The translations under genes and the position numbers were made by a program. 64,000 nucleotides of DNA, from the NCBI GenBank assembly GCA_947507875.1, contig CANNQP010000006.1:1-64000 (forward strand), read 5' to 3'. The notes beneath the pieces were generated by a model. The model did not search any database, was not told the origin of the DNA, and saw only the letters and a list, made by a program, of their open reading frames with translations. The stretch is from Verrucomicrobiaceae bacterium. GTDB lineage: Bacteria; Verrucomicrobiota; Verrucomicrobiia; Verrucomicrobiales; Verrucomicrobiaceae. Positions 1 through 64,000 of the stretch are shown in pieces; position 1 is the first letter of the stretch, and every line of letters begins with the position of its first letter.

Positions 1-1
1 A

Positions 2-211
2 TTGCGAAACGCTGTCTGGGCTGAACCCCCAAGCCCAATCGCATTGTCGATATTTGTTGCTGCGTTGGTTGCAGTTTTTTTAAGTCATTGGTTTCTCAGA
101 CCCATATTTGCTCGTTTGTTCGCCGAACGGCCACCTTACCGAACAGAGACAAGAGAGGACGGTAAAACGGTCGTGACCTTCATGGATGAGCCAAAAGAGC
201 CTCTGTTGTAG
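2..211 (+). CDS. Hypothetical membrane protein, probably 5'-truncated by window edge
   Basis: The frame is open to the left edge and the first possible start is a TTG at base 2, so this may be only the C-terminal part of a longer protein. The 69 visible residues hold one strongly hydrophobic helix (about residues 13-31, with the core FVAALVAVFL), a short basic stretch, and a charged tail ending in DEPKEPLL. This fits a single-pass or last-helix membrane protein with its tail in the cytoplasm. I recognise no family. No gene follows it on the same strand for about 1.1 kb. Confidence 0.5.
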   Translation: MRNAVWAEPPSPIALSIFVAALVAVFLSHWFLRPIFARLFAERPPYRTETREDGKTVVTFMDEPKEPLL

Positions 212-248
212 AGGCCAGGCCCCTCGGTGGATGCAACTGCCGAGAACG

Positions 249-291
249 GGATAACGGGGTCACGGATAACGGGGTCAGGATAACGGGGTCA
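249..291. repeat. Three tandem 14-bp repeats
   Basis: The 14-base unit GGATAACGGGGTCA occurs three times in a row at 249-262, 264-277 and 278-291, with one extra C after the first. The last copy runs directly into GGCTGCAACTGGCTGAC (292-308), a sequence that recurs almost unchanged at 990-1006 and, shortened, at 2206-2218 and 2582-2594. No gene overlaps it. Function unknown; it may mark a recombination junction. Confidence 0.85.
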
Positions 292-483
292 GGCTGCAAC
301 TGGCTGACAGATTGATCTCATAGGCCATCCTCGACCACAGAGTCCGTCATGTCAGGGAAGCGAGGAACGAGGCAGCGACGCACACGCCCATCAAACACCC
401 GCCAGCGCAGCGGGGCCTCCCGAATCTCCAAAGCCTCGGTCTCACCACGGAATTCTCAGGGCCACAGGCCCGCTCGATACCAG

Positions 484-643
484 CCTGGGCCAACGGCCCA
501 GGAAACCAGTACGGCGACCGCCGGGTTAGTGGAGGGCTGAAAGCCCGACCGATGCTCCCAGCGCCCCGTGCATGGCTCGGGCCTTCAGCCCTCGGTCATG
601 GCAAATTTGAGGTGGCTCAATACCTGGGGCTGATCGCCCCAGG
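484..643. repeat. Cluster of REP-like palindromes
   Basis: Three inverted repeats sit within 160 bases. At 484-502 an 8-bp stem (CCTGGGCC/GGCCCAGG) closes on AAC. At 532-593 two 22-23 base arms, GAGGGCTGAAAGCCCGACC and its near-complement, face each other around an 18-base centre. At 623-643 CCTGGGGC pairs with GCCCCAGG. The style matches the palindrome at 28624-28642. This fits a dispersed REP-like element family. The open frame at 349-540 across it looks non-coding. Confidence 0.7.
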
Positions 644-756
644 CTGGGATGAATCGCGCCGTTGGCGCTCGATCAATGGCTCATGCAGAAGTAGGACGGA
701 CGTTCGGGGGCAGGCGAGCACTGGCTGAGCAGACTTATTCGGCCTTCCAGCAACCC

Positions 757-889
757 GCGAAGCCCGTGACCCGCGAAGGCAGGCACCCCGGCCTAAACCG
801 GTAAAACACCGCAGAGATCAGCTTGGAAGGGCCTTTTTCGACGGTGGGCCCAGTTGGGAAGCTGGAGAAGCGGCGTGCATCCAGGGGCC
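757..889. repeat. R1 dispersed repeat, copy 1 (partial, with decayed hairpin)
   Basis: Starts with GAAGCCCGTGACCCGCGAA (760-778) and follows the same order of sequence as 3470-3628: a CACCG...CGGTG hairpin remnant (807-846), CCCAGTTGGGAAGCTGGAGA, then the last bases of a DUF1501 gene. The hairpin stem has lost several pairs compared with the copies at 2355 and 3546, so this copy looks decayed. The whole unit 757-976 is best read as a duplicate of 3470-3717. Confidence 0.75.
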
Positions 890-976
890 TCACGCGATGA
901 TCTCGCGGACGACGTGGCCGTGGACGTCGGTGAGGCGGAAGTCGCGGCCCGCGTAGCGGTAGGTGAGGCGTTCGTG
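890..976 (-). pseudogene. Duplicated 3' end of DUF1501 gene
   Basis: On the minus strand this repeats the final 29 codons and the TGA stop of the DUF1501 gene whose stop is at 3629-3631, with only a few mismatches. It encodes the same C-terminal strand (...[17 protein letters not shown]). Similarity stops abruptly at 976, where unrelated sequence and the repeat GCGGGTCAGGCTGCAACTG begin. There is no start or upstream coding part, so it is a gene scrap carried along with the adjoining R1 repeat, not a functional gene. Confidence 0.8.
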
Positions 977-1012
977 GAAAAGCGGGTCAGGCTGCAACTG
1001 GCTGACTAAATG

Positions 1013-1061
1013 CCTTCCGCCATCCAATCACATCCCAATCCCTTCCGAAGTCAGTGCCCCG
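1013..1061. repeat. R1 dispersed repeat, short diverged copy
   Basis: CCTTCCGCCATCCAATCACA followed by TCCCAATCCCTTCCGAAG matches the leading part of the R1 unit at 2226, 2601 and 3441 with scattered mismatches. It is preceded, as at 2206 and 2582, by a GCAACTGGCTGAC element (994-1006). Confidence 0.65.
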
Positions 1062-1318
1062 CACAGCAAGGCACGCCGGCCCACCCACGGTGCCTGCCGC
1101 CACCCCGCGTCCTCATCCCGGTGACCGCAAGCCGAAGGAAATGGTATCAGGACGCAACGGGCTGACGAACGTCATCCAGCGAGTCCAGGAGCCGCTGATA
1201 TACTGTAGTGAGCGAATCGTCCGAGCCTTCCTTCCGCCTCCCAGCGGACACTTTTCCAGCATTCAGGCTACAGGGCTTCCGTTCTTGCCTTATTTCCGAT
1301 ATTGGGTATTATTTGGTC

Positions 1319-1615
1319 GTGATCGTTCATTTTGCCACCCAGCACACGGCTGCCTTGTTTGCGGGCAAGCCCATCAAAAGCGTGCCGCTGGCGCTGCAAG
1401 AAAGCGCCTTTCGCAAGCTGCGCCTGATGGATGCGGCTGTATCCGTCGCCAGCTTGCAGGCGGTGCCTTCCCTGCGTTGCAAAAAGCTTGGCGGGCAGAA
1501 AAAGGGGCAGCCTGAGCTTTGGAGCATCCGCGTGAACGACCAATGGCGCATCACTTTCACCTGCACCGAGCCTCCGCTCGAAATCCGCAACGCCGACTTC
1601 ACAGACTACCATTGA
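1319..1615 (+). CDS. higB: HigB-like toxin of a type II toxin-antitoxin pair
   Basis: A RelE/HigB-superfamily mRNA interferase, expected to cut mRNA at the ribosome until bound by its antitoxin. From the GTG at 1319 it gives 98 residues beginning MIVHFATQHTAALF, the usual HigB length; a TTG at 1313 is the alternative. The family landmarks are present: a basic patch LRCKKLGGQKKGQ, the strand WSIRVNDQWRITF with the Arg-Ile/Val-Asn-Asp-Gln-Trp-Arg core, and the C-terminal ...DFTDYH. The frame stays open upstream to 1208 but those residues do not resemble the family. The antitoxin gene follows after 47 bases, the toxin-first order typical of higBA. Confidence 0.88.
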   Translation: MIVHFATQHTAALFAGKPIKSVPLALQESAFRKLRLMDAAVSVASLQAVPSLRCKKLGGQKKGQPELWSIRVNDQWRITFTCTEPPLEIRNADFTDYH

Positions 1616-1662
1616 GCCGTAGCCCCTCCTGAACCACGACCCACATTCATCCAACACACGTC

Positions 1663-1980
1663 ATGAGCACCAAAGCCAAAAAGAACCTCCACCTCGCGCA
1701 TCCTGGCGAGATGCTCCTGCTCGAATTTCTTGAGCCGGCTGGTGTCAGTCAGTATCGCCTTGCACAAGCCGCCGGCATCACGGTCAGTCGGATCAACGAC
1801 TTGATCAAAGGGCGTCGCGGCATCACACCAGACACCGCCATCCGTCTCGGGGCCGCGCTGGGCACCGGACCCGAGCTGTGGCTCAATCTTCAACACGACT
1901 ACGACATGCGGCTGGCAAAGGCGGAAAAGGGCGCTGAATACGCTGCCATCACCGTCATTCCTGAATTGCTGGCCGCCTGA
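1663..1980 (+). CDS. higA: HigA-like XRE-family antitoxin
   Basis: A 105-residue DNA-binding antitoxin, which should neutralise the upstream toxin and repress the shared promoter. It begins in the HigA manner (HPGEMLLLEFLEPAGVSQYRL), has a helix-turn-helix at about residues 28-60 (QYRLAQAAGITVSRINDLIK), and the typical GRRGITPDTAIRLGAALGTG and ELWLNLQHDYDM segments. It lies 47 bases after the toxin and shares its strand, so the two are probably one operon. This VapI/HigA type is common in accessory regions, and the surrounding repeats fit that setting. Confidence 0.92.
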   Translation: MSTKAKKNLHLAHPGEMLLLEFLEPAGVSQYRLAQAAGITVSRINDLIKGRRGITPDTAIRLGAALGTGPELWLNLQHDYDMRLAKAEKGAEYAAITVIPELLAA

Positions 1981-2013
1981 TCTCATTCAGAGGATCAGTG
2001 CGCAGATCAAGCC

Positions 2014-2217
2014 ATGAAAACCTCCGAATTAAATGCCATTCATGCAGAGATCGCCGCGCTCCGCAGAGGCAAAACAGCACCCTCCCGTGCCTGGAAGCTC
2101 GAAAAGCAGCCAGATGGAAGCGTGCGCCGAACCGCCCTGAAACCCGAGGCAGTTCGCAAATTCAACGCTGACAAACAAGGGGCACGCATGGGCAGACAGG
2201 CGCAGGCAACTGGCTGA
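2014..2217 (+). CDS. Small hypothetical protein, 3' end runs into a repeat
   Basis: A 67-residue ORF starting 33 bases after higA on the same strand, so possibly a third gene of that operon. It is hydrophilic and helical at the N terminus (MKTSELNAIHAEIAALRRGK), then WKLEKQPDGSVRRTALKPE. The last residues (RQAQATG) and the TGA stop are provided by the GCAACTGGCTGAC repeat motif at 2206-2218, which suggests that the original C terminus was cut off by repeat insertion. No family recognised; it could be a remnant regulator. Confidence 0.5.
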   Translation: MKTSELNAIHAEIAALRRGKTAPSRAWKLEKQPDGSVRRTALKPEAVRKFNADKQGARMGRQAQATG

Positions 2218-2225
2218 CAGAATTG

Positions 2226-2440
2226 CTTCCACCCTCCAATCGCGTCCCAAGCCCCTCCGAAGCCCGTGACCCGCGAAGGCCGGCACCCAGGCCTAGACAG
2301 GTGAAACACCACCGCTCTGGAGCGCCGCGGAAGCCGCCGAAGGCGCTCGGGATCACCGCAGAGATGAGCTTTGAATGGAATTTCTCTGCGGTTATCCCAC
2401 CTCTCGCGGTGTGCCCGGTTGGGAAGCTGGAGACGCCGCA
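2226..2440. repeat. R1 dispersed repeat, copy 2 with intact hairpin
   Basis: Begins CTTCCACCCTCCAATCGCG, continues GAAGCCCGTGACCCGCGAA (2258-2277) and ends near GGTTGGGAAGCTGGAGA (2428-2434 region). It contains a 10-bp hairpin at 2355-2392 (ACCGCAGAGA/TCTCTGCGGT) around a loop GATGAGC-like sequence that also appears in the copy at 3546. An extra 40 bases after the CCGCGAAG core are not in the other copies. The forward open frame at 2223-2489 across it is treated as non-coding. Confidence 0.75.
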
Positions 2441-2600
2441 AGCCCCGACCTCCCGACGTGCGGCGAGAACGGACGATTCTAACCGCTGATGAGACGCTGA
2501 CCTGACGCTCATCCCATGCATATGTCTCTGAATTCATCAGCGTCATATCAGGGGTTCCAATCAGGGGAATGGCAACCAGGTGCAACTGACTGACCGACAC

Positions 2601-2665
2601 TCTTCCGCCCTCCAATCGCGTCCCAAGTCTCTCCGAAGCCCGTGACCCGCGAAAGTAGGCACCCT
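2601..2665. repeat. R1 dispersed repeat, copy 3 (short)
   Basis: CTTCCGCCCTCCAATCGCG, then TCTCCGAAGCCCGTGACC and GCGAAAGTAGGCACC, nearly identical to the start of the copy at 3441. The unit stops just before the 3' end of the kinase-like gene at 2700 and carries no hairpin. It is preceded by GCAACTGACTGAC (2582-2594). Confidence 0.75.
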
Positions 2666-2699
2666 GGCCCTGGCACTCCTGCGGCCACTGCGCTGCTTG

Positions 2700-3373
2700 T
2701 TACACTGCTTCCAGCGTTTTCATTCCCAGCATCCATCGCATCAGCGGCACATCGATAGCCACCAAGGCTCCGCTGGAGGTGCGCAGCACGTTTCCGCCGT
2801 GCGTGTCCGAGGCGACCAACTCGTCGAGCGGACGAAACCAAACGGTGTTCGCTCCCCAGCGGCGTTTCTCGAACCCAGATTCGGTGAAAAACTGAAACAC
2901 CTCGTCGGCTTCGGCCGGATGGCCTTCAATGGCGGGCTGGCTGGTGATCACCCGGATCACGCCGGGCCGTGTCTCTTCCACTCCCAACAGCCGAATCTGG
3001 TCTCCCAGTTCTTCGTTGCACAACCGCAAGCGCTCCAAGTAGCCGATGGGACTCGCCTCACTGCCATCAGGCAGATGACCAAAGCAGTTCCCATAGGTCG
3101 CTTTGATCACCAAACCGCTTGGTTCACCGGACGACGGAAACCAAACCTCATGCTCATAACCGAAGGCATCGGGAGGGCGGTCCGTCTCCTCAAAACTCCT
3201 CAGGCATCCCGTGCTTTCAGCCCACTGGCGGAGGGCCTCACACTCGGCCGCAAGCTGTGTCGAACCAAAAAGGCCTCCACCTCGGCGAATTGCTTCAGCG
3301 CCTGCTCGCGTTTCAGCAAGGGCGACTTCGAGCGCGCCTGACGCATCTGTTCGGCAAAGGTCTTCGGAGTCAT
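2700..3373 (-). CDS. Polyvalent-protein-kinase-like protein, probable frameshift
   Basis: The main frame (2700-3380) encodes a protein resembling the kinase-like domain of polyvalent proteins from mobile elements: GYEHEVWF near a nucleotide-contact strand, VIKATYGNCFGH with a candidate Lys, ASPIGYLERLRLCNEELGD, and a C-terminal SDTHGGNVLRTSSGALVAID that looks like the His/Asp-containing catalytic and metal-binding part. The first 36 codons of that frame look artificial, while the neighbouring frame from the ATG at 3373 reads MTPKTFAEQMRQARSKSPLL and so on, a convincing N terminus. Adding one T to the run of five at 3267-3271 joins the two frames into ...EVEAFFGSTQLAAECEALRQ. I therefore read it as one gene with a one-base deletion or a recoding site. 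R1 repeats lie on both sides. Confidence 0.65.
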
Positions 3374-3440
3374 GGGACATTCAAAAGGTGAATGAGGTGA
3401 TGTTACCCGCCCGACCCTGCCGTTGCCAAGCACTCTTTTC

Positions 3441-3628
3441 GTCCGCCCTCCCATCGCGTCCCAAGCCCCTCCGAAGCCCGTGACCCGCGAAAGTAGGCAA
3501 CCCCAGTCTAGAGTCTAGTCCGGTAAAACACCGCAGAGTTTGGATCACCGCCGAGATGAGCTTGGAAGGGCTTTTTTCGGCGGTGGGCCCAGTTGGGAAG
3601 CTGGAGAAGCGGCGTGCATCCAGGGGCG
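3441..3628. repeat. R1 dispersed repeat, copy 4 (full, abutting DUF1501 stop)
   Basis: The most complete copy: GTCCGCCCTCCCATCGCGTC, GAAGCCCGTGACCCGCGAAA, a hairpin at 3546-3585, then CCCAGTTGGGAAGCTGGAGA and a bridge to the DUF1501 stop codon at 3629. It is duplicated at 757-889 together with the end of the gene. Confidence 0.8.
3546..3585 (-). terminator. Hairpin downstream of DUF1501, part of R1 repeat
   Basis: A 9-bp perfect stem CACCGCCGA/TCGGCGGTG with a 22-base loop lies 43 bases beyond the DUF1501 stop on the minus strand. It lacks a T-tract on the proper side, so it is not a classical Rho-independent terminator, but its position could serve to end or protect the transcript. The equivalent hairpin at 2355-2392 has different bases in the stem yet still pairs. 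Confidence 0.4.
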
Positions 3629-5032
3629 TCACGCGATGATCTCGCGGACGACGTGGCCGTGGACGTCGGTGAGGCGGAAGTCGCGGCCCGCGTAGCGATA
3701 GGTGAGGCGTTCGTGATCCAGGCCGAGCAGGTGCAGCAGGGTGGCGTGCAGGTCGTGGATGTGGACTTTGTTTTCCTGCGCGAACCAGCCGTAGTCGTCG
3801 GTGGCACCGTGGGCATGGCCGGGCTTCACGCCGCCACCGGCGAGCCACATCGTGAAGCCGTAGGGGTTGTGATCGCGGCCATCCTTGCCCTGGGCGGTGG
3901 GGGTGCGGCCGAACTCGCCGCCCCAGAGGACGAGCGTGTCATCCAGCAGGCCGCGAGAGCGCAAGTCCTTGAGCAGCCCAGCGATGGGTTTGTCCACCTC
4001 AGCGGCGTTTTTGCTGTGGCCTTTGTAGAGGTTCCCATGCTGATCCCACTGCACCTCACTGTCGCTGTGGGTGACTTGCACGAAGCGCACGCCGCGCTCC
4101 AGAAAACGGCGCGCCATGAGGCACTGGCGGCCGAAGTTTTCCGTCACGGGATTGTCCAGGCCGTAGAGCTTTTGCGTGGCGGCCGATTCGGCGGAGATGT
4201 CCTGCACCTCGGGCATGGCACCCTGCATGCGAAAGGCGAGCTCGAAGCTATTGATGCGACCTTCCAGAGCAAGGTCCGCGCCGGTGAGGCTGAGGTGCTC
4301 GGCGTTTGCCTCGGCCAGGAAGTCGAGCTGCCTGCGCTGGTCCGCGAGAGTAAGCCGAGGATTGTGGATGTGCTTCACCAAGGCCTGGCGGGAGGGGATG
4401 CTGGCATTGCCGATGGGGGTGCCCTGCGCCCAGGCGGGCAGAAAGGCGGCGCCCCAGTTGTTCACGCCGCCGTGGGCGAGCGTGGGGCAGATGGTGATGA
4501 AGCTGGGCAGGTTTTCATTCTCCGTGCCGAGCCCGTAGGTGACCCAGGAGCCAAAGCTAGGCCGCACCTGCGTGTCGCTGCCCGTGTGAAGCTTCAGCAA
4601 GGCGCCCCCGTGGGCGGGGTTCGTGCCATGGAGGGAGCGCACGACGCAGAGCTCATCCGCGCACTGGGCCACATGGGGAAAGAGCTCGCTCACCGGCAGG
4701 CCACTTTGGCCGTACTGGCGGAACGTCCACGGGGACTTCAGCAGCTTGCCCGTGGCAGCGAAGGTGACGCGCGGCGTGGCAAAGGGATAATCCTTGCCGT
4801 CATCGCGCTGGAGCAGGGGCTTGGGATCAAAGGTGTCCACATGGGAGGGGCCACCTTTCATGAAGAGAAAGACGATGCGCTTCGCCCGCGCAGGAAAGTG
4901 CGTTTTCTTGGCGCTGAGCGGATTCACGGCCGCCGCGCTGGCGTTTTCACGCGCGAGCATGGAGCTCAGGGCCAGCAGGCCGAAGCCATTGGCACTGTGC
5001 TGCAGGAGGGTTCGGCGCGTGGCCCCGTTCAT
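3629..5032 (-). CDS. DUF1501 family exported protein
   Basis: A 467-residue member of DUF1501, a sulfatase/alkaline-phosphatase-fold family abundant in Planctomycetota and Verrucomicrobiota whose activity is not established. The start at 5032 was chosen because it gives a twin-arginine-like leader (NGATRRTLLQHSANGFGLLA) ending near residue 35; the frame is open further upstream without leader character. Family features seen are FLFMKGGPSHVDTFDPKP, PVSELFPHVAQCADELCVVR, GRQCLMARRFLERGVRFVQV, LVLWGGEFGRTP, and the C-terminal HDLHATLLHLLGLDHERLTY. It lies 82 bases after a sulfatase on the same strand, so the two may be co-transcribed. Its 3' end is duplicated at 890-976. Confidence 0.93.
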   Translation of the reverse strand: MNGATRRTLLQHSANGFGLLALSSMLARENASAAAVNPLSAKKTHFPARAKRIVFLFMKGGPSHVDTFDPKPLLQRDDGKDYPFATPRVTFAATGKLLKSPWTFRQYGQSGLPVSELFPHVAQCADELCVVRSLHGTNPAHGGALLKLHTGSDTQVRPSFGSWVTYGLGTENENLPSFITICPTLAHGGVNNWGAAFLPAWAQGTPIGNASIPSRQALVKHIHNPRLTLADQRRQLDFLAEANAEHLSLTGADLALEGRINSFELAFRMQGAMPEVQDISAESAATQKLYGLDNPVTENFGRQCLMARRFLERGVRFVQVTHSDSEVQWDQHGNLYKGHSKNAAEVDKPIAGLLKDLRSRGLLDDTLVLWGGEFGRTPTAQGKDGRDHNPYGFTMWLAGGGVKPGHAHGATDDYGWFAQENKVHIHDLHATLLHLLGLDHERLTYRYAGRDFRLTDVHGHVVREIIA

Positions 5033-5114
5033 GCGGATGAAATACGCCGCCCGAGGGATGAAGTTAGCGCGCCGCAGGACCGGTGCTGGTATGGAAGTGA
5101 CCTGCGCGAGCCGC

Positions 5115-6401
5115 TCAGGGCTTCCACCAGGCATCCAGCTTGGCCGCCAGCGCCTGCACGCGATCCGCACGCGCCGGGGCTAGGTTTTTCTCCTCGGTCG
5201 GGTCGGCGTTCAGGTCGTAGAGCTCCACGACGTCCTGAGGCTGATTCGCCGCGTGCGGCACGATGAGCTTGTCATGACCCTCAATGATCCAGCGCCAGCG
5301 CAGGCTGGAGGCGGGCACCTGGAGATCGACAAAGTTGTGGGTGAAGCACTCGCCGTAGAGCGTCTGGCGCGCGCTGACGGCGGTCTCGTCCAGCAAATTC
5401 AGGCCTGTCATGGCAGGCGTGGGGGACAGGCCTGCTGCACGCAGCAGCGTGGGTGCGAGGTCGATGGAGCTGGCCAGCGCCTGGGACATCTTCGGCGTCA
5501 CCGTGCCCGGCCAGCGGATCATGATGGGCGTGCGCAGGCCGCCATCGTAGGGGCTTTGCTTGGACTTGTCCGCGTAGCGCCCGGTCTGCGGGTTGGTGAT
5601 CCACCCATTGTCGGTCACATAGACGACGATGGTGTTTTCCTTCAGCCCCTGGTCGTCGAGGTGGCGCACGAGATCACCGCAGGTCTCGTCGAACCAGTCC
5701 ACCATGGCCCAGTACTTCGCCACGTGCTCGCTAGGGGCTTTGGCTTTGTATTTGTCAAACAGACGCTGAGGTGGGGTGTGCGGATCGTGGGGCATCATGG
5801 GCGCATACCAGACGAAGAAGGGCTTCTGCGCGCTGCGTGCTTCCTGGATGAAATCATAAATCGGCTGCAGGGTCTTGCGGCCGATGTCGAGCCCGGCGTC
5901 GCCATGGCGTCCGCCCTGGGTCATGCCATGGGTGAAGCCGCCGCGCGAATAGTGCTTCTGCCACCACTTGCCGGTCTGGAGGCTGAGGTAGCCTTTTTGC
6001 TGAAGCCTTTTGGGCAGCGTGCCGGCCTGTTCCAGGTGGTTGCTCATGACCTCGCGGCCTGCGTTGAATTCGGGACTGTTTTGAAACTTCCGCCCCTTGG
6101 CCCCGGGTGGCATCGGCGGGTCGTTGCTGGTCACCTTGTGCTGGTGCGGATATTGACCGGTGATGATGGTGGCCAGGCTGGGGCAGCAGAGGCTGCTGGG
6201 CACGTAGCCACGGCTGAAGGTCAGGCTCTCGCGTGCCAGCCGGTCCAGGTTCGGCGTCTGAATCTGCGGATGGCCCATGAACCCGTAGTCACTCCACAGC
6301 TGATCGTCAGAAATGATCATGACGATGTTCGGCGGCGTGTCAGCGGCGGTGGCAGCCAGCGGCAGCAGCGCGAGCAGGAGGAAAGATAGCAAAAGTCTCA
6401 T
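5115..6401 (-). CDS. Secreted sulfatase with C-x-P-S-Leu motif
   Basis: A 428-residue S1-type sulfatase expected to cleave sulfate esters from glycans in the periplasm or outside. The start at 6401 gives a clear Sec signal (MRLLLSFLLLALLPLAATAA). Metal-binding Asp32-Asp33 are in IIISDDQ-like sequence IVMIISDDQ, and TDNG lies in the second half. The formylglycine site reads C72-C-P-S-L76, so the usual final Arg is Leu. The same replacement occurs in a subgroup of planctomycetal sulfatases I recall, so the enzyme may still be matured, but this is uncertain. The frame is open upstream of 6401 without leader character. DUF1501 follows downstream on the same strand. Confidence 0.92.
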   Translation of the reverse strand: MRLLLSFLLLALLPLAATAADTPPNIVMIISDDQLWSDYGFMGHPQIQTPNLDRLARESLTFSRGYVPSSLCCPSLATIITGQYPHQHKVTSNDPPMPPGAKGRKFQNSPEFNAGREVMSNHLEQAGTLPKRLQQKGYLSLQTGKWWQKHYSRGGFTHGMTQGGRHGDAGLDIGRKTLQPIYDFIQEARSAQKPFFVWYAPMMPHDPHTPPQRLFDKYKAKAPSEHVAKYWAMVDWFDETCGDLVRHLDDQGLKENTIVVYVTDNGWITNPQTGRYADKSKQSPYDGGLRTPIMIRWPGTVTPKMSQALASSIDLAPTLLRAAGLSPTPAMTGLNLLDETAVSARQTLYGECFTHNFVDLQVPASSLRWRWIIEGHDKLIVPHAANQPQDVVELYDLNADPTEEKNLAPARADRVQALAAKLDAWWKP

Positions 6402-6527
6402 GGCGGGCGGCGGGAACGGAGCCAGTACGCCGGTTCTAGCGCCGGATGCAGGCGGAGGAGCCCTTCTTGACCTGCCCTGCATCCTGCTTCAAACAGAGCG
6501 CCCGTTTCCAAACCTGACCGCCCCGCC

Positions 6528-7652
6528 ATGCCCACCCTCTACCACATTGTCCCCACCCAGGCGCACAACGACCTCGTCCGCGCCGCTTACCTACATCGCG
6601 GCTACACTGCGGCCGAGGCCGAAGACGCTGCGCGGTTTTGTGAAATGGCCAGCGCGCATGGCATCCGCACGCACAATGCCATCAAGGCCCTGCACCTGGA
6701 TCATCTCTTCGGCAGTGCCACCGGTGGCTGCAAGCCCGGCGCTGAGATCAAGGTGATCGACAAAAAATTCGCCGCGAGCGAGGCCTGGGACGGCAACCTG
6801 AAGCTGGGCCAAAGCGTCGCCTTCCGTGCCATGGAGCGCTGCATGGAGCTGGCAGACCAGTATGGCATCGGCCAGGTCAGCGTGGACAATGCCTTCCACT
6901 ACCTCTGGGGTGGCGGTTACGTCATGGATGCCGCGAAGAAAGGCTACATCGCCTACACGAACTGCACCTCCACCCTGGGCGAGGTCGTGCCTTTCGGTGG
7001 CAAATTCCCCGTGCTCGGCACCAACCCACACTCCTGGGGCCTGCCCACGCAGGATGCCTGTGGCTTCCCGATCGTGATCGACTGGGCCACCAGCACCGTG
7101 GCCATGGGCCGCGTGCAGCAGCTCAAGCGCGAGGGCAAGCCCCTGCCTCCTGGAGCAGCGGTCGATAAAGACGGCAAACCCACGACCGCTGCGAACGAAG
7201 CCGCGTGGCTCCTGCCCTTCGGCGCGCACAAGGGCTACGGCCTCAGCCTGCTCATCGAGGTCATGGGCGGCATGATCGGCGGCAGCCTGCCCACCCTGCG
7301 CGGAGGCGGTGCCCATCCCGACATCAAGTCCCAGGCCTTTCCGGCAGATGAAAAGCGCACCAGCAGCTTCTACTTCCAGGTCATCCATCCCGATGCCATC
7401 AGCAGCGGCCTCTTCGCGAAAGGCCGCAACTTCCAAGAGAACGTCAAGGCCGTGATCGACGACATCCTGGGCCACGGCAACGAAGGCTGCATGCTGCCCG
7501 GCCAGCCCGAGGCGCAAAACGCCGCGCACACCGCGAAGGCAGGCGGCCTGCTCTTCAGCACCGCCGAGGTCGAGGCCCTGAATGAAATCGCCGATGAGGT
7601 GAAGGCCAGCCGTTTTGACATCGCCAGCCTCGCCACCTACGAGGTGCCGTGA
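6528..7652 (+). CDS. Malate/lactate/ureidoglycolate dehydrogenase family (Ldh_2)
   Basis: A 374-residue NAD(P)-dependent 2-hydroxyacid dehydrogenase of the type that includes YbiC, AllD and sulfolactate dehydrogenase, structurally unrelated to classical LDH. Family signs: an N-terminal helix pair with RAAYLHRGYTAAEAEDAARF, SHG-like ASAHGIRTHNAIK, the nucleotide-site segment PFGGKFPVLGTNPHSWGLP, IVIDWATSTVAMGRV, and PFGAHKGYGLSLLIEVMGG. It is slightly longer than typical (about 340-360). It is transcribed away from the sulfatase across a 126-base gap that must hold both promoters. Substrate cannot be told from sequence. Confidence 0.9.
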   Translation: MPTLYHIVPTQAHNDLVRAAYLHRGYTAAEAEDAARFCEMASAHGIRTHNAIKALHLDHLFGSATGGCKPGAEIKVIDKKFAASEAWDGNLKLGQSVAFRAMERCMELADQYGIGQVSVDNAFHYLWGGGYVMDAAKKGYIAYTNCTSTLGEVVPFGGKFPVLGTNPHSWGLPTQDACGFPIVIDWATSTVAMGRVQQLKREGKPLPPGAAVDKDGKPTTAANEAAWLLPFGAHKGYGLSLLIEVMGGMIGGSLPTLRGGGAHPDIKSQAFPADEKRTSSFYFQVIHPDAISSGLFAKGRNFQENVKAVIDDILGHGNEGCMLPGQPEAQNAAHTAKAGGLLFSTAEVEALNEIADEVKASRFDIASLATYEVP

Positions 7653-7793
7653 GGCACGACGCCAGCGCCGGCACGTGCATGACTCTGTCCCCCCTCCAGC
7701 GCCAAGGCGCACTCGGGTTCCAGGCATGAGTCATGCGTTCTGCGGCTTTGGCAGAGGCTCCGGTTCGTTCCCCATTTGTTAAAATCCTGTTTC

Positions 7794-8852
7794 ATGCACG
7801 CTCTCGACGCACTCACCTATGTCTTGGACCAACAGCCCGATCTGGGCGCGGAGGGTCGTGTGCTGTTCCTGCGCGGTCAGCCTGCGCCGTTCCTGGAAAG
7901 GTTCAAAGGTCGCCTCACCTGCGAACAGCCGTGGAAACCCCGCGCCGTGGCCCTGGAGGCAGCGGGGCATTCCGTCAGTCGAGATAGCACGGGGCCATTC
8001 CAGACCATCCTGCTGCTGCCCGAAAGGCAGCGCGAAACCATCCTGGGGGATCTGGCTCGTGCACATGACCTGCTGGCAGAAGGCGGCACGCTGATCGTGG
8101 CTCTGCACAACGACTGGGGAGCCAAACGCACGGAGCAGCAGCTCGCCGAAGTGGCGGGAGAAGTGCAAACGGTCTCGAAGCACCACAGCCGTGTCTTTTG
8201 GACGGTCAAAAAACAAGCCTGGGACACGACGAAGCTCACCTCCTGGAAGGAAGCTGCCGCCATGCAGCGGGTGCTGGAAGGCCGCTTCTGGTCCGCGCCG
8301 GGCCTTTTCCATTGGGACGAGATCGACACGGGCTCACGGCTGCTGACCGAGCAACTCCCCTCCAGCCTCAGCGGCGCGGGGGCCGATCTGGGCGCAGGCT
8401 GGGGTTTCCTCAGCGATCATCTGCTGCGTGCCTGCCCCAACCTGCGCAGCCTGGACTGCTTTGAAGCCGATGGTGCGGCGATGGAGTGCCTGCGCCGAAA
8501 CCTGGGCAACGTGCCCACGCCGATCCGCCCACGCATCGTGTGGAGCGATGTGACCAGCGGCCTCGGTAACTCCAAGTATGACTTCATCGTCATGAATCCG
8601 CCCTTTCACGATGGGCGAGACGCCGACCCGCTGCTGGGCATCAAATTCATCACCACCGCCGCCTCCAGCCTACGCAGTGGTGGGGAACTATGGCTGGTGG
8701 CCAACAAGCACCTGCCGTACGAAAACATGATGCGCGACTGCTTTGAGCACAGCCGCACGATCCTGGAAAAAGAAGGATTCAAGGTGCTGCACGGAGCACG
8801 CCCTCAGGCCCATGTGCAGAAGCACTCAGCAGCACGGCCTCGCCGCCGCTGA
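7794..8852 (+). CDS. RsmC/RlmG-like rRNA guanine-N2 methyltransferase
   Basis: A 352-residue class I SAM-dependent methyltransferase. The C-terminal half has a glycine-rich SAM loop GAGADLGAGWGFLSDHLL, an acidic residue in LDCFEADGAAM, and the N-P-P-F amino-methyltransferase motif (IVMNPPFHDGRDAD), all in the order of RsmC and RlmG, which methylate guanine N2 in rRNA. The N-terminal half is a degenerate methyltransferase-like domain, as in those enzymes. The ATG at 7794 is preferred over a TTG at 7776. Whether it acts on 16S or 23S rRNA is not decided here. Confidence 0.85.
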   Translation: MHALDALTYVLDQQPDLGAEGRVLFLRGQPAPFLERFKGRLTCEQPWKPRAVALEAAGHSVSRDSTGPFQTILLLPERQRETILGDLARAHDLLAEGGTLIVALHNDWGAKRTEQQLAEVAGEVQTVSKHHSRVFWTVKKQAWDTTKLTSWKEAAAMQRVLEGRFWSAPGLFHWDEIDTGSRLLTEQLPSSLSGAGADLGAGWGFLSDHLLRACPNLRSLDCFEADGAAMECLRRNLGNVPTPIRPRIVWSDVTSGLGNSKYDFIVMNPPFHDGRDADPLLGIKFITTAASSLRSGGELWLVANKHLPYENMMRDCFEHSRTILEKEGFKVLHGARPQAHVQKHSAARPRRR

Positions 8853-8855
8853 GTC

Positions 8856-9341
8856 CTACTCCGCCTCCTCAGGCGTCTCTTCGCCATGGCCTTCTTCCGC
8901 CATGCGCTGGATGATGGCGGACAAGTGACCGATGTAGCCATGCACATCCAGGTGGTCCTCCTCAGGCACACCCCGCACTTCGTAAAGCCAGCCAACCTCA
9001 TAGGGATCGCTGCGCACGATGCAAGCATCCGCTTTCAGCGCAGGATTGCCGCTCTGAAAGGCACCGCGCATGACGCAGTAGACATCTGAGGCGGCCTTGA
9101 AGCCCTCCACCCAACCAATCACCTGACCCGGCTCCACCGGCCCCTCGGGTTCAGGTTTCCAGCCGCAGTCCACCAGTTCTCCGAGCATCCGTGTCGCAAA
9201 TTTGGTAAAACCAACCCGCCAGACGCCTTCGCGACCATCGTCCACCGGACACATCCAGTAGTGGGAGCGTGAGTAGCGATAGGTCTCTGGAAAGCGGGCG
9301 GAAAAGCGGGCGTGTTTGAAGCGAACAGTCGGAACAGGCAT
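8856..9341 (-). CDS. GcvH-like lipoyl-domain protein
   Basis: A 161-residue protein resembling the H protein of glycine cleavage, which carries a lipoyl arm on a lysine. Aligned pieces are YRYSRSHYWMCPVDDGR (for RYTKEHEWV), VGFTKFATRMLGELVDC, PGQVIGWVEGFKAASDVYCV and a final GWLYEVRG. The lipoyl-lysine position is Lys82 in EGFKAASD. It is longer than usual (about 125-130) because of N- and C-terminal additions and is not beside gcvT or gcvP, so it may be an orphan lipoyl carrier. Its stop is only 3 bases from the stop of the convergent methyltransferase. The start at 9341 is preferred; 9389 is possible. Confidence 0.8.
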   Translation of the reverse strand: MPVPTVRFKHARFSARFPETYRYSRSHYWMCPVDDGREGVWRVGFTKFATRMLGELVDCGWKPEPEGPVEPGQVIGWVEGFKAASDVYCVMRGAFQSGNPALKADACIVRSDPYEVGWLYEVRGVPEEDHLDVHGYIGHLSAIIQRMAEEGHGEETPEEAE

Positions 9342-9541
9342 GACGAAGGAAACGCCCACAGAAGGCCGGATGTCAGGAGAAAAATCCACAACTTCATGGC
9401 GCTCGGGAGGCCAGCGGATCAGAATCTCGAAAAAACGATGAAACTGTCAGACCGGGCTCGCGTTTGAGGGGGCACGCGCAAGGGAATGGCTTTTGCCAAA
9501 GCCCCCAGGCCCCAAACCTAGCATCACACGTCCCCAACATC

Positions 9542-9826
9542 ATGAAAGTCATCACCACCCTGCTCTCCGTGCTGGCCCTGGCCAGCTTCGTCAACGCCGC
9601 TGAAGAAGGCGCCAAGAAACCCAAGATGGACCCTGCCAAGGCCTTCGCCAAACTGGACGCCAACAGCGACGGCTCCGTCAGCAAGGAAGAGTTCTTGAAC
9701 AGCCCTCAGGCGAAAAAAGACGCCACCAAGGCTGAAGAAAGCTTCGGCAAGCGTGACAAAGACAAAGACGGCAAGCTGAGCAAAGAAGAGTTCGCCCCTG
9801 CCAAGAAAAAGAAAAAAGGAGAATAA
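9542..9826 (+). CDS. Small exported EF-hand protein
   Basis: A 94-residue protein with a Sec signal (MKVITTLLSVLALASFVNAA) and two EF-hand calcium loops: DANSDGSVSKEE and DKDKDGKLSKEE, each with the 1-3-5-12 acidic pattern. The C terminus is a Lys-rich tail. Such proteins bind calcium in the periplasm or at the cell surface; the target is unknown. It is a stand-alone gene ending in a strong terminator 50 bases downstream. The frame is open back to 9464, but the signal peptide fixes the start at 9542. Confidence 0.88.
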   Translation: MKVITTLLSVLALASFVNAAEEGAKKPKMDPAKAFAKLDANSDGSVSKEEFLNSPQAKKDATKAEESFGKRDKDKDGKLSKEEFAPAKKKKKGE

Positions 9827-9875
9827 TCCTCAGGCATCCTTCGGCGTGACATCCGTCACCTGAATTGACACCAGA

Positions 9876-9906
9876 AGCCGCATCTGATCCCAAGATGCGG
9901 CTTTTT
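9876..9906 (+). terminator. Rho-independent terminator after EF-hand gene
   Basis: Perfect 10-bp stem AGCCGCATCT/AGATGCGGCT with a 7-base loop, followed by a run of T (9902-9906). It lies 50 bases after the EF-hand stop and separates it from the convergent thioredoxin-fold gene. Confidence 0.92.
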
Positions 9907-9996
9907 GTTACGCTAGGCACCCGCTATCGACGAAGATCGGCCTTCTCGGACCCAGCAAGGTTTCTTTAGATGGGGATTGCTTCTGGCCCAAAGCCC

Positions 9997-10935
9997 TCAG
10001 GCTCCAGGCTCTTGTAGGTTAGGAACAAGCTTCTTCATGGCCGCCCAAAGGGCTGGATCTTGGGGGTGCCCATTGAAAAGCACGCGCCCATCGGGAGAAA
10101 GCAGAATCATGCGGGGGATGCTATCTATCTCCAGCATCTGCGTGAAGGGACGATCGCTCGGTTCAATCAACCAAGGAAACTCGATGCCCTGCTCGTTGCG
10201 CACTTTTTCGGCCACGGCCTCTGCTTTTTCATCATCCTTATTCATGCCGACAACGACGACGCCCTGGGGGGCTAGATGCTTGGCTTTTTTCTTCAGCTCA
10301 GGCATGAGCTGCATGCAAGGGCCGCACCAGGAAGCCCAAAAGTCGATGAGGAGGGCCTTTTGACCAGCGACCAGATCCTGCAACGTCACGGTCTCACCTC
10401 CGCTCGTGGCAAGCACCAACTGCATGTCGATCTTGATGCTGGCCATCTTGGCCTCGCGGCGACCTTTATCGAGGGTCTGAGCGAAGAGCTGAGCCTGGGT
10501 GGGAGCTAACCAAAAGGCTTCTTGCATGTGCTTTTTGAAGGCAGTTTGGTCTCCTTGATCACGCGCTTGGAGCGCTTTGGTGTATTCGATGAAAGCGCGG
10601 ATATCGTCCGCCGTCTTGATCCCGGCCGATTGGGTCGCATCAAAATTCGTGGCGAGCACTTCCAACTCGGGCAGCATCTTGATGAGCCAAGCGCTGTTTT
10701 GCGCGCGCAATCCCCAAATCAGCTTAGCCTCAATGATTTGCTGACGCGGCACGCCAGCTTGGTTTGCTGCTTTGGTTGCCTCGAGCAGCTCCTTCTCTGT
10801 CGCACCCGGGTTAAAGAGGCGCTGCATCAGCTCACGGGGCACCTCGGCTTTCTGCGGATCATTGGCCTGAGCCAGGATGTGACTCAAAGAGGAAAGCAAC
10901 AGTAGGAAAAGGCAGGAAGGAAGAGTCAGGCGCAT
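9997..10935 (-). CDS. Exported TlpA-like thioredoxin-fold protein
   Basis: A 312-residue periplasmic thiol-disulfide protein. After a Sec signal (MRLTLPSCLFLLLLSSLSHI, cleaved near AQA) comes an all-helical region of about 150 residues, then a thioredoxin domain with W-C-G-P-C at 203-207 (DFWASWCGPCMQLMPELKKK) and the cis-Pro loop IDSIPRMILLSPDG. TlpA/ResA relatives reduce disulfides in exported proteins such as apocytochromes. The N-terminal helical module is common in Bacteroidota and Verrucomicrobiota members. It is divergent from the ECF sigma gene, with 147 bases between starts. Confidence 0.88.
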   Translation of the reverse strand: MRLTLPSCLFLLLLSSLSHILAQANDPQKAEVPRELMQRLFNPGATEKELLEATKAANQAGVPRQQIIEAKLIWGLRAQNSAWLIKMLPELEVLATNFDATQSAGIKTADDIRAFIEYTKALQARDQGDQTAFKKHMQEAFWLAPTQAQLFAQTLDKGRREAKMASIKIDMQLVLATSGGETVTLQDLVAGQKALLIDFWASWCGPCMQLMPELKKKAKHLAPQGVVVVGMNKDDEKAEAVAEKVRNEQGIEFPWLIEPSDRPFTQMLEIDSIPRMILLSPDGRVLFNGHPQDPALWAAMKKLVPNLQEPGA

Positions 10936-11082
10936 GATTGCCAAACGTGCTTTGCCCGAGAATCCTGTCTAGATTGAACCTCACGAAGTCCGAAGGCGGT
11001 TTTTCCGTGTTTAAGGCCCATTCGCGCAAAAAAAAGTGTCAGAAAACTCTCATCGGCTTCAAAGCGTCACAGAACCGACCCC

Positions 11083-11610
11083 ATGTCTGCCCCCAGCCAC
11101 GATCAATTTTTACCGCTCTTCCTGCCCGTGCAGTCAGACCTGCGCGCCTTCATCGGCGCGGCGGTGCGTGATCCTGCGGCACGGGATGACATTTTTCAGG
11201 AGGTGGCGGTCGTGCTCTGGAAGAAATTTGAGGTCTATGATCCTTCTCGCCCCTTCGGAGCATGGGCACGCGGCATCGCCATCCGGAAGATCTTAGAGGA
11301 CCGCCGCGTGCGGGACAAATCACCCACGGCCTGCACGGCGGAGCAGCTGGAGGCGCTGTCAGCGGGTTTTGCGGCGGATGAGGCCGAGGCCTCTTGGCAG
11401 GACCGCGAAAAGGCATTGAACCGATGCCTAGATCAACTGCCACCCCGCAGTGCGCGCCTGCTGCGCGAACGCTACCACCAAAATCACAGCATCGAACAAA
11501 TCGCTGAGCAAGAAGGCCTGAGCCTAGATGCCATTTATCAAAGCCTGAGCCGCTTGCGGCGGCAGCTGCGCGAATGCGTTCAGCGTAGGCTGGGGCTCGC
11601 GATCGACTAA
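11083..11610 (+). CDS. ECF-family RNA polymerase sigma factor
   Basis: A 175-residue sigma-70 family factor of the extracytoplasmic type. Region 2 (about 15-85) includes FIGAAVRDPAARDDIFQEVA and SRPFGAWARGIAIRKILED; region 4 (about 118-170) includes LPPRSARLLRERYHQNHSI and GLSLDAIYQSLSRLRRQLRE, a recognisable helix-turn-helix. It resembles the Rhodopirellula/Verrucomicrobium subfamily. The next gene starts 13 bases downstream and looks like its membrane-bound anti-sigma partner, so the pair should form a signalling unit. Confidence 0.93.
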   Translation: MSAPSHDQFLPLFLPVQSDLRAFIGAAVRDPAARDDIFQEVAVVLWKKFEVYDPSRPFGAWARGIAIRKILEDRRVRDKSPTACTAEQLEALSAGFAADEAEASWQDREKALNRCLDQLPPRSARLLRERYHQNHSIEQIAEQEGLSLDAIYQSLSRLRRQLRECVQRRLGLAID

Positions 11611-11623
11611 ACCCACCTGTGCT

Positions 11624-13117
11624 ATGATCCCTACTGCTGATTCATTGGCCTTCCAAACGGTGCTCGAACGCTGGCTGGAACAAACTGCCACCGCGGAGGA
11701 GGAAGCCCAACTCTGGCAGTGGGTCAGCGAAAGCAGGACGTGCGCGCGCGAGTTGGCGGCGGCGAGCCGCTTTCATGGAATGTTGGCTGAGACCATCAAG
11801 GCCCGAGACATCGAAGACGAAGCGCGCCGACAGCTCGCGCTGACCCCACGGAGCCATGAAACGACGCGTGCCCTACCACGCGTGGAGGTGAAGGCGGGGC
11901 TTTCCTCGTGGCGCCCCTTCGCCTTAGCGGCAGCCATTGCCCTGGTGGGCATGCTATCCGTGTTATACTGGCCGACCTCACCTCCGCATCCATGGGTAGG
12001 TCAGTCCCCCGTGTCGCTGCGGCCTTCTGCACCTGAACGGACCCCGGTGGCACCTGTGCGACCTGTGCCGGCTCTGACAACGAAAGGGCTGGCAGGCCAG
12101 CCCCATCTGAAGACCAGCCCAATGACCTTGATCGAGCAACTCGATGGTTTTTTCATCGGCCCACTGTCGATCGATGCCTTACCGCTTGGGCAGGCCATGG
12201 GCCTACTGCGTCAGCTTTTGGAGGAAAAAGAAACCGAAGGGCGCGTGCGGCTCACGAGCCTTCACATCACCGTGCCAGCCGGGGCAATGGCCCGCCGTGT
12301 CAGCTTTCACACCCAGACGCCACTGCCTTTCCTGAAAGCCGTGCGCGCGATCGCAGCCCTCGCTGGCTGTGATGTACAGGCGGCGGGAGAAACGATCGCC
12401 ATCATCCTGCATCCCTCCATCTTCCCGCTCGCGGTAGAAAAAAAGAAGATCACTGATCTACTGGTGGGCAGAGTCGGACGAGACGGCACACCGTTGCAGC
12501 AGGACCCGCTCAGGCTCCAAGCTCTGATGGACGATGCCGCGATGCTGGGCATCGTGCCAGCGAACGACGGCACAGCGATGCTTTCCAGCGGGCAATGGGC
12601 AGCCTTGCTCCAGCTCATGGACAGCCGCGACTACCTCAACAATCTGCCTTTGCCAACCTTTGCGGTCTATAACTTGCCCGCCGATCAGGCCCCTTTGACA
12701 GGCGCAGGTGTGCTGAGTCCTGAACAAGCGGAAGATTTCATCGAAGACATGACCCGCATCGGTCGGAGGCCAGATCAAATCATCATCCCACGTGCGGATG
12801 CGGCCGATCCTACGCTGCCCATCGTGCTCATTCCGGATGGCACGGAGATCCGGATCGCGTTGAACGCATCACCCCTGCCTCAGGACCAACCGACAACTCC
12901 CTTGGTCGCCAACAACAGCCCCCGCCAAATCTCAGACCCTCGAACTCTTCCGATCGACAGCACCCGTGCCGGAATAGGTCCCGTCTCTAGCCAACCCCCG
13001 AAACCCATGACCTATGCAGCATCAAGCCAAGGATCAGGTTTTGTCTTGTCTGACCCCAACGCAACCAACACGATTCAGGTCATCGTGACGATTCCGACGA
13101 CGCAACCGCCGCCCTGA
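11624..13117 (+). CDS. Putative membrane anti-sigma factor with STN-like domain
   Basis: A 497-residue protein with a cytoplasmic N-terminal region (1-95) containing LERWLEQTATAEEEAQLWQW and RELAAASRFHGMLAETIK, typical of the anti-sigma proteins paired with this sigma subfamily. One transmembrane helix follows (about 97-116, RPFALAAAIALVGMLSVLYW), then a Pro-rich linker and an external part. Residues about 180-260 (PLPFLKAVRAIAALAGCDVQ and GETIAIIL) read like an STN/secretin N0 fold, used elsewhere to sense partner proteins. The final 100 residues are Pro/Thr/Asn-rich. It is 13 bases from the sigma gene and 56 from the beta-propeller gene. The assignment is by context and topology, not by a definite family match. 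Confidence 0.68.
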   Translation: MIPTADSLAFQTVLERWLEQTATAEEEAQLWQWVSESRTCARELAAASRFHGMLAETIKARDIEDEARRQLALTPRSHETTRALPRVEVKAGLSSWRPFALAAAIALVGMLSVLYWPTSPPHPWVGQSPVSLRPSAPERTPVAPVRPVPALTTKGLAGQPHLKTSPMTLIEQLDGFFIGPLSIDALPLGQAMGLLRQLLEEKETEGRVRLTSLHITVPAGAMARRVSFHTQTPLPFLKAVRAIAALAGCDVQAAGETIAIILHPSIFPLAVEKKKITDLLVGRVGRDGTPLQQDPLRLQALMDDAAMLGIVPANDGTAMLSSGQWAALLQLMDSRDYLNNLPLPTFAVYNLPADQAPLTGAGVLSPEQAEDFIEDMTRIGRRPDQIIIPRADAADPTLPIVLIPDGTEIRIALNASPLPQDQPTTPLVANNSPRQISDPRTLPIDSTRAGIGPVSSQPPKPMTYAASSQGSGFVLSDPNATNTIQVIVTIPTTQPPP

Positions 13118-13173
13118 ACTCCAGACTTCGGCCAAAGATCCTCTACCCACACCTTTTCCAACCTAACTCCGTC

Positions 13174-16100
13174 ATGAATCTGCAACTCAACCTCCTTGCC
13201 GTAGCCTTGTTGATGAGTCTCTCGCCAGCTCAAGCAGCGGCACCTAGCACGCCGATCGTGCCGCTCAGTGGTCAGCCCATCGCCCTGCGCGTCATCGTGA
13301 AAAACAACACCGCCACGGTGATTCTCGACCGAGCTGTACAGCAGGTCGCTCTTGAGGAAAAATCAGGGGCTGGCTGGAAGCCGCTGGCCGTCTCGCATAT
13401 CCCACCTGGGGCATCGCGGATTAGCGTCTTTCAGATGCCACGTGCTATCCCTGCCAACCAACTGCGCGCCGTGGGCTACCGTGTTCCCAAGTTTCCAGCA
13501 CGCTTTCGCCAAGGAAGCCGCCGTTTTGACCGAAAGGACTTTTCCAATAGCGGCCGCACCGGAGTTGATCTGCCTGTCAGCGCCCTAAGCAGTGGGCTTC
13601 TCAGCAGCAGCACGTCCACCCCCAGCACGCCTTTGCCTGCCGTGATCGAATCCGATATCTGGCAAATCCAGGGCGAACGCGTGTTTTTCTTCAATCAATA
13701 CCGCGGCCTGCAGGTCCTTGATCTGACGGATCCAACCCAACCTCAGCGTCTTGGCAGCCTGCGCCTGCCAGCCAGTGGCGATCAAATGTATCTCCTGGAT
13801 GCAGCCGGTAGCCATCTAGCCCTGCTAGGTCGGTCAAACGACAAGGCCCGGCAGGGGCAGGCCGCCCTTTGGATCATCCGCATGGATGAGGGCGTGCCGA
13901 TGCTGGTTCAAGAGCTGCCGCTAGAGGGTTACTTTCAAGACAGTCGGCTGATCGGCACTCAGCTTCATGTCGCCAGCAGCACCGGCGGTGCCTCGCCAGA
14001 ATCGGTGCTAACCAGCTTTGACCTTAGCGATCCTACGCAGCCACGCACCCAGGGCAGCCTGCGGTTTCCAGGTGATTTTCGTGTCCTTCAGGGCAGTGGC
14101 GACTACCTCCTGCTCGCGACTTGGCACTGGAATCACAACGAACGTGCGCTGCACCTGATCCAGACGGGGAGCCATGCACCGGCATGGGTCAAAACGGTAT
14201 CACCGCGTGGTTACATCGCGGATAAATTCAAGGTCGGTATCGTTCAGGGTTCCATCGTCACCATTACCCAAGACTTCCAGCCGGGCCATGGCTCTGAGAC
14301 TTGGGTGGAGACCTTCCCCATCGCCGGCACAGCCACCAACCCACTCGCCGCCCTGGAGCTAGAGGCGGCACGCGGAGAGTCGCTGCACGCCACTCGCCTG
14401 GATGGTGATCGTCTCTACGTCGTCACCTTCCGGCAAATCGACCCACTCTTCATCGTGGACTTAGCCAACCCCGCCGCCCCAGTGCTCTCGGGCGTGCTTG
14501 AGGTGCCGGGATGGAGCACTTACCTGAAACCTCAGGGAGATCGCCTGCTCGCCGTCGGGGTTGAGGAAGGACGCGTCACGGCCTCCCTCTTTGGCGTGAG
14601 CGATGTCAGCCGCCCTAGCCTGCTGTCACGCGTCTCCCTTGGCAGCCCAGGCGCAGCGAGCTGGAGTGAGGCAAACTACGACGAAAAAGCGGTCGAATAC
14701 CTACCTGACTCTGGACTGTTGCTGGTGCCTTTCGAAAGCTGGGAGCCTTCGGACGCCTCAGGCCACCCTGTTTGGAAAAAAGCCATGCAGGTCATTCACC
14801 ACGAAGGTGACACGCTGAGGTTAGGGCAGACGCTGAATCATGACTTCAATCCACGGCGCGGCAGCCTGATCTCGGACCATTGGGTCACCATCTCAGGACA
14901 GGAACTTCTCGTTCACAGTCTCCAACCCCTCGATCCCGAAGTCTCCGATGAACCGATCGTGCGCCTCCCCCTTTCCTGGACAGTGGACCGCGTCGTGCCT
15001 GTCGGCGATTACTTGGTGCAGATTGAGGACGGACCGCCGATCTACAGCGGTTATGGCTGGCTGCAGCTTTCCATGCCCCTTTTGGGAAACAAAACCAGCG
15101 CCGCCACGCTACGCATCAGCTCAACTTCCGATCCTGATCACGTGCTCGAACAGCTTGACCTGGGCCAAGCTCCCATCGTGGCGATGACGCAACAGGGGCA
15201 ACGTCTCTACCTTGCCCAGTGGAGCACCGACGCCAAGGGGCAAAGGGGGCTGAGCACGCTCGTGCTCCAACTCGCGACAGCCCACCCCATCGTCCGCGAA
15301 ATCGCCCGACATTTCCAGCCATGTCCGTCAAGCGAGCCTCTGTTCATGCCCGATCTGAACCGTGTGCAGGCTCTCTGGCCCAGCGCAGACCGCCTCGTCT
15401 GGCATCTGCCCGCGCGTCCCGTTTACTTCTGGTGGTGGGATTATATCCCAGCGATCTCGCACACCCAGATCGCCACCATCCCCAGCACTCAACCTCTCGC
15501 TTCTCTGGCGAACTCTCCTCTAGTCATCAGCCCACCGACGTTTCCCCCAAAAACCAGCCGCTTTTGCCTGGCCCTGCAATTCCCAGTGGAACTCACCCCG
15601 GACAACAGCACCCGCGCGGGAGAAGGCACCCTCATTAGTAGCAGCGAAAATGCGCGCCAGATCAGCACAGCGATCGCCCAAGGTGGCTTTGTATTCTTTA
15701 GCCATGATGTGACGGTCAGCCCAGCACGACTCACCCGCGCCTTAACTCCACGCCGACCCAACGTCACCCCAGTTCAGGTCAGCCCACGCGTAGCGTCCTG
15801 GCTTCAAGTCATCGACTGGCGCACTCAGACCGCTGTGCAGCGTGAACCGGTCAGTGTTCCAGGTCAGTTGCTTGGGGTTCATCAAGCCGATGCCCAGGGA
15901 GCCGTTTTGCTTACCCAGAGCGACCTCCAGCTTTCGCAGAACCATCCTCCCGTGCGCGTCATTCAGGCCAGCGCTTACGATGGCCTGAATGCCTGGCAGC
16001 TGGATAGCTACATCACCTCCACGCCTTTCTACAGCGCCGCAGCTACCGATGGCACACGCCTGTATTTGGTGCGCGAAGCAGGCTCACCTAGCATCGTCGC

Positions 16101-16398
16101 CATCGGTTATCAGGCCACGACCGGACGCCTCGCCCAGCTTAGCCAATGGACCGTCAGCAGCATGCCATGGCTGCTCAATGTCAGCCATGGTCATCTTCTA
16201 GCAAGCGGCCAAGGCATTCTCGAAATCGCCAGTGTCGATTCGAGCAACGGCAGTTTGACGCCAGTCGCTTCTTTCGACACACCCTCGAATCTCTTCCTCC
16301 AGGTAGATCAGGCCGCCTTTACCCCCACACTTGACCTTTGGGTGCCCGCTGGACTCTACGGTGTCGAATATCTTCAACGCGCCCAGCTCAAGCCCTAA
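13174..16398 (+). CDS. Large exported beta-propeller protein
   Basis: A 1074-residue protein with a Sec signal (MNLQLNLLAVALLMSLSPAQ). Residues 30-120 form a short beta-rich domain; from about 155 onward there are repeating blades of the LVIVP/YVTN-type and of the secreted C-terminal beta-propeller family, for example QVLDLTDPTQPQRLGSLRLP, TSFDLSDPTQPRTQGSLRFP, FIVDLANPAAPVLSGVLEVP and LFGVSDVSRPSLLSRVSLGS. Such proteins are surface or periplasmic. The gene closes the sigma/anti-sigma operon, so it may be the sensed or regulated product. No catalytic motif seen. Confidence 0.85.
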   Translation: MNLQLNLLAVALLMSLSPAQAAAPSTPIVPLSGQPIALRVIVKNNTATVILDRAVQQVALEEKSGAGWKPLAVSHIPPGASRISVFQMPRAIPANQLRAVGYRVPKFPARFRQGSRRFDRKDFSNSGRTGVDLPVSALSSGLLSSSTSTPSTPLPAVIESDIWQIQGERVFFFNQYRGLQVLDLTDPTQPQRLGSLRLPASGDQMYLLDAAGSHLALLGRSNDKARQGQAALWIIRMDEGVPMLVQELPLEGYFQDSRLIGTQLHVASSTGGASPESVLTSFDLSDPTQPRTQGSLRFPGDFRVLQGSGDYLLLATWHWNHNERALHLIQTGSHAPAWVKTVSPRGYIADKFKVGIVQGSIVTITQDFQPGHGSETWVETFPIAGTATNPLAALELEAARGESLHATRLDGDRLYVVTFRQIDPLFIVDLANPAAPVLSGVLEVPGWSTYLKPQGDRLLAVGVEEGRVTASLFGVSDVSRPSLLSRVSLGSPGAASWSEANYDEKAVEYLPDSGLLLVPFESWEPSDASGHPVWKKAMQVIHHEGDTLRLGQTLNHDFNPRRGSLISDHWVTISGQELLVHSLQPLDPEVSDEPIVRLPLSWTVDRVVPVGDYLVQIEDGPPIYSGYGWLQLSMPLLGNKTSAATLRISSTSDPDHVLEQLDLGQAPIVAMTQQGQRLYLAQWSTDAKGQRGLSTLVLQLATAHPIVREIARHFQPCPSSEPLFMPDLNRVQALWPSADRLVWHLPARPVYFWWWDYIPAISHTQIATIPSTQPLASLANSPLVISPPTFPPKTSRFCLALQFPVELTPDNSTRAGEGTLISSSENARQISTAIAQGGFVFFSHDVTVSPARLTRALTPRRPNVTPVQVSPRVASWLQVIDWRTQTAVQREPVSVPGQLLGVHQADAQGAVLLTQSDLQLSQNHPPVRVIQASAYDGLNAWQLDSYITSTPFYSAAATDGTRLYLVREAGSPSIVAIGYQATTGRLAQLSQWTVSSMPWLLNVSHGHLLASGQGILEIASVDSSNGSLTPVASFDTPSNLFLQVDQAAFTPTLDLWVPAGLYGVEYLQRAQLKP

Positions 16399-16670
16399 GC
16401 CCCCAATGGGCGTGTTGTTCCTACTCAAGCGCATGCCGCGCGTGATCTGCGGCATGGTAGCATCGTCCGCTCTAGAAGCCTTGGTTGACCCAACCTAGCC
16501 CCAAAGCCTGAAGAACTCTCGCAGACGGGTTCCGAGCACTACCAGCAGCCAGCTTCTCTTGCGGTGCGCGCAAACTTCCACATTCGAATGACTGACCTTG
16601 GCTTTTTCTCTCCAAGCTAGGGTTGAACATCTTGGTGCGGAGACGACAGTCTGTGGCGTAGATTCTTTCA

Positions 16671-17603
16671 ATGCCCGCCCCCATGGTTCAGTCTTCCTTG
16701 CCCACGATCCGCAGCCCCTTTGTCTGGCTGCGGAACAAATTCTTTGCCGGGCTGGCGGTCGCACTTCCTCTGCTGATCACCTTTTGGGTGCTTAGCTACG
16801 GCTATGCCCTTTTGCATGGCTGGAGCGAACCGGCGATTGAATTTTTGGCATTAAAAATCAATGAACTCGAAGGTCGAATCGTCGTCGATCCATCCGGCGA
16901 AAGCTTTCGCCACGTGGTGAACCTGACGGGCTTTTTGATCCCCGTCGTCGCCTTTATCATCCTCGGCATCATGGCCACGCATGTGATCGGCGTTCGCGTC
17001 GTCGGCACCATCGACAAACTCTTCCTGCGCGTGCCGGTCGCCTCCTTCATTTATCGCATGATGAAGCAGGTCATTGATGGCTTCAAAGGCTTAGGAGGAC
17101 GGCAAAACTTCAAACGTGTGGTCTATGTCGATTACCCTGCGGCGGAGATGAAAATGCTTGGCTTTGTTACGGGGCAATACCTCGATCCTCAACAGAACAA
17201 AGTATTGGCCGCGGTCTTTGTGCCCGGTGCCCTCAGCCCCATGACCGGGCTGCTGCTCGTGGTGCCGCTGGAGCAGCTGACCGATGCTCCGCTGACGGTG
17301 GAAGATGCCATGAAACTGATCTTTTCCGGCGGACTCGTGGTCCCCACCCGCCTCTCTGCGCCCGCCACGAAGCCCGACATTCATGCCCAACTCCCTGCGG
17401 ATGCAGCGCCTGGTGATGCGAAAAAAGAGATGCCTGAAGAACCTGCACTACCGCCCGGACTGCCACGCGCGGAGGACTTTGACTGTGGCGACCCAGACAT
17501 CTTGTCGGGTAGCGAGCGGGAGGGTACGCAGCTGGTTGCCATGCGCCCCTCGACTAGCCGCCGACTGCTCAGTGCCCTGAGACGTCGCCGAGAAGGGGCC
17601 TAA
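16671..17603 (+). CDS. DUF502 family membrane protein
   Basis: A 310-residue inner-membrane protein of DUF502. Two hydrophobic helices (about 25-50, FFAGLAVALPLLITFWVLSY, and 85-112, LTGFLIPVVAFIILGIMATH) are followed by the family core VPVASFIYRMMKQVIDGFKG, a region with VVYVDYPAAEMKMLGFVTGQ, and MKLIFSGGLVVP. The last 85 residues are a variable, acidic then basic tail. Function is not established; bacterial relatives have been linked to membrane stress and plant homologues to membrane trafficking. The start could also be the Met at 16683. The 272-base gap upstream shows no gene. Confidence 0.9.
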   Translation: MPAPMVQSSLPTIRSPFVWLRNKFFAGLAVALPLLITFWVLSYGYALLHGWSEPAIEFLALKINELEGRIVVDPSGESFRHVVNLTGFLIPVVAFIILGIMATHVIGVRVVGTIDKLFLRVPVASFIYRMMKQVIDGFKGLGGRQNFKRVVYVDYPAAEMKMLGFVTGQYLDPQQNKVLAAVFVPGALSPMTGLLLVVPLEQLTDAPLTVEDAMKLIFSGGLVVPTRLSAPATKPDIHAQLPADAAPGDAKKEMPEEPALPPGLPRAEDFDCGDPDILSGSEREGTQLVAMRPSTSRRLLSALRRRREGA

Positions 17604-17636
17604 GGCAAGCGTTGCGGTCGGTTTTTCGCATGTCCC

Positions 17637-18041
17637 TCAGTGCGTAACGATGTCATAAACCAGCAGCTTTTTCGACAAGGGACGCAGCACCTGGGTCACC
17701 GATTCCGTGTGCACGGGGTGCTTTTCATAAACGGAAAGGTCTGCTGCATTGGCAAAGCGCATCACAAGACCGACATCGAAGCTATCGTCCACGACCGAGC
17801 GCTCACTGGCCAGCGGAGTGCCCACACTCAAGTGTTTGATTTCCCGGATCTCCGCCTGGAACTTTTTCGCCTCACGGATGATTTGCTCGCGAGCGGTCGG
17901 ATCGCCGGGCTTTTTCAGCCAGATCAGGACCACGTGCTCTACCTTGGAGGGCGAGGTGATCTCATGTCCCATCGGGCAAGTCGAGCAGGAGGAGAGGAAA
18001 GAAGCAGCGCTGAGGCCAAGAGCGAGGAAGGAAGCTTTCAT
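17637..18041 (-). CDS. Dabb-family lipoprotein
   Basis: A 134-residue protein with an N-terminal signal and Cys (MKASFLALGLSAASFLSSCS) that fits lipid attachment. The rest is a stress-responsive A/B barrel (Dabb) domain: VEHVVLIWLKKPGDPTAREQ, FQAEIREIKHLSVGTPL, SFDVGLVMRFANAADLSVYE and HPVHTESVTQVLRPLSKKLL. Dabb domains dimerise and bind small hydrophobic molecules; the ligand here is unknown. It converges with the DUF502 gene (33 bases between stops) and diverges from DUF1501 upstream. Confidence 0.88.
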   Translation of the reverse strand: MKASFLALGLSAASFLSSCSTCPMGHEITSPSKVEHVVLIWLKKPGDPTAREQIIREAKKFQAEIREIKHLSVGTPLASERSVVDDSFDVGLVMRFANAADLSVYEKHPVHTESVTQVLRPLSKKLLVYDIVTH

Positions 18042-18167
18042 GAGGCGTATGGACGATAGGAAACGTGGGTTTTATAAAAATCTGGCAAGCGCATGTCAAA
18101 CCCCGCGACAGCAAAGACCTGATGGCAACATCCGCACGGCTGAACGCGTTGGACTCCTCCTGACATC

Positions 18168-19643
18168 ATGCATCCCGTCGAGCACCAGATCCTGCAAACC
18201 CGCCGTGAGTTCCTGACCACGAGCGCCAATGGACTCGGCATGATGGGACTCGGTGCACTGCTGGCGCAGGAAGGCATCCTGAGCGCCGAGACGGCTGCTG
18301 ATCCGCTGGCCGTGCGGCAGCCCCACTTTCCGGCTCGGGCGAAGAACTGCATCTTCATCTTCATGGAAGGTGGCCCGAGTCAAATGGACCTCTTTGACCC
18401 GAAGCCGAAGCTCAATGAACTGCATGGTCAGGCCCTGCCCGAAAGCATGACCCAGAACGTGCGCTTTGCCTTCATCCGCAAAGAGACCGCCCGCCTCATG
18501 GGCAGCAAGCGCACCTTTCGCCGACATGGGCAGAGCGGCATGGAGTTTAGCGATCTGCTGCCGCACATGGCCAAGCATGCGGACGATTGGCTCATGATCC
18601 GCAGCCTGCACACGGACCAGTTCAATCACCACCCTGGGCAACTCGTCCTGCACTGCGGGCGTGCGCAGTTTGGCCTACCCACCGTCGGCTCTTGGCTCAA
18701 TTACGGCCTGGGCAGTGAATCACGAAACCTGCCGGGTTATGTCGTTTTGACCGCCGGGCGCGGCACCAGCGGCGGGGCTTCGCTTTGGCAGAGTGGCTTT
18801 CTGCCCTCCTCCTACGCGGGGGTGCTGTTTCGGAACCAAGGCGAACCCGTGCTGAACCTGAAAAACCCACCCGGCATCCCCATGCAGCTCCAGCGCCGAG
18901 GCCTGGACACACTCATGGAGCTGAACCAAAGCCGTTACGACCAGTTCCGCGATCCTGAAATCGCCAGCCGCATCGCCGCCTATGAGCTGGCCTTTCGCAT
19001 GCAAGCCGCCGCGCCCGAGCTGATCGACCTCAAGGATGAATCAGACCGCACGCTGGCGATGTATGGCGTGAACCGCGAGGATCCACCCATCCAAGCCGCG
19101 CGCGGCGGCGGCCCTGGACAGTACAAAGCCTTTGCCACCAACTGCCTGCTGGCTCGTCGTCTAGTCGAGCGTGGCGTGCGCTTCGTCAGCATCATGCACG
19201 CCAGCTGGGACCATCACTCGAACCTAGACAACGAGCTCACCTACAACGCTGGCATGGCCGATCAACCCATTGCCGCCCTGCTTAGCGATCTGAAGCAACG
19301 CGGCCTGCTGGACAGCACCCTGGTCGTCTTTGGCAGTGAGTTCGGCCGCACGCCACTCGGAGAAAACCGTGGGGGTGATCCGAAGAGCACAGGACGAGAT
19401 CACCACCCCTTCGCCTTCACCATGCTCGCCGCAGGCGGTGGCCTGAAAGGTGGCCTAACCTATGGTGAAACAGATGAAATCGGGTGGGGCATCACCCGCG
19501 ATCCCGTGGATCTTCACGATTTCCACGCGACGATGCTGCACCAGTTCGGCTTTGACCACCTGAAGCTGACCCATCGCTTCAATGGCCGCGACTTCCGCCT
19601 CACCGATGTGGCCGGAAGAGTCATCCGCGACTGGATTGCCTGA
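18168..19643 (+). CDS. DUF1501 family Tat-exported protein
   Basis: A 491-residue DUF1501 member. The N terminus has a twin-arginine motif TRREFL followed by a hydrophobic stretch (TTSANGLGMMGLGALLAQEG), so export in a folded, perhaps metal-bound, state is likely. Family segments seen: CIFIFMEGGPSQMDLFDPKP, MEFSDLLPHMAKHADDWLMI, NCLLARRLVERGVRFVSIMH, LVVFGSEFGRTP and FHATMLHQFGFDHLKLTHRF. It heads a same-strand run with yaeQ and three sulfatases. It is only moderately similar to the DUF1501 protein at 3629-5032. Activity unknown. Confidence 0.94.
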   Translation: MHPVEHQILQTRREFLTTSANGLGMMGLGALLAQEGILSAETAADPLAVRQPHFPARAKNCIFIFMEGGPSQMDLFDPKPKLNELHGQALPESMTQNVRFAFIRKETARLMGSKRTFRRHGQSGMEFSDLLPHMAKHADDWLMIRSLHTDQFNHHPGQLVLHCGRAQFGLPTVGSWLNYGLGSESRNLPGYVVLTAGRGTSGGASLWQSGFLPSSYAGVLFRNQGEPVLNLKNPPGIPMQLQRRGLDTLMELNQSRYDQFRDPEIASRIAAYELAFRMQAAAPELIDLKDESDRTLAMYGVNREDPPIQAARGGGPGQYKAFATNCLLARRLVERGVRFVSIMHASWDHHSNLDNELTYNAGMADQPIAALLSDLKQRGLLDSTLVVFGSEFGRTPLGENRGGDPKSTGRDHHPFAFTMLAAGGGLKGGLTYGETDEIGWGITRDPVDLHDFHATMLHQFGFDHLKLTHRFNGRDFRLTDVAGRVIRDWIA

Positions 19644-19665
19644 GCAAACCGACCTATCGCCCTCC

Positions 19666-20232
19666 ATGGCTCTCAAGGCAATCATTCACAAAGCAACGGT
19701 CAACGTCTCCGACCTCGACCGGAATCAGTACAGCGACCACACCCTGACCCTCGCCAGGCATCCTTCCGAAACGGAAGAACGCATGTTGCTGCGCCTGATC
19801 GCCTACGTGCTCAACGCACCTGCGAACCATGATCACGGCGCGCTCGAATTCGCCAAGGACATGTGGGAACCGGACGAACCCGCCCTTTGGCAAAAAGACC
19901 TGACGGGGCTACTCGTGCACGAGATCGAAGTCGGTCAGCCTGAGGAAAAGCGCCTCGTCCGTGCCTGTGGACGGGCGAAAAAAGTCACCGTTTACACCTA
20001 CAGCAACACCTCGGCGACCTGGTGGGCCTCGGTCTCCGCCAAACTCGCCCGCGTCCGCAACCTCACCGTCTGGCAACTCCCTGCCGATCAAGTGCAAACC
20101 CTCAGCGGGCTAGCTGACAAAACCATGGACCTCCAGCTCACTCTTCAGGAAGGCAGCTGGTGGCTCACTTCGGGAGATCAGTCCGTGGAGCTCACCCCCA
20201 CGTGTTGGTTTGGAGAGCCTTCGGGGCGTTAA
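19666..20232 (+). CDS. yaeQ: YaeQ family protein
   Basis: A 188-residue cytoplasmic protein of the YaeQ family, which has a PD-(D/E)XK nuclease-like fold of unknown activity. Typical segments: MALKAIIHKATVNVSDLDRN, HTLTLARHPSETEERMLLRL, ALEFAKDMWEPDEPALWQKD, HEIEVGQPEEKRLVRACGRA and VTVYTYSNTSATWW. The start at 19666 fits the conserved N terminus; the open frame upstream overlaps DUF1501 and is not used. It starts 22 bases after DUF1501, an unusual partner for this family. Confidence 0.93.
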   Translation: MALKAIIHKATVNVSDLDRNQYSDHTLTLARHPSETEERMLLRLIAYVLNAPANHDHGALEFAKDMWEPDEPALWQKDLTGLLVHEIEVGQPEEKRLVRACGRAKKVTVYTYSNTSATWWASVSAKLARVRNLTVWQLPADQVQTLSGLADKTMDLQLTLQEGSWWLTSGDQSVELTPTCWFGEPSGR

Positions 20233-20288
20233 GCTGTGGGGGTGTTTTGATGAATCATTGATGCACTTCCCCACGTTTGGGGAGGCTC

Positions 20289-21785
20289 ATGCGCTGTCAT
20301 ACTTTTTACCTCTTTCTCTGTCTGTGGGCTTCCTGGGTGGGGCATGCTCCTGCGGTAGAAGCGTCAGGCAAGCGACCGAACCTGCTCTTCATTTTGGTCG
20401 ATGATCAATCGCCCGATGACCTGAAGATGTACAACCCGCGATCCACCCTTCAGACGCCTCACTTGGACCAATTGGCCGCGCAGGGAGTGGTGTTTGATGG
20501 CGCTTATCACATGGGGTCGTTCAGCGGGGCGGTGTGCATGCCGTCCCGACACATGATCATGAGCGGAAGAACCGTCTGGCACCTGCCCCCCGCACCCTGG
20601 GGAGCACGCACGAGCCCGCCGAGGCTGGAGCAGCAAACCATACCCGCCGTGTTCAATCGGGCAGGTTACGCCACGATGCGCACCTGCAAGATGGGCAACA
20701 GCTACGAAGCCGCGAACAAGCTGTTCACCGTGCGTCGAGATGCAACCAAGCGCGGTCCTACGGCAGAGACGGGCAGCGCTTGGCATGCCGAGCAAGTGTT
20801 GAATTATCTGAATGAACGCGAATCAGCCCAAGAGTCGCGGCCCTTTTTGATCTACTTTGGCCTTTCCCATCCTCATGACGAGCGCGATGGCACACCCAAA
20901 CTGCTGGCGAAGTATGGCGCAACGAATCATACCGATGAGGCGAACCCACCTTCCCTGCATTCGTTGCAGCCACCGCTGCCGAACAACTACCTAGAACGCC
21001 ACCCTTTTGACAACACCGAACTCAACGTACGCGATGAGGTCGCCGTCAGCGGTGTGTGGAAAAGGCGGGATGAAGCTAGCATCCGCAATGAGATCGGGCG
21101 GCAGTATGCTTGCAGCGAGAACATCGACATCCAGATCGGGCGCGTGCTGGAGCGTCTGGAGAAAATGGGCGAGCTGGCGAACACCTACATCTTTTACACC
21201 TCCGACCACGGCATTGCCATCGGCAGGCACGGCCTGATGGGCAAACAAAATTTGTATCAACACACGTGGCGCGTGCCTTTGATCGTGAAAGGACCTGGCA
21301 TCCCCGCCGGGAGGCGTGTGGAAGGAAACATCTACCTTCTCGATGTGCTGGCCACCCTTTGTGATTTAACCGGCGTAACTCCCCCTGAGACCAACGAAGG
21401 CCTGAGCTTCAAGCCTGTGCTGACGGGTGAACGCGAACGTCTGCGCGAGGTGCTCTACGGCGTCTATGCGGGAGGAGCCAAGCCAGGCATGAGAGCCGTG
21501 AAGCGTGGAGACTGGAAGCTCATCCAGTATGAATCCGCCGACGGCAAAGCGAAGCATGTGCAGCTCTTCAACCTCGCGGAAAATCCGGACGAACTCCTGC
21601 CCGAGCACGGTCGCCCGAACCTCGCGGATGATTCACAACACGCCGAAAAATTGGCAGAGATGAAAGCCCTGCTCTTGGAAGAAATGCGACGCCACGAAGA
21701 CCCATGGCGCTTCTCGGATCAGCCTAGCGATGATCTGCCCAAGCCCCCTGCCCCCGCGAAGAAAAAAGCACCCAAGAAGGCCTGA
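20289..21785 (+). CDS. Secreted sulfatase (first of three)
   Basis: A 498-residue S1-type sulfatase with a Sec signal ending near residue 25. Metal ligands Asp38-Asp39 are in LLFILVDDQ, and the formylglycine motif is C83-M-P-S-R87 (AVCMPSRHMIMSGR). Further landmarks: YFGLSHPHDERDGTP, FYTSDHGIAIGRHGLMGKQN and YQHTWRVPLIVKGPGIP. The mature enzyme should be periplasmic or surface-bound and remove sulfate from carbohydrates; the subfamily cannot be assigned by eye. A Lys/Pro-rich tail (PPAPAKKKAPKKA) ends the protein. Part of the 18168-24794 cluster; it needs a formylglycine-generating enzyme, not in this window. Confidence 0.93.
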   Translation: MRCHTFYLFLCLWASWVGHAPAVEASGKRPNLLFILVDDQSPDDLKMYNPRSTLQTPHLDQLAAQGVVFDGAYHMGSFSGAVCMPSRHMIMSGRTVWHLPPAPWGARTSPPRLEQQTIPAVFNRAGYATMRTCKMGNSYEAANKLFTVRRDATKRGPTAETGSAWHAEQVLNYLNERESAQESRPFLIYFGLSHPHDERDGTPKLLAKYGATNHTDEANPPSLHSLQPPLPNNYLERHPFDNTELNVRDEVAVSGVWKRRDEASIRNEIGRQYACSENIDIQIGRVLERLEKMGELANTYIFYTSDHGIAIGRHGLMGKQNLYQHTWRVPLIVKGPGIPAGRRVEGNIYLLDVLATLCDLTGVTPPETNEGLSFKPVLTGERERLREVLYGVYAGGAKPGMRAVKRGDWKLIQYESADGKAKHVQLFNLAENPDELLPEHGRPNLADDSQHAEKLAEMKALLLEEMRRHEDPWRFSDQPSDDLPKPPAPAKKKAPKKA

Positions 21786-21818
21786 TCGCATCACCTTCCC
21801 TTCATCATCAACGACCTC

Positions 21819-23255
21819 ATGTGCTCTCTTTTCTCCTGCGGCCATCTGCTGCTGTTGCTGACGTTTTTGTCCTGCTCTCCGCTCTCTGCCGCGAGTCCGC
21901 CCAATCTCATCTGGATCATGGCCGATGACCTGGGGTGGGGAGACCTCGGCTGCTACGGGCAGAAGGTCATCCAAACACCTCATCTCGATCGCATGGCTGC
22001 GGAGGGCATGCGCTTCACGCACTTTTATGCAGGTGCCACCGTTTGTGCCCCATCTCGCAGCGTGCTGATGACAGGTCTGCATCATGGCCACACCCGCGTG
22101 CGAGGCAATGCCGGCAAGACCAACCCCGCGGCACAAGCGCTGAAGGAGGGCGATGTCACCGTGGCTTCCGTACTGAAAAAAGCAGGCTATCAGACTGCAC
22201 TGATCGGCAAATGGGGCTTGGGAGATGTCGGTGAGACCGAAAGCGGCCTACCGAGGAAGCAGGGTTTTGATTTCTTCTACGGTTACTTGAACCAGCACCA
22301 CGCCCACAATCACTTCCCGGATTATTTGTGGAGGAATGAAACCCGCGAGGCGATCTCGAACACGATCGTTCCCATCGGTGGAGATGGCGCAGGTTATGCC
22401 AAGGAAGCGGTGCATTTCGCTGACGATCTCTTCACCGACGAAGCTCTAAAATGGATCGGTGAAAACCGAACAAGCCCCTTCTTCCTCTACTGGAGCATGG
22501 TCATCCCTCATGCGAACAACGAGCGTGCTCGGGAGCTAGGCGATGGTGCCCATGTGCCCGACTATGGCCCCTATGCGGATCAAGATTGGCCCCCACAGGA
22601 CAAAGGACAGGCCGCCATGATCACCCGCATGGACAGCTACGTGGGTCGGCTGATGCAGCACTTGAAGTCACTGGGTCTCGCCAAAAACACGCTGGTCATT
22701 TTCACCAGTGACAATGGCCCCCATGATGAGAGTCGGCACAACCTGGAGCGCTTTGATCCCAACGGTCCATTCACTGGCATCAAACGCAGCCTAACGGATG
22801 GTGGCATTCGCGTGCCGTTCCTCGTTTGGTGGCCCGGACACATTCCGCCCAGCGTTTCAGATCATGTCGGCTATTTCCCCGACTTCATGCCAACAGCGGC
22901 CGAGCTAGCAGGCGCAGCTTGTCCCGAAACAACCGATGGCCTCAGCCTTGTGCCCCTCTTGACCGGCGACACAATGAAGCAGAAAAAACATGAGTTTCTG
23001 TACTGGGAATTTCATGAAGGTGGCTTCAAGCAAGCCGCGCTGCATCAAGGTCGATGGAAGGGCATCCGTCAGGGCGGTGCCGATGCTCCCGTGCAGCTCT
23101 TTGATCAGCAGCATGATGTCGCCGAACAAACGAATGTGGCGGAACAACATCCTGAGATGGCTAAACGCATCAGCGACTATCTGAAAACGGCACGCACTCC
23201 CCTAGCGGAATGGGAACCTCAGTGGAAAAGCCCATCACGGAAAAAGAAACCCTAA
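21819..23255 (+). CDS. Secreted arylsulfatase-type sulfatase (second of three)
   Basis: A 478-residue sulfatase of the arylsulfatase A type. The signal peptide includes HLLLLLTFLSCSPLSAAS, with a Cys at 19 that could be a lipobox. The catalytic start is NLIWIMADDLGWGDLGCYGQ with Asp36-Asp37, the formylglycine motif C76-A-P-S-R80 (TVCAPSRSVLMTG), then GKWGLGDVGETESGLPRKQG, the second metal site FTSDNGPHDES, and FDPNGPFTGIKRSLTDGGIR with RVPFLVWWPG. These are all expected in active family members. It begins 33 bases after the preceding sulfatase. Confidence 0.94.
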   Translation: MCSLFSCGHLLLLLTFLSCSPLSAASPPNLIWIMADDLGWGDLGCYGQKVIQTPHLDRMAAEGMRFTHFYAGATVCAPSRSVLMTGLHHGHTRVRGNAGKTNPAAQALKEGDVTVASVLKKAGYQTALIGKWGLGDVGETESGLPRKQGFDFFYGYLNQHHAHNHFPDYLWRNETREAISNTIVPIGGDGAGYAKEAVHFADDLFTDEALKWIGENRTSPFFLYWSMVIPHANNERARELGDGAHVPDYGPYADQDWPPQDKGQAAMITRMDSYVGRLMQHLKSLGLAKNTLVIFTSDNGPHDESRHNLERFDPNGPFTGIKRSLTDGGIRVPFLVWWPGHIPPSVSDHVGYFPDFMPTAAELAGAACPETTDGLSLVPLLTGDTMKQKKHEFLYWEFHEGGFKQAALHQGRWKGIRQGGADAPVQLFDQQHDVAEQTNVAEQHPEMAKRISDYLKTARTPLAEWEPQWKSPSRKKKP

Positions 23256-23276
23256 CTTCACTCTTCTCCTTTGCTC

Positions 23277-24794
23277 ATGAAATCCCTACTGCTCTTCATC
23301 CTTGCTCTGAGTTCGTTGATCCCAGCCACCGCGGCGGAGAAGCCGAATGTGCTGTTCATCATCTCAGATGACTTGAACAACTACCTGGGCTGCTATGGCG
23401 ATCCTCGGGCCAAGACACCGAACATCGACAAGCTCGCGGCACGAGGCGTGCGCTTTGACCGAGCTTACTGCACCTTTCCGCTCTGCGGCCCTAGCCGCAA
23501 TTCGATGCTCTGCGGGCTTTATCCAAACAGCACCGGCATCTTAAGCAATGCGCAAGTCTTCCGGCAGACAATCCCCACGCACGTGAGCCTACCGCAGGCT
23601 TTCCGCCAAGCGGGCTACTTTGCCGGACGCATTGGCAAGCTGTATCACTACAACGTGCCCAAATCGATCGGCACCAATGGCCATGATGATCCTGGGTCCT
23701 GGGAGCTGGAATTGAATCCAGCCGGAGTGGATCGACTGGAGGAAGAACCCAAGATTTTCTCGCTCACGCCCGGCCAATTTGGCGGCACGCTGAGCTGGTA
23801 TGCCTCGCCGAAAGAAGACGCCCTGCACACCGATGGCCTGATGGCAGCCGATGCCGAATGGGTGCTGGAGCGCTGCGGGCGGCGCAAAGATCGCCCCTTC
23901 TTCCTCGCCCTTGGTTTTTTCCGCCCCCACACGCCTTACGTCGCGCCGAAGGAGCCCTACTACGGTTGGTATCCCGAAGCCGAAATGCCGCTGCATCCCA
24001 CGATCGATCAAAACCCACCGGAGGTGCCGGCCGCCGCACTGGGCAGCTACAAAAAAGAACAGGACAAGCTGACAAACGACCTGCGTCGCCAAGCCCTGCA
24101 AGCCTACTATGCCAGCATCAGTTTCATGGATGCACAGGTCGGCCGTGTGATGAAGGCGCTGGACGACCATGGGCTGGCTGACAACACCATCATCGTCTTC
24201 ACGAGCGACCATGGCTATCACATGGGCGAACATGGTTTGTGGCAAAAACAAAGCCTCTTTGAAGGCAGTGCGCGCGTGCCCCTGCTGATCGTGGCCCCCG
24301 GCACCGCAGGGAAAGGCACGGTGGTGAAAACACCCGTCAGTCACCTCGATCTCTATCCCACGCTGGCAGAGCTCGCAGGCGTTCCAGCACCCGCGAATCT
24401 TCAGGGACAGAGCTTGGTCCCTCTCTTGAAAAATCCAAGCGCCAAGGGTCGTGGCTGGGCACTCAGCCAAGTCATGCGAGGTGGTAATTTTAACCGCCAG
24501 GGCGCGGCTCCCTCAGTCATGGACAAGGGCAAAGGCTTCTTCGGCTACAGCCTGCGCACCGCACGCTGGCGCTACACCGAATGGGATGAAGGCCGTGCTG
24601 GCCGTGAGCTCTACGATCATGACAACGATCCTCAAGAGCTAACCAACTTGGCAAATCAACCCGAGCATGAAGCCACGGTCACCGAACTGAGCCAGCAGCT
24701 GCGGGCCGCCGCCAAAGCGAGCTTCCCGCCGAATGGCAAAACGCCAGCCCTGAGCGAAGGCACGCTTTGGTCACCAAACTTAACCGAACCTTGA
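23277..24794 (+). CDS. Secreted sulfatase, iduronate-2-sulfatase-like (third of three)
   Basis: A 505-residue sulfatase with a Sec signal (MKSLLLFILALSSLIPATAA). Metal ligands Asp31-Asp32 in VLFIISDDLNNYLGCYG; formylglycine motif C70-G-P-S-R74 (PLCGPSRNSMLCGLYPNSTG). The text around it, plus FFLALGFFRPHTPYVAPKEP, TSDHGYHMGEHGLWQKQSLF and PLLIVAPG, is close to the iduronate-2-sulfatase/choline-sulfatase-like groups. It starts 21 bases after the previous gene and ends the cluster. The final FSLTP-type region and the RELYDHDNDPQELTNLANQP tail are standard. Confidence 0.94.
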   Translation: MKSLLLFILALSSLIPATAAEKPNVLFIISDDLNNYLGCYGDPRAKTPNIDKLAARGVRFDRAYCTFPLCGPSRNSMLCGLYPNSTGILSNAQVFRQTIPTHVSLPQAFRQAGYFAGRIGKLYHYNVPKSIGTNGHDDPGSWELELNPAGVDRLEEEPKIFSLTPGQFGGTLSWYASPKEDALHTDGLMAADAEWVLERCGRRKDRPFFLALGFFRPHTPYVAPKEPYYGWYPEAEMPLHPTIDQNPPEVPAAALGSYKKEQDKLTNDLRRQALQAYYASISFMDAQVGRVMKALDDHGLADNTIIVFTSDHGYHMGEHGLWQKQSLFEGSARVPLLIVAPGTAGKGTVVKTPVSHLDLYPTLAELAGVPAPANLQGQSLVPLLKNPSAKGRGWALSQVMRGGNFNRQGAAPSVMDKGKGFFGYSLRTARWRYTEWDEGRAGRELYDHDNDPQELTNLANQPEHEATVTELSQQLRAAAKASFPPNGKTPALSEGTLWSPNLTEP

Positions 24795-24890
24795 GTTGAT
24801 CCTTCTTTACGTGACGAGAAGGTCGGGTGCGTCAGGGCCACGCACACGATCCGAGCGCTACCCGTTGATTGGCTGGAGGACCGAGCTGGC

Positions 24891-25514
24891 TTAGCGCAGA
24901 GACCAAGCCCCTTGGCGGGCAGCACGGGCGCTGGCTTCTAGCTCGCGCAGGTACTGCTGGTAATCGCGCGTGCTGCGGCCATCGGGCAGCGTGGTGCCGG
25001 TGGTGTGAATGCGGGCCAGACCCGCCCGCACTAGCTTGGCCGACAAATCCTCGCCATCCGCAAAGAGGATGAAGGCATAGTAGCGCCCGCTGTCATAGAC
25101 CTCATGCCATTTCGTGTAAACGGTGAAGGGCTGCGTGGTCAGCAGTTGGCGGGTGTAGTGTTCCGCCTGTCGGCCCACATTCACGGTTTGCGCCTCATTC
25201 AGTCCACCAAAGTAGCGACCCTGATCAGCCAGCCGGTCACCGTTTTTCGCGTGGCGCTTTTTCTCTGGGCAGTCGGCAAAGTAGAGGCGGAACTGCTGCG
25301 CCTGACCTTCCTTCAACAAGAGATGAAAGCTGTCCCCATCGTTGTCACGATGCGGATGCAGGCGCGCATTCAGCAACACCTGAAAGGTGCGCATGGATGA
25401 CCTTTCCGGGGCACGAGGGGGCTCGACGACTTGGCTCCAGCCTAACCAGCCGAGTGCGGCCATGATGAGCCAACGCCAGACTCGTATGTTTCGGATCCTG
25501 CGTCGCCTGCTCAT
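24891..25514 (-). CDS. Membrane-anchored SNase-like nuclease
   Basis: A 207-residue protein with a basic N terminus and one hydrophobic helix (about 11-28, VWRWLIMAALGWLGW), then a staphylococcal-nuclease (OB-fold) domain: DNDGDSFHLLLKEGQ, FRLYFADCPEKKR, the basic HYTRQLLTTQPFTVYTKWHE, DSGRYYAFILFADGEDLSAK and LVRAGLARI. These match the thermonuclease strands, though the usual second Arg site is not clearly preserved. It probably cleaves nucleic acid outside the inner membrane. Its ATG overlaps the OppD-like stop as ATGA (25511-25514), so translation should be coupled; a functional link to peptide uptake is unexplained. Confidence 0.8.
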   Translation of the reverse strand: MSRRRRIRNIRVWRWLIMAALGWLGWSQVVEPPRAPERSSMRTFQVLLNARLHPHRDNDGDSFHLLLKEGQAQQFRLYFADCPEKKRHAKNGDRLADQGRYFGGLNEAQTVNVGRQAEHYTRQLLTTQPFTVYTKWHEVYDSGRYYAFILFADGEDLSAKLVRAGLARIHTTGTTLPDGRSTRDYQQYLRELEASARAARQGAWSLR

Positions 25515-26365
25515 GCCGTGGCTGCCGCCAGGGCGGCGTAGTCGATGGTGCGCAGTCTTTCCTGTCGCGCGCCCATGCGTGGCACGCAATCGAGCAGAGC
25601 TTGAGTGTAGGGATGCTGGGGCCGGGTCAGGATCTCCGCCGTCGGCCCGGTCTCCACGATTTGGCCACGGAACATGACCGCGACACGGTCAGCGACCTCG
25701 CGGATGATTCCCAGGTTGTGCGTGATGAGAATCAAGCTCATGCCCAGGTCACGGCGCAGGCTGGCCAGCAGCTCCATGATTTGCTTTTGGATCGTCACAT
25801 CCAGCGCTGTCGTCGGCTCATCGGCCACGAGCAGCTTCGGACGGCAGCACAGCGCCATGGCGATCATCACGCGCTGCTGCATGCCGCCACTGAGTTCATG
25901 CGGGTAGGCACGCAGGCGCTTTTCCGGCTCGGTGATGCCCACCTTGTCCAACCAGCGGAGGATTTCCGCATCGCGGTCCTTCACCTCGGGGCGATGCAGG
26001 GCCAGCGCCTCGCCGATCTGCGTACGCACGGTCAGTACGGGGTTCAGTGAGGTCGTGGGCTCTTGAAAAACATAGGCAATCTCCCGCCCACGCACCTGCC
26101 GCAGTTGCTTTTCCTTCATCTCCAGCACTCGATGTCCAGCGATGCTCAGCTCTGCCGCCGTGATGCAGGCCGGGGGCTCCGGCAAAAGCCGCGCCAGGGC
26201 CAGGGCGGTCGCACTTTTGCCACTGCCACTCTCCCCCACGATGGCGATGGACTCGCCCTGGGCCAAATCCAGGCTGACCCCACGCACAGCCGGGGTGGGG
26301 GGCGCGTCATGACGGCGAAAGTCGATCTTCAGATCGCGGATGCGCAGCAAGGGGGTGTCAGGCAT
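25511..26365 (-). CDS. Oligopeptide ABC transporter ATP-binding protein (OppD/DppD-like)
   Basis: A 284-residue ABC ATPase. Walker A G44-ESGSGK-S51, the Q-loop YVFQEPTTSLNPV, signature LSGGMQQRVMIAMAL, Walker B LLVADEPTTALD and H-loop LILITHNLG are all present. The C-terminal QHPYTQALLDCVPRM is the oligopeptide-transporter tail, but it stops soon after, without the Fe-S cysteine cluster found in many OppD proteins, so it is shorter than usual (about 325). It follows the binding-protein gene after 54 bases on the same strand. No OppF is seen, so the transporter may use this ATPase as a homodimer. Confidence 0.92.
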   Translation of the reverse strand: MPDTPLLRIRDLKIDFRRHDAPPTPAVRGVSLDLAQGESIAIVGESGSGKSATALALARLLPEPPACITAAELSIAGHRVLEMKEKQLRQVRGREIAYVFQEPTTSLNPVLTVRTQIGEALALHRPEVKDRDAEILRWLDKVGITEPEKRLRAYPHELSGGMQQRVMIAMALCCRPKLLVADEPTTALDVTIQKQIMELLASLRRDLGMSLILITHNLGIIREVADRVAVMFRGQIVETGPTAEILTRPQHPYTQALLDCVPRMGARQERLRTIDYAALAAATA

Positions 26366-26419
26366 GATGGCGGATGATGCGGTGGCAGGGAGAGGAAGAC
26401 AAGGTCGCAGTGCAGCTGC

Positions 26420-28507
26420 TCAATCCGGGGCCAACATGCGCAGCGGACGTGTCGGTCTTGGTGCATCGATCAGCGCAGGCAGCAGATCTCGCAGCGTGCA
26501 GCCACGGGGAAAAGTCAGGTCTGCGAGCGCGGGAAAGCGGCTCGTCAGCACATGCAGTCGCTCTTCATCGCTAAAGAGTGGCAGAGCTGGCTGCAGCTGG
26601 CGCAGGCGTGCCTCCACCGCCGCCACCCGCGCTGGCATCTGCTCTGGGTCGAACTCCGCCATCAGAGCCTCCAGCCGCAGGTCCAGCTGCGAATCAGCCA
26701 ACTGGCTCACGTTGGGCCCCAGGCCAGACCGCTGACTGCTGTGCCACCATGGCAGCACATCCCACCCGGGGACAAAACCCGCCGCCACCAGGGCGATGTC
26801 GAACCGCCCGGCCTGCAATTCCATCAAATAACTGCCCGCAGGCACCTCCGTGACCTCCACCTCGACGCCCAGCGACTTCCAGCTAGTGACCAGCGCCTCC
26901 GCCAGCCGCTGGCGCTCCGCATTCTCCGCTGGGATCACCAGCCGCAGTCGCATCGCCTGAGCCAGCTGACGCAGCCGCCCCTCCACATCCTGCCCCCAGC
27001 CGGCCGACTTCAGCAGCTCTAGCACCTGAGAGCGCCGCACCGCAGGCACCAGCCCAGCTCCCGGCGCTGGCTGCAGTGGGGAAAACCAGCACCCAGGGGG
27101 GAAAAAACCATCCTGCACCCGCAGGGCCATGCCGGGCAGGCGGCTCAGCAGTTCCTCACGATCCAAGGCGAGACTCAGCGCCTGACGCACGCGGGGATCT
27201 TTCAGCGACGCGGCCTCCGTGTGCCACACCAGCATCAGCTGGTGACGTGCAGGCAGGCGCAACGGCACGTAACGGCTCGTCAGCGGACGCGGCACGGGCC
27301 AGGACACATCATCCCCCTGCGCCGTATCTACCTGAGTGCTGAGGACCACGATCTGGCGAATCGGCACCGCCAGGCCCTGACCCGACCGCTTTTCCAACAT
27401 CAACTGATCCGCGTCTCGTCGCGCCACTTGCCAGGCCCCAGCCCCTGGCGGCTCCGACTCTGCAAAATCAGAAACATGCTGCGCCAGCCACGCCGCCGGC
27501 AGGATGGGCAAAAGCGTCCACCCCGGCAGGGCGGGGCTATGGGCCCGGCGATAGATCACCCGCACCAGCCCAGGCTCAGGAGAGGTCACCTCCTGAATGT
27601 GCTGAAAGGCCTCCTTTCCCACCACCGGCCAGGGACGTGCCAGCATCTGCGTCAGCGTGGCCCGCACATCCTCCACCGTGATGGCACTGCCATCTGGCCA
27701 CGTCACCCCAGCACGCAAGCGAAAGTCCAGCACCGGCTCGACCAGGGCAGAGGCTTCATCGATCAACTGGATCTCCAGCATCGGATGATGACGTGGGGCG
27801 AGCCACTGCGTTAGCTGCTGCTGCGCCTGCACCGCCGGTCGCGTGCACACCATCTCGCACGTGCCATCCTCCGCGAACCACAGACGCTTCGTGGTGGCAG
27901 CATGCTCAGGATCGCGGGCAAAGGACTCCAGCACCAACCGTGCGCTCGGCGGTGCCAGGATGCGTAAACGAGAAAGCCGCAGCGGTCCGCTCGCCGCCAG
28001 CACCCGACCCACATCCGCCGCCACCATGCCGCCCGGCTGGGTAAAGCGCAGGTGCAGCGCCTCCGCCTCCGTAGCAACCGCCTCCAGATCCCAACGGCTG
28101 CGACGCTCCGCCGGCAGGTCCTGCAGCTCATGCGCTGCCGCACGCGCTGCCTCGGGGCTGGCAAACCAGCACGTCATCTCCTGGCGCCACATCCACTCCT
28201 CCGCCAGGGCCGGGGCCAGCCTGCCCTCGCGATCGTAGCGCACCAGCGGCTCATGCAGCAAATCCAGTACCTGACGACCGGCCACCTCCTCCGTCACGTA
28301 GGGATTCAGCAGCGGCAGTGCCCCTGGCAGCCGCACCACCAGTCGATCCGACATCGCCCGCCCAGGGCGCACCGGCGCGGGGGCATCCGCCGCCGGCTTC
28401 GGCCCTGGAGCCACCGACTCCTTTCGACAAGCACTACCCCCCAGCAGCAGCACCCCTCCCAGCCAAGCAGGCAGGGTCCAGCAGCGTGAGGTCAGGTTCA
28501 GCGTCAT
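26420..28507 (-). CDS. Family 5 extracellular solute-binding lipoprotein
   Basis: A 695-residue substrate-binding protein for an Opp/Dpp-type peptide importer. The signal ends at a lipobox LLGGSAC with Cys27 as the lipidation site. Family 5 features: LLNPYVTEEVAGRQVLDLLH, AEEWMW, FRLRAGVTWPDGSAITVEDV (the hallmark), PRVRQALSLALDREELL and RLRLVIPAEN. It is longer than typical (about 530-560) owing to an inserted segment between about 110 and 240. The start at 28507 is preferred over 28534. A 900-base stretch without genes separates it from the copper block. Confidence 0.92.
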   Translation of the reverse strand: MTLNLTSRCWTLPAWLGGVLLLGGSACRKESVAPGPKPAADAPAPVRPGRAMSDRLVVRLPGALPLLNPYVTEEVAGRQVLDLLHEPLVRYDREGRLAPALAEEWMWRQEMTCWFASPEAARAAAHELQDLPAERRSRWDLEAVATEAEALHLRFTQPGGMVAADVGRVLAASGPLRLSRLRILAPPSARLVLESFARDPEHAATTKRLWFAEDGTCEMVCTRPAVQAQQQLTQWLAPRHHPMLEIQLIDEASALVEPVLDFRLRAGVTWPDGSAITVEDVRATLTQMLARPWPVVGKEAFQHIQEVTSPEPGLVRVIYRRAHSPALPGWTLLPILPAAWLAQHVSDFAESEPPGAGAWQVARRDADQLMLEKRSGQGLAVPIRQIVVLSTQVDTAQGDDVSWPVPRPLTSRYVPLRLPARHQLMLVWHTEAASLKDPRVRQALSLALDREELLSRLPGMALRVQDGFFPPGCWFSPLQPAPGAGLVPAVRRSQVLELLKSAGWGQDVEGRLRQLAQAMRLRLVIPAENAERQRLAEALVTSWKSLGVEVEVTEVPAGSYLMELQAGRFDIALVAAGFVPGWDVLPWWHSSQRSGLGPNVSQLADSQLDLRLEALMAEFDPEQMPARVAAVEARLRQLQPALPLFSDEERLHVLTSRFPALADLTFPRGCTLRDLLPALIDAPRPTRPLRMLAPD

Positions 28508-28579
28508 CAATCCTCCCAGCTTACGCACCGCCACCGCCGTCCTTCAACCTTCCTGCCAGCTTGGATGCAAAAGAAGCCA

Positions 28580-28690
28580 GCATCTCCGCCCCCTCCCAGC
28601 GCCAACGGCGCGTCCCATCTCAGCCCAGGGCAACGCCCTGGGGAACCTGGGCCACCCTCTACCCGCCAGAGCCCTGAAGGGGCGTCCCAT
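28580..28690. repeat. REP-like palindromic element
   Basis: Contains AGCGCCAACGGCGCGTCCCA, a perfect palindrome CCCAGGGC/GCCCTGGG (28624-28642, loop AAC) and AGCCCTGAAGGGGCGTCCCA. This string of short palindromes ending in GTCCCAT is a layout I associate with highly repeated intergenic elements of Verrucomicrobiota and Planctomycetota. It lies just upstream of the binding-protein gene. Confidence 0.6.
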
Positions 28691-29245
28691 GCGCGTTCAG
28701 ATTCGGGGCATCCCTCCTGATCTCCGCTTCTCCAGAGCTTGCCAACCCTGATTTTGCTGTCGTCGAAGACCATTCGCTTCTGCACGAAAACTGTTTCCCT
28801 CCCACCGGGAATCCGCTCCTCGTGTCAGGGAGGGCTTCCCTTCAAGGCTTGAACGACTCTTTTCTCAAAGAAGGGAGCCCGTTTCCGCCCGAAAGCGGCG
28901 GTCATTTTCCAGAAGAATCTTTCCCACCCTGAGAAAAGCCATCGCTGCCTGACCCACCCTACCCGCCTGCACCCACAGCACATCTGGCTGCTTTGGTCTG
29001 GATCGGACGGACCTGCGATGCCGCGATCACCCTCCCACACACTCATCCCGGTCGGGCTGAGCCCTTGGCAGTGTGCTGGCCATCTCGGTGATGGGCATTT
29101 CTGCATGGATCAAGCGGCAGCCCAGCGGGAGCGCAGGGCCGTAGAGCGAGCTTCCAAGTTCGTTCCACGGTGCTCAGAGTCGTGCTTCCGAAAAGCGCGA
29201 AACGCACCTGCTAAGGTCTTGATGCAACGAGGGCTGGCAGCTCTG
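28691..29245. other. Gene-poor stretch beside the copper block
   Basis: No convincing gene. An open frame on the minus strand (28825-29106) is Arg/Trp-rich with no domain pattern and was not accepted. A 13-base stretch GCTTCCAAGTTCG at 29150-29162 resembles half of the palindromes at 42421-42485. The region probably consists of repeat debris. Confidence 0.5.
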
Positions 29246-29363
29246 CTATCGGCCTTCAGTCAGCCTATTCTGCATCCACTTCCCCGCCGCCTTGCCGCCG
29301 GTCTCCACGGGCAGCGACTGGCCCTGCAAACAGACGTATTCTTTCCAGGAGCCTTCGTGGAGG
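29246..29363 (-). pseudogene. Rhodanese-tail remnant, left copy
   Basis: On the minus strand, in one frame, this reads CLHEGSWKEYVCLQGQSLPV then ETGGKAAGKW and a TAG stop at 29246-29248. LY/H-EGSWKEY is reminiscent of the C-terminal strand of sulfurtransferases (LYDGSWxEW). No start or upstream domain exists. Its core (29281-29363) is a direct repeat of 33215-33298. Confidence 0.5.
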
Positions 29364-29405
29364 CAGGCGTGGTTTCCGTGCGCGGTGCGAAGGGGCTGAC
29401 ATCCA

Positions 29406-30140
29406 TCATCCATGCGGCAAAAGCAGGCCGAGGAGAGCCATGGCGAGCATCAAGCCGTCCTCGATGATGGTGACGGTGGACATGGGGAGGTTGAAGACGG
29501 TGCCGAGGCAGGCGCAGCGGATGGTCTGCCTGGAGGTGACGGCTTTGATGACGCCAAGAAGGCTGATGCCCATGATGAAGGCGGTGGCGAGATTCACGCC
29601 AAAGGGCTGCCACGCGGCGAGGTAGGCATGTCCGAGGGTCAGCTCGATGAAGGGATAAACGTAGCCGTAGCTGGGCCATGCCTTCGCCACGAGATCATAG
29701 CTGCGGTAGGCATCGGCAAAGCCGCGCAGGTCGAGCATTTTGAAAAAGGAGAAGGCGACGAAGAAGCCGCCCATGAAGAGGCGCATGGCCTCCATGAGCT
29801 GAAAATGACCGCTGGCGATGCTGGCGGCGAAGATGACGAGCAGCAGGTAGGCGAGCAGGATGAGCAGGGGCTTGTAGGTCTGCGCGGATTTCGGTGGCAA
29901 GGCGGAAGCGGGCATGGCGGGAGCCGCTTCCTCGGCCACGCGGTATTTGCCGAGCGGCTGGAGCCATTCATTGACCTCGGCACGGCTCAAGGCGGCGCGG
30001 GTCACGATGCGTGCCTGCGCCGGCGTGAGGGTGACGGTGACCTCCGTGATGTCCGGGTGCTCCTGAAGGCGGGCGGTGATCCTGGCGACGCACGAGCCGC
30101 AGCTCATGCCGCAGAGCGGAAAGGTTTGGGGGAGGTTCAT
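29406..30140 (-). CDS. HMA domain fused to MauE-like membrane domain
   Basis: A 244-residue protein. Residues 1-68 are a heavy-metal-associated domain with the metal-binding GMSCGSC (C14, C17) and the typical TARLQEHPDITEVTVTLTPA. After a linker come four or five hydrophobic helices of the MauE/DoxX redox type, with CACLGTVFNLPM near residue 213. The first domain should bind Cu(I) or a similar soft metal; the membrane part could pass thiols or electrons. The start at 30140 was chosen because the HMA motif is near the N terminus; the frame is open upstream without family character. It ends the copper operon. Confidence 0.87.
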   Translation of the reverse strand: MNLPQTFPLCGMSCGSCVARITARLQEHPDITEVTVTLTPAQARIVTRAALSRAEVNEWLQPLGKYRVAEEAAPAMPASALPPKSAQTYKPLLILLAYLLLVIFAASIASGHFQLMEAMRLFMGGFFVAFSFFKMLDLRGFADAYRSYDLVAKAWPSYGYVYPFIELTLGHAYLAAWQPFGVNLATAFIMGISLLGVIKAVTSRQTIRCACLGTVFNLPMSTVTIIEDGLMLAMALLGLLLPHG

Positions 30141-30209
30141 GGTGGGAAATGAGCTGCGCCACCTGGCGGCAATCTGGCGGCCGGGTGGCATGGTGGGGTG
30201 CTGCAGAGC

Positions 30210-30434
30210 CTACTTGAGCTTGGCGAGGTATTTGGCCGGGTTAGCGTCGAACTTCTTCACGCAGGGTTTGCAGCAGAATTTGATCTCCTGGCCTTCGTGC
30301 GATTTGACGATGACCTTGCCCATGCTGCCGAGCTTGTTGCCGCTGACGATGCAGGTCGGCAGGGGATAAGGTTTGTCGGCGGCGAGGCCGGTGCTGGCGA
30401 GGGCGATGAGGAGGGTGGTGAGGAGCGTTTTCAT
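30210..30434 (-). CDS. Small exported YHS-like metal-binding protein
   Basis: A 74-residue protein with a Sec signal (MKTLLTTLLIALASTGLAA) and a short mature part rich in Cys: PTCIVSGNKLG and IKFCCKPCVKKFDANPAKYL. The spacing of the Cys and the FxxNPxxY segment matches YHS/TRASH-like metal-binding modules. It is likely a periplasmic copper or heavy-metal carrier. It lies between the multicopper oxidase fusion (42 bases) and the HMA-MauE gene (70 bases) on the same strand. Confidence 0.86.
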   Translation of the reverse strand: MKTLLTTLLIALASTGLAADKPYPLPTCIVSGNKLGSMGKVIVKSHEGQEIKFCCKPCVKKFDANPAKYLAKLK

Positions 30435-30476
30435 GGGGTGTGTTTGCTTGGGGGTTTTTGTGATGACGGACGGTCA

Positions 30477-32624
30477 TCAAAAGCGGATGAGCACGCCGAC
30501 GCCGGGGCCGTAGTCGGAGTGGTAGGAGGCGGTCAATGAAGTGTGCCGGGTGAGGGTGTAGTCGGCTCCGGCGCTCCATTCCCAGCGGGTGCCGGTGTCG
30601 TAAAAGACATCTCCCCAAGCGCCGAGACGCGGGGTGAGCTGAAATCGCTTGGCGAGGCTGAAGCGGGCATCGCCTTCGGTATCGAGGCTAACGTTGAGCC
30701 AGGCCATGAGCGGGAGGCGGTAGTTGATGCCGATGAGGCCGCGATCTTTGGCGTCCTCATCATTGGTGAGGCGATAGCCAGCGAAGGCTTGGAAGTTCAG
30801 GTTGAAGTAGCGCTGGTAGAGGAGGTCGAGCTCGTATTGCGGCTCGTCCACGCGCTCCCAGCCGACCTCCCAGGCGAGCTGGATGTCGTTCTTCGGGTTC
30901 ATCCAGGTGAGCAGGCCCTCGCTCATGTTCGTCTGGAGACTGGCGGCTCCCCAGACGTAGCTCATGTCGTGGGCGTGCTCGCCGAGGCCATGTGGATCGA
31001 GTTTTCCAACTCGATCATCTGCGACGTGCGCGGTGGGTGATTTCGGCATCTCTTGCAGGACAGAATCCATGCGGGCAGGAGTGCCCGCATCACTCCTTTC
31101 CTCATAGCGGAAGACGCGGGCCATGCCGCTCATCATGTGATAAAGGATGTGGCAGTGGAACATCCAGTCGTGCGCCTCGTTCGCCTCGAACTCGACGGTG
31201 CGGCTGCTCATGGGCGGGACATCGACAGTGTGCTTCAGTGGTGAGCGGGCACCCTTTCCCATGAGCAGGCGGAAGAAGTGGCCATGCAGATGAATGGGGT
31301 GGTGCATCATGGTGTCGTTCACCAGTTCCAGCTCGATGATCTCGCCCTTTTTGATGATGACATAGGGCTGCTCGGCGATGGTTTTGCCGTCAAAGCTCCA
31401 GATGTAGCGATTCATGTCACCAGTGAGGTGGAGGGTGATTTTCCGACGCGGGAGGTTCTTGGGCAAAGAGGTGTCTTTGATGGCTTTGAGCAGGCGATAG
31501 GGCGATCCCGGGCGTGGGAGGTTCAAAGAGGCACGCGGATCATCTTCCTGCTCTTCGAGGGCGAGATTGAGCATCTCATCCATTTGGTAAAGATTTGGCC
31601 GTGGCGGCACGGGGGCGGCATGAGGCTCGCCTTTGCCAAAAAGGGCGCTACTGTGGCCGCTGCCGTCCTGCGTGGTGAAGCGCAGCTCATGCTGGCCGCT
31701 TTTGGGAATGGTCATGAGCAGGTCGTAGGTCTCGGCGATGCCCATGAGGAACATCGGCACACTCACCGGCTGCACCGGCGGACCGTCGGCTGCGATGATG
31801 GTGAGCGGCCCGGCGGAGGAGCTGAGGTAGTAGTAGCTGGCGGCGGAGGCATTGATGATGCGCAGGCGCACGCGTTCACCGGGAAGGCCTTCGATGCGTG
31901 TCTGGCGCTGTCCATTGATGAGGAAGGCATGGTAGCCCACATCAGACACATCCATCGGCATCATGCGGTCCCACTCGCGGCGGAAGTAGTCCTTTAAGTT
32001 GCCGCGTTTCCACGCGCCGAGGATGGACTGCGAGTTCCGCCGCATGAGGCCGAAGTAGTCGCTGCCACGCATGAGCATGCGCATGACCTCCATGGGATCG
32101 GTGTCGGTCCAGTCGGAGAGGATGAGCACTTGTTCACGGTCGGCTTTGACTGGCTCGCCGCCGCTTGGCTCGACGACGATGCCGCCATAGACGCCGCTCT
32201 GCTCCTGCAAATGCGTGTGCGAATGAAACCAGTAGGTGCCGCTGTGTCGCAGCGTGAACTGAAAGGTATGCGTGCTGCCCGGCTTGATGGGCGGCGTGGT
32301 GACGTGCGGCACGCCGTCTTCTTTGTTCGGCAGGAGCAGGCCGTGCCAGTGCGTGGAGGTTTCCTCGTTCTTGAGGTCGTTGTGGACGCGGATGCGGGCA
32401 AAGTCGCCCTCACGGAAACGCAGCACCGGGCCGGGGATGCTGCCATTGATGGCGAGCACGTGGACGGGCCTGCCAGCGGGGCTTTGCGTGTGCTCGGCGA
32501 TGTGCAGATCGTATTCGACGACGCGCTGGCCGGGAGCGGGCTTGTTCTTCCCGCATTCATCACAGGCAAGGACGGTCGCAGGTGCCATGAGCATGGCACA
32601 GCCGAGGAGAGGGAATGTTTTCAC
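30477..32624 (-). CDS. CopA-like multicopper oxidase fused to CopB-like outer-membrane barrel
   Basis: A 715-residue fusion. The N-terminal signal (MKTFPLLGCAMLMAPATVLA then C21) may also be a lipobox. Residues about 30-510 are a three-cupredoxin multicopper oxidase: H92-W-H-G95, H134-S-H-T-H138, H441-HPIHLHGH and the type 1/trinuclear set H490-C-H-ILYHMMSGM501. Residues about 545-715 resemble CopB, with alternating strands such as YELDLLYQRYFNLNFQAFAG, WLNVSLDTEGDARFSLAKRF, LGAWGDVFYDT and YTLTRHTSLTASYHSDYGP, ending in a C-terminal Phe as in outer-membrane proteins. CopB is normally separate and longer. It probably oxidises Cu(I) in the periplasm while anchored in the outer membrane. Confidence 0.9.
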   Translation of the reverse strand: MKTFPLLGCAMLMAPATVLACDECGKNKPAPGQRVVEYDLHIAEHTQSPAGRPVHVLAINGSIPGPVLRFREGDFARIRVHNDLKNEETSTHWHGLLLPNKEDGVPHVTTPPIKPGSTHTFQFTLRHSGTYWFHSHTHLQEQSGVYGGIVVEPSGGEPVKADREQVLILSDWTDTDPMEVMRMLMRGSDYFGLMRRNSQSILGAWKRGNLKDYFRREWDRMMPMDVSDVGYHAFLINGQRQTRIEGLPGERVRLRIINASAASYYYLSSSAGPLTIIAADGPPVQPVSVPMFLMGIAETYDLLMTIPKSGQHELRFTTQDGSGHSSALFGKGEPHAAPVPPRPNLYQMDEMLNLALEEQEDDPRASLNLPRPGSPYRLLKAIKDTSLPKNLPRRKITLHLTGDMNRYIWSFDGKTIAEQPYVIIKKGEIIELELVNDTMMHHPIHLHGHFFRLLMGKGARSPLKHTVDVPPMSSRTVEFEANEAHDWMFHCHILYHMMSGMARVFRYEERSDAGTPARMDSVLQEMPKSPTAHVADDRVGKLDPHGLGEHAHDMSYVWGAASLQTNMSEGLLTWMNPKNDIQLAWEVGWERVDEPQYELDLLYQRYFNLNFQAFAGYRLTNDEDAKDRGLIGINYRLPLMAWLNVSLDTEGDARFSLAKRFQLTPRLGAWGDVFYDTGTRWEWSAGADYTLTRHTSLTASYHSDYGPGVGVLIRF

Positions 32625-32663
32625 GAAGAGTCTAAATCAAAGCGTTGGTCACAAAGGAAACAC

Positions 32664-32709
32664 GCCCGCTGTGCATGACGATCCACGAAGGGGATCATGC
32701 CACGCGGGC
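32664..32709. promoter_or_regulatory. Imperfect hairpin between Cys-rich gene and copper oxidase
   Basis: Nested complementary arms GCCCGC (32664)...GCGGGC (32704), GCAT...ATGC and GATCC...GGATC close on a 6-base loop, with a 3/3 internal loop and a 3-base bulge. It stands in the 111-base gap before the multicopper oxidase start on the minus strand. It could attenuate read-through or bind a regulator; no T-run follows it. Confidence 0.45.
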
Positions 32710-32735
32710 ACAATGCGTCTGTGTCAGGCCCGCAT

Positions 32736-33107
32736 TCAGTTCAAGAAGGAGCAAAACAGCACCATCAGCCGGACATGCGGCGGGGTGCGTGTCGGCTCAT
32801 TGAAAACGGGCCGGTTTGCGCGGCTCGTCTCTTTTGAAGAAAGGATTAGCAAAGGAGGCAGCTCCTTCCAAACCACCAACGGGATGTGGTCGCGGTTCGA
32901 AGAAGGTGGCGGCAAATGAGCTGGAGTGCTGTTTTGCCCTTCTGAAGGACCTGCCGAGCAAGCGCAGTCTCCCGGGCCCTCCTCAGCCAGCCACGCGCAG
33001 CAGTCCATGGTGCATTTTGCCTTCACGGGAGCCTGCAAGGCCGTCAGCGGCGCTGTCTGCATCAGCAGCAGGAGCAGCATCAGGCAAATCTGGAGGGCGC
33101 GTTTCAT
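32736..33107 (-). CDS. Cys-rich exported protein at head of copper block
   Basis: A 123-residue protein with a strong Sec signal (MKRALQICLMLLLLLMQTAP, cleaved near LQA). The mature N-terminal part is Cys-rich: KCTMDCCAWLAEEGPGDCAC, a CxxxCC...CxC array that could bind Cu(I). The rest is Pro-rich and has no known domain. It is the first gene on the minus strand before the multicopper oxidase fusion, with 111 bases between. I know similar Met/Cys-rich secreted proteins near copper genes in related genomes, but I cannot assign a family. Confidence 0.65.
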   Translation of the reverse strand: MKRALQICLMLLLLLMQTAPLTALQAPVKAKCTMDCCAWLAEEGPGDCACSAGPSEGQNSTPAHLPPPSSNRDHIPLVVWKELPPLLILSSKETSRANRPVFNEPTRTPPHVRLMVLFCSFLN

Positions 33108-33188
33108 CGACGGGTGAGGATGGACTCAGCCCGGTTTACATCAAGCCTTTTGGATTGTGCTTCTGTGTGTGACTATTGCCTCCTGTCC

Positions 33189-33329
33189 TCATGGCGCTGG
33201 GCACCGCTTTCTTTTCCCCGCCGCCTTGCCGCCGGTCTCGGCGGGGAGCGATTTGCCATCGAGCCAGACGTATTCTTTCCAGGAGCCTTCGTAGAGGTGG
33301 ACGGGCGTCGATGAGGCGGTCGACGTCAT
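33189..33329 (-). pseudogene. Rhodanese-tail remnant or small ORF, right copy
   Basis: A 46-codon frame with ATG at 33329, a Shine-Dalgarno-like GGGAGG 10 bases before it, and stop at 33189-33191. It reads SSTPVHLYEGSWKEYVWLDG then SLPAETGGKAAGK. The HLYEGSWKEY part resembles the C-terminal strand of sulfurtransferases. It could be a real small gene, but the shared tail with 29246-29363 makes a duplicated gene remnant more likely. Confidence 0.5.
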
Positions 33330-33400
33330 GAAAAGACCTCCCTGTCTTGGGCTGCTGCCAGTTTGATTTCACGAAGCTGCCGAAGTGAAGACGGGTCGGA

Positions 33401-34261
33401 TCAAAGCACCGACTTCGGATCGAGCGCATCGCGCAAGCCATCGCCGAGCAAATTCAGCGCGAGCAAGGTGAGGGTGAAGAAGGCGCTGGGTCCGATGAGC
33501 ATCCAGGGATAGACAGCCATGCTGGCGGCGCCCTCGCTGATGAGCACGCCCCAGCTGGCATCCGGCGGCTGGATGCCGAGCCCGAGGAAGCTGAGCGTGG
33601 CCTCCAGCAGCATGACGCCGGGCACAGTCAGGCTGGCGTAGATGATCACGGGCCCCATGACATTGGGCAGCATGTGGCGAAACAGGATGCGGCCAAAGCC
33701 AGCCCCAGCGGCACGCGCCGCCTGCACATACTCCAGCTTTTTCAGCGTGAGCACCTGCCCGCGCACGACACGCGCCATGGTCAGCCATTCCACCGCGCCG
33801 ATGGCGACAAAGATGAGCACAAACTGCCTGCCGAAGATGACAACAAGCAGGATGACAAAGGTGATGAAGGGAAAGGCGTAGAGGACATCCACAGCGCGCA
33901 TCATCAGGGCATCCACGCGGCGGCCTGACAGACCTGCCACGAGGCCATAACCCACACCGATGACGACCGCGACAGCGGTGGCCATGACTCCGACGAGCAA
34001 GGAGATGCGGCCGCCATGCAGGATGCGCGTGGCTAGATCGCGGCCGAGTGGATCGGTGCCGAGCCAGTGGGCGGCATTCGGCGGCACGGCGCGCAGTTCG
34101 AGGTCTTGATCGTTCGGGCCGTAGGGGGAAAACCACGGTCCCGCCACGCAGAGGAGCATCATGAAGCCGAGCAGCAGCAGGGCCGCCACGGAGACGCGAG
34201 AGCGGCAGAGTCGCCGCCAGGCGAGTTGAGTGGGAGTGAGATGTTCCGATGCCGCGCTCAT
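33401..34261 (-). CDS. Oligopeptide ABC transporter permease (OppC/DppC-like)
   Basis: A 286-residue inner-membrane permease. It has an N-terminal cytoplasmic helix, one transmembrane segment (about 26-46), a periplasmic loop with LGTDPLGRDLATRILHGGRI (the OppC signature), and five further helices. The ATPase-contact EAA loop is VQAARAAGAGFGRILFRHML followed by NVMGPVIIYASLTVPGVML. The C terminus GDGLRDALDPK is also typical. Its start overlaps the OppB stop as ATGA (34258-34261), so the two are translationally coupled. The copper block lies immediately downstream. Confidence 0.95.
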   Translation of the reverse strand: MSAASEHLTPTQLAWRRLCRSRVSVAALLLLGFMMLLCVAGPWFSPYGPNDQDLELRAVPPNAAHWLGTDPLGRDLATRILHGGRISLLVGVMATAVAVVIGVGYGLVAGLSGRRVDALMMRAVDVLYAFPFITFVILLVVIFGRQFVLIFVAIGAVEWLTMARVVRGQVLTLKKLEYVQAARAAGAGFGRILFRHMLPNVMGPVIIYASLTVPGVMLLEATLSFLGLGIQPPDASWGVLISEGAASMAVYPWMLIGPSAFFTLTLLALNLLGDGLRDALDPKSVL

Positions 34262-35184
34262 GCGTCCTCTTTGAATCCGATCCTGGGGTTCAGCAGGGCC
34301 TGGATGATGTCCACCAGCAGATTGAAGGCGACGATGAGCAGCGCGTAAAAGGCTGCGGTGGCCATGGCGAGCTCGTAGTTCCGGTTCACAGCGGCACCGA
34401 CGAAATGCTGACCCAGGCCAGGGAGCTGAAACACACTCTCGGTGACGATGGAACCGGTCATGAGCCCAGCGGCCGCGGGCCCCAGGAAATTCAGCACGGG
34501 CAGGCAGGCGAGCTTGAAGGCATGGCGAAAGACCACCGCCATCTCGGAGGCGCCTTTGGCTCGCGCGGTGCGGATGAACTCCAAGGCCAGGGTTTCACGC
34601 AGACCACCCCGAGTCAGGCGGGCGATGTAGGCGCTGTAAATGAGGCCGAGGGTCAGGGCAGGCAGCACCCAGTCGTCCGCATCATACCAGCCGGAAGCAT
34701 TGAACCAGCGCAGCTTTAGGCCGAAAACGAGGGTGATCACGGGCCCCAGCACGAGACTTGGCGTGCAGATGCCCAGCGTGGCGGCCACCGTGCTCACGCG
34801 ATCCTCCAGACTGCCCGGACGCAGAGCTGCCAGTGCCCCGGCGGGAATACCGACTGCCAACGCGATGAGCAAAGCCGCCAAACCCACCTGAGCAGACACG
34901 GGAAATCCCTCGGCGATGATTTCCCCGACGCTGCGGCCCGGCATCTTCGGCGAGGGTGGGAACCGAAAGGTGGCGAAATTCACGATGTGATTCCACAGCT
35001 GAATGGGCAGAGGTCGGTCCAGGCCATACATGGACTCCTGCTGGCGGCGGATGTGCTCGGGCACATCTCGCTCTCCCTGAAAGGGTCCGCCCGGAGCCAT
35101 CCTGAGGAGCAGAAACGTGATGCAGAGCACGCCGACGATGACGACGACGCCCTGAACGACACGACTGATGAGAAAACGAAGCAT
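34258..35184 (-). CDS. Oligopeptide ABC transporter permease (OppB/DppB-like)
   Basis: A 308-residue permease with six transmembrane helices. The N terminus MLRFLISRVVQGVVVIVGVL and the following FLLLRMAPGGPFQGERDVPE are diagnostic for OppB. The EAA loop is FIRTARAKGASEMAVVFRHA, with AGLMTGSIVTESVFQLPGLG after it. The start at 35184 fits this N terminus; upstream codons are not conserved in character. It pairs with the coupled OppC gene. The substrate is probably a di- or oligopeptide, possibly from cell wall, judging by the neighbouring muramidase gene. Confidence 0.95.
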   Translation of the reverse strand: MLRFLISRVVQGVVVIVGVLCITFLLLRMAPGGPFQGERDVPEHIRRQQESMYGLDRPLPIQLWNHIVNFATFRFPPSPKMPGRSVGEIIAEGFPVSAQVGLAALLIALAVGIPAGALAALRPGSLEDRVSTVAATLGICTPSLVLGPVITLVFGLKLRWFNASGWYDADDWVLPALTLGLIYSAYIARLTRGGLRETLALEFIRTARAKGASEMAVVFRHAFKLACLPVLNFLGPAAAGLMTGSIVTESVFQLPGLGQHFVGAAVNRNYELAMATAAFYALLIVAFNLLVDIIQALLNPRIGFKEDA

Positions 35185-35304
35185 GGAAAAACCGGAAGCT
35201 GCATTGTGGGAGCGCCCCATGGCAAACGCAACGCCGTGATGAGCGATGGGACTGCAAAAGCGGATCCAGACAAGCCAAGACCCTACGCGCCGTCGCCAAT
35301 GGAC

Positions 35305-36276
35305 TCAGAGCTTTCGCCAAGGCAGACGCTCCAGCACATCACCAAAGCCCAGACCTCCCCCCGTAAGATCAGGCTGCAAATGCCCCCCAGGGGAAAGCAC
35401 GCGCTCGAAGAAGCCATCGGGCTCGAACAAATGCTGCGTGCAGAGACCACAAAGGCCGATGGCATCCCCGAGTTCCTGGCGAGCCAGCGCGGCCTCATAC
35501 GCCGCGAACATTTGACCCAGGGCGTGATCCATGGCCGACGTGAGCATGAGCGGCACACCCGGATGACGCTGCGCCACGAGCCGCCAATCGCGGCGCGCAG
35601 GCTTCACCACCACGGCCGCAAAGCCCTCCGTGCCCTGACGCCAGCCTTTGTCCAGCGCCAGCCGGACCTGCCACTGCTGCTGCGCCTGCTGCCAGGCGGC
35701 GGGCTCGTAGGGAAAGGGATCCTCAATGAGGTCGAGACGCTGGTAGGTGCGCAGCGGCATGAACTCGATGAATTGCGAAAAGCCGTGGGCATCCAGGCAA
35801 CCGTTGAAGTCCACCCGCAGCTTCAGCGCGGTGCCTTCCGCCACACGCACGCATTGCTCCAGAAAGCGGCGCGTCTCGCCGTAGTTCGCGTAGCCTTTGG
35901 CCTTCAGCGCAGGCCAGCCCTCGGCCAGCACCCGCTCGATCTGTGGCTGCGTGGGCTGGGCAAAGCTCCAGGAGTAATGGCTGGGCGGGATCTCCAGCCC
36001 CTCGAACAAACTGACACCGGCCTCGCGCGCGGCACCATCCATCGCCGCGCAGCGCAGCGCCATCTCGGTGACTGGGGTGGTCTGCCCTGCGGCCAGCAGA
36101 CGCAGCTGCTCCTCGACCGGCGGATCGCCAAACTCTGGCCAGGGATGAATGCAGCCGTAACCTGCCCCCACTCGAATCAGGGCGCCAGCGAAGAGCCGAC
36201 GATGCGAGGCCGAGTTCAGCGCCACACCACTGCGCAGCAGGTATTCGTAAACAAAAATGTCGTCAGCAGGGGGCAT
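35305..36276 (-). CDS. menC: Enolase-superfamily enzyme, o-succinylbenzoate synthase-like
   Basis: A 323-residue muconate-lactonising subgroup member. The catalytic set can be followed: K125-A-K127 (ALKAKGY), metal ligands D156 (LRVDFNG), E185 (LIEDPFP) and D209 (LALDKG), and K225 (VVVKPAR). The VVVKPA strand and the later LMLTSAMDHALGQ suit o-succinylbenzoate synthase of menaquinone synthesis better than dipeptide epimerase, but L-Ala-D/L-Glu epimerase has the same fold and would suit the neighbouring peptide-transporter and muramidase genes. It is the gene before oppB on the minus strand (120 bases). Activity is therefore open. Confidence 0.7.
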   Translation of the reverse strand: MPPADDIFVYEYLLRSGVALNSASHRRLFAGALIRVGAGYGCIHPWPEFGDPPVEEQLRLLAAGQTTPVTEMALRCAAMDGAAREAGVSLFEGLEIPPSHYSWSFAQPTQPQIERVLAEGWPALKAKGYANYGETRRFLEQCVRVAEGTALKLRVDFNGCLDAHGFSQFIEFMPLRTYQRLDLIEDPFPYEPAAWQQAQQQWQVRLALDKGWRQGTEGFAAVVVKPARRDWRLVAQRHPGVPLMLTSAMDHALGQMFAAYEAALARQELGDAIGLCGLCTQHLFEPDGFFERVLSPGGHLQPDLTGGGLGFGDVLERLPWRKL

Positions 36277-36387
36277 GAGCTGCCTTTGCCAGGAAGGCAG
36301 GCTTTTTCAAATACGGATGGGCAAGGCTACTGGGATATGCAGGCTTGGCAAAGCTGCCTGAGCCCCGCTAGGCTAGTACCCCGACCC

Positions 36388-38706
36388 ATGATGAAGCGCA
36401 CCCTCCTCTCCTGCCTGACGCTCGTGGTCCCTGCCCTGGCCTGGGCGCAGGCCTTTGACCCGAAAGGACTGACCCAACTGGACAAGGTGGTGACGCAGGC
36501 CGTGACCCACCTAAATCCGCCAGGGCTTGTCCTCTGGCTGGAGCAGGCAGGCCAAGTCCACACCCGCGTGCATGGCGCCCGGGAGCTCGTGCCCGCGCGC
36601 GAGGAGATGACGCTGGACACGATCTTCGATGCGGCCTCTCTCACCAAAGTGGTAGCTACCCTGCCCTGCGTGATGCTACTCGTGGAAGCGGGTCGGCTAG
36701 ACCTGAATGCCCCGGTCAGCCGCTACCTGCCAGAATTCGAAGGGGAAGGGCGCGAACACCTGCGCCTGCGGCATCTGCTGACTCACACCTCGGGACTCAA
36801 GCCGAGCATCCCACGGGAACCTTCTTGGAAAGGCTACACCGAAGGCCTACGCCTCGCGCTCAGCTCCGTGCCGGAGGCGATGCCGGACTGCGACTTTCGC
36901 TACAGCGACATCAATTTCATTCTCCTAGGGGAGATTGTGCAGCGGGTCTCAGGTCAAAAGCTAGATACCCTGGCTGCGGACCGCCTTTTCAAACCGCTGA
37001 AGATGCAGGCCACGCGCTTCAACCCACCGGCCAACTGGCGCGCCCGCATCGCCCCGACCGAGCGGGATGAAAATGGCCAGATGCTGCACGGCGTGGTGCA
37101 TGACCCGACGGCCCGGCGCATGGGCGGCGTGGCAGGTCATGCAGGGCTCTTCACCACCGCAGCGGATCTGGCCCGCTACGCCCGGATGATCCTGAACGAA
37201 GGCAGCCTGGATGGCGTGCGCCTTTTCCTGCCAGAAACGGTCCGCCAGATGCGCCAGGTGCAGACGCCTGCGACGGTGAGTGCGCGCCGTGGCTATGGCT
37301 GGGACATCGACTCGACCTACAGTCGCCCACGCGGTCAGATCTTCCCACTGGGCTCCTTCGGGCACACGGGCTTCACCGGCACCAGCCTATGGATCGATCC
37401 CGCCTCGCGCAGTTTTGTCATCTTCCTCAGCTCACGTCTGCACCCCGATGGCAAAGGCGACGTGCGCGATCTCTACGAAGCCGTGGGCACCGCAGCGGCA
37501 GGCTGCATCGCGGACTTTGACTTCAGCCGAGTCGCCGATGCCCTCGAACCCAGGGCCGAACATGAAGTGCCGACCGTGCTGAATGGCATCGACGTGCTGG
37601 AGCGGCAGGACTTTGCGCCTCTGAAAGGTCTGCGTGTGGGCCTGATCACCAATCACACGGGCATGAATGCCCAACGGCGTAGCACCATCGACCTGCTGCG
37701 TGCTGCGCGTGAGGTGAAGCTGCGTGCCCTGTTCAGCCCTGAGCACGGCATTCGCGGCGAGCTAGATCAAGCCCAAATCCGCGATGGCCAAGATGCCAAG
37801 ACCGGTCTGCCCATCCATAGCCTCTACGGTGAGCATCGTGCACCGCAGCCAGCCCAACTGGCGGAACTGGATGCACTGGTCTTCGACATCCAGGACATCG
37901 GCTGCCGATTCTACACCTACATCTCCACGCTGCGTCTCTGCTTGGAAGCCGCTGCCAAGGCAGGCAAGCCTTGCTTTGTGCTCGACCGTCCCAATCCCGT
38001 CGGGGGCCTTGCTGTCGAAGGCCCCTGCGCGCTCGATGAGGAAAGCTTCACCGCCACGCATGGCATCGCCATCCGCCATGGCATGACCACGGGTGAACTG
38101 GCGCAGCTGATGAATGCCGAACGCAAGATCGGAGCCACGCTGCACATCATCCCCTGCCAAGGCTGGCGGCGAGAGCAACTCCAAGATGAGACAGGGCTGC
38201 CCTGGCAGAATCCATCACCCAACATGCGCTCACTGGAAGCTGCGCTGCTCTACCCTGGCATCGGGCTGCTGGAGTTCAGCCTCAGCGTCGGCCGCGGCAC
38301 AGACACGCCTTTCCAGATCCTGGGCGCGCCCTACGTGGACGACCTGCGGCTCAGCCATGAACTGAACCGACTAGGCCTGCCTGGCATACGCTTCACGCCG
38401 ATTCGTTTTCGGCCAGCCAGCAGTGTGTTCAAGGAGCAAACCTGCGCTGGCGTGCGACTCTTCATCACGGACCGCGAAGCCTTGCGCCCGGTGGCCTTGG
38501 GAATCGCCATCGCGAGCACCCTGCAGCGTCTTTACCCAAAAGCTTTCGCGCTCGACAAAGTCGGCACTCTGCTCAATCACCGCGAGACCCTTCAGGCCCT
38601 CCGCGCCGGCCAAGCTTGGCGCGCGACGGCATCCCGCTGGGAAACCGAAACAGCAGCGTTTCTGCAACGCCGCGAAGCTTTTCTGCTCTACCCCGCCACG
38701 CCTTGA
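36388..38706 (+). CDS. Serine hydrolase (AmiE-like) fused to NamZ exo-beta-N-acetylmuramidase
   Basis: A 772-residue two-domain exported protein. After a signal (MMKRTLLSCLTLVVPALAWA), residues 25-385 are a beta-lactamase-type hydrolase with S84-L-T-K87 and Y172-S-D and a GHTGFTGT third motif. Residues 395-772 are DUF1343/NamZ: LKGLRVGLITNHTGMN, RALFSPEHGIRGELDQ, FDIQDIGCRFYTYISTL, DRPNPVGG and RHGMTTGEL. NamZ removes N-acetylmuramic acid from the non-reducing end of cell-wall glycan; in Bacillus subtilis the amidase AmiE, also of the beta-lactamase fold, is a neighbour. A fusion suggests linked wall-turnover steps. The frame stays open upstream to 34987 but that is antisense to other genes. 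Confidence 0.92.
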   Translation: MMKRTLLSCLTLVVPALAWAQAFDPKGLTQLDKVVTQAVTHLNPPGLVLWLEQAGQVHTRVHGARELVPAREEMTLDTIFDAASLTKVVATLPCVMLLVEAGRLDLNAPVSRYLPEFEGEGREHLRLRHLLTHTSGLKPSIPREPSWKGYTEGLRLALSSVPEAMPDCDFRYSDINFILLGEIVQRVSGQKLDTLAADRLFKPLKMQATRFNPPANWRARIAPTERDENGQMLHGVVHDPTARRMGGVAGHAGLFTTAADLARYARMILNEGSLDGVRLFLPETVRQMRQVQTPATVSARRGYGWDIDSTYSRPRGQIFPLGSFGHTGFTGTSLWIDPASRSFVIFLSSRLHPDGKGDVRDLYEAVGTAAAGCIADFDFSRVADALEPRAEHEVPTVLNGIDVLERQDFAPLKGLRVGLITNHTGMNAQRRSTIDLLRAAREVKLRALFSPEHGIRGELDQAQIRDGQDAKTGLPIHSLYGEHRAPQPAQLAELDALVFDIQDIGCRFYTYISTLRLCLEAAAKAGKPCFVLDRPNPVGGLAVEGPCALDEESFTATHGIAIRHGMTTGELAQLMNAERKIGATLHIIPCQGWRREQLQDETGLPWQNPSPNMRSLEAALLYPGIGLLEFSLSVGRGTDTPFQILGAPYVDDLRLSHELNRLGLPGIRFTPIRFRPASSVFKEQTCAGVRLFITDREALRPVALGIAIASTLQRLYPKAFALDKVGTLLNHRETLQALRAGQAWRATASRWETETAAFLQRREAFLLYPATP

Positions 38707-38757
38707 ATCACATCGTCGCAGAGGCATTCCTGCCTCCATGGACTGCGGGATTCGGGT

Positions 38758-41700
38758 TCATCGAAGGTAGATGAACTCTTTGAGGTTGATCAACGACTGC
38801 GCGAGGCTCGTCCACGCCTGGACTTTCGGAGAGTCCGTACTCGTCGCGGTGCGAGCGGCTTCGAGGGCTTGATTCATCGTGTCGCGTTGGGATTGGAGAG
38901 CATGGAGTTGCTGGCGCTGAGACTCCGTGAGAGCCGCGAGGATGTCGGATTCGCGAAGGGTGTTGGCTTCGAGGGTGGCGGTCTTGGCGATCTCTTCGGA
39001 TGTGAGGGCACGGTCGTAAAGGCGGGCGCGGTCAATGCGGCCGCGGAGGCCGTGGTTGCCAGATGGGTTGCCGTGGCGGCAGCCGAGGAGGATCTGGCTT
39101 TCGTTGGATTCGAAGGTGGCACCGGGGGCTTTGCGGTAGGTGCGACCGTAGGGTTGGCCATCGCGGTAGCCGCGGATGATGCCATCGGCTTGATAGACGA
39201 CGGCGACATGCACGGGACGTGTGACGGCCTCGGTCTCGGCGGGGCCTTCGAAGAGTTCGCTGCGCTCGAAGAAGTTGCTGCCAGCGACCCAGTGCGCGGG
39301 GGTTTTCTCGGCGAAGACGAGTGAATCGAACAAGCCGCCATCCTTGTACTGCACGGTGATGACGCCGCCGCCTTGCTGCTTGAGGTCATCGAGCTGCACC
39401 CAGGCTTCGAGGGTCTTGGCGGTGAGGGTTTTGGGCAACGAACCGCTTTCGGCCATGGACTGGCCATCGACGACGAGGGCTCCGTTTTCGAGGCGGGCAT
39501 TGCCGGTGAGCTTGAGCGGGAGTTGGCCACGGGTGTCGTTGAGGTCATCGAAGGTCCATTCGGCCAGAGGAGATGGGACCGATGTGACGGAGGGCTTGGC
39601 CTTAAGGAGCTTTTCACGCGCAGGTTCAAGAATGGCGCTAATCTGGCGATTGAGCGCGGCGAGCTGCGTTTCTTGTTGGGTGAGCTTTTGCGTCTCTTGA
39701 GCCGCTTCGGCTTGGAGAGAGGTCAGGTAGGCCTGGCTTTGTTGGATCTCGTCGTCGGTGGCTTCGCGGGAAAAAGCTTCGCGGAACATCCGGCGGAGGC
39801 GGAGGTCGTCGGGGCGGTTTTTGGCGTCGTTGAGGGTGCGCAGAGCCCAACTGCGCGCCCAGTCGATGACGTTGGGATCGTTGAGCAAGGTCAGTGATTG
39901 CGCAGGGACGTTGGTGGAGTCGCGCTTGCCTCGGGTGGCAAAGGGTACGGGCGCATCGAAGGTGGTGAGGAAGGGCGGAAGCGCGTTGCGGATCACTTTG
40001 ACGTACAGGCTGCGTCGCTCATCGCCACTGCCGACGGATTCGCCGTAGAGCGTGGGATCGAGTCGGCCGGAGAGGGTGACGATGGAATCGCGGATGGCCT
40101 CGGCTTCGAGGCGGCGGGTGCTCCAGTGGCTGAGGAGCTTGTTTTCGGGGTCGCTGGCGTTGCTGCTGGAGGCTCTCTGAAACGTCTTCGACAGCAGAAT
40201 GTCCCGCAGCAGGCTTTTGATGCTGCCGCCGGAGTCGATGAAGCGCTGGGCGAGGAAGTCGAGTAGCTCGGGATGTGTCGGGAGGTCGCCGAGTTTGCCG
40301 AAGTTATCGACGCTGGCGACGATGCCGCGACCGAAGACGTGATGCCAGACGCGGTTCACGATGACGCGGGCGGTGAGCGGGTTGGTTTTCATGTCCGCCA
40401 TGCGCTCGGCGAGTTCGAGTCGGCCGCTTTGCTTGGTGGCGAAGGGCTTGGAATCGAGGGCTTCGAGGAAACGGCGCGACACAAGCTCGGCGGGCTGTTT
40501 GTGGTCGCCGCGGACGAAGAGCGGCGCGTCTTTGGCATCGGCCTCGATGACACCGGGGACGCGGGTGGGAATCGGGAGCTTGGCTTCGAGGTCGCGGTAG
40601 CGCTGGAGGAGTGGCGTGATGGAGTCGAGGGAGAGCTGTTTGGATTGAATGAGGGCGTCGAGGGCTTCGGCGTCGACATCGGTGAGGGTGTTGGATTGCC
40701 AGGCGGTGATGAGTTGGCGAGGCGATGCCTTGGAAGCAGCGGGAGCGGGTGGGGCTGTGGCGTCTTGGGTGATGAAGGCGTCGTTGAGGATGAACCACGA
40801 CGGCGAGTCCGCTTTGTATTCGGCGGGCATGTCGGCGGCAGTGGTGAGCTGGAGGAAGATTTCGTCGCCCTTCCAGAATTCGAGGTCGAGGCTGCGCCAG
40901 CCGAGTTTTTCGTCTTTGGCGTCTTTGAGCTCGATGGCCTTGTGGATGGTGCCGGTGCGCGGGTAGTTTTGCACGACGTATTTGGCCTTCACGCCGCCGT
41001 TTCCAGCGACGCGGAACCACAGCTTGCCGCCGGGATTCTCGAAGCGGTTGGTGAAGAGGACGGCGCGGTCTTTTTGCGTGAGCGTGTTGGAGAGGTAGCC
41101 GCTGGGGTGGATGCGAATGCCTTTTTCGGTGAGAGAAAACTCACCCGGTTTGGAGTGAGGGAGGCCGTGGAAAGCAAAGTTCTTGGCTCTTGGTCCTTCG
41201 TTCTTGGTTTTTTGCGGTTGGGAGCCGTGGGGCAGCTTGGTGAGCCAGTTGTTGATGAGAGTCGCTTTGATCTCGGTTTTGAGTTGTTGCAGTTGGGCGC
41301 GGATGGCATCGCCAGTGCCGGGGGCGTTGGCGTCGATGACGGCGGGGTGGGTGCTGGTAAAGATGCCGTAGAGGGCGTAGAAGTCGGTCTGACTGATGGC
41401 GTCGAACTTGTGGTTGTGGCAGCGGGCACAGCTCACCGTGAGGGCTTGGAAAGCCTTCGTGACGGTGTCGATCTGGTTGTCCGTGAAGGTGACCATTTCA
41501 TCGAGCGAATCGACGGGCGAGAAGCCATGCAGCACCATGCGAAGCTGCGCGATGCCGATGGCGCTTTCGTTGAGGCCGTTCTTGAGGCGTGGCTTTGGAA
41601 GTAGGTCTCCAGCGATGGCTTCTTTGATGAGCTGCGGATACGGGACGTCGTCGTTGAAGGCGCGAATGAGGTAGTCGCGGTAGCGGTAGGCGTAAGGAAT

Positions 41701-42504
41701 GGCGGGGTCTCCCTCGGAGCCGTAGGACTCAGCGTAACGGACCCAGTCCATGAAGTGGCGGGCCCATTTTTCACCGTAGGCGGGGGAGCTTAAGAGAGCG
41801 TCGATCTGGTCTCGCGGGGCAGACTTGTCGGACCCGTCCGACGGTGGGAGGCCGGTGAGGATGTAGCTGATGCGGCGGCGAAGCGTGGCGGGAGCGGCGG
41901 GAGCGGCGGCGGGGATGTTTTGTTTCTTTAGCTCGATGTCGATGAAGTCATCGATGGATGTGAGATTTGAGCTTTTAGCTTTCAGATTTTGGAAGGCCCA
42001 CCATTCCTTGCGCCGTGCGAGCGTAGCAGACCACGCCGTTTCTTTTTCGATCTGCTCTTTGCTTGGCGGGGCATCGCGGGGATCGGGAGCTCCGTCACGA
42101 ATCCATTGTTCGAAGTCAGCAAGGACCTTGGCGTCGAGCTTGGCACCGTTTTTGGGCATCTTGAGGTCTTCATGCTCGTGCTTGAGCGTTTGAAGCAAGA
42201 GAGAGTTTTGGAGATCTCCAGGCTTGATGGCATCGCCAGAGTCACCACCGGCCTGCCAGCCCGCACGCGAATCCAGGACGAGGCCACCTTTGTCTTTCGT
42301 GGCAGTGCTGTGGCATTCGTAGCACTCCTGCGCGAGGATGGGGCGGATGCGGGACTCAAAGAACTCGAGTTGTTGAGGCGTTGGGGCAGCAAGGAGAGGG
42401 CCCGCAACAAGCATGCAGATCGAACTTCCAAGTTCGATCATGAGGTGACGAAACTGAACGAGAGTGGCACGAACTTGAAAGTTCGTTTGACGGTCAGACT
42501 TCAT
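38758..42504 (-). CDS. PSD1 protein with planctomycete cytochrome c, DUF1549, DUF1553 and LamG domains
   Basis: A 1248-residue exported protein. A planctomycete-type cytochrome c domain comes first with haem site C61-Y-E-C-H65, then DUF1549 (SIDDFIDIELKKQNIPAAAP to HFMDWVRYAESYG), a further C-A-R-C-H haem-like site (TVSCARCHNHKFDAI), DUF1553 (ELVSRRFLEALDS, NRVWHHVFGRGIVASVDNFG, LLRDILLSKTFQ), a coiled-coil stretch near 960-1010 and a LamG-like sandwich (WTFDDLNDTRG, LEAWVQLDDL). These proteins are thought to act in polysaccharide metabolism or electron transfer; the reaction is unknown. The start may instead be at 42441 (MIELGSSICMLVAGPLLAAP). No DUF1501 gene follows, unlike the usual pair. 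Confidence 0.93.
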   Translation of the reverse strand: MKSDRQTNFQVRATLVQFRHLMIELGSSICMLVAGPLLAAPTPQQLEFFESRIRPILAQECYECHSTATKDKGGLVLDSRAGWQAGGDSGDAIKPGDLQNSLLLQTLKHEHEDLKMPKNGAKLDAKVLADFEQWIRDGAPDPRDAPPSKEQIEKETAWSATLARRKEWWAFQNLKAKSSNLTSIDDFIDIELKKQNIPAAAPAAPATLRRRISYILTGLPPSDGSDKSAPRDQIDALLSSPAYGEKWARHFMDWVRYAESYGSEGDPAIPYAYRYRDYLIRAFNDDVPYPQLIKEAIAGDLLPKPRLKNGLNESAIGIAQLRMVLHGFSPVDSLDEMVTFTDNQIDTVTKAFQALTVSCARCHNHKFDAISQTDFYALYGIFTSTHPAVIDANAPGTGDAIRAQLQQLKTEIKATLINNWLTKLPHGSQPQKTKNEGPRAKNFAFHGLPHSKPGEFSLTEKGIRIHPSGYLSNTLTQKDRAVLFTNRFENPGGKLWFRVAGNGGVKAKYVVQNYPRTGTIHKAIELKDAKDEKLGWRSLDLEFWKGDEIFLQLTTAADMPAEYKADSPSWFILNDAFITQDATAPPAPAASKASPRQLITAWQSNTLTDVDAEALDALIQSKQLSLDSITPLLQRYRDLEAKLPIPTRVPGVIEADAKDAPLFVRGDHKQPAELVSRRFLEALDSKPFATKQSGRLELAERMADMKTNPLTARVIVNRVWHHVFGRGIVASVDNFGKLGDLPTHPELLDFLAQRFIDSGGSIKSLLRDILLSKTFQRASSSNASDPENKLLSHWSTRRLEAEAIRDSIVTLSGRLDPTLYGESVGSGDERRSLYVKVIRNALPPFLTTFDAPVPFATRGKRDSTNVPAQSLTLLNDPNVIDWARSWALRTLNDAKNRPDDLRLRRMFREAFSREATDDEIQQSQAYLTSLQAEAAQETQKLTQQETQLAALNRQISAILEPAREKLLKAKPSVTSVPSPLAEWTFDDLNDTRGQLPLKLTGNARLENGALVVDGQSMAESGSLPKTLTAKTLEAWVQLDDLKQQGGGVITVQYKDGGLFDSLVFAEKTPAHWVAGSNFFERSELFEGPAETEAVTRPVHVAVVYQADGIIRGYRDGQPYGRTYRKAPGATFESNESQILLGCRHGNPSGNHGLRGRIDRARLYDRALTSEEIAKTATLEANTLRESDILAALTESQRQQLHALQSQRDTMNQALEAARTATSTDSPKVQAWTSLAQSLINLKEFIYLR
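42421..42485. repeat. Two CGAACTT-NN-AAGTTCG palindromes at the PSD1 5' end
   Basis: Perfect 7-bp-arm palindromes occur at 42421-42436 (centre CC) and 42470-42485 (centre GA), 49 bases apart. They lie inside the first 28 codons if the gene starts at 42504, and the alternative start at 42441 sits between them. They may be an operator or repeat remnants. A half-related GCTTCCAAGTTCG lies at 29150. Confidence 0.65.
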
Positions 42505-42618
42505 GCCTGGAGCCTAGGGCTGATGGTTTCGGCAGCTTGGATCATTTCCAACTTCAGAAACGTGTCTGAATCGAAGAATGTATCAGCTTCGCAAAGCGAC
42601 AGCCCAAAGCCTCGCGAA

Positions 42619-43875
42619 TCAGAACCGGTCAGGTGAGAAAAGCGTCAGATCGACGGCTGGTTTTTCACCGGTGATGAGGTCCGCCACGATCTTGCCTGTT
42701 CCAGGCGCGAGGCTGAGCCCCATCATGGCGTGTCCTGTCGCCAAGATCAGATTTGACCAACGCGACGTTCGTCCAAGGTAGGGCACACCGTCTGGCGGCA
42801 CCGGTCGAAGTCCACTCCAGGGTTCGATGCCTTCGAAGTCCGTTTCTTGGAAATCTGGGAAATACTGCGGGAAGGAACGAACGATGCCACGAACACGACC
42901 AGGATTCACCCCGGTGTCGATGCCCGCCAGCTCCATGGTGCCACCGACGCGAAGAGCACCGTCCATCGGCGTAACCGCCAGACGTGCCTCGGTGCAGATG
43001 CTGCAAAGCTGCGGCAGTTGGCGCGGCTTAGACAAAGTAAGGCTGTAACCTTTCCCCGCCTGCATCGGCAAATTCAGCCGCAGCTGCTTGGCCAGGCCTT
43101 CCGACCAGATGCCTGCCGCGACGACAAATTCATCGGCCTGCAGACGGCCTTGCGTAGTGTGCAGGGCCGTGATTTGGGAGTGCTGACCCCGCGACCGGCT
43201 CTCCCAACGCTCGACGGAGCAATCGTAAAGTCTCTCGACTCCAGCGCGATCCAATGCTTGTTCCAGCATCTGCATCAAACGTGCAGGGGAAAGATGGCAG
43301 TCTAGCGGGAAAAAAACGCTACCGATGACATCCATCGTGACATCAGGATCAAGAGCTGCCGTTTCTTTGGCAGTCAAGACCTGCGCAGGAATGCCCAAGG
43401 CCTGAGCTTTCTTTGCCGTCTGGGCTTCTTCTTCCAGCGTGTGGCTTTCTTTGCACAGCATGAGCAGGCCTTTTTTCACCAGACCCAGGTCAAGTGGCAG
43501 CTGCTCGTAGCATTGACGACTGAGCAAACTAAAATCGCGAAGCACGGGAGCCGCATGGTTCACACGCGAAGGAGTCGCCGCCCGACAAAAGGCGAGCCCC
43601 CACTTCATCAGACCTGCACTGAAACGAGGCTGAATATAAAAAGGGGACTCGGGATTCAGCATCCATTTCAGCCCCAGCGTGATCATGCCAGGTGCGGCGA
43701 GAGGAATGAAATGGCTAGGCACAATCATGCCTGCATTGCCAAAAGAGCAGCCATCCCGCTGCCGTGGAGCACGATCCACGACCGTCACCTTGAGCCCGCG
43801 CTGAGCACAATAAAAAGCCGTGCAGAGACCCACGACTCCTGCACCGATGATAACGACCTCTTTTTGATCCTGCAT
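42619..43875 (-). CDS. D-amino-acid dehydrogenase-like FAD oxidoreductase
   Basis: A 418-residue DAO-family flavoprotein. The FAD-binding Rossmann motif is G11-A-G-V-V-G16 (VVIIGAGVVGLCTAFYCAQR), and SFGNAGMIVPSHFIPLAAPG, with the substrate-side region LPMQAGKGYSLTLS and the C-terminal RPVPPDGVPYLGRT and GHAMMGLSLAPGTGKIVADL, is as in DadA. It should oxidise D-amino acids and pass electrons to the quinone pool. The Ala-Gly-Met start after the signature shows no membrane anchor. It is downstream of, and on the same strand as, the PSD1 gene, but separated by 114 bases. Natural substrate unknown. Confidence 0.9.
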   Translation of the reverse strand: MQDQKEVVIIGAGVVGLCTAFYCAQRGLKVTVVDRAPRQRDGCSFGNAGMIVPSHFIPLAAPGMITLGLKWMLNPESPFYIQPRFSAGLMKWGLAFCRAATPSRVNHAAPVLRDFSLLSRQCYEQLPLDLGLVKKGLLMLCKESHTLEEEAQTAKKAQALGIPAQVLTAKETAALDPDVTMDVIGSVFFPLDCHLSPARLMQMLEQALDRAGVERLYDCSVERWESRSRGQHSQITALHTTQGRLQADEFVVAAGIWSEGLAKQLRLNLPMQAGKGYSLTLSKPRQLPQLCSICTEARLAVTPMDGALRVGGTMELAGIDTGVNPGRVRGIVRSFPQYFPDFQETDFEGIEPWSGLRPVPPDGVPYLGRTSRWSNLILATGHAMMGLSLAPGTGKIVADLITGEKPAVDLTLFSPDRF

Positions 43876-43965
43876 CGTGCTTACCTAGCATGATGCTCTG
43901 AAGTCTCTTGAATGATCGCCAGCGAAGCAGCCTACTTTTCGATCAAAGTACGTTCCCGGAATCGC

Positions 43966-44457
43966 TCAGCACAAGGCAGCCTCGTGATCCAAAAGCCAAC
44001 GCTTTCGATCCAACCCACCCGCATAACCAGTCAAAGCGCCCGAAGCGCCAATGACGCGATGGCAGGGAATTAGCAAACTCAGCGGATTTCTTCCAACCGC
44101 CGCACCTACAGCGCGAAGAGCTCGGGGCCTGCCCAAGCGAGTAGCGATCTGTGCGTAAGTACAGGTGAGGCCCACAGGGATTCCCATCAAGGCTTGCCAA
44201 ATCTGACGCTGGAATGCCGTGCCTTCGATCACGTGGAGTGGCGGTAGGGGCGGCAGATCGGTCTTGGCAAAATAGGCGTCTAGCCAGCGTCGAACCTCCG
44301 CGCCCCAGAGGCTCACTACGTTTTTGTTAGCTTCTATCCATTCGGGCTGATGTTTCTGACCCTGAAAATAAAGCCCGCTGACCCCTTCCGTTGTCTCTGT
44401 CATCCAGAGTTCCCCTAGCGGGGTCGCAAAAACGGCAGTGCAGCGGGCCTGCTTCAT
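43966..44457 (-). CDS. ogt: Methylated-DNA-protein cysteine methyltransferase
   Basis: A 163-residue O6-alkylguanine-DNA alkyltransferase, which removes alkyl groups from guanine by transferring them to its own cysteine. The active-site motif I-P-C132-H-R-V is present, and the DNA-binding helix with arginine finger is RALRAVGAAVGRN, next to GLTCTYAQIATRLGRPRA. The GYAGGLDRKRWLLDHE tail is standard. It ends the clpP-ogt pair (8 bases between the clpP stop and its start). Size is that of Ogt rather than of Ada. Confidence 0.94.
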   Translation of the reverse strand: MKQARCTAVFATPLGELWMTETTEGVSGLYFQGQKHQPEWIEANKNVVSLWGAEVRRWLDAYFAKTDLPPLPPLHVIEGTAFQRQIWQALMGIPVGLTCTYAQIATRLGRPRALRAVGAAVGRNPLSLLIPCHRVIGASGALTGYAGGLDRKRWLLDHEAALC

Positions 44458-44465
44458 GAATCAGG

Positions 44466-45119
44466 TTAGGCCTTTTTCGGCAGTTCACGATTGCTTTGCA
44501 GCACCTTGTCCACCAAGCCATAGGCGCAGGCTTCCTCAGCCGTCATGTAGTTATCACGATCTGCATCTTTTTCGATGATCTCTGGGGTCTTGCCACAATG
44601 ATGGGCAAGGATGCGATTCAGACGGCGCTTCAGCTTATACATGAAGTCCACCGTGCGCTCGACATCGCTAGCCGTACCGCGCGCACCACCCGAGACTTGG
44701 TGAATCATGATATCGCTGTTTGGCAGAGCATAGCGCTTGCCATGCGTGCCTGCGGAGAGCAGCACCGCGCCCATGCTGGCGCAAATGCCGATGCAGTAGG
44801 TGTTCACGTCACAGGTCACGAACTGCATCGTATCATAGATGGCTAGACCCGCCGTCACGGAGCCGCCGGGGCTATTGATGTAGAAATGAATGTCCTTCTT
44901 GGGGTCCTGCATTTGCAGGAAAAGGAACTGCGCGATGATGATGTTGGCGACCTGATCATTCACATCGGTGCCGAGGAAGATGATGCGATCCTTGAGCAAA
45001 CGAGAATAAATGTCATACGCACGCTCCATGCGGCCTTCACTTTCGATCACCGTCGGCACGATGAAATTGGAAGGCGGCGGGATCAGGCTTGGCGGAATCT
45101 CAAAAGAGGAATGGGACAT
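44466..45119 (-). CDS. clpP: ATP-dependent Clp protease proteolytic subunit
   Basis: A 217-residue ClpP, the serine peptidase core of ClpXP/ClpAP. It has a longer N terminus ([20 protein letters not shown]) than E. coli, then [39 protein letters not shown], catalytic Ser115 ([11 protein letters not shown]), His140 (SDIMIHQ) and the Asp within [15 protein letters not shown] (about 185-189). All three catalytic positions are present. No clpX or tig is adjacent in this window; ogt follows it. The gene is on the opposite side of a terminator from the MFS transporter. Confidence 0.97.
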
Positions 45120-45211
45120 GAGGGAATCAAGAGGGGGGCAGAGAGCTTGTCAAATGCGGGACCGCAAAGGCTGTCTGAGTAGCAGAACGGCGCGGAGGGA
45201 TTCAGCGGCGC

Positions 45212-45244
45212 AAAAAAGGCGTCTCGGATGAACCGAGACGCCTT
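45212..45244 (-). terminator. Rho-independent terminator after MFS gene
   Basis: A perfect 10-bp stem GGCGTCTCGG/CCGAGACGCC (45218-45227 and 45233-45242) with a 5-base loop is followed, reading on the minus strand, by six T residues (45217-45212). It ends the MFS transcript before clpP. Confidence 0.95.
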
Positions 45245-45272
45245 GGAACTGAATCCAATCGCAGGCGGCGGA

Positions 45273-46832
45273 TTAGGCCGTTTGCTCGTCGATCTTCACG
45301 ACCTTATAGCCACCGATGCTCTTGAAGTAGAGCAGGAGAAGGAGGTAGATCGCAGCCATGGTGGCTGGGATGTAGGCATCTGCTTTCAGCGTAGCACGGT
45401 CCCCTGCCTGATCGGCTTCGACGACGGTTTTCTGCTGCGCAGTCTTTTCCTTAGCTTCCTTGGCAGCGGCGAGTTTGGTGCCATCAAGACCAAAGACCTC
45501 CGTGGACTTCAGGTTGAGGAAGGCGCTCGGTGTGGCGGCTTTGTATTCGCTGTAAAGAGCCGCATCTGTTTTTTGGAGAGCCTCACCGGCGAAGCGGTCC
45601 TTGCAGTAGCCAAGGCCAGGGCCACCGATGATGCCAGCGGACAACATCCCAATGCCGCCCATGATGGACATAGCCACCGCACCCGACTGGGGGAAGCGGT
45701 CACCCACAACGGCGAGCATCGTAGGCCAGAAGAAGGTCTTACCCACCGCGTAAATGCCGAGAGCCACCAGAGCTACCGTGAAAGTCTGCATGCTGCTCGC
45801 GAGTACGAGACCGACGGTAGCAATCAAAGCGCAGACCAGGAGAAGACCCACGGGGGAGAGTTTGAGGGTGTTTTCAATCCAGTGAGCACAGAAGCGCAGA
45901 CCGAACATGATGGCAGAGGTCCAGATGAAGAGGTATTTGCCCTGCTCTGACGTGAACAGGTTACCGGTGATGTTTTGAATCCAACCATCAGTACCCAGCT
46001 CGACCGCGCCGACGAGGGCGTGTGTCACGAAGAGCACGAAGAGAATGAAAGAGCCCATCGAGAACTTCGTGATCACTGCCACCGCGATGAGCAGGATACC
46101 CCCCACGGTGTAGCCAATGACCTTCGCATTATCTGGTGAGACGGCCTTGGCGATGTCACCAAAGAAGTTGGCGAGCAGGTAGCAGGCGACGATCGCGCCG
46201 AGGATGCCCACGGGCTTCAGCATGCTGACAAAGCTGGCACCTTTTTCGGCCGCCTCGGATTTCGGGAACTTCTGGCCCATGAACATGATCGCGTAGAGCA
46301 CGGTGGGGACGAGGTAGAGAGCGAGCTGGGTCTTCCAGCCGATCTGCATTTTATCGTCAAGAACCCAGCCTGCCACGGAGCCGAGCACCATGCCAGCAGG
46401 CCAAGAGGCGTGCAGGATGTTGAGGTAATGCGTGCGGTTTTCCGGGAAAAGCGTGGCCACCAGCGGATTGGCAACCGCTTCGAGGGTGCCGTTGGCATAA
46501 GCGAAAATGAACATGCCCCAAAAGAGGAAATTGTAGGCATTCTCAGGTGTGCTGGCACCAAAGGTAACGAAAGCCGAGAGGATATGGCAGATGAGGGCCA
46601 GAGCAACAAGCTTGCCGTAACCGATCTTGTCCACAATGAGGCCACCAAAAATGATGCCGAAGCAGAAGCCGGAGAACCCAGCACCACCAATGGCACCGAG
46701 CTGGGTACCGGTGAAGCCGTATTCCTTGCCCCAGTTGTCAAAGATACCTCCGCGGATGGCGAAGCCGACGCCAGCGGCAAGGATGGCCATGAAGCCTGCC
46801 CAAAGGAGGCGCATTCGATTGTTGTCACTCAT
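45273..46832 (-). CDS. Major facilitator superfamily transporter
   Basis: A 519-residue inner-membrane transporter with about 12 hydrophobic helices. Helices 1-6 ([40 protein letters not shown] with the MFS loop [13 protein letters not shown]) and 7-12 ([68 protein letters not shown]) are separated by a loop of about 60 residues with a charged, Lys/Ala-rich region. A cytoplasmic helix-rich insertion ([20 protein letters not shown]) precedes the last helix. The ANG/FWPTM segments resemble sugar or fucose permease groups; the substrate is unknown. A terminator follows. Mutually oriented clpP and this gene do not share a promoter. Confidence 0.93.
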
Positions 46833-47369
46833 AGTGGTGAAGGATGGGTGGGATGATGAGGTCGTGTTGGTTTGGCCATCAACACCGATCCAGAGTGGTC
46901 CGGGTAATGGGCGGGTTGCGTTTTAGTTGGGGCATCGTGCAGTGACAAGACAAAAAAGGGCAACACGTGATGTCTGCGTCAGTTCAAAAAACCGTCTGCA
47001 AGATTCTACCTTGTGCTGCGGCCACACTGCATGGACCGCCACATCAGAACAAAGAAGATCTGCCAGCGCTGCCTCATCACTGCATCTTGGATCGAGCAGT
47101 CTAATGCCCAAAGCAGGATCATCTGGAACGTTTGATCACGAACCCATGGGCCGTGGCTCAGAGCTTCAGTGATCGATCTTGCCTCAGGCTCTGTGAGAAT
47201 CAGGCAGCCCGAGCCGAAGAAAGCGAAGCTAAGAGCGCTTCATAAAATGTTCTGACTAGCCCGTGACAAAGCACATGACTCGCAGCTGCACTCAGAGGTG
47301 GCGGCACGCCGTAAAAGGCGAGATGCCGCCATAGAAAAGGCTCCATTGTTGGCAACTCAACCCCGTCGA
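46833..47369. other. Gene-free stretch between MFS and aminotransferase genes
   Basis: I see no convincing gene; a 62-codon minus-strand frame at 46923-47111 has no recognisable features. At 47299-47331 is a hairpin: TGGCGGCA/TGCCGCCA with an inner CGCC/GGCG, 38 bases past the aminotransferase stop. It lacks a T-run and could help terminate that transcript. Confidence 0.5.
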
Positions 47370-48542
47370 TTAGCCACGCACTTCGTTCACGAACTCCTCC
47401 ATCAAATCCATGGCCTTCACGATCAACTCCGGTGCCGTGGCATAACAGCAGCGGACAAAGCCTTCACCGGCCGCGCCAAAGGCCGTGCCTGGGACGACCG
47501 CGACACTTTTCTTTTCTAGCAAGCCGATTGCGAATTCTTTGGAAGTCAGCCCCGTGCTACGAATCTCAGGGAAAACATAAAATGCTCCACCTGGATTGAA
47601 GCAATGGAGCCCCATGCCATTCAGGCGGCTCACGATGATGTTGCGCCGCATTTCATAGCTCTGCCGCATCTCTTCGTAAGCACTGGCCCCCATTTTCAGA
47701 GCCTCAATGCCAGCGATTTGGCTCATGATCGGCGCACATAGCATACAGTATTGATGAACCTTCATCATGGCCTCACGCAAAGGCGCAGGCGCACAAGCAT
47801 AGCCAAGTCGCCAGCCTGTCATGGCAAAGGCCTTGCTAAAGCCATGAAGCAGCACCGTTCGCTCCCTCATGCCAGGAAATTCGACAATGCTTTTGTGCTG
47901 TCGGCCGTCATAAAGGAGCTCGCAGTAGATTTCGTCAGTGAAGACGAAAAGATCATGCTTGACCGCAAGAGCTGCTATTTTTTCCAGCTCCTCCGCCGGC
48001 ATGATGCCCCCGGTTGGGTTGGTAGGAAAGTTAAGCGCGATGACCTTCGTCTTGGGCGTGATGGCTTTCTCCACATCCTCCGCCATCAGGGCGAACTGAT
48101 TCTCTTCCCGGGTATTGACGACCACTGGCACGCCATACGCCATTTTGATGCTGGGCGAGTAACTGACATAGCAGGGTTCATGATAGATGACCTCATCACC
48201 TGGGTTCAGCACGGCGCGGAAAGCTAGATCCAGCGCTTCGCTGACACCAACGGTGACGAGAATCTCGGTCTTCGGATCATAAGTCACTCGGAATTGCTTT
48301 TCCACATACTCGCTGATCAGCACACGCAGCGGCTCCAATCCAAGATTGGACGTGTAAGACGTCTGCCCTTTTTCGAGAGACCGAATGACCGCCTCGCGAA
48401 TCGGCCAGGGCGTGGATTTGTCAGGCTCCCCAACACCTAGCGAAATCACATCGCTACGGCCAATGACGAGCTCGAAAAAATCACGAATCCCAGACCGGGG
48501 CAGATCCTGAATCTGGGTGCATAGTTTGTTGGAATAGTCCAT
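47370..48542 (-). CDS. PLP-dependent class I/II aminotransferase
   Basis: A 390-residue fold type I aminotransferase of the aspartate-transaminase group. The catalytic lysine is K237 (HGFSKAFAMTGWRLGYA), with N175 in FPTNPTGG, D203 and Y206 in TDEIYCELLYDG, and an Arg for the substrate carboxylate in FVRCCYATAPE. The start at 48542 gives the common N terminus MDYSNKLCTQ...DLPRSGIR; the frame is open further upstream, but across the regulator gene. It lies 40 bases after an Lrp/AsnC regulator, which likely controls it. The amino acid is not defined. Confidence 0.94.
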   Translation of the reverse strand: MDYSNKLCTQIQDLPRSGIRDFFELVIGRSDVISLGVGEPDKSTPWPIREAVIRSLEKGQTSYTSNLGLEPLRVLISEYVEKQFRVTYDPKTEILVTVGVSEALDLAFRAVLNPGDEVIYHEPCYVSYSPSIKMAYGVPVVVNTREENQFALMAEDVEKAITPKTKVIALNFPTNPTGGIMPAEELEKIAALAVKHDLFVFTDEIYCELLYDGRQHKSIVEFPGMRERTVLLHGFSKAFAMTGWRLGYACAPAPLREAMMKVHQYCMLCAPIMSQIAGIEALKMGASAYEEMRQSYEMRRNIIVSRLNGMGLHCFNPGGAFYVFPEIRSTGLTSKEFAIGLLEKKSVAVVPGTAFGAAGEGFVRCCYATAPELIVKAMDLMEEFVNEVRG

Positions 48543-48582
48543 GAGGTTGGGCAGAGACTGATAGATAGAACTCAGGATCGAA

Positions 48583-49062
48583 TCATGGACTGATGGGAAG
48601 ACGTTCCTCATCCGCGTTAGCGTTGACCAGGAATCCAGCTTGCTTGTAGGCCTTGAGCTGGAAATGCGTCGCGGTGGAAAGGACACCGCCAAGGGTGCTT
48701 AGTTTTTCAGCAATGAAGTTCGCCACATCGAGCAAGTCTTTGCCCTCCACCAAAATCGCCAAATCGTAGCCACCGCTCATGAGGAAGCATTCGCGGACTT
48801 GATCAAATTTCGCGATGCGCCGTGCCAACCGGTCAAAACCACCCTCCTTTTCGGGCGTGATTTTCACCTCCACCAAGGCCGTGACACCACGATGCCCAGC
48901 TTTTTGTCGATCCACGACCGCGTTGTAACCCAGGATCGTCCCATCCGCCTCGGCGGCAGCGATGCGGCGGCGCACTTCGTCTTCCGTCAGGCTGAGGATT
49001 CCAGCCAGCTCAGCCGTAGAGCGGTTGGAATTGATGGCAAGGAGTTGGATCAAGGGGTCCAT
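48583..49062 (-). CDS. Lrp/AsnC family transcriptional regulator
   Basis: A 159-residue regulator. The N-terminal helix-turn-helix (LLAINSNRSTAELAGILSLT followed by EDEVRRRIAAAEADGTILGY) and the C-terminal RAM/AsnC ligand domain (VTALVEVKITPEKEGGFDRL, VRECFLMSGGYDLAILVEGK) are plain. It probably senses an amino acid and controls the aminotransferase gene directly downstream. The first helix is slightly shorter than in Lrp. It is divergent from the tRNA-Ser gene. Confidence 0.95.
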   Translation of the reverse strand: MDPLIQLLAINSNRSTAELAGILSLTEDEVRRRIAAAEADGTILGYNAVVDRQKAGHRGVTALVEVKITPEKEGGFDRLARRIAKFDQVRECFLMSGGYDLAILVEGKDLLDVANFIAEKLSTLGGVLSTATHFQLKAYKQAGFLVNANADEERLPISP

Positions 49063-49243
49063 AGAGGAAAGGTGAACTAAGCACGATTGCAGAAGCTCGC
49101 ACGTTTTTTGCGCTGGCTTTGCTCTGCCTTCTCTACGGGGAAGGATGGTTGAGTTGTTCGCCCGATGAAAATCAACTTGCTAGACTCCCAGCCTAGCAGC
49201 ACTATCGCGGCCCGCTGCCACGACCGGCAGTGGTTTCAGCAAA

Positions 49244-49333
49244 GGACAGATGCCAGAGTGGTCGATCGGGTACGCCTGGAAAGCGTATGAACGGTAAAAC
49301 GTTCCGAGGGTTCGAATCCCTCTCTGTCCGCCA
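49244..49333 (+). tRNA. tRNA-Ser (anticodon GGA)
   Basis: Acceptor GGACAGA (49244-49250) pairs with TCTGTCC (49323-49329), then discriminator G and an encoded CCA (49331-49333). The anticodon stem TACGC/GCGTA holds loop CTGGAAA, giving anticodon GGA. A long variable arm and the GAGGG-TTCGAAT-CCCTC T-arm confirm a class II serine tRNA of 90 bases. Confidence 0.97.
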
Positions 49334-49478
49334 CTGCCTTGTGACTTCATGTGTATTGGCATCCAAGGTGGTTTCAAAGCCTGCGCTTTTGGCAAAAAAT
49401 GAGCGCGCGCTGACCAAGCCCTTACAGGGCAGGCATTGTCTGTCCCTGAGCCATGGGTTATTGACCTACCTGAGCAGC

Positions 49479-50147
49479 ATGATCTTCTCTCCCTTTTTCT
49501 CACGCCTCCTGCCTTGGATCGGCCTCCTCAGCATGACCCCCAGCTGCGTGCAGCAGAATTCGCGTTATATCGGCTTGAGCCCTGGCGGGGGCTATTATGT
49601 CGGAATGTCACCCCCGAGCTGGCAATTTCACCCATGGGGACTGGTGAAACGTGGGAACGATCAACCCGCTATGATTCATCGGCCCTGGAGCGATGGCTCC
49701 TACTGGCATGGCGATGGCGTGACCGGCAAGCCACGCATCCACATCTCCCTTCGCGAGCAGATGGCCTACTTTTACAAAGGGGATCAGCGCGTCGGTGCCT
49801 CTCCGGTCTGCACCGGGTCGCCCGAGTTTCCCACGCCGCGAGGCAGCTTTCGCATCATCGAAAAAGACGCCGACCACCTGAGCTCGATCTATGGCGATTA
49901 CATCGACCCCTATGGACGAGCCGTACAGACCCAGATCGACCAGCGCAAAGACCCGCGTCCACCAGGCGCTCGATTCGATGGAGCCAAAATGCATTGGTTC
50001 ATGCGGGTCACAGGAGCGGTCGGGATGCACGAGGGCTATCTACCCGGCTATGCGGATTCGCATGGCTGCATTCGCCTGCCCTCACACATGGCGCGTGTGT
50101 TCTTTGCCAATGCTCCCCTCGGAACGCCTGTGCGGATCACGGACTGA
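49479..50147 (+). CDS. Exported L,D-transpeptidase (YkuD domain)
   Basis: A 222-residue protein with a signal and possible lipid-anchor Cys (MIFSPFFSRLLPWIGLLSMT then PSC23). The catalytic region is H184 and the Ser-His-Gly-Cys motif (GYLPGYADSHGCIRLPSHMA) with nucleophile C197. Before it are HISLREQMAYFYKGDQRVGA and GSPEFPTPRGSFRIIEKDAD, the YkuD core. It forms 3-3 cross-links in peptidoglycan or attaches proteins to it. It starts 145 bases downstream of tRNA-Ser; the frame is open back to 49230, across the tRNA, so the ATG at 49479 was chosen. Confidence 0.93.
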   Translation: MIFSPFFSRLLPWIGLLSMTPSCVQQNSRYIGLSPGGGYYVGMSPPSWQFHPWGLVKRGNDQPAMIHRPWSDGSYWHGDGVTGKPRIHISLREQMAYFYKGDQRVGASPVCTGSPEFPTPRGSFRIIEKDADHLSSIYGDYIDPYGRAVQTQIDQRKDPRPPGARFDGAKMHWFMRVTGAVGMHEGYLPGYADSHGCIRLPSHMARVFFANAPLGTPVRITD

Positions 50148-50221
50148 AAGGAGTAGGGACTGGATTGGGTCAAAGGCGCTCTATCAGCAAAGCCGCACAT
50201 CTGGACTGAACAACGGATCCC

Positions 50222-51190
50222 TCAGGGATTGCCAAAGGGCTCCATCGCTTGCTGCTCACGCATGTCCATCAGGGCAGTCACTCCCCCGCCAATGCTTCCA
50301 CCACGCGCCAGGACCGCCACCTCTCGGCGCAGATCTCCCACCTGCACGCGGACCGTGATGCGGTTGCTGACGCTCTGCACACTGATCAAGGATTGCAAAG
50401 CAAGCGCTTGCGGTGTGCCCACGGGGATGCTCAGCATAGCAAGCGCATTAGGAACATCAGGGATCGGGCTATCATCCTTGGTGCTCAACCGCCCATCAGG
50501 ACCAAGTCGCACATTTCTCAGTCGCTGAGCCGCCTGGATGTTCGCGCCAGTCACGGCCGAGATGATCTCTGGGCGTGCCTCATTCACATCCAGAAGGCCA
50601 CTGGCATAGATGCTGAACCAACTCCGCCACTGCGGATAAGCCTGCTCCACCAGCGCCATGCCACGGACCATGGCCATCTCTTCCAAGCTACGGAAGGGGC
50701 GATTGAAGGGAATGTCATTCCGACGGTAATCCTTCTTTTCCGCACCATTGAGGCGGGTGAATTCATCGGCATCGATCCAATCGAGGAGACTGTTCATGAT
50801 GATCCCAGCCTCTCGCAAAGGCACGCCCCAAGCCATGATGAGATTTTTCAAAAGCGTCTGCCCATTAGCGGTTTGCAAAAGCACATTCGGGTTCAGCAGG
50901 CCATCTTCACCGACGACGACGACTTCATACCTTTCGTCATTGGACAATTGTCGGCTCAGCAAGGGATCATCTTTTTTGATCACTGGATTCAAGGCAATGG
51001 CCAAGGCGGACTCAGCGATCATGCGAGCGCGGAAGATTTGGCGCTTAGAGGCTGCGGCATCGAGATCCTGGGTCAGCAACAACGAGGCTGCAGCGACCAG
51101 CGTGGTCAACAAGGCCACAACCCAAAGCACCGCCAGCAGAGCGGCACCGGAACGGGTGCTTGAGTGGCAGGGTTTCGAAAATCTTGTCAT
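50222..51190 (-). CDS. gspK: Type II secretion minor pseudopilin GspK-like
   Basis: A 322-residue protein with a short N-terminal leader and a hydrophobic stretch (SGAALLAVLWVVALLTTLVA), as in GspK, which caps the pseudopilus tip. The PilD-type site (G/A before A-L-L) lacks the usual Glu at +5, as is normal for GspK. The middle is the helix-rich GspK domain with GLLNPNVLLQTANGQTLLKN, LLDWIDADEFTRLNGAEKKD, RPFRSLEEMAMVRGM and FSIYASGLLDVNEARPEI. It is the last gene of the gspF-K operon; 39 bases separate it from gspJ. Confidence 0.88.
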   Translation of the reverse strand: MTRFSKPCHSSTRSGAALLAVLWVVALLTTLVAAASLLLTQDLDAAASKRQIFRARMIAESALAIALNPVIKKDDPLLSRQLSNDERYEVVVVGEDGLLNPNVLLQTANGQTLLKNLIMAWGVPLREAGIIMNSLLDWIDADEFTRLNGAEKKDYRRNDIPFNRPFRSLEEMAMVRGMALVEQAYPQWRSWFSIYASGLLDVNEARPEIISAVTGANIQAAQRLRNVRLGPDGRLSTKDDSPIPDVPNALAMLSIPVGTPQALALQSLISVQSVSNRITVRVQVGDLRREVAVLARGGSIGGGVTALMDMREQQAMEPFGNP

Positions 51191-51229
51191 TTAAAAAAAG
51201 ACCTAGAGTAGGGGACAAAACATGGCTTC

Positions 51230-52015
51230 CTATTGACCTAACTGATTGGCAGTTGAACTCGGATTTTGATTGGAATTTTGGTTAGGAGGCGGATTCAAAT
51301 TTTGGTTTGAGTTTTGATTCTGAGGAAGATTTTGGTTTGGAATCTGATTTTGACTTTGATTCGGAATCACAGGAGGCAGCCAGAAGACCGAACGGCTTTG
51401 AAAACCATCGTCGAGCTGAAGGTTCATTTCTGCCAAAATGGGGCGGCGGCGATCACGCCAGTTGTTTTCCCAGCGGTTGTTCGTGTGGTTGTAAAAACGC
51501 CACTCAAAGCGGCTGACATTGTCCAGCAGGGGCAGCGTGATTTGATCACGGGTGTAGCGCACGGCTTGGTTATTGCGCACTGCCTGGGTTTGCTTCTCAT
51601 CCAGCACGCGGAGCATGATGCGCAGATAGCCTCCCGGACGCTCTTCCGCATACACATCCATGCTCGTGTCCGGAGGCAGGGAGATACCAGGCGTGAAAGA
51701 GCTACCCCCATTCACGATGTTCAGCGTGGGCACGTAGGTGCTGCCTTTTTGCTTCACGCTTAGCCTGACCTCGGCCTCACCGGGAAGGGTGCGAAAGGAG
51801 CGCCGCATGAACTCAATGAAATTCTGCCGAATCAAGGATCGATCCTGCGAGAGGGAGATGCTATCCGTCAGCTCCAAGGTGGCCTGAGAGATCGAGTAAA
51901 TGCCCGTGATTAGGAGCACAAACATCGACAGAGCCACGATCATCTCCATGAGCGTGAAGCCTCCATGCCTGGCTGTCTGCCCGAGGGATCTTTGGAAATG
52001 GCGCACAGCTTTCAT
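51230..52015 (-). CDS. gspJ: Pseudopilin GspJ-like with Asn/Gln/Pro-rich tail
   Basis: A 261-residue pseudopilin with the type III signal-processing motif HGG-F-T-L-M-E-M (E at +5) and a hydrophobic helix (IVALSMFVLLITGIYSISQA). The middle has the GspJ layout (RSLIRQNFIEFMRRSFRTLP, YLRIMLRVLD, PLLDNVSRFEWRFYNHTNNR). The last 40 residues are almost entirely Asn, Gln, Pro and Ser (for example NQNLPQNQNSNQN), unlike standard GspJ. The tail is coded by near-repeating ATTTTGGTTT on the plus strand. GspJ forms the minor tip complex with GspI and GspK. Confidence 0.85.
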   Translation of the reverse strand: MKAVRHFQRSLGQTARHGGFTLMEMIVALSMFVLLITGIYSISQATLELTDSISLSQDRSLIRQNFIEFMRRSFRTLPGEAEVRLSVKQKGSTYVPTLNIVNGGSSFTPGISLPPDTSMDVYAEERPGGYLRIMLRVLDEKQTQAVRNNQAVRYTRDQITLPLLDNVSRFEWRFYNHTNNRWENNWRDRRRPILAEMNLQLDDGFQSRSVFWLPPVIPNQSQNQIPNQNLPQNQNSNQNLNPPPNQNSNQNPSSTANQLGQ

Positions 52016-52028
52016 GGCTCAGGCAGGT

Positions 52029-52457
52029 TCATAGCGGTTGAAAGGAACCCGCGTAGCGAAGGGTCTCCGCAGAGACCTCGGTCGGACCGCTGCCATCGTT
52101 CCATCTGGCGATGGCTTGGATGCGGTACATGTCCGTCAGAAAGATGCCATCTTGGTTTTTCAGATCCCGCACGAGCTCGATGATCACGCGGTAGGCTACA
52201 CCATCATTTCCAGGCTTGATGTCTTCCTCCAACTCACGCAACTGCGGCATTTTACCATACTCATCGATGAGCGATTCCAGCGTCTGCTCCACCTCAAGAA
52301 ACTTTTGTGAATCGGTGGCTGTGTCAGCGATCTTGTTGATGGCACCCACAAGAGCCACCGTGGCGATCGAAAACACGGCGAGGGCGATCACGACCTCCAG
52401 CAAAGTCATGCCACGCGATGAAGATCGGGCCTGATTGGCAAACCGTCCGACTCTCAT
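52029..52457 (-). CDS. gspI: Pseudopilin GspI-like
   Basis: A 142-residue pseudopilin. The signal-processing site is SRG-M-T-L-L-E-V with E at +5 and helix VIALAVFSIATVALVGAI. The rest (FLEVEQTLESLIDEYGKMPQ, YRIQAIARWNDGSGP) fits the small GspI pseudopilin. Its start overlaps the stop of the upstream gene as ATGA (52454-52457), so translation is coupled. gspJ begins 13 bases after its stop. Confidence 0.85.
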   Translation of the reverse strand: MRVGRFANQARSSSRGMTLLEVVIALAVFSIATVALVGAINKIADTATDSQKFLEVEQTLESLIDEYGKMPQLRELEEDIKPGNDGVAYRVIIELVRDLKNQDGIFLTDMYRIQAIARWNDGSGPTEVSAETLRYAGSFQPL

Positions 52458-52918
52458 GGCACGACACCTCCGGTCAGAGGTTGAAACTTCACCTCACGAA
52501 AGCCTTCGGCGTTTTCAAAACGCACCGTGATCGGCTCACAAATGCCCTGCTCACCGAAGTGCCAGATTTGGCCTTCAGCGGGTTCCCAACCTCGACCCTG
52601 CCAACGCTTGATCAACACGCGGATCTGCTTGCCGTGGTTGTAGCGTGCCAGGGTATTGTTTGCATTCCCCAAGATACCGAAACTTTCCTTTTCAAAGCCG
52701 ATCATCATGCCCCGATGCTGGAGCACGGCATTGTTGAGAGCGGCCTTGGACATCTGTCCCAGCTTCATGGCAGGTTCTTCGAGAGGATCAACCATCTCAA
52801 AGTATGCAAAGCTGCCTGCCCCGACACCGATGACGAGCAACATCACCCCCATGACAAGGATGACCTCCAGCAGGGTGAAGGCCGCACTGACGGGGTGGTG
52901 AGGGCGGCAGATTTTCAT
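52454..52918 (-). CDS. gspH: Pseudopilin GspH-like
   Basis: A 154-residue pseudopilin. The N terminus has VSAA-F-T-L-L-E-V: Ala, not Gly, stands at -1 of the prepilin-peptidase site, which the peptidase can accept but less well. The helix is ILVMGVMLLVIGVGAGSFAY, then a GspH-like region with LEEPAMKLGQMSKAALNNAV and EPITVRFENAEGFREVKFQP. It is coupled to gspI by a 4-base overlap. Confidence 0.82.
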   Translation of the reverse strand: MKICRPHHPVSAAFTLLEVILVMGVMLLVIGVGAGSFAYFEMVDPLEEPAMKLGQMSKAALNNAVLQHRGMMIGFEKESFGILGNANNTLARYNHGKQIRVLIKRWQGRGWEPAEGQIWHFGEQGICEPITVRFENAEGFREVKFQPLTGGVVP

Positions 52919-52973
52919 AAGCAGAAGGAGGAACCATGGACAGGAAGAGGTTCCTGTGAGGAGAACCCACGAA

Positions 52974-53396
52974 TCAATCCTGAGTCACATCATCGTCTGA
53001 ACCTTCGCGCTTGTCAGGGCCTGCGGAAAAGATTTCATAGGCACGTCCCTCTTTGCCCGGGCTCTTGTAAATGTATTTGTTATCCCAGGGATCGACAATG
53101 CCATTCGCTTCGATGAAAGGCTTTTTCACAGGCACGTTGGCGGGTGGTTTCACCAGTGCATCCAGGTTTGGCGGCAGATTGCGGTTGTTGACCTTGTACA
53201 TCTTGATGGAAGTCGAAATGGTGCCGATCTGGGCTCGTGCAGCGGTGATCTTCGCCTGCTCGTCAAAGTCCCCCAAGGTGGCAGCCCCGATGGCGATGAG
53301 GATGGCAATGATGGCCAGCACAAGGATCATCTCCATGAGTGTGAAGGCGGAGCGAAGGCCACGCGAAGCGCGGCGAGGCAGGGTGTGGATGTTCAT
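52974..53396 (-). CDS. gspG: Major pseudopilin GspG
   Basis: A 140-residue pseudopilin. The start at 53396 gives MNIHTLPRRASRGLRSA then F-T-L-M-E-M, with helix ILVLAIIAILIAIGAATLGD. The GspG-specific C-terminal part is here: ARAQIGTISTSIKMYKVNNR, DALVKPPANVPVKKPFIEA, IVDPWDNKYIYKSPGKEGRA and FSAGPDKREGSDDD, the loop that binds calcium in other GspG proteins. This is the main building block of the pseudopilus. Ala at -1 as in the GspH-like protein. It is 72 bases from gspF. Confidence 0.92.
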   Translation of the reverse strand: MNIHTLPRRASRGLRSAFTLMEMILVLAIIAILIAIGAATLGDFDEQAKITAARAQIGTISTSIKMYKVNNRNLPPNLDALVKPPANVPVKKPFIEANGIVDPWDNKYIYKSPGKEGRAYEIFSAGPDKREGSDDDVTQD

Positions 53397-53467
53397 GTCA
53401 GTGGGTAATGGGTAGAGATTCAGAAACGCAAAGCTGGCAGAGTGTTCGGAAGTCGTCACGCGCGAAA

Positions 53468-54745
53468 TCATCGACGCGAATTCAAGGTAGCGACCGTATC
53501 GTAGATGATGGTGATCATCATGTAAGCCATGACCCCCACGAGAGCTGCCATGACGAGGATGATCATGGGTTGAAGCATAGCCATGAGCTTCTCTAAGCTC
53601 TTTTCCAGCTCACGACCGCAGCGATCCGCAGCGCGGCGCAGCGTGCCGCTGATGTCCCCCGTGTGCTCGCCGATGCGTACCATCTCGAGCAGGTTATCGG
53701 GAAAGAGCGCCGTCTTTTCCAAAGAGCGCGACAGCGCCGTGCCATCCCGCACGCCATCAATCACATTCACCAACTGCCTTTGGATGAAAAGGTTCGCCGA
53801 GATGCGAGAGGCGAGCTCCAGGCCCTTCAACAGTGGCAAACCACCCCCGGTGAGAGAGGCTAAGGTTTCCAGGAACTGCGTATGGAAGTTCGCCATCAGC
53901 ACATTGCCGACGAAGGGGATCTTTAGCTTCGTCTCATCCCACACGGGGCGGCCTTGCTTCGAACCCGACCAGACCCAGAAAAGCAGGCCGAGCAGGGCAC
54001 TGCCCGCCAGCAACAGCCACCAGTAGCTGCGCATGAACTCTGAAAAGTTCAGGATGATCTGTACGCCCTGCGGCACGCCGCCTCTCATGCGGGACATCAT
54101 GCCACTGAGCCTGGGGATCAAAAAGGTCGTGAACAGCACCGTGACTGCGACAGCGGAAAAACCAAGGAAGCCCGGGTAGATCAGAGCCACCGCCACTTGG
54201 CTCTTCAGCTCACGCACCTTGGCCAGATACATGCCCTGACGTTTCATGGACTCAGACAGTGAGCCCCCCGCCTCACCCGCAGCGGCCACAGCGCAGTAAA
54301 GCTCATTGAAGGAAGGCGAGGTCTGCTTCAGCGCACTGCTAAAGGGATGCCCCTCACGGATCAGCGAGCCCAGCCGAGCGGCGATGCGACTGTGCGTGCC
54401 CGTGGCCCCCTTGCCCTCCATCAGCTTCAGCGCCTGCTCGAGCCTCATGCCGGCTTCCAGCAGTTCCGCCAATTCTTCGGTGAAGAGCTGCAGATTCTTG
54501 CCGCTGATGCGAATCGGGCCGCTCGTTTCCGGCACGACAGCCTTGCCCTTGGCCCCCGTTGTAGCCTTGGCCGTGGATTTTCCCACCCCACGCACGGCCG
54601 TCTTCGCCGGGCCTTCTTTGACCTGAAAGGGCTGCAAACCACGGCCCGTCAGCAGGCGCACCGCGCTGGCACGGTCCGGAGCATCCACAGAGCCTGAGAC
54701 ATCACGTCCTGCTGCATCGGAGGCTTGATAGGCAAAGGTGGGCAT
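53468..54745 (-). CDS. gspF: Type II secretion inner-membrane protein GspF
   Basis: A 425-residue polytopic protein with the duplicated GspF/PilC domain: first copy FTEELAELLEAGMRLEQALK ... GHPFSSALKQTSPSFNELYC, second copy FLETLASLTGGGLPLLKGLE ... ALSRSLEKTALFPDNLLEMV. Helices lie near residues 190-215, 245-270 and 385-415. A Lys/Ala/Thr/Gly-rich linker (VRGVGKSTAKATTGAKGKAV) occupies 50-75 and is unusual. It opens the gene run, but no gspD, E, L or M is in the window. Confidence 0.94.
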   Translation of the reverse strand: MPTFAYQASDAAGRDVSGSVDAPDRASAVRLLTGRGLQPFQVKEGPAKTAVRGVGKSTAKATTGAKGKAVVPETSGPIRISGKNLQLFTEELAELLEAGMRLEQALKLMEGKGATGTHSRIAARLGSLIREGHPFSSALKQTSPSFNELYCAVAAAGEAGGSLSESMKRQGMYLAKVRELKSQVAVALIYPGFLGFSAVAVTVLFTTFLIPRLSGMMSRMRGGVPQGVQIILNFSEFMRSYWWLLLAGSALLGLLFWVWSGSKQGRPVWDETKLKIPFVGNVLMANFHTQFLETLASLTGGGLPLLKGLELASRISANLFIQRQLVNVIDGVRDGTALSRSLEKTALFPDNLLEMVRIGEHTGDISGTLRRAADRCGRELEKSLEKLMAMLQPMIILVMAALVGVMAYMMITIIYDTVATLNSRR

Positions 54746-54762
54746 GGCGGTGGGTCAGAAAA

Positions 54763-54795
54763 CCGGGCGGTAGAGCATCGGCTCCACCCGCCCGG
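54763..54795. terminator. Stem-loop between esterase and gspF
   Basis: CCGGGCGG/CCGCCCGG (8 bp) encloses an inner GAGC/GCTC pair and a 4-base loop. It lies 18 bases before the gspF start on the minus strand and 87 past the stop of the upstream esterase. No T-run is seen; it may end or slow transcription from the esterase gene. Confidence 0.4.
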
Positions 54796-54881
54796 CAGGG
54801 AAGTGTTGAGACAAGCACAGCCGCCATCCGTTGCAAAGTGCTTGTCCTGTCATTTCCGGCAGCTTAGCCACCGGGGTTAAC

Positions 54882-56435
54882 TCACGACTTCGGTTGGGTG
54901 ATCATGTCAAAGCTATCCGTACGGAAGGGCGTCACGGGCAGACCTTCCTTGCTGTAAAGATTGCACACCGGATTGTCACTCCATGCATAGCGGACGGCAA
55001 CGGGCTTGGCGACACCGGGAGCGCTCACTTCGATCTTGTCATGGCCCACCAACTTACCGGTGGCCCAGACCCATTTTTTGTCCGCACCGCACACAGCTAG
55101 CCCCTTCACCTCCTGCACGTCAAAGGTGTAGAGACTGCTGCCAAAGGTGTCGAGAGTAACGATGGCTTTGTTGCCTTGGATTTCGACGCCTTTGTATTCA
55201 GGGCTGCGGTAGGGGATCTTCATGCCGTAGTCCTTCGCCAGTGCCAGGCGCACCAGACGGTCGGCGACGTCACGCTTGTTGCGCGGATGGATGTCGCGAC
55301 CTTCGCCAATGTCGATGATGACAGCCTGCCCCCCATTCTTGATGGCGTTTTGCGTCTTCGTTTGGCTTTCACGCAATTCCGCCCAATCGCTATCACCAGG
55401 CTGCGGTTGCTCCGCTTTAAAGTCGGCAAGTTGCACCCAGTAGAAGGGGAAATCTCCCTGCTTCCACTCGTCACGCCAGTGTTGGATCATGAGCGGAAAA
55501 AGATAGCCATACTCATGGGCGCGAGAGGCATTGCTCTCCCCCTGATACCAAATGGTGCCCTTGATGCCGTAACCTATGGTGGGAAGCAAAACGCCATTGT
55601 AGATGTTGCCTGGGCGACTATTGCCAGAAAGTTGTTGCTGGGGACTCTGTGGAGCACGCTCGCGGAACTCGGCCTTTTTCGCCTTGGCCTCATCGGCACG
55701 CTTTTTCCAAGCGGCGAGGGCAGAGTCGTAACGTTGCTTCGCAGCCTCGCTGGACAGATCCTTCTCGCGTGTCACCCAGCCGTCCATGAGGGTTTTGAAG
55801 CGTGCATCCTTCTCCAACACATCACGCCGCACCCAGGCCTCTGCGGCGCTACCGCCCCAGGCATTGTCGATAAGCCCGACGGGCACATTCAACGCCTGAT
55901 GAAGCGTGCGACCAAAAAAGAAGCCGACCGCGCTGAACTCACCCACGTTGGATGGCGAGCATGCCGCCCAGCCGCCCTTAAAGTCCTCCTGTGGCTCCTG
56001 AGTGCCGACCTGCGGCACAGAAATCAGGCGAATCTGCGGAAACTTTGCCGTAGCGATCTCCAAGTCCGCATCATAGCTCTGTGACACACTCCATTGCATG
56101 TTGCTCTGGCCTGAACAAATCCAGACTTCACCCACCAGAATGTTGGTCAACTTGACCAAGTTGCTTCCCTGAATGCTCAACGTCACAGGTTTCGCGCTCG
56201 CAGGCAGCGGATCGAGCTTCACCGTCCACTTGCCTTTGGCATCCGCTACAGCGGTCTTTGTTTTGCCGCCCAAAGTGACCGTAACCTTGGTTCCAGGTGT
56301 ATCCCAGCCCCAGATCGGATTCGCCTGCTTTTGCTGCAGGACCATGTTGCTACCAATGATGGCAGGCAGTTTGATTTCAGCCTGGGCGGCCATGGCCAAC
56401 GCCGAAAAGAGAGGGAGGAGAAGATGCTTACGCAT
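54882..56435 (-). CDS. Sialate O-acetylesterase-like exported hydrolase
   Basis: A 517-residue SGNH-type hydrolase with a Sec signal (MRKHLLLPLFSALAMAAQAE). Near the N terminus is a beta-sandwich region (SNMVLQQKQANPIWGWDTPG), then the catalytic SGNH blocks: EVWICSGQSNMQWSVSQSYD with the nucleophile Ser in GQSN, LIDNAWGGSAAEAWV, and GTIWYQGESNASRAHEYGYL. These match sialate 9-O-acetylesterase-type enzymes, which remove O-acetyl groups from sugars. The start at 56435 was chosen for the signal peptide. It is upstream of, and on the same strand as, gspF, but a stem-loop separates them. Confidence 0.9.
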   Translation of the reverse strand: MRKHLLLPLFSALAMAAQAEIKLPAIIGSNMVLQQKQANPIWGWDTPGTKVTVTLGGKTKTAVADAKGKWTVKLDPLPASAKPVTLSIQGSNLVKLTNILVGEVWICSGQSNMQWSVSQSYDADLEIATAKFPQIRLISVPQVGTQEPQEDFKGGWAACSPSNVGEFSAVGFFFGRTLHQALNVPVGLIDNAWGGSAAEAWVRRDVLEKDARFKTLMDGWVTREKDLSSEAAKQRYDSALAAWKKRADEAKAKKAEFRERAPQSPQQQLSGNSRPGNIYNGVLLPTIGYGIKGTIWYQGESNASRAHEYGYLFPLMIQHWRDEWKQGDFPFYWVQLADFKAEQPQPGDSDWAELRESQTKTQNAIKNGGQAVIIDIGEGRDIHPRNKRDVADRLVRLALAKDYGMKIPYRSPEYKGVEIQGNKAIVTLDTFGSSLYTFDVQEVKGLAVCGADKKWVWATGKLVGHDKIEVSAPGVAKPVAVRYAWSDNPVCNLYSKEGLPVTPFRTDSFDMITQPKS

Positions 56436-56575
56436 AGAGATAGGTTGGAAAGGATGAAAAGAACGGAGGCTGAACAACGCTTCCTTCGCAGGAATTTAAG
56501 TCTACGAATAACCAGGCCGCGCACCCTGATTCCACTCTGGACACTTTCGACTCTTTGCTCTCCAATCTCATCCGC

Positions 56576-57550
56576 ATGATTCGCCCCACCGTCACCGCCC
56601 TCCTTCTCGCATCGCTGGCGACTGCCCCACTCGCCGCCCAAGATCAGGAGATCAAGCCGCCGCAACCGAGGCAAGAGAAGGCCGTGTTCGAGTTCGACGA
56701 TGGCGATCGTGTCGTCCTGCTGGGCAATACGGTCTTCGAACGTGAACAGCGCTACGGCTGCTTTGAACCCCGGCTCGCACTCGCCCTTGGCGATACAAAG
56801 ATCACCGTCAGAAACTTGGCCTGGAGCGCGGACACCGTCTTCGGTCACGCACGCTCCTACTTTGGTCCACCCGAGGAAGGCCTTCAGCGCCTCACCGGCC
56901 ACCTCGACCTACTCAAGCCCAGTGTTGTGATGCTCTGCTACGGTTCCGAGTTTGCTTTTGAGAAACTCGGCGGCCTGCCCGACTTTCTCACCGGCTATCG
57001 CACCCTGCTTGAACTTATCCGCAAGCATGCGCCTGGCACACGGATCATCATCGTCTCTCCGCCGCCACTGGAGACCCTACCGCCCCCACTGCCCGACCAG
57101 ACCGATGCAAACAAAAGTCTATCGAGCTTCCGCGATGCCTTGCGCAAATTTTCCGCTAGCCAGAACACTTGGTTCATTGACCTCTTCGAGCTCATGGGCG
57201 GCGTACCTAAACCCGGCAGCCCAGCCAAGCCCCTAACAGAAAATGGTGTACATTACACCCTCGAAGGCTACGACAAAATCGCCACCAAGCTCGTTGAAGG
57301 TCTCGGCCTTACCCTACCCACCCTCACCCCCGCCGAGATCGAACCCATCCGCCGCGACGTTGTCGCCAAAGACCAACTCTTTTTCAACCGCTGGCGCCCG
57401 CAAAACGAGACCTACCTCTTCGGCTTCCGCAAACACGAACAGGGCCAGAACGCTAAAGAGATTCCTATGTTTGACCCCCTGATCGAACAGGCCGATCGTC
57501 GGATCGAAGCCGCCAAAGCCAACCTACTGCAGTCCAAAAAGCGGCTGTAA
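56576..57550 (+). CDS. Exported SGNH-hydrolase-like protein, likely degenerate site
   Basis: A 324-residue protein with a Sec signal (MIRPTVTALLLASLATAPLA). Block I of SGNH hydrolases is VVLLGNTVFERE: Asn-Thr stand where Asp-Ser is usual, so the nucleophile is absent or shifted. Block V reads ENGVHYTLEGY, with Asn for the usual Asp before His. This type is common beside large haem-binding dehydrogenases in this phylum, where a related one starts LLGNTLIERD. It is divergent from the esterase (140 bases between starts). Confidence 0.75.
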   Translation: MIRPTVTALLLASLATAPLAAQDQEIKPPQPRQEKAVFEFDDGDRVVLLGNTVFEREQRYGCFEPRLALALGDTKITVRNLAWSADTVFGHARSYFGPPEEGLQRLTGHLDLLKPSVVMLCYGSEFAFEKLGGLPDFLTGYRTLLELIRKHAPGTRIIIVSPPPLETLPPPLPDQTDANKSLSSFRDALRKFSASQNTWFIDLFELMGGVPKPGSPAKPLTENGVHYTLEGYDKIATKLVEGLGLTLPTLTPAEIEPIRRDVVAKDQLFFNRWRPQNETYLFGFRKHEQGQNAKEIPMFDPLIEQADRRIEAAKANLLQSKKRL

Positions 57551-57700
57551 AAACGAAGCATTAGTTCCTTCAAGACAACAGAAAAGTCGGCCATTGGGTC
57601 TCCTCTACACAGGTGCCTGGGTTAACCCATTTAGAGGCGCGTGGATTCTTGCGTTCGTGTACTGCTTTAGGTTAAGCGACATGGCGCCGAACCAAAATTT

Positions 57701-60034
57701 ATGAAGCGTTGTTATCTACTGCTTTTTCTTTTCTCTACCTTCCTATCCTTGCAGGGCCAAGTAGCCAATCAGCTTCTCCGCACCGGCACCATGGAAGAGT
57801 TTGCAGATACGCCTATTGTGACAAGTGGCGGCATTCGTTTCTCTGTAGGCTCCGCACAGCAGCAACTCTTCAGTGAAACTGACCGAGTGCTCACGGCCCT
57901 AGATGCAGCCAGTCAGGCAGGGAACGGCATCATTGCTTCAGGCTGGCAGGTGACTTCTCAGTTCGAAGAGTGGACGGATAGGCTGATTTTACGGAAAGCC
58001 GTGACCTTCGAAATGATCCAAGGATCAGCCTTCCATGATTATCTAAACCAAGATGGTGCCACTTTTGCCAATGCTGCCAATGTGGTGAACGAGAATGATG
58101 CTGCCATCAGCCAAATGGAGCTTGAACAAAAAGCAGCGCAATTCATTGCCAATGGCAGACACTTGCAGCTCTACACTCAAGCGCGGACAGCAGCAGGATC
58201 AGGAGCACAGGCGCTGTTGAATGAATTGGCGAATGATCGCGGCCCCGTGACGATCACAGAAACGATTGTGTTTGGACGCATCATCCCGCGCGTCAACGAT
58301 GCCTCAGAGGCAGCCGCGGCCATTGGCAATCGCCTGGCCAACGAACCCGCAGGCGTAACCATTCCTCTTGTGTCTGGTGCGGGATTGAATGGCTTGGGAA
58401 ACTCCATGGTTTTGCGTGCGCCAGCCTTGGATTCGAGGGCCCCTTTGATCGCGGGAGGCATCTCACGGTCCACCTACACGGCCGAACGCGTCAATGGCTT
58501 CACCATTGGTGAAGATTGGTCGCGTGAAGTGCATTATGAGCGGAGTTGGATTTCATTCCGAACCAGCGTCTTCGCCAGCTTTGGTCTGGGAGTGCGCATT
58601 CCTTGGAAAGCTACGGTTGAGACCTCGCCGCGCTACATCACGTCCACCCAGCCCGACAAGACCCCCTTTGATGCCAGCATCTCCATTGAAACGATCAATG
58701 CCGATTCGAGTTTCTATCGCGATGCAGGACTGCCAACGAGTGATTTACATGACGGTCAGGAGCTCGTGATCAAGGCGGGTGCAGGAATTACCTTAAAGGT
58801 GATACTTTTTGATGAAACCATCCTCAATCGTGGACGCAGCAATCCTCTCGTTGGCCGCAATCTTGATCTGGGATCCCATTTTGATCCCCCTATGAACGGG
58901 GCCTCAGCCTCCGCTGGTTCACCTACACTACTCTACGAGGACACGGGGTTGGCTTGGCAAAATTGGTTGGCGGGCATCGGCTGTGACATGCGTGCAAACA
59001 TCGAACTCATTGGCCATCGATTCGATCTAGATGTTGCTCCGCATAATGCTTGGCTTGTCAGTTCCATCAGTGGAAGGCATAGCCAAGCCACTTGGTCGCA
59101 ATCCATTGCGAATCAGAATGTCGCCATGACCCAGGGATTGGCCGTTGATGACCAAAGCCCAGCTCAGACTGCACGCACCGGGCAGCGCTATTATCACCAC
59201 GGCGTGCTGTATTCCAACGCGAGTTACAAAGTGGACATGGATGTTGTTCCCGCCGCACGCTTACGCGCCACGTTGAAGCTTTCCAACATCATACCCGGGC
59301 TTAGCAATCTCAACCTTTCCACCCCTTGGGTGAACTTGTTTACAGCTAGCTTTGATCTGCCGTCATTGGAAACTCACCCAGGTACGGCTGACGAAATCCA
59401 GGCTTGGGCAGACAATCGCCGCTACTTGCCTACGGGCAACAACCCAATGGGTCATGTCCAACGCCAAATCATACAAGGAGAAGCGAATGCGAATTCTTCC
59501 ACCTGGACGGTGCAGCTCACCGAGGAAGTGCCGCTCGGTTCAGGCGTTCTGAAAGAGTTCATCCCCTTAGGTTTTACCGTTAACCAAATCCTGGGTGGAG
59601 GCACGTTCGACCATGTGGAGCGAAGCATCGTCTGGCAAATCCAAAACGAGAATCCACCAAACCAGGTTGGTTACACTCTGACTGGCTCATTGGATTTGGC
59701 GCCTGCTTTGCTTGGGCAATGGCAGGCACAGGGCCAATCTGAACCTTTACCCACGCTCTCCGCTAATCAGCAGGATTTAGCCAACGCCAACCTGCAACTT
59801 CTCGTTCGCGAACTCGCCCAGCGTCCGACTTTCCAGCAAATGTTAGATGGACGCTCGGGGTCTGTGATCATCACAGCTGGCCCTGACAATCAGGCGCGCA
59901 TCCGCCTGCAACTGGAGACTTCTGAAGACCTGCAGAACTGGTCAGCAACACCCGAAACCGTAGCGACCCCACTGGAGGTCACGCAGCCCATGACCGGTGG
60001 CAAAAAGTGGTTTCGCTTTCGTCTTAAAGATTGA
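57701..60034 (+). CDS. Large exported protein of unknown function
   Basis: A 777-residue protein with a Sec signal (MKRCYLLLFLFSTFLSLQGQ). I recognise no domain. It is mostly beta-rich, with two alanine/asparagine-rich helical stretches (about 120-230: QKAAQFIANGRHLQLYTQAR, EAAAAIGNRLANEPAG). The last 45 residues (RIRLQLETSEDLQNWSATPE ... KKWFRFRLKD) match a C-terminal module that I have seen on many secreted verrucomicrobial proteins, perhaps a surface-attachment domain. Its GC content and codon use look slightly lower than those of neighbours. No operon partner. Confidence 0.7.
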   Translation: MKRCYLLLFLFSTFLSLQGQVANQLLRTGTMEEFADTPIVTSGGIRFSVGSAQQQLFSETDRVLTALDAASQAGNGIIASGWQVTSQFEEWTDRLILRKAVTFEMIQGSAFHDYLNQDGATFANAANVVNENDAAISQMELEQKAAQFIANGRHLQLYTQARTAAGSGAQALLNELANDRGPVTITETIVFGRIIPRVNDASEAAAAIGNRLANEPAGVTIPLVSGAGLNGLGNSMVLRAPALDSRAPLIAGGISRSTYTAERVNGFTIGEDWSREVHYERSWISFRTSVFASFGLGVRIPWKATVETSPRYITSTQPDKTPFDASISIETINADSSFYRDAGLPTSDLHDGQELVIKAGAGITLKVILFDETILNRGRSNPLVGRNLDLGSHFDPPMNGASASAGSPTLLYEDTGLAWQNWLAGIGCDMRANIELIGHRFDLDVAPHNAWLVSSISGRHSQATWSQSIANQNVAMTQGLAVDDQSPAQTARTGQRYYHHGVLYSNASYKVDMDVVPAARLRATLKLSNIIPGLSNLNLSTPWVNLFTASFDLPSLETHPGTADEIQAWADNRRYLPTGNNPMGHVQRQIIQGEANANSSTWTVQLTEEVPLGSGVLKEFIPLGFTVNQILGGGTFDHVERSIVWQIQNENPPNQVGYTLTGSLDLAPALLGQWQAQGQSEPLPTLSANQQDLANANLQLLVRELAQRPTFQQMLDGRSGSVIITAGPDNQARIRLQLETSEDLQNWSATPETVATPLEVTQPMTGGKKWFRFRLKD

Positions 60035-60449
60035 GCTCATTCAAAGTGCCTTCAGCAGGGATGTTTCTAGATTAACAAACTTTCATTGTTTGAATTTGCC
60101 ATTATCCTGCCTGCGTCGCTACGATACTGGCTAGGCCGTGTGGCAGTTGACCCCATTTTCATGGTCCCTGCTTGGTGATTTCAAAACGATTCCGTTGGAT
60201 GGTTTGGGCTCTGTGTAGCCTTTTCAAGGCATTGGGCGCAGCGGCTGATGCATGAGAGAAGGCAACGCATGTTTGCGCTTCGATTCAGACGCCTCATCGA
60301 CTTGATTTGTGCAAGATGATTTTGATACACCGCACTTGCTTATGCTTTTCATGCTCTTCAGCTCGGCGATGAATCAGGATAGCTATGTACCAAGTTAGGA
60401 AGTTTCCTCGCTTTGAGTGAGTCATCCATGTTCCAAACCGAGACACAAC
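60035..60449. other. Gene-free stretch
   Basis: Between convergent genes. No ORF with coding character, repeat or clear terminator was seen; the sequence is less GC-rich than its surroundings. Confidence 0.55.
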
Positions 60450-61715
60450 TCAAAGACCCCAGCCCTCGCGATAGGCACGTTTCCAAAGCTTTTCGCCTTC
60501 GGGGTTGTCTATCATTTTGCCGGTTTGCGGGTCACAGCGAACGACGGTTTGTGTGCGGTAGGCGATGTTACCCAGGTGACAGAGAAGGGTGCTTTTTTGA
60601 CCTTCCTCAATGGGGCTGTTGAGCTGCGCTTTGCCTCGGATGGTGTCGAGAAAATTACCAAAATGGGCGGGATCTCCGCCCCCGGCTCCTTTGTCTTTGC
60701 TGAGCTCAACGCCCTTTGGATCGTATAGGGTCCAAGAATCGCGCGCGATGGCCATGGTGCCGTTGTCACCGTAGAAGATGACCTCACCGATGGGTTTTTC
60801 AGCAGCACGAGGATGGCAGGAGCTCTGCACCCATTCACACCCGGCATGGCCGAAGTCATAGACGGCGGTGCCTGTGTCGGGTGTTTCTTGCTCGTCCTGA
60901 TAAGAGTAGCGTCCACCCTGGTAGCTAACCTTCAGTGGATAGTCGGCTTTAAGCCCCCAGCGCATGATGTCCAACGTGTGAATGCCGTTGTTCCCGAGCT
61001 CACCATTGCCCCAGTGCCAGAGCCAATGCCAATCGTAGTGGGCGAACTTTTTCAGATCATGTTTGGCGTCATCAGGCACAGGACCTTGCCAAAGATTCCA
61101 GTCAAGTTGGGAAGAGGGAGGCATCGCCTGTTGGCCAATGGCTTTGCGGCTGTTGTAGTACGCACTTCGGGCATAGCGGACAGGGCCGATGGCACCGCCA
61201 TGCAGGGCGGCGATGGCTTCCTTCATCCAGGTGCGGCGCTGATTGCCCATCTGGACGACTTTGCCCGAATGCTTCGCGGCGGCGACGAGCGCCTCTGCCT
61301 CACCAGGGTTTTGGCTACCAGGTTTCTCCACATAGACATGCTTGCCAGCCTGGAGCGCGAGCAGAGCCATCGGGGTATGCCAAAAGTTGGGCGTGGCGAT
61401 GCAGACAGCGTCCACAGTCTTGTCTTCGAGGATGCGGCGAAAGTCATTCACCCCCTGACAAGAAGGGGTCTGTTTGTCCGCCACCACCTTAAGCCCACGC
61501 TCAAGACGGATAGGATCGACCTCGGCGAGATAGGCGATCTCGACATCCGGCAGGGCCAGCAGGGCCTGAACGTGCGCCATCCCACGGCCGAGTGCGATGA
61601 CGGCCACCTTGAGCTTGTTACCAGCGCGGTCAGCTGCACGAAGCCGAGGCGAGGCGAAGGCGGCACCCAGGCTGAGCACGGAGGTGTGATTGAGCAAAGT
61701 TCGGCGGTTCATCAT
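60450..61715 (-). CDS. Gfo/Idh/MocA family oxidoreductase
   Basis: A 421-residue exported NAD(P)-dependent oxidoreductase. The N terminus (MMNRRTLLNHTSVLSLGAAF) has the RR followed by hydrophobic residues expected of a Tat-type signal. The Rossmann part follows: KVAVIALGRGMAHVQALLAL, AVCIATPNFWHTPMALLALQ and GKHVYVEKPGSQNPGEAEAL with the catalytic EKP lysine. The C-terminal domain includes HWGNGELGNNGIHTLDIMRW. Exported Gfo/Idh/MocA proteins of this type are plentiful in the phylum and act on sugars. It is divergent to nothing nearby and lies 87 bases past the ApbE stop. Confidence 0.93.
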   Translation of the reverse strand: MMNRRTLLNHTSVLSLGAAFASPRLRAADRAGNKLKVAVIALGRGMAHVQALLALPDVEIAYLAEVDPIRLERGLKVVADKQTPSCQGVNDFRRILEDKTVDAVCIATPNFWHTPMALLALQAGKHVYVEKPGSQNPGEAEALVAAAKHSGKVVQMGNQRRTWMKEAIAALHGGAIGPVRYARSAYYNSRKAIGQQAMPPSSQLDWNLWQGPVPDDAKHDLKKFAHYDWHWLWHWGNGELGNNGIHTLDIMRWGLKADYPLKVSYQGGRYSYQDEQETPDTGTAVYDFGHAGCEWVQSSCHPRAAEKPIGEVIFYGDNGTMAIARDSWTLYDPKGVELSKDKGAGGGDPAHFGNFLDTIRGKAQLNSPIEEGQKSTLLCHLGNIAYRTQTVVRCDPQTGKMIDNPEGEKLWKRAYREGWGL

Positions 61716-61801
61716 ACGTAAAAGAAAGCGCAGAACCCGACACGGTCTTGTGCCGCAAATGTCGCCAGCTTCGATGCTTTTGATGGTGATTCCGCGTGGG
61801 G

Positions 61802-62716
61802 TTACGGTGTCTCTTCAATCCAAATGACCCTCAGTCCCTGCTTTTCGGCGATGCGGCGGCCTTCCTGCGGACCTAGTATCATGAGGGCGGTGGCAAAACC
61901 GTCCGCCACGGCGCAAGAGTCGTGCAGGACCGTCACCGAGACGAGCGAGTGAGCGATGGGCTGCTGCGTGCGTGGGTCGATGAGATGCGTGCGCCCAGCG
62001 CGACGCTGACGGTAACTGCCGCTGGTGGCTGCGCATTGATCGCTGAGCGGCAGCATTTGTAGGGCCGTACCAGGCGTGGCATCTGGACTTTGCACACCGA
62101 TCTGCCAGGGACCGCCGCCGGGAGCATGGCCGATGGCGGCGATCTCTCCACCAACCTCGAGTAGAAAATCGCGATACCCCTGCTCTTTCAAGAGTGCGAC
62201 GAGTTCATCGACGACGAATCCCTCGGTCACACAGGCCACGTTCAGCCGCAGGTTGGCCACCTTTTTGCGCAGCGCCGGGGGATCGAGTCGATCCTGCAAA
62301 TACGGCCAGCCAGTCACGGCGGGCTGATCGCTCAGCCGGGGGGCAAAGCCGAACTGCTCAATGACGGGTGCGAGAGTGATGTCCAGTACACCCTCAGTTT
62401 GCAGGGCGATACGGCGAGCGAGCTGCACGACCTGCACGAGTTCCAGGGGCACAGGCTGCCAGTCCGTGGAAGGGTTTTGATTGAAGCGGCTCAGCACTGA
62501 ATCGTTGCGCCAATGGGAAAGCAGCGCCTCACGCGCGTCGAGGTGAGCCTGAACAAGGCGATGCGTCTGTTTGGTCAGCCTGGGCCCCTTCAGGCTCCAG
62601 GTGGTGCCCATGGTGGATCCCGTCAAGTTAAGGGTGGGTCGATCATAACACCCGGCCAGTCCCAGCGCCACGAGCAGAAGGCAAAGGACACGTAAGGGGC
62701 AAAGCAGGCCAGACAT
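61802..62716 (-). CDS. apbE: FAD:protein FMN transferase (ApbE) lipoprotein
   Basis: A 304-residue periplasmic lipoprotein that attaches FMN from FAD to Thr residues of target proteins such as Na+-translocating quinone reductase subunits. The signal has a lipobox LGLAGC (C23). Motifs: STMGTTWSLKG, NDSVLSRFNQNP, VTEGFVVDEL (E165, D170), LLEVGGEIAAIG, AATSGSYRQ and THLIDPRTQQP, and a C-terminal DSCAVADGFATALMILGP for FAD and Mg2+. These cover the expected sites. It follows thrH on the same strand, but a strong terminator lies between. Confidence 0.93.
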   Translation of the reverse strand: MSGLLCPLRVLCLLLVALGLAGCYDRPTLNLTGSTMGTTWSLKGPRLTKQTHRLVQAHLDAREALLSHWRNDSVLSRFNQNPSTDWQPVPLELVQVVQLARRIALQTEGVLDITLAPVIEQFGFAPRLSDQPAVTGWPYLQDRLDPPALRKKVANLRLNVACVTEGFVVDELVALLKEQGYRDFLLEVGGEIAAIGHAPGGGPWQIGVQSPDATPGTALQMLPLSDQCAATSGSYRQRRAGRTHLIDPRTQQPIAHSLVSVTVLHDSCAVADGFATALMILGPQEGRRIAEKQGLRVIWIEETP

Positions 62717-62765
62717 GAAAGCATGAGCCTGTAATGGCTACGGAGAGATTGTCGAGGCACTCTCG

Positions 62766-62807
62766 AAAAAGTGCCCCGGCGGGACCCAACCAAAATCCCG
62801 CCGGGGC
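62766..62807 (-). terminator. Rho-independent terminator after thrH
   Basis: A perfect 12-bp stem GCCCCGGCGGGA/TCCCGCCGGGGC (62773-62784, 62796-62807) with an 11-base loop is followed, two bases on, by five T residues in minus-strand reading. It lies 191 bases past the thrH stop and just before apbE. Confidence 0.88.
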
Positions 62808-62998
62808 TAAGGTGACCGGGCTGTCCCCAACCATGAAGTGACAGTCCAGCTCGTTGTGGTGAAGCTTGCGCCTCGTTAGGGAAATTGAGCAGCTTACAGG
62901 CCAACCCGTGGAGTGATTTCGTCAAAACTAGAAAGAACTCGGCTGAGCCATAGGCAGCGCCTCCTGGGCTACAGCGGTTCCACGTTTTGCACGTACCT

Positions 62999-63613
62999 TT
63001 AACTCAACTGATCCCGCATGGCAGCGAGTAGGTCGGCGTAAAGATCGAAGCCCTGAAACTGAGGAAATTGCGCGCGAATGGTCTCTGGCGCGTGGAAAAA
63101 GAACCCACAATCGGCTTCGGTGAGCATGGTGGTGTCATTGAAGGAATCTCCGGCCGCAATAACCTTGTAGTTCAACGCGCGGAAGGCCGCGACCGCCTTT
63201 TGCTTTTGGTTGGGCTGACGCAGGCGGTAGTCGATGATGCGTCCGCTGGCATCGACGTCGAGCTTGTGGCAAAAGATGGTGGGCCAGCCAAGTTGACGCA
63301 TGAGCGGCTGGGCAAATTCCTCAAAGGTATCACTGAGGATGATGACCTGAGTCTGCTCACGCAGTTCATCCAGAAACGCACGAGCCCCATCCAGCGGAGC
63401 GAGCGTGCCGATGACTTCTTGGATGTCGGGCAGCTTCAGCCCCTGCTGATCCAGGATGGCGAGCCGTCCGCGCATCAGCTTGTCATAGTCGGGCTCATCC
63501 CGTGTGGTGCGGCGCAGCTCGGCGATGCCGGTCTTTTCGGCAAAAGCGATCCAGATTTCAGGCACGAGGACGCCTTCAAGGTCGAGAGTGACGATGGTCT
63601 GCAGTTTGGACAT
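62999..63613 (-). CDS. thrH: ThrH-like phosphoserine phosphatase/homoserine phosphotransferase
   Basis: A 204-residue HAD-superfamily enzyme. The first HAD motif has the ThrH form DLEGVLVPEIWIAF, motif II is VIILSDTFEEFAQP, and motif III/IV are KQKAVAAFRALNYKVIAAGD and DSFNDTTMLTEADCGFFFHA. ThrH dephosphorylates phosphoserine and can move the phosphate to homoserine. Length (about 205) is normal. The stop is 191 bases before a strong terminator, and the permease-like gene ends 42 bases upstream of its start. Confidence 0.93.
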   Translation of the reverse strand: MSKLQTIVTLDLEGVLVPEIWIAFAEKTGIAELRRTTRDEPDYDKLMRGRLAILDQQGLKLPDIQEVIGTLAPLDGARAFLDELREQTQVIILSDTFEEFAQPLMRQLGWPTIFCHKLDVDASGRIIDYRLRQPNQKQKAVAAFRALNYKVIAAGDSFNDTTMLTEADCGFFFHAPETIRAQFPQFQGFDLYADLLAAMRDQLS

Positions 63614-63655
63614 GAGTGCTCAGCCCTAGCGTGCGGGCACGAGCCTTGCAAATGC

Positions 63656-64000
63656 TCAGGCATCAGGTGTGCAGGCTTTCTCAGGCGGGGAGGCAGGTGT
63701 CGCTGGTTTGCGAGAGAGGACCCAGAGCAGCACGCCGACGAGGATGGTGGCAAGGCCCGCTAACGACTCACGCGGGTGCTCTTTCATTTGGTACACCATC
63801 ATCCAGGCACTGATGATCAGGAAAAGAAGAGGCGTGACAGGATAGCCCCAACACCGGATTGGGCGTGGCAGTTCCGGCTGAGTGCGGCGCAGGCGGATCA
63901 GACCGCAGACGGTCAAGAAGGAGCACATCTGAATGCTAAACTGCACATAAGTCAGCACTTTCTCAAAACTGGCGGTGAGGATGAGAGTGATGACGATGCA
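63656..64000 (-). CDS. Amino-acid permease (APC family), C-terminal part, cut by window end
   Basis: The frame is open to the right edge, so only the last 114 residues are seen. They hold hydrophobic helices, including a segment TLILTASFEKVLTYVQFSIQ and PLLFLIISAWMMVYQM, and the loop LIRLRRTQPELPRPIRCWGY, the RxxxPxxxRPyrvwGyp-like cytoplasmic signature of amino-acid/polyamine permeases. The final 25 residues are a short hydrophilic tail. The apparent GTG start at 63958 is not used because upstream codons continue the same character. Confidence 0.85.
   Translation of the reverse strand, partial: CIVITLILTASFEKVLTYVQFSIQMCSFLTVCGLIRLRRTQPELPRPIRCWGYPVTPLLFLIISAWMMVYQMKEHPRESLAGLATILVGVLLWVLSRKPATPASPPEKACTPDA

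Follow-up and report, generated by a model that had tools for sequence, protein, structure and literature searches.

PcoA, which oxidises copper, has PcoB as its partner in the outer membrane. PcoB has 12 strands, conducts Cu(II) in liposomes and has been proposed to be an importer (PMC9210255), while the PcoB of Caulobacter is held to act in efflux (PMC12509749), so that the proposals for its direction, uptake and efflux, are opposite. The disordered, His/Met-rich N-terminus of PcoB stabilises PcoA and may dock it, and a periplasmic orientation is assigned to this tail in CopB/PcoB (PMC12509749). Both partners have also been reported in one chain: fused PcoA-PcoB was described in five Legionella species in 2012, with the presence of oxidase and PcoB in a single polypeptide stated explicitly (PMC3548706), and in 2024 an oxidase of Bizionia argentinensis was noted to have a C-terminal porin-like region resembling PcoB (PMC11213822). 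These reports precede the protein presented here, for which the original prediction knew of no described case. The Legionella proteins, which are gammaproteobacterial, are likened to it by description, not by sequence; the Bizionia protein (G2EDV6), from the Bacteroidota, shares with it a signal peptide, three Cu-oxidase domains and a porin-like C-terminus (611–809) with some PcoB similarity, but has received a one-sentence mention, without experiment (PMC11213822).

The window analysed here, a stretch of 64,000 nucleotides from a Verrucomicrobiaceae bacterium, encodes a fused multicopper oxidase/CopB-like outer-membrane barrel protein of 715 aa at 30477–32624 (stop included), read from a GTG start without internal stop; this and all other genes and protein features of the window given below lie on the minus strand, which the original prediction did not state. 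The nearest relatives are Prosthecobacter and other Verrucomicrobiaceae MAGs, and the genome appears to belong to the Verrucomicrobiales. As had been predicted, one intact frame carries all four copper-ligand blocks and then a C-terminal barrel ending in Phe, as judged from its domains and predicted fold. The three-domain oxidase core (residues 34–509, 31098–32525) scores well over the cut-off for each of Pfam Cu-oxidase_3, Cu-oxidase and Cu-oxidase_2, is modelled by AlphaFold2 with pLDDT mostly >90, and has laccases and ascorbate oxidase as its PDB matches. Its ligand blocks (HxHG, HxH, HxxHxH and HCHxxxHxxxxM) are invariant or nearly invariant in an alignment of 55 homologues: H92-W-H94-G95 (32340–32351, invariant), W132-F-H134-S-H136 (32217–32231), H442-P-I-H445-L-H447-G448 (31281–31301) and H490-C491-H492-I-L-Y-H496-M-M-S-G-M501 (31122–31157). 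With three cupredoxin domains and every ligand block, the window protein is a multicopper oxidase. By far its best NCBIfam model is TIGR01480 (copper_res_A), at 412.6 bits, which does not reach the curated cut-off of 478.95 bits. It thus resembles PcoA/CopA in domains, in the same four ligand blocks and in about 32–43% identity over the core, and differs from them in scoring under the TIGR01480 cut-off and in its export signal, PcoA/CopA being separate proteins with a Tat signal.

Residues 1–20 (32565–32624) form a Sec-type signal peptide without twin-arginine. Among the sequences retrieved, with signal types judged by eye, fused proteins with a readable start had Sec-type N-termini lacking a twin arginine, whereas the twin-arginine signals of the 15 separate CopA proteins were Tat-like, in most cases of the SRRxFVKG type; the Tat signal seen in every one of these separate proteins was not found in the window protein. 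Tat exports folded proteins, and a barrel must cross the inner membrane unfolded, which fits a Sec-type signal on the fused protein; export through Sec would in turn place copper loading in the periplasm. Because fused and separate proteins form two clades, the Sec/Tat pattern counts as a single correlated event rather than as many independent ones. The pattern is apparently unreported, no paper on it having been found in the open-access literature. Directly after the signal peptide lies a CxxC motif, C21-x-x-C24 (ACDECG, 32553–32564), common to close relatives, which could include a lipobox cysteine or be a metal site.

Core and barrel are joined by a linker (residues 510–555, 30960–31097), of which residues 512–543 are predicted to be disordered (pLDDT <50). 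Across the family such linkers are enriched in His and Met (together 15%, against 8% overall), and a conserved LGEHxHDM segment closes them just before strand 1. The C-terminal domain (residues 556–715, 30480–30959), ending in Phe, was expected by the original prediction to be an 8-stranded barrel; structure prediction gave instead 12 strands, as in solved PcoB, and the 8-strand form is rejected. In the full-length AlphaFold2 model (made with 55 homologues; pLDDT 88.3, pTM 0.87) residues 556–714 make up these 12 strands, with pLDDT mostly >90, and the domain predicted alone returned the same 12 strands at a mean pLDDT of 91.8. The predicted barrel is small, its strands are short, and nothing more than a short helix precedes strand 1. 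Family-averaged alternation of hydrophobicity between inside and outside positions over the strands was 34.9, compared with 15.0 ± 3.2 in 5000 shuffles, all of which it exceeded; F occupies position 715 in 91% of 69 fused relatives.

Several tests identify this barrel as a distant homologue of CopB. PF05275 gave no match to the window protein or to its barrel up to E 1, so the link rests on relatives, on profile–profile comparison, on a genome-wide profile search and on structure. Among 46 homologous barrels, CopB (PF05275) was the most frequent Pfam match (24/46, best E 6.6e-6), and the generic OMP_b-brl was matched by 19; hhalign against seven separate CopB proteins gave 82.9% (E 9e-6). The least biased test is the genome-wide search, in which the barrel profile was run against 14 whole genomes that each carry a separate copA, almost all of them from proteobacteria; here every other outer-membrane protein of each genome competes, and position beside copA was judged by coordinates. 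In 10 of the 11 genomes with any match at E≤1 the top match lay directly downstream of copA; individual E-values were modest (9e-5 to 0.05). Ten CopB/PcoB sequences also outscored 500 shuffled ones. Pairwise BLAST of the barrel against Halomonas CopB is weak taken alone (22.7 bits, E 0.006); in that genome, copA and copB share a reading frame, with a stop codon and a few bases between them, and a single tblastn alignment spans both.

Among the rows shown, Foldseek with the full-length model returned oxidases only, and for this reason prediction and search were repeated with the barrel by itself. PcoB (7PGE) then had the best TM-score among the top rows (0.58/0.56) and aligned with the barrel over 160 residues (VIA-align Z 14.9, rmsd 3.2). 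OmpLA scores as high (Z 15.3), so the fold by itself does not single out PcoB; searching PDB sequences with the barrel profile gave mainly designed barrels and was uninformative. Domain, profile and structural evidence nonetheless agree in placing a CopB/PcoB-like barrel behind an oxidase of the CopA/PcoA kind, as originally proposed. With PcoB/CopB (PF05275; 7PGE) the fused protein shares a 12-strand barrel after a disordered His/Met-rich tail, and distant sequence homology; it differs in that PcoB/CopB has a gene of its own and a longer barrel (205 residues, against about 160 in the fused protein). Both termini of PcoB/CopB are periplasmic, and the window barrel is likened to them in this by predicted fold only.

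The same structural list contains EstA (Z 11.9) and NalP (Z 11.1), and an N-terminal passenger, a linker and a 12-strand C-terminal barrel is also the layout of type Va autotransporters, in which case the barrel would bring the oxidase to the cell surface. We consider such display improbable: the fit to PcoB and OmpLA is closer (Z about 15), no autotransporter Pfam model matched the window protein or the barrels of 46 relatives, the barrel with its short strands is small and has merely a short helix ahead of strand 1, and the N-terminal tail of the CopB/PcoB to which it is related is held to be periplasmic (PMC12509749).

The fused protein is, on present evidence, probably a one-chain counterpart of PcoA-PcoB (CopA-CopB), with a Sec-exported, BAM-inserted barrel, a tethered periplasmic Cu(I) oxidase and possible conduction of Cu(II). 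Its export route, orientation, enzyme activity and copper conduction are what we infer from its homologues and predicted fold. The chain would be exported unfolded through Sec, and BAM would insert the C-terminal 12-strand barrel in the outer membrane with both of its ends toward the periplasm. The oxidase would then hang in the periplasm on a 30–40 residue His/Met-containing linker, standing in for the disordered His/Met-rich tail of PcoB, and would turn Cu(I) into Cu(II) with oxygen. The barrel would at the least serve the oxidase as an outer-membrane anchor, and its homology with PcoB makes it a possible conduit for Cu(II). Of the original proposal that the oxidase is tethered in the outer membrane, the predicted barrel fold and the CopB homology stand, and the localisation itself would follow from them. 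The reading that fits best on sequence and model is that of a Cu(I) oxidase tethered to the outer membrane, facing the periplasm and possibly equipped with a Cu(II) channel.

How far the barrel goes beyond anchoring is less clear-cut. The copper-binding pair of PcoB, D97 and E207, aligns by motif register, in an uncertain alignment, with Ser562 and Ala658 here; the site is apparently not conserved, and the barrel may conduct copper differently or not at all. This, together with a barrel shorter than that of PcoB, is what would be expected were the barrel a membrane anchor only, holding the oxidase at the outer membrane with no copper passing through it, a reading that is possible but against which we lean. 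Conservation is strong at polar and charged positions that face inward (E586, E598, D600, R618, R654, R666 and D676), and the net charge (median −6.5) is negative, as it is in CopB; both exceed the needs of an anchor. A stronger form of the one-chain PcoA-PcoB reading, in which the tethered oxidase passes newly made Cu(II) into its own barrel and so across the outer membrane, as an oxidise-and-release device, and in which the move from Tat to Sec in this lineage was a consequence of the fusion, seems to us rather doubtful.

The fusion is widespread. The full protein was matched in 124 of 289 genomes of the order, and the barrel domain is present in 101/289, nearly always fused to the oxidase; for this lineage, then, the barrel is a common fixed extension of ordinary CopA, an outcome that the original prediction had itself named as counting against its claim. 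About nine in ten barrel matches in the order fall in frames of roughly 670–930 aa, and the shorter frames are mostly at contig ends or beside a stop or frameshift; in one genome (G248) oxidase and barrel are separate genes. Canonical CopB (PF05275) was detected in only 3/68 genomes of the family. Full-length fused proteins also occur in Planctomycetota, Bdellovibrionota/Oligoflexia, Nitrospirota, Thermodesulfobacteriota and Myxococcota-labelled contigs, and on plasmids both of Bacteroidota (Hymenobacter, Spirosoma, Mucilaginibacter, Flavobacterium and Ornithobacterium) and of the fusobacterium Ilyobacter. A joining of two genes through faulty assembly or sequencing can in practice be dismissed: the frame has no stop, full-length fused homologues with 46–91% identity recur in dozens of independent genomes and in many phyla, and where a few relatives are split (for example Hymenobacter DG25B) the two-piece form is the exception. 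Conservation of the fusion therefore rules out chance as well as an artefact.

The oxidase-core tree has a branch with 100/100 support that splits all fused rows from the separate CopA proteins; the tree is unrooted and has long branches, so that fusion and fission cannot be told apart. One apparently separate row inside the fused clade (L084) was rejected, its protein being cut by a contig end. Many genomes of the order also carry a second, longer fused paralogue of about 760–930 aa with a barrel of its own (e.g. G041:C4, G100:C23 and G210:C386). The fused oxidase of the Bacteroidota (L114, 5875–8745, on a Fibrella plasmid) contains, between its second and third oxidase domains, a long Met/His-rich insert with no counterpart in the window protein.

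Because the fusion is the norm in many related bacteria and was already on record, the find is useful though for the most part ordinary; in the open-access literature, no paper was found on the fusion as a lineage-wide feature of Verrucomicrobiota. It bears on two questions about PcoB, whether it imports or exports copper and whether PcoA hands copper over to it physically. A lineage that has long kept both in one polypeptide suggests that PcoA and PcoB act as a unit, and gives a construct with a fixed 1:1 ratio. It points, too, to an outer-membrane location for many proteins whose sole annotation is ‘multicopper oxidase domain-containing protein’.

The fused gene lies in a copper gene cluster. 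Directly upstream is a gene for a 123-aa Cys-rich protein with a signal-like N-terminus (32736–33107), which has no Pfam match and whose place is often conserved; scanning upstream for a sigma-70 promoter gave no hit. Next downstream is a gene for a 74-aa secreted YHS/TRASH-like protein with a CCKPC motif (30210–30434; Pfam YHS E 9e-6, below cut-off). In most Verrucomicrobiota and Planctomycetota loci with the fused gene, a YHS-like sequence stands downstream of it, an association that supports a role in copper handling. The third gene of the cluster (29406–30191) encodes an HMA (heavy-metal-associated) domain fused to a MauE-type membrane domain, both over the Pfam cut-off, and about a dozen loci conserve such a gene close to the fused oxidase.

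The cluster sits within an oligopeptide ABC transporter gene set (25511–35220, all on the minus strand), with oppB-/oppC-like genes upstream and a solute-binding protein and ATPase downstream. It is flanked by an 84-bp direct repeat, 87% identical between its copies (29280–29363 and 33214–33297), which reads like ‘..YEGSWKEYVWLDGKSLPAETGGKAAG’ and whose 23-mer core occurs genome-wide at these two sites only. The two copies, which may mark the way in which the cluster came to be inserted, could both be left over from the end of a single gene.
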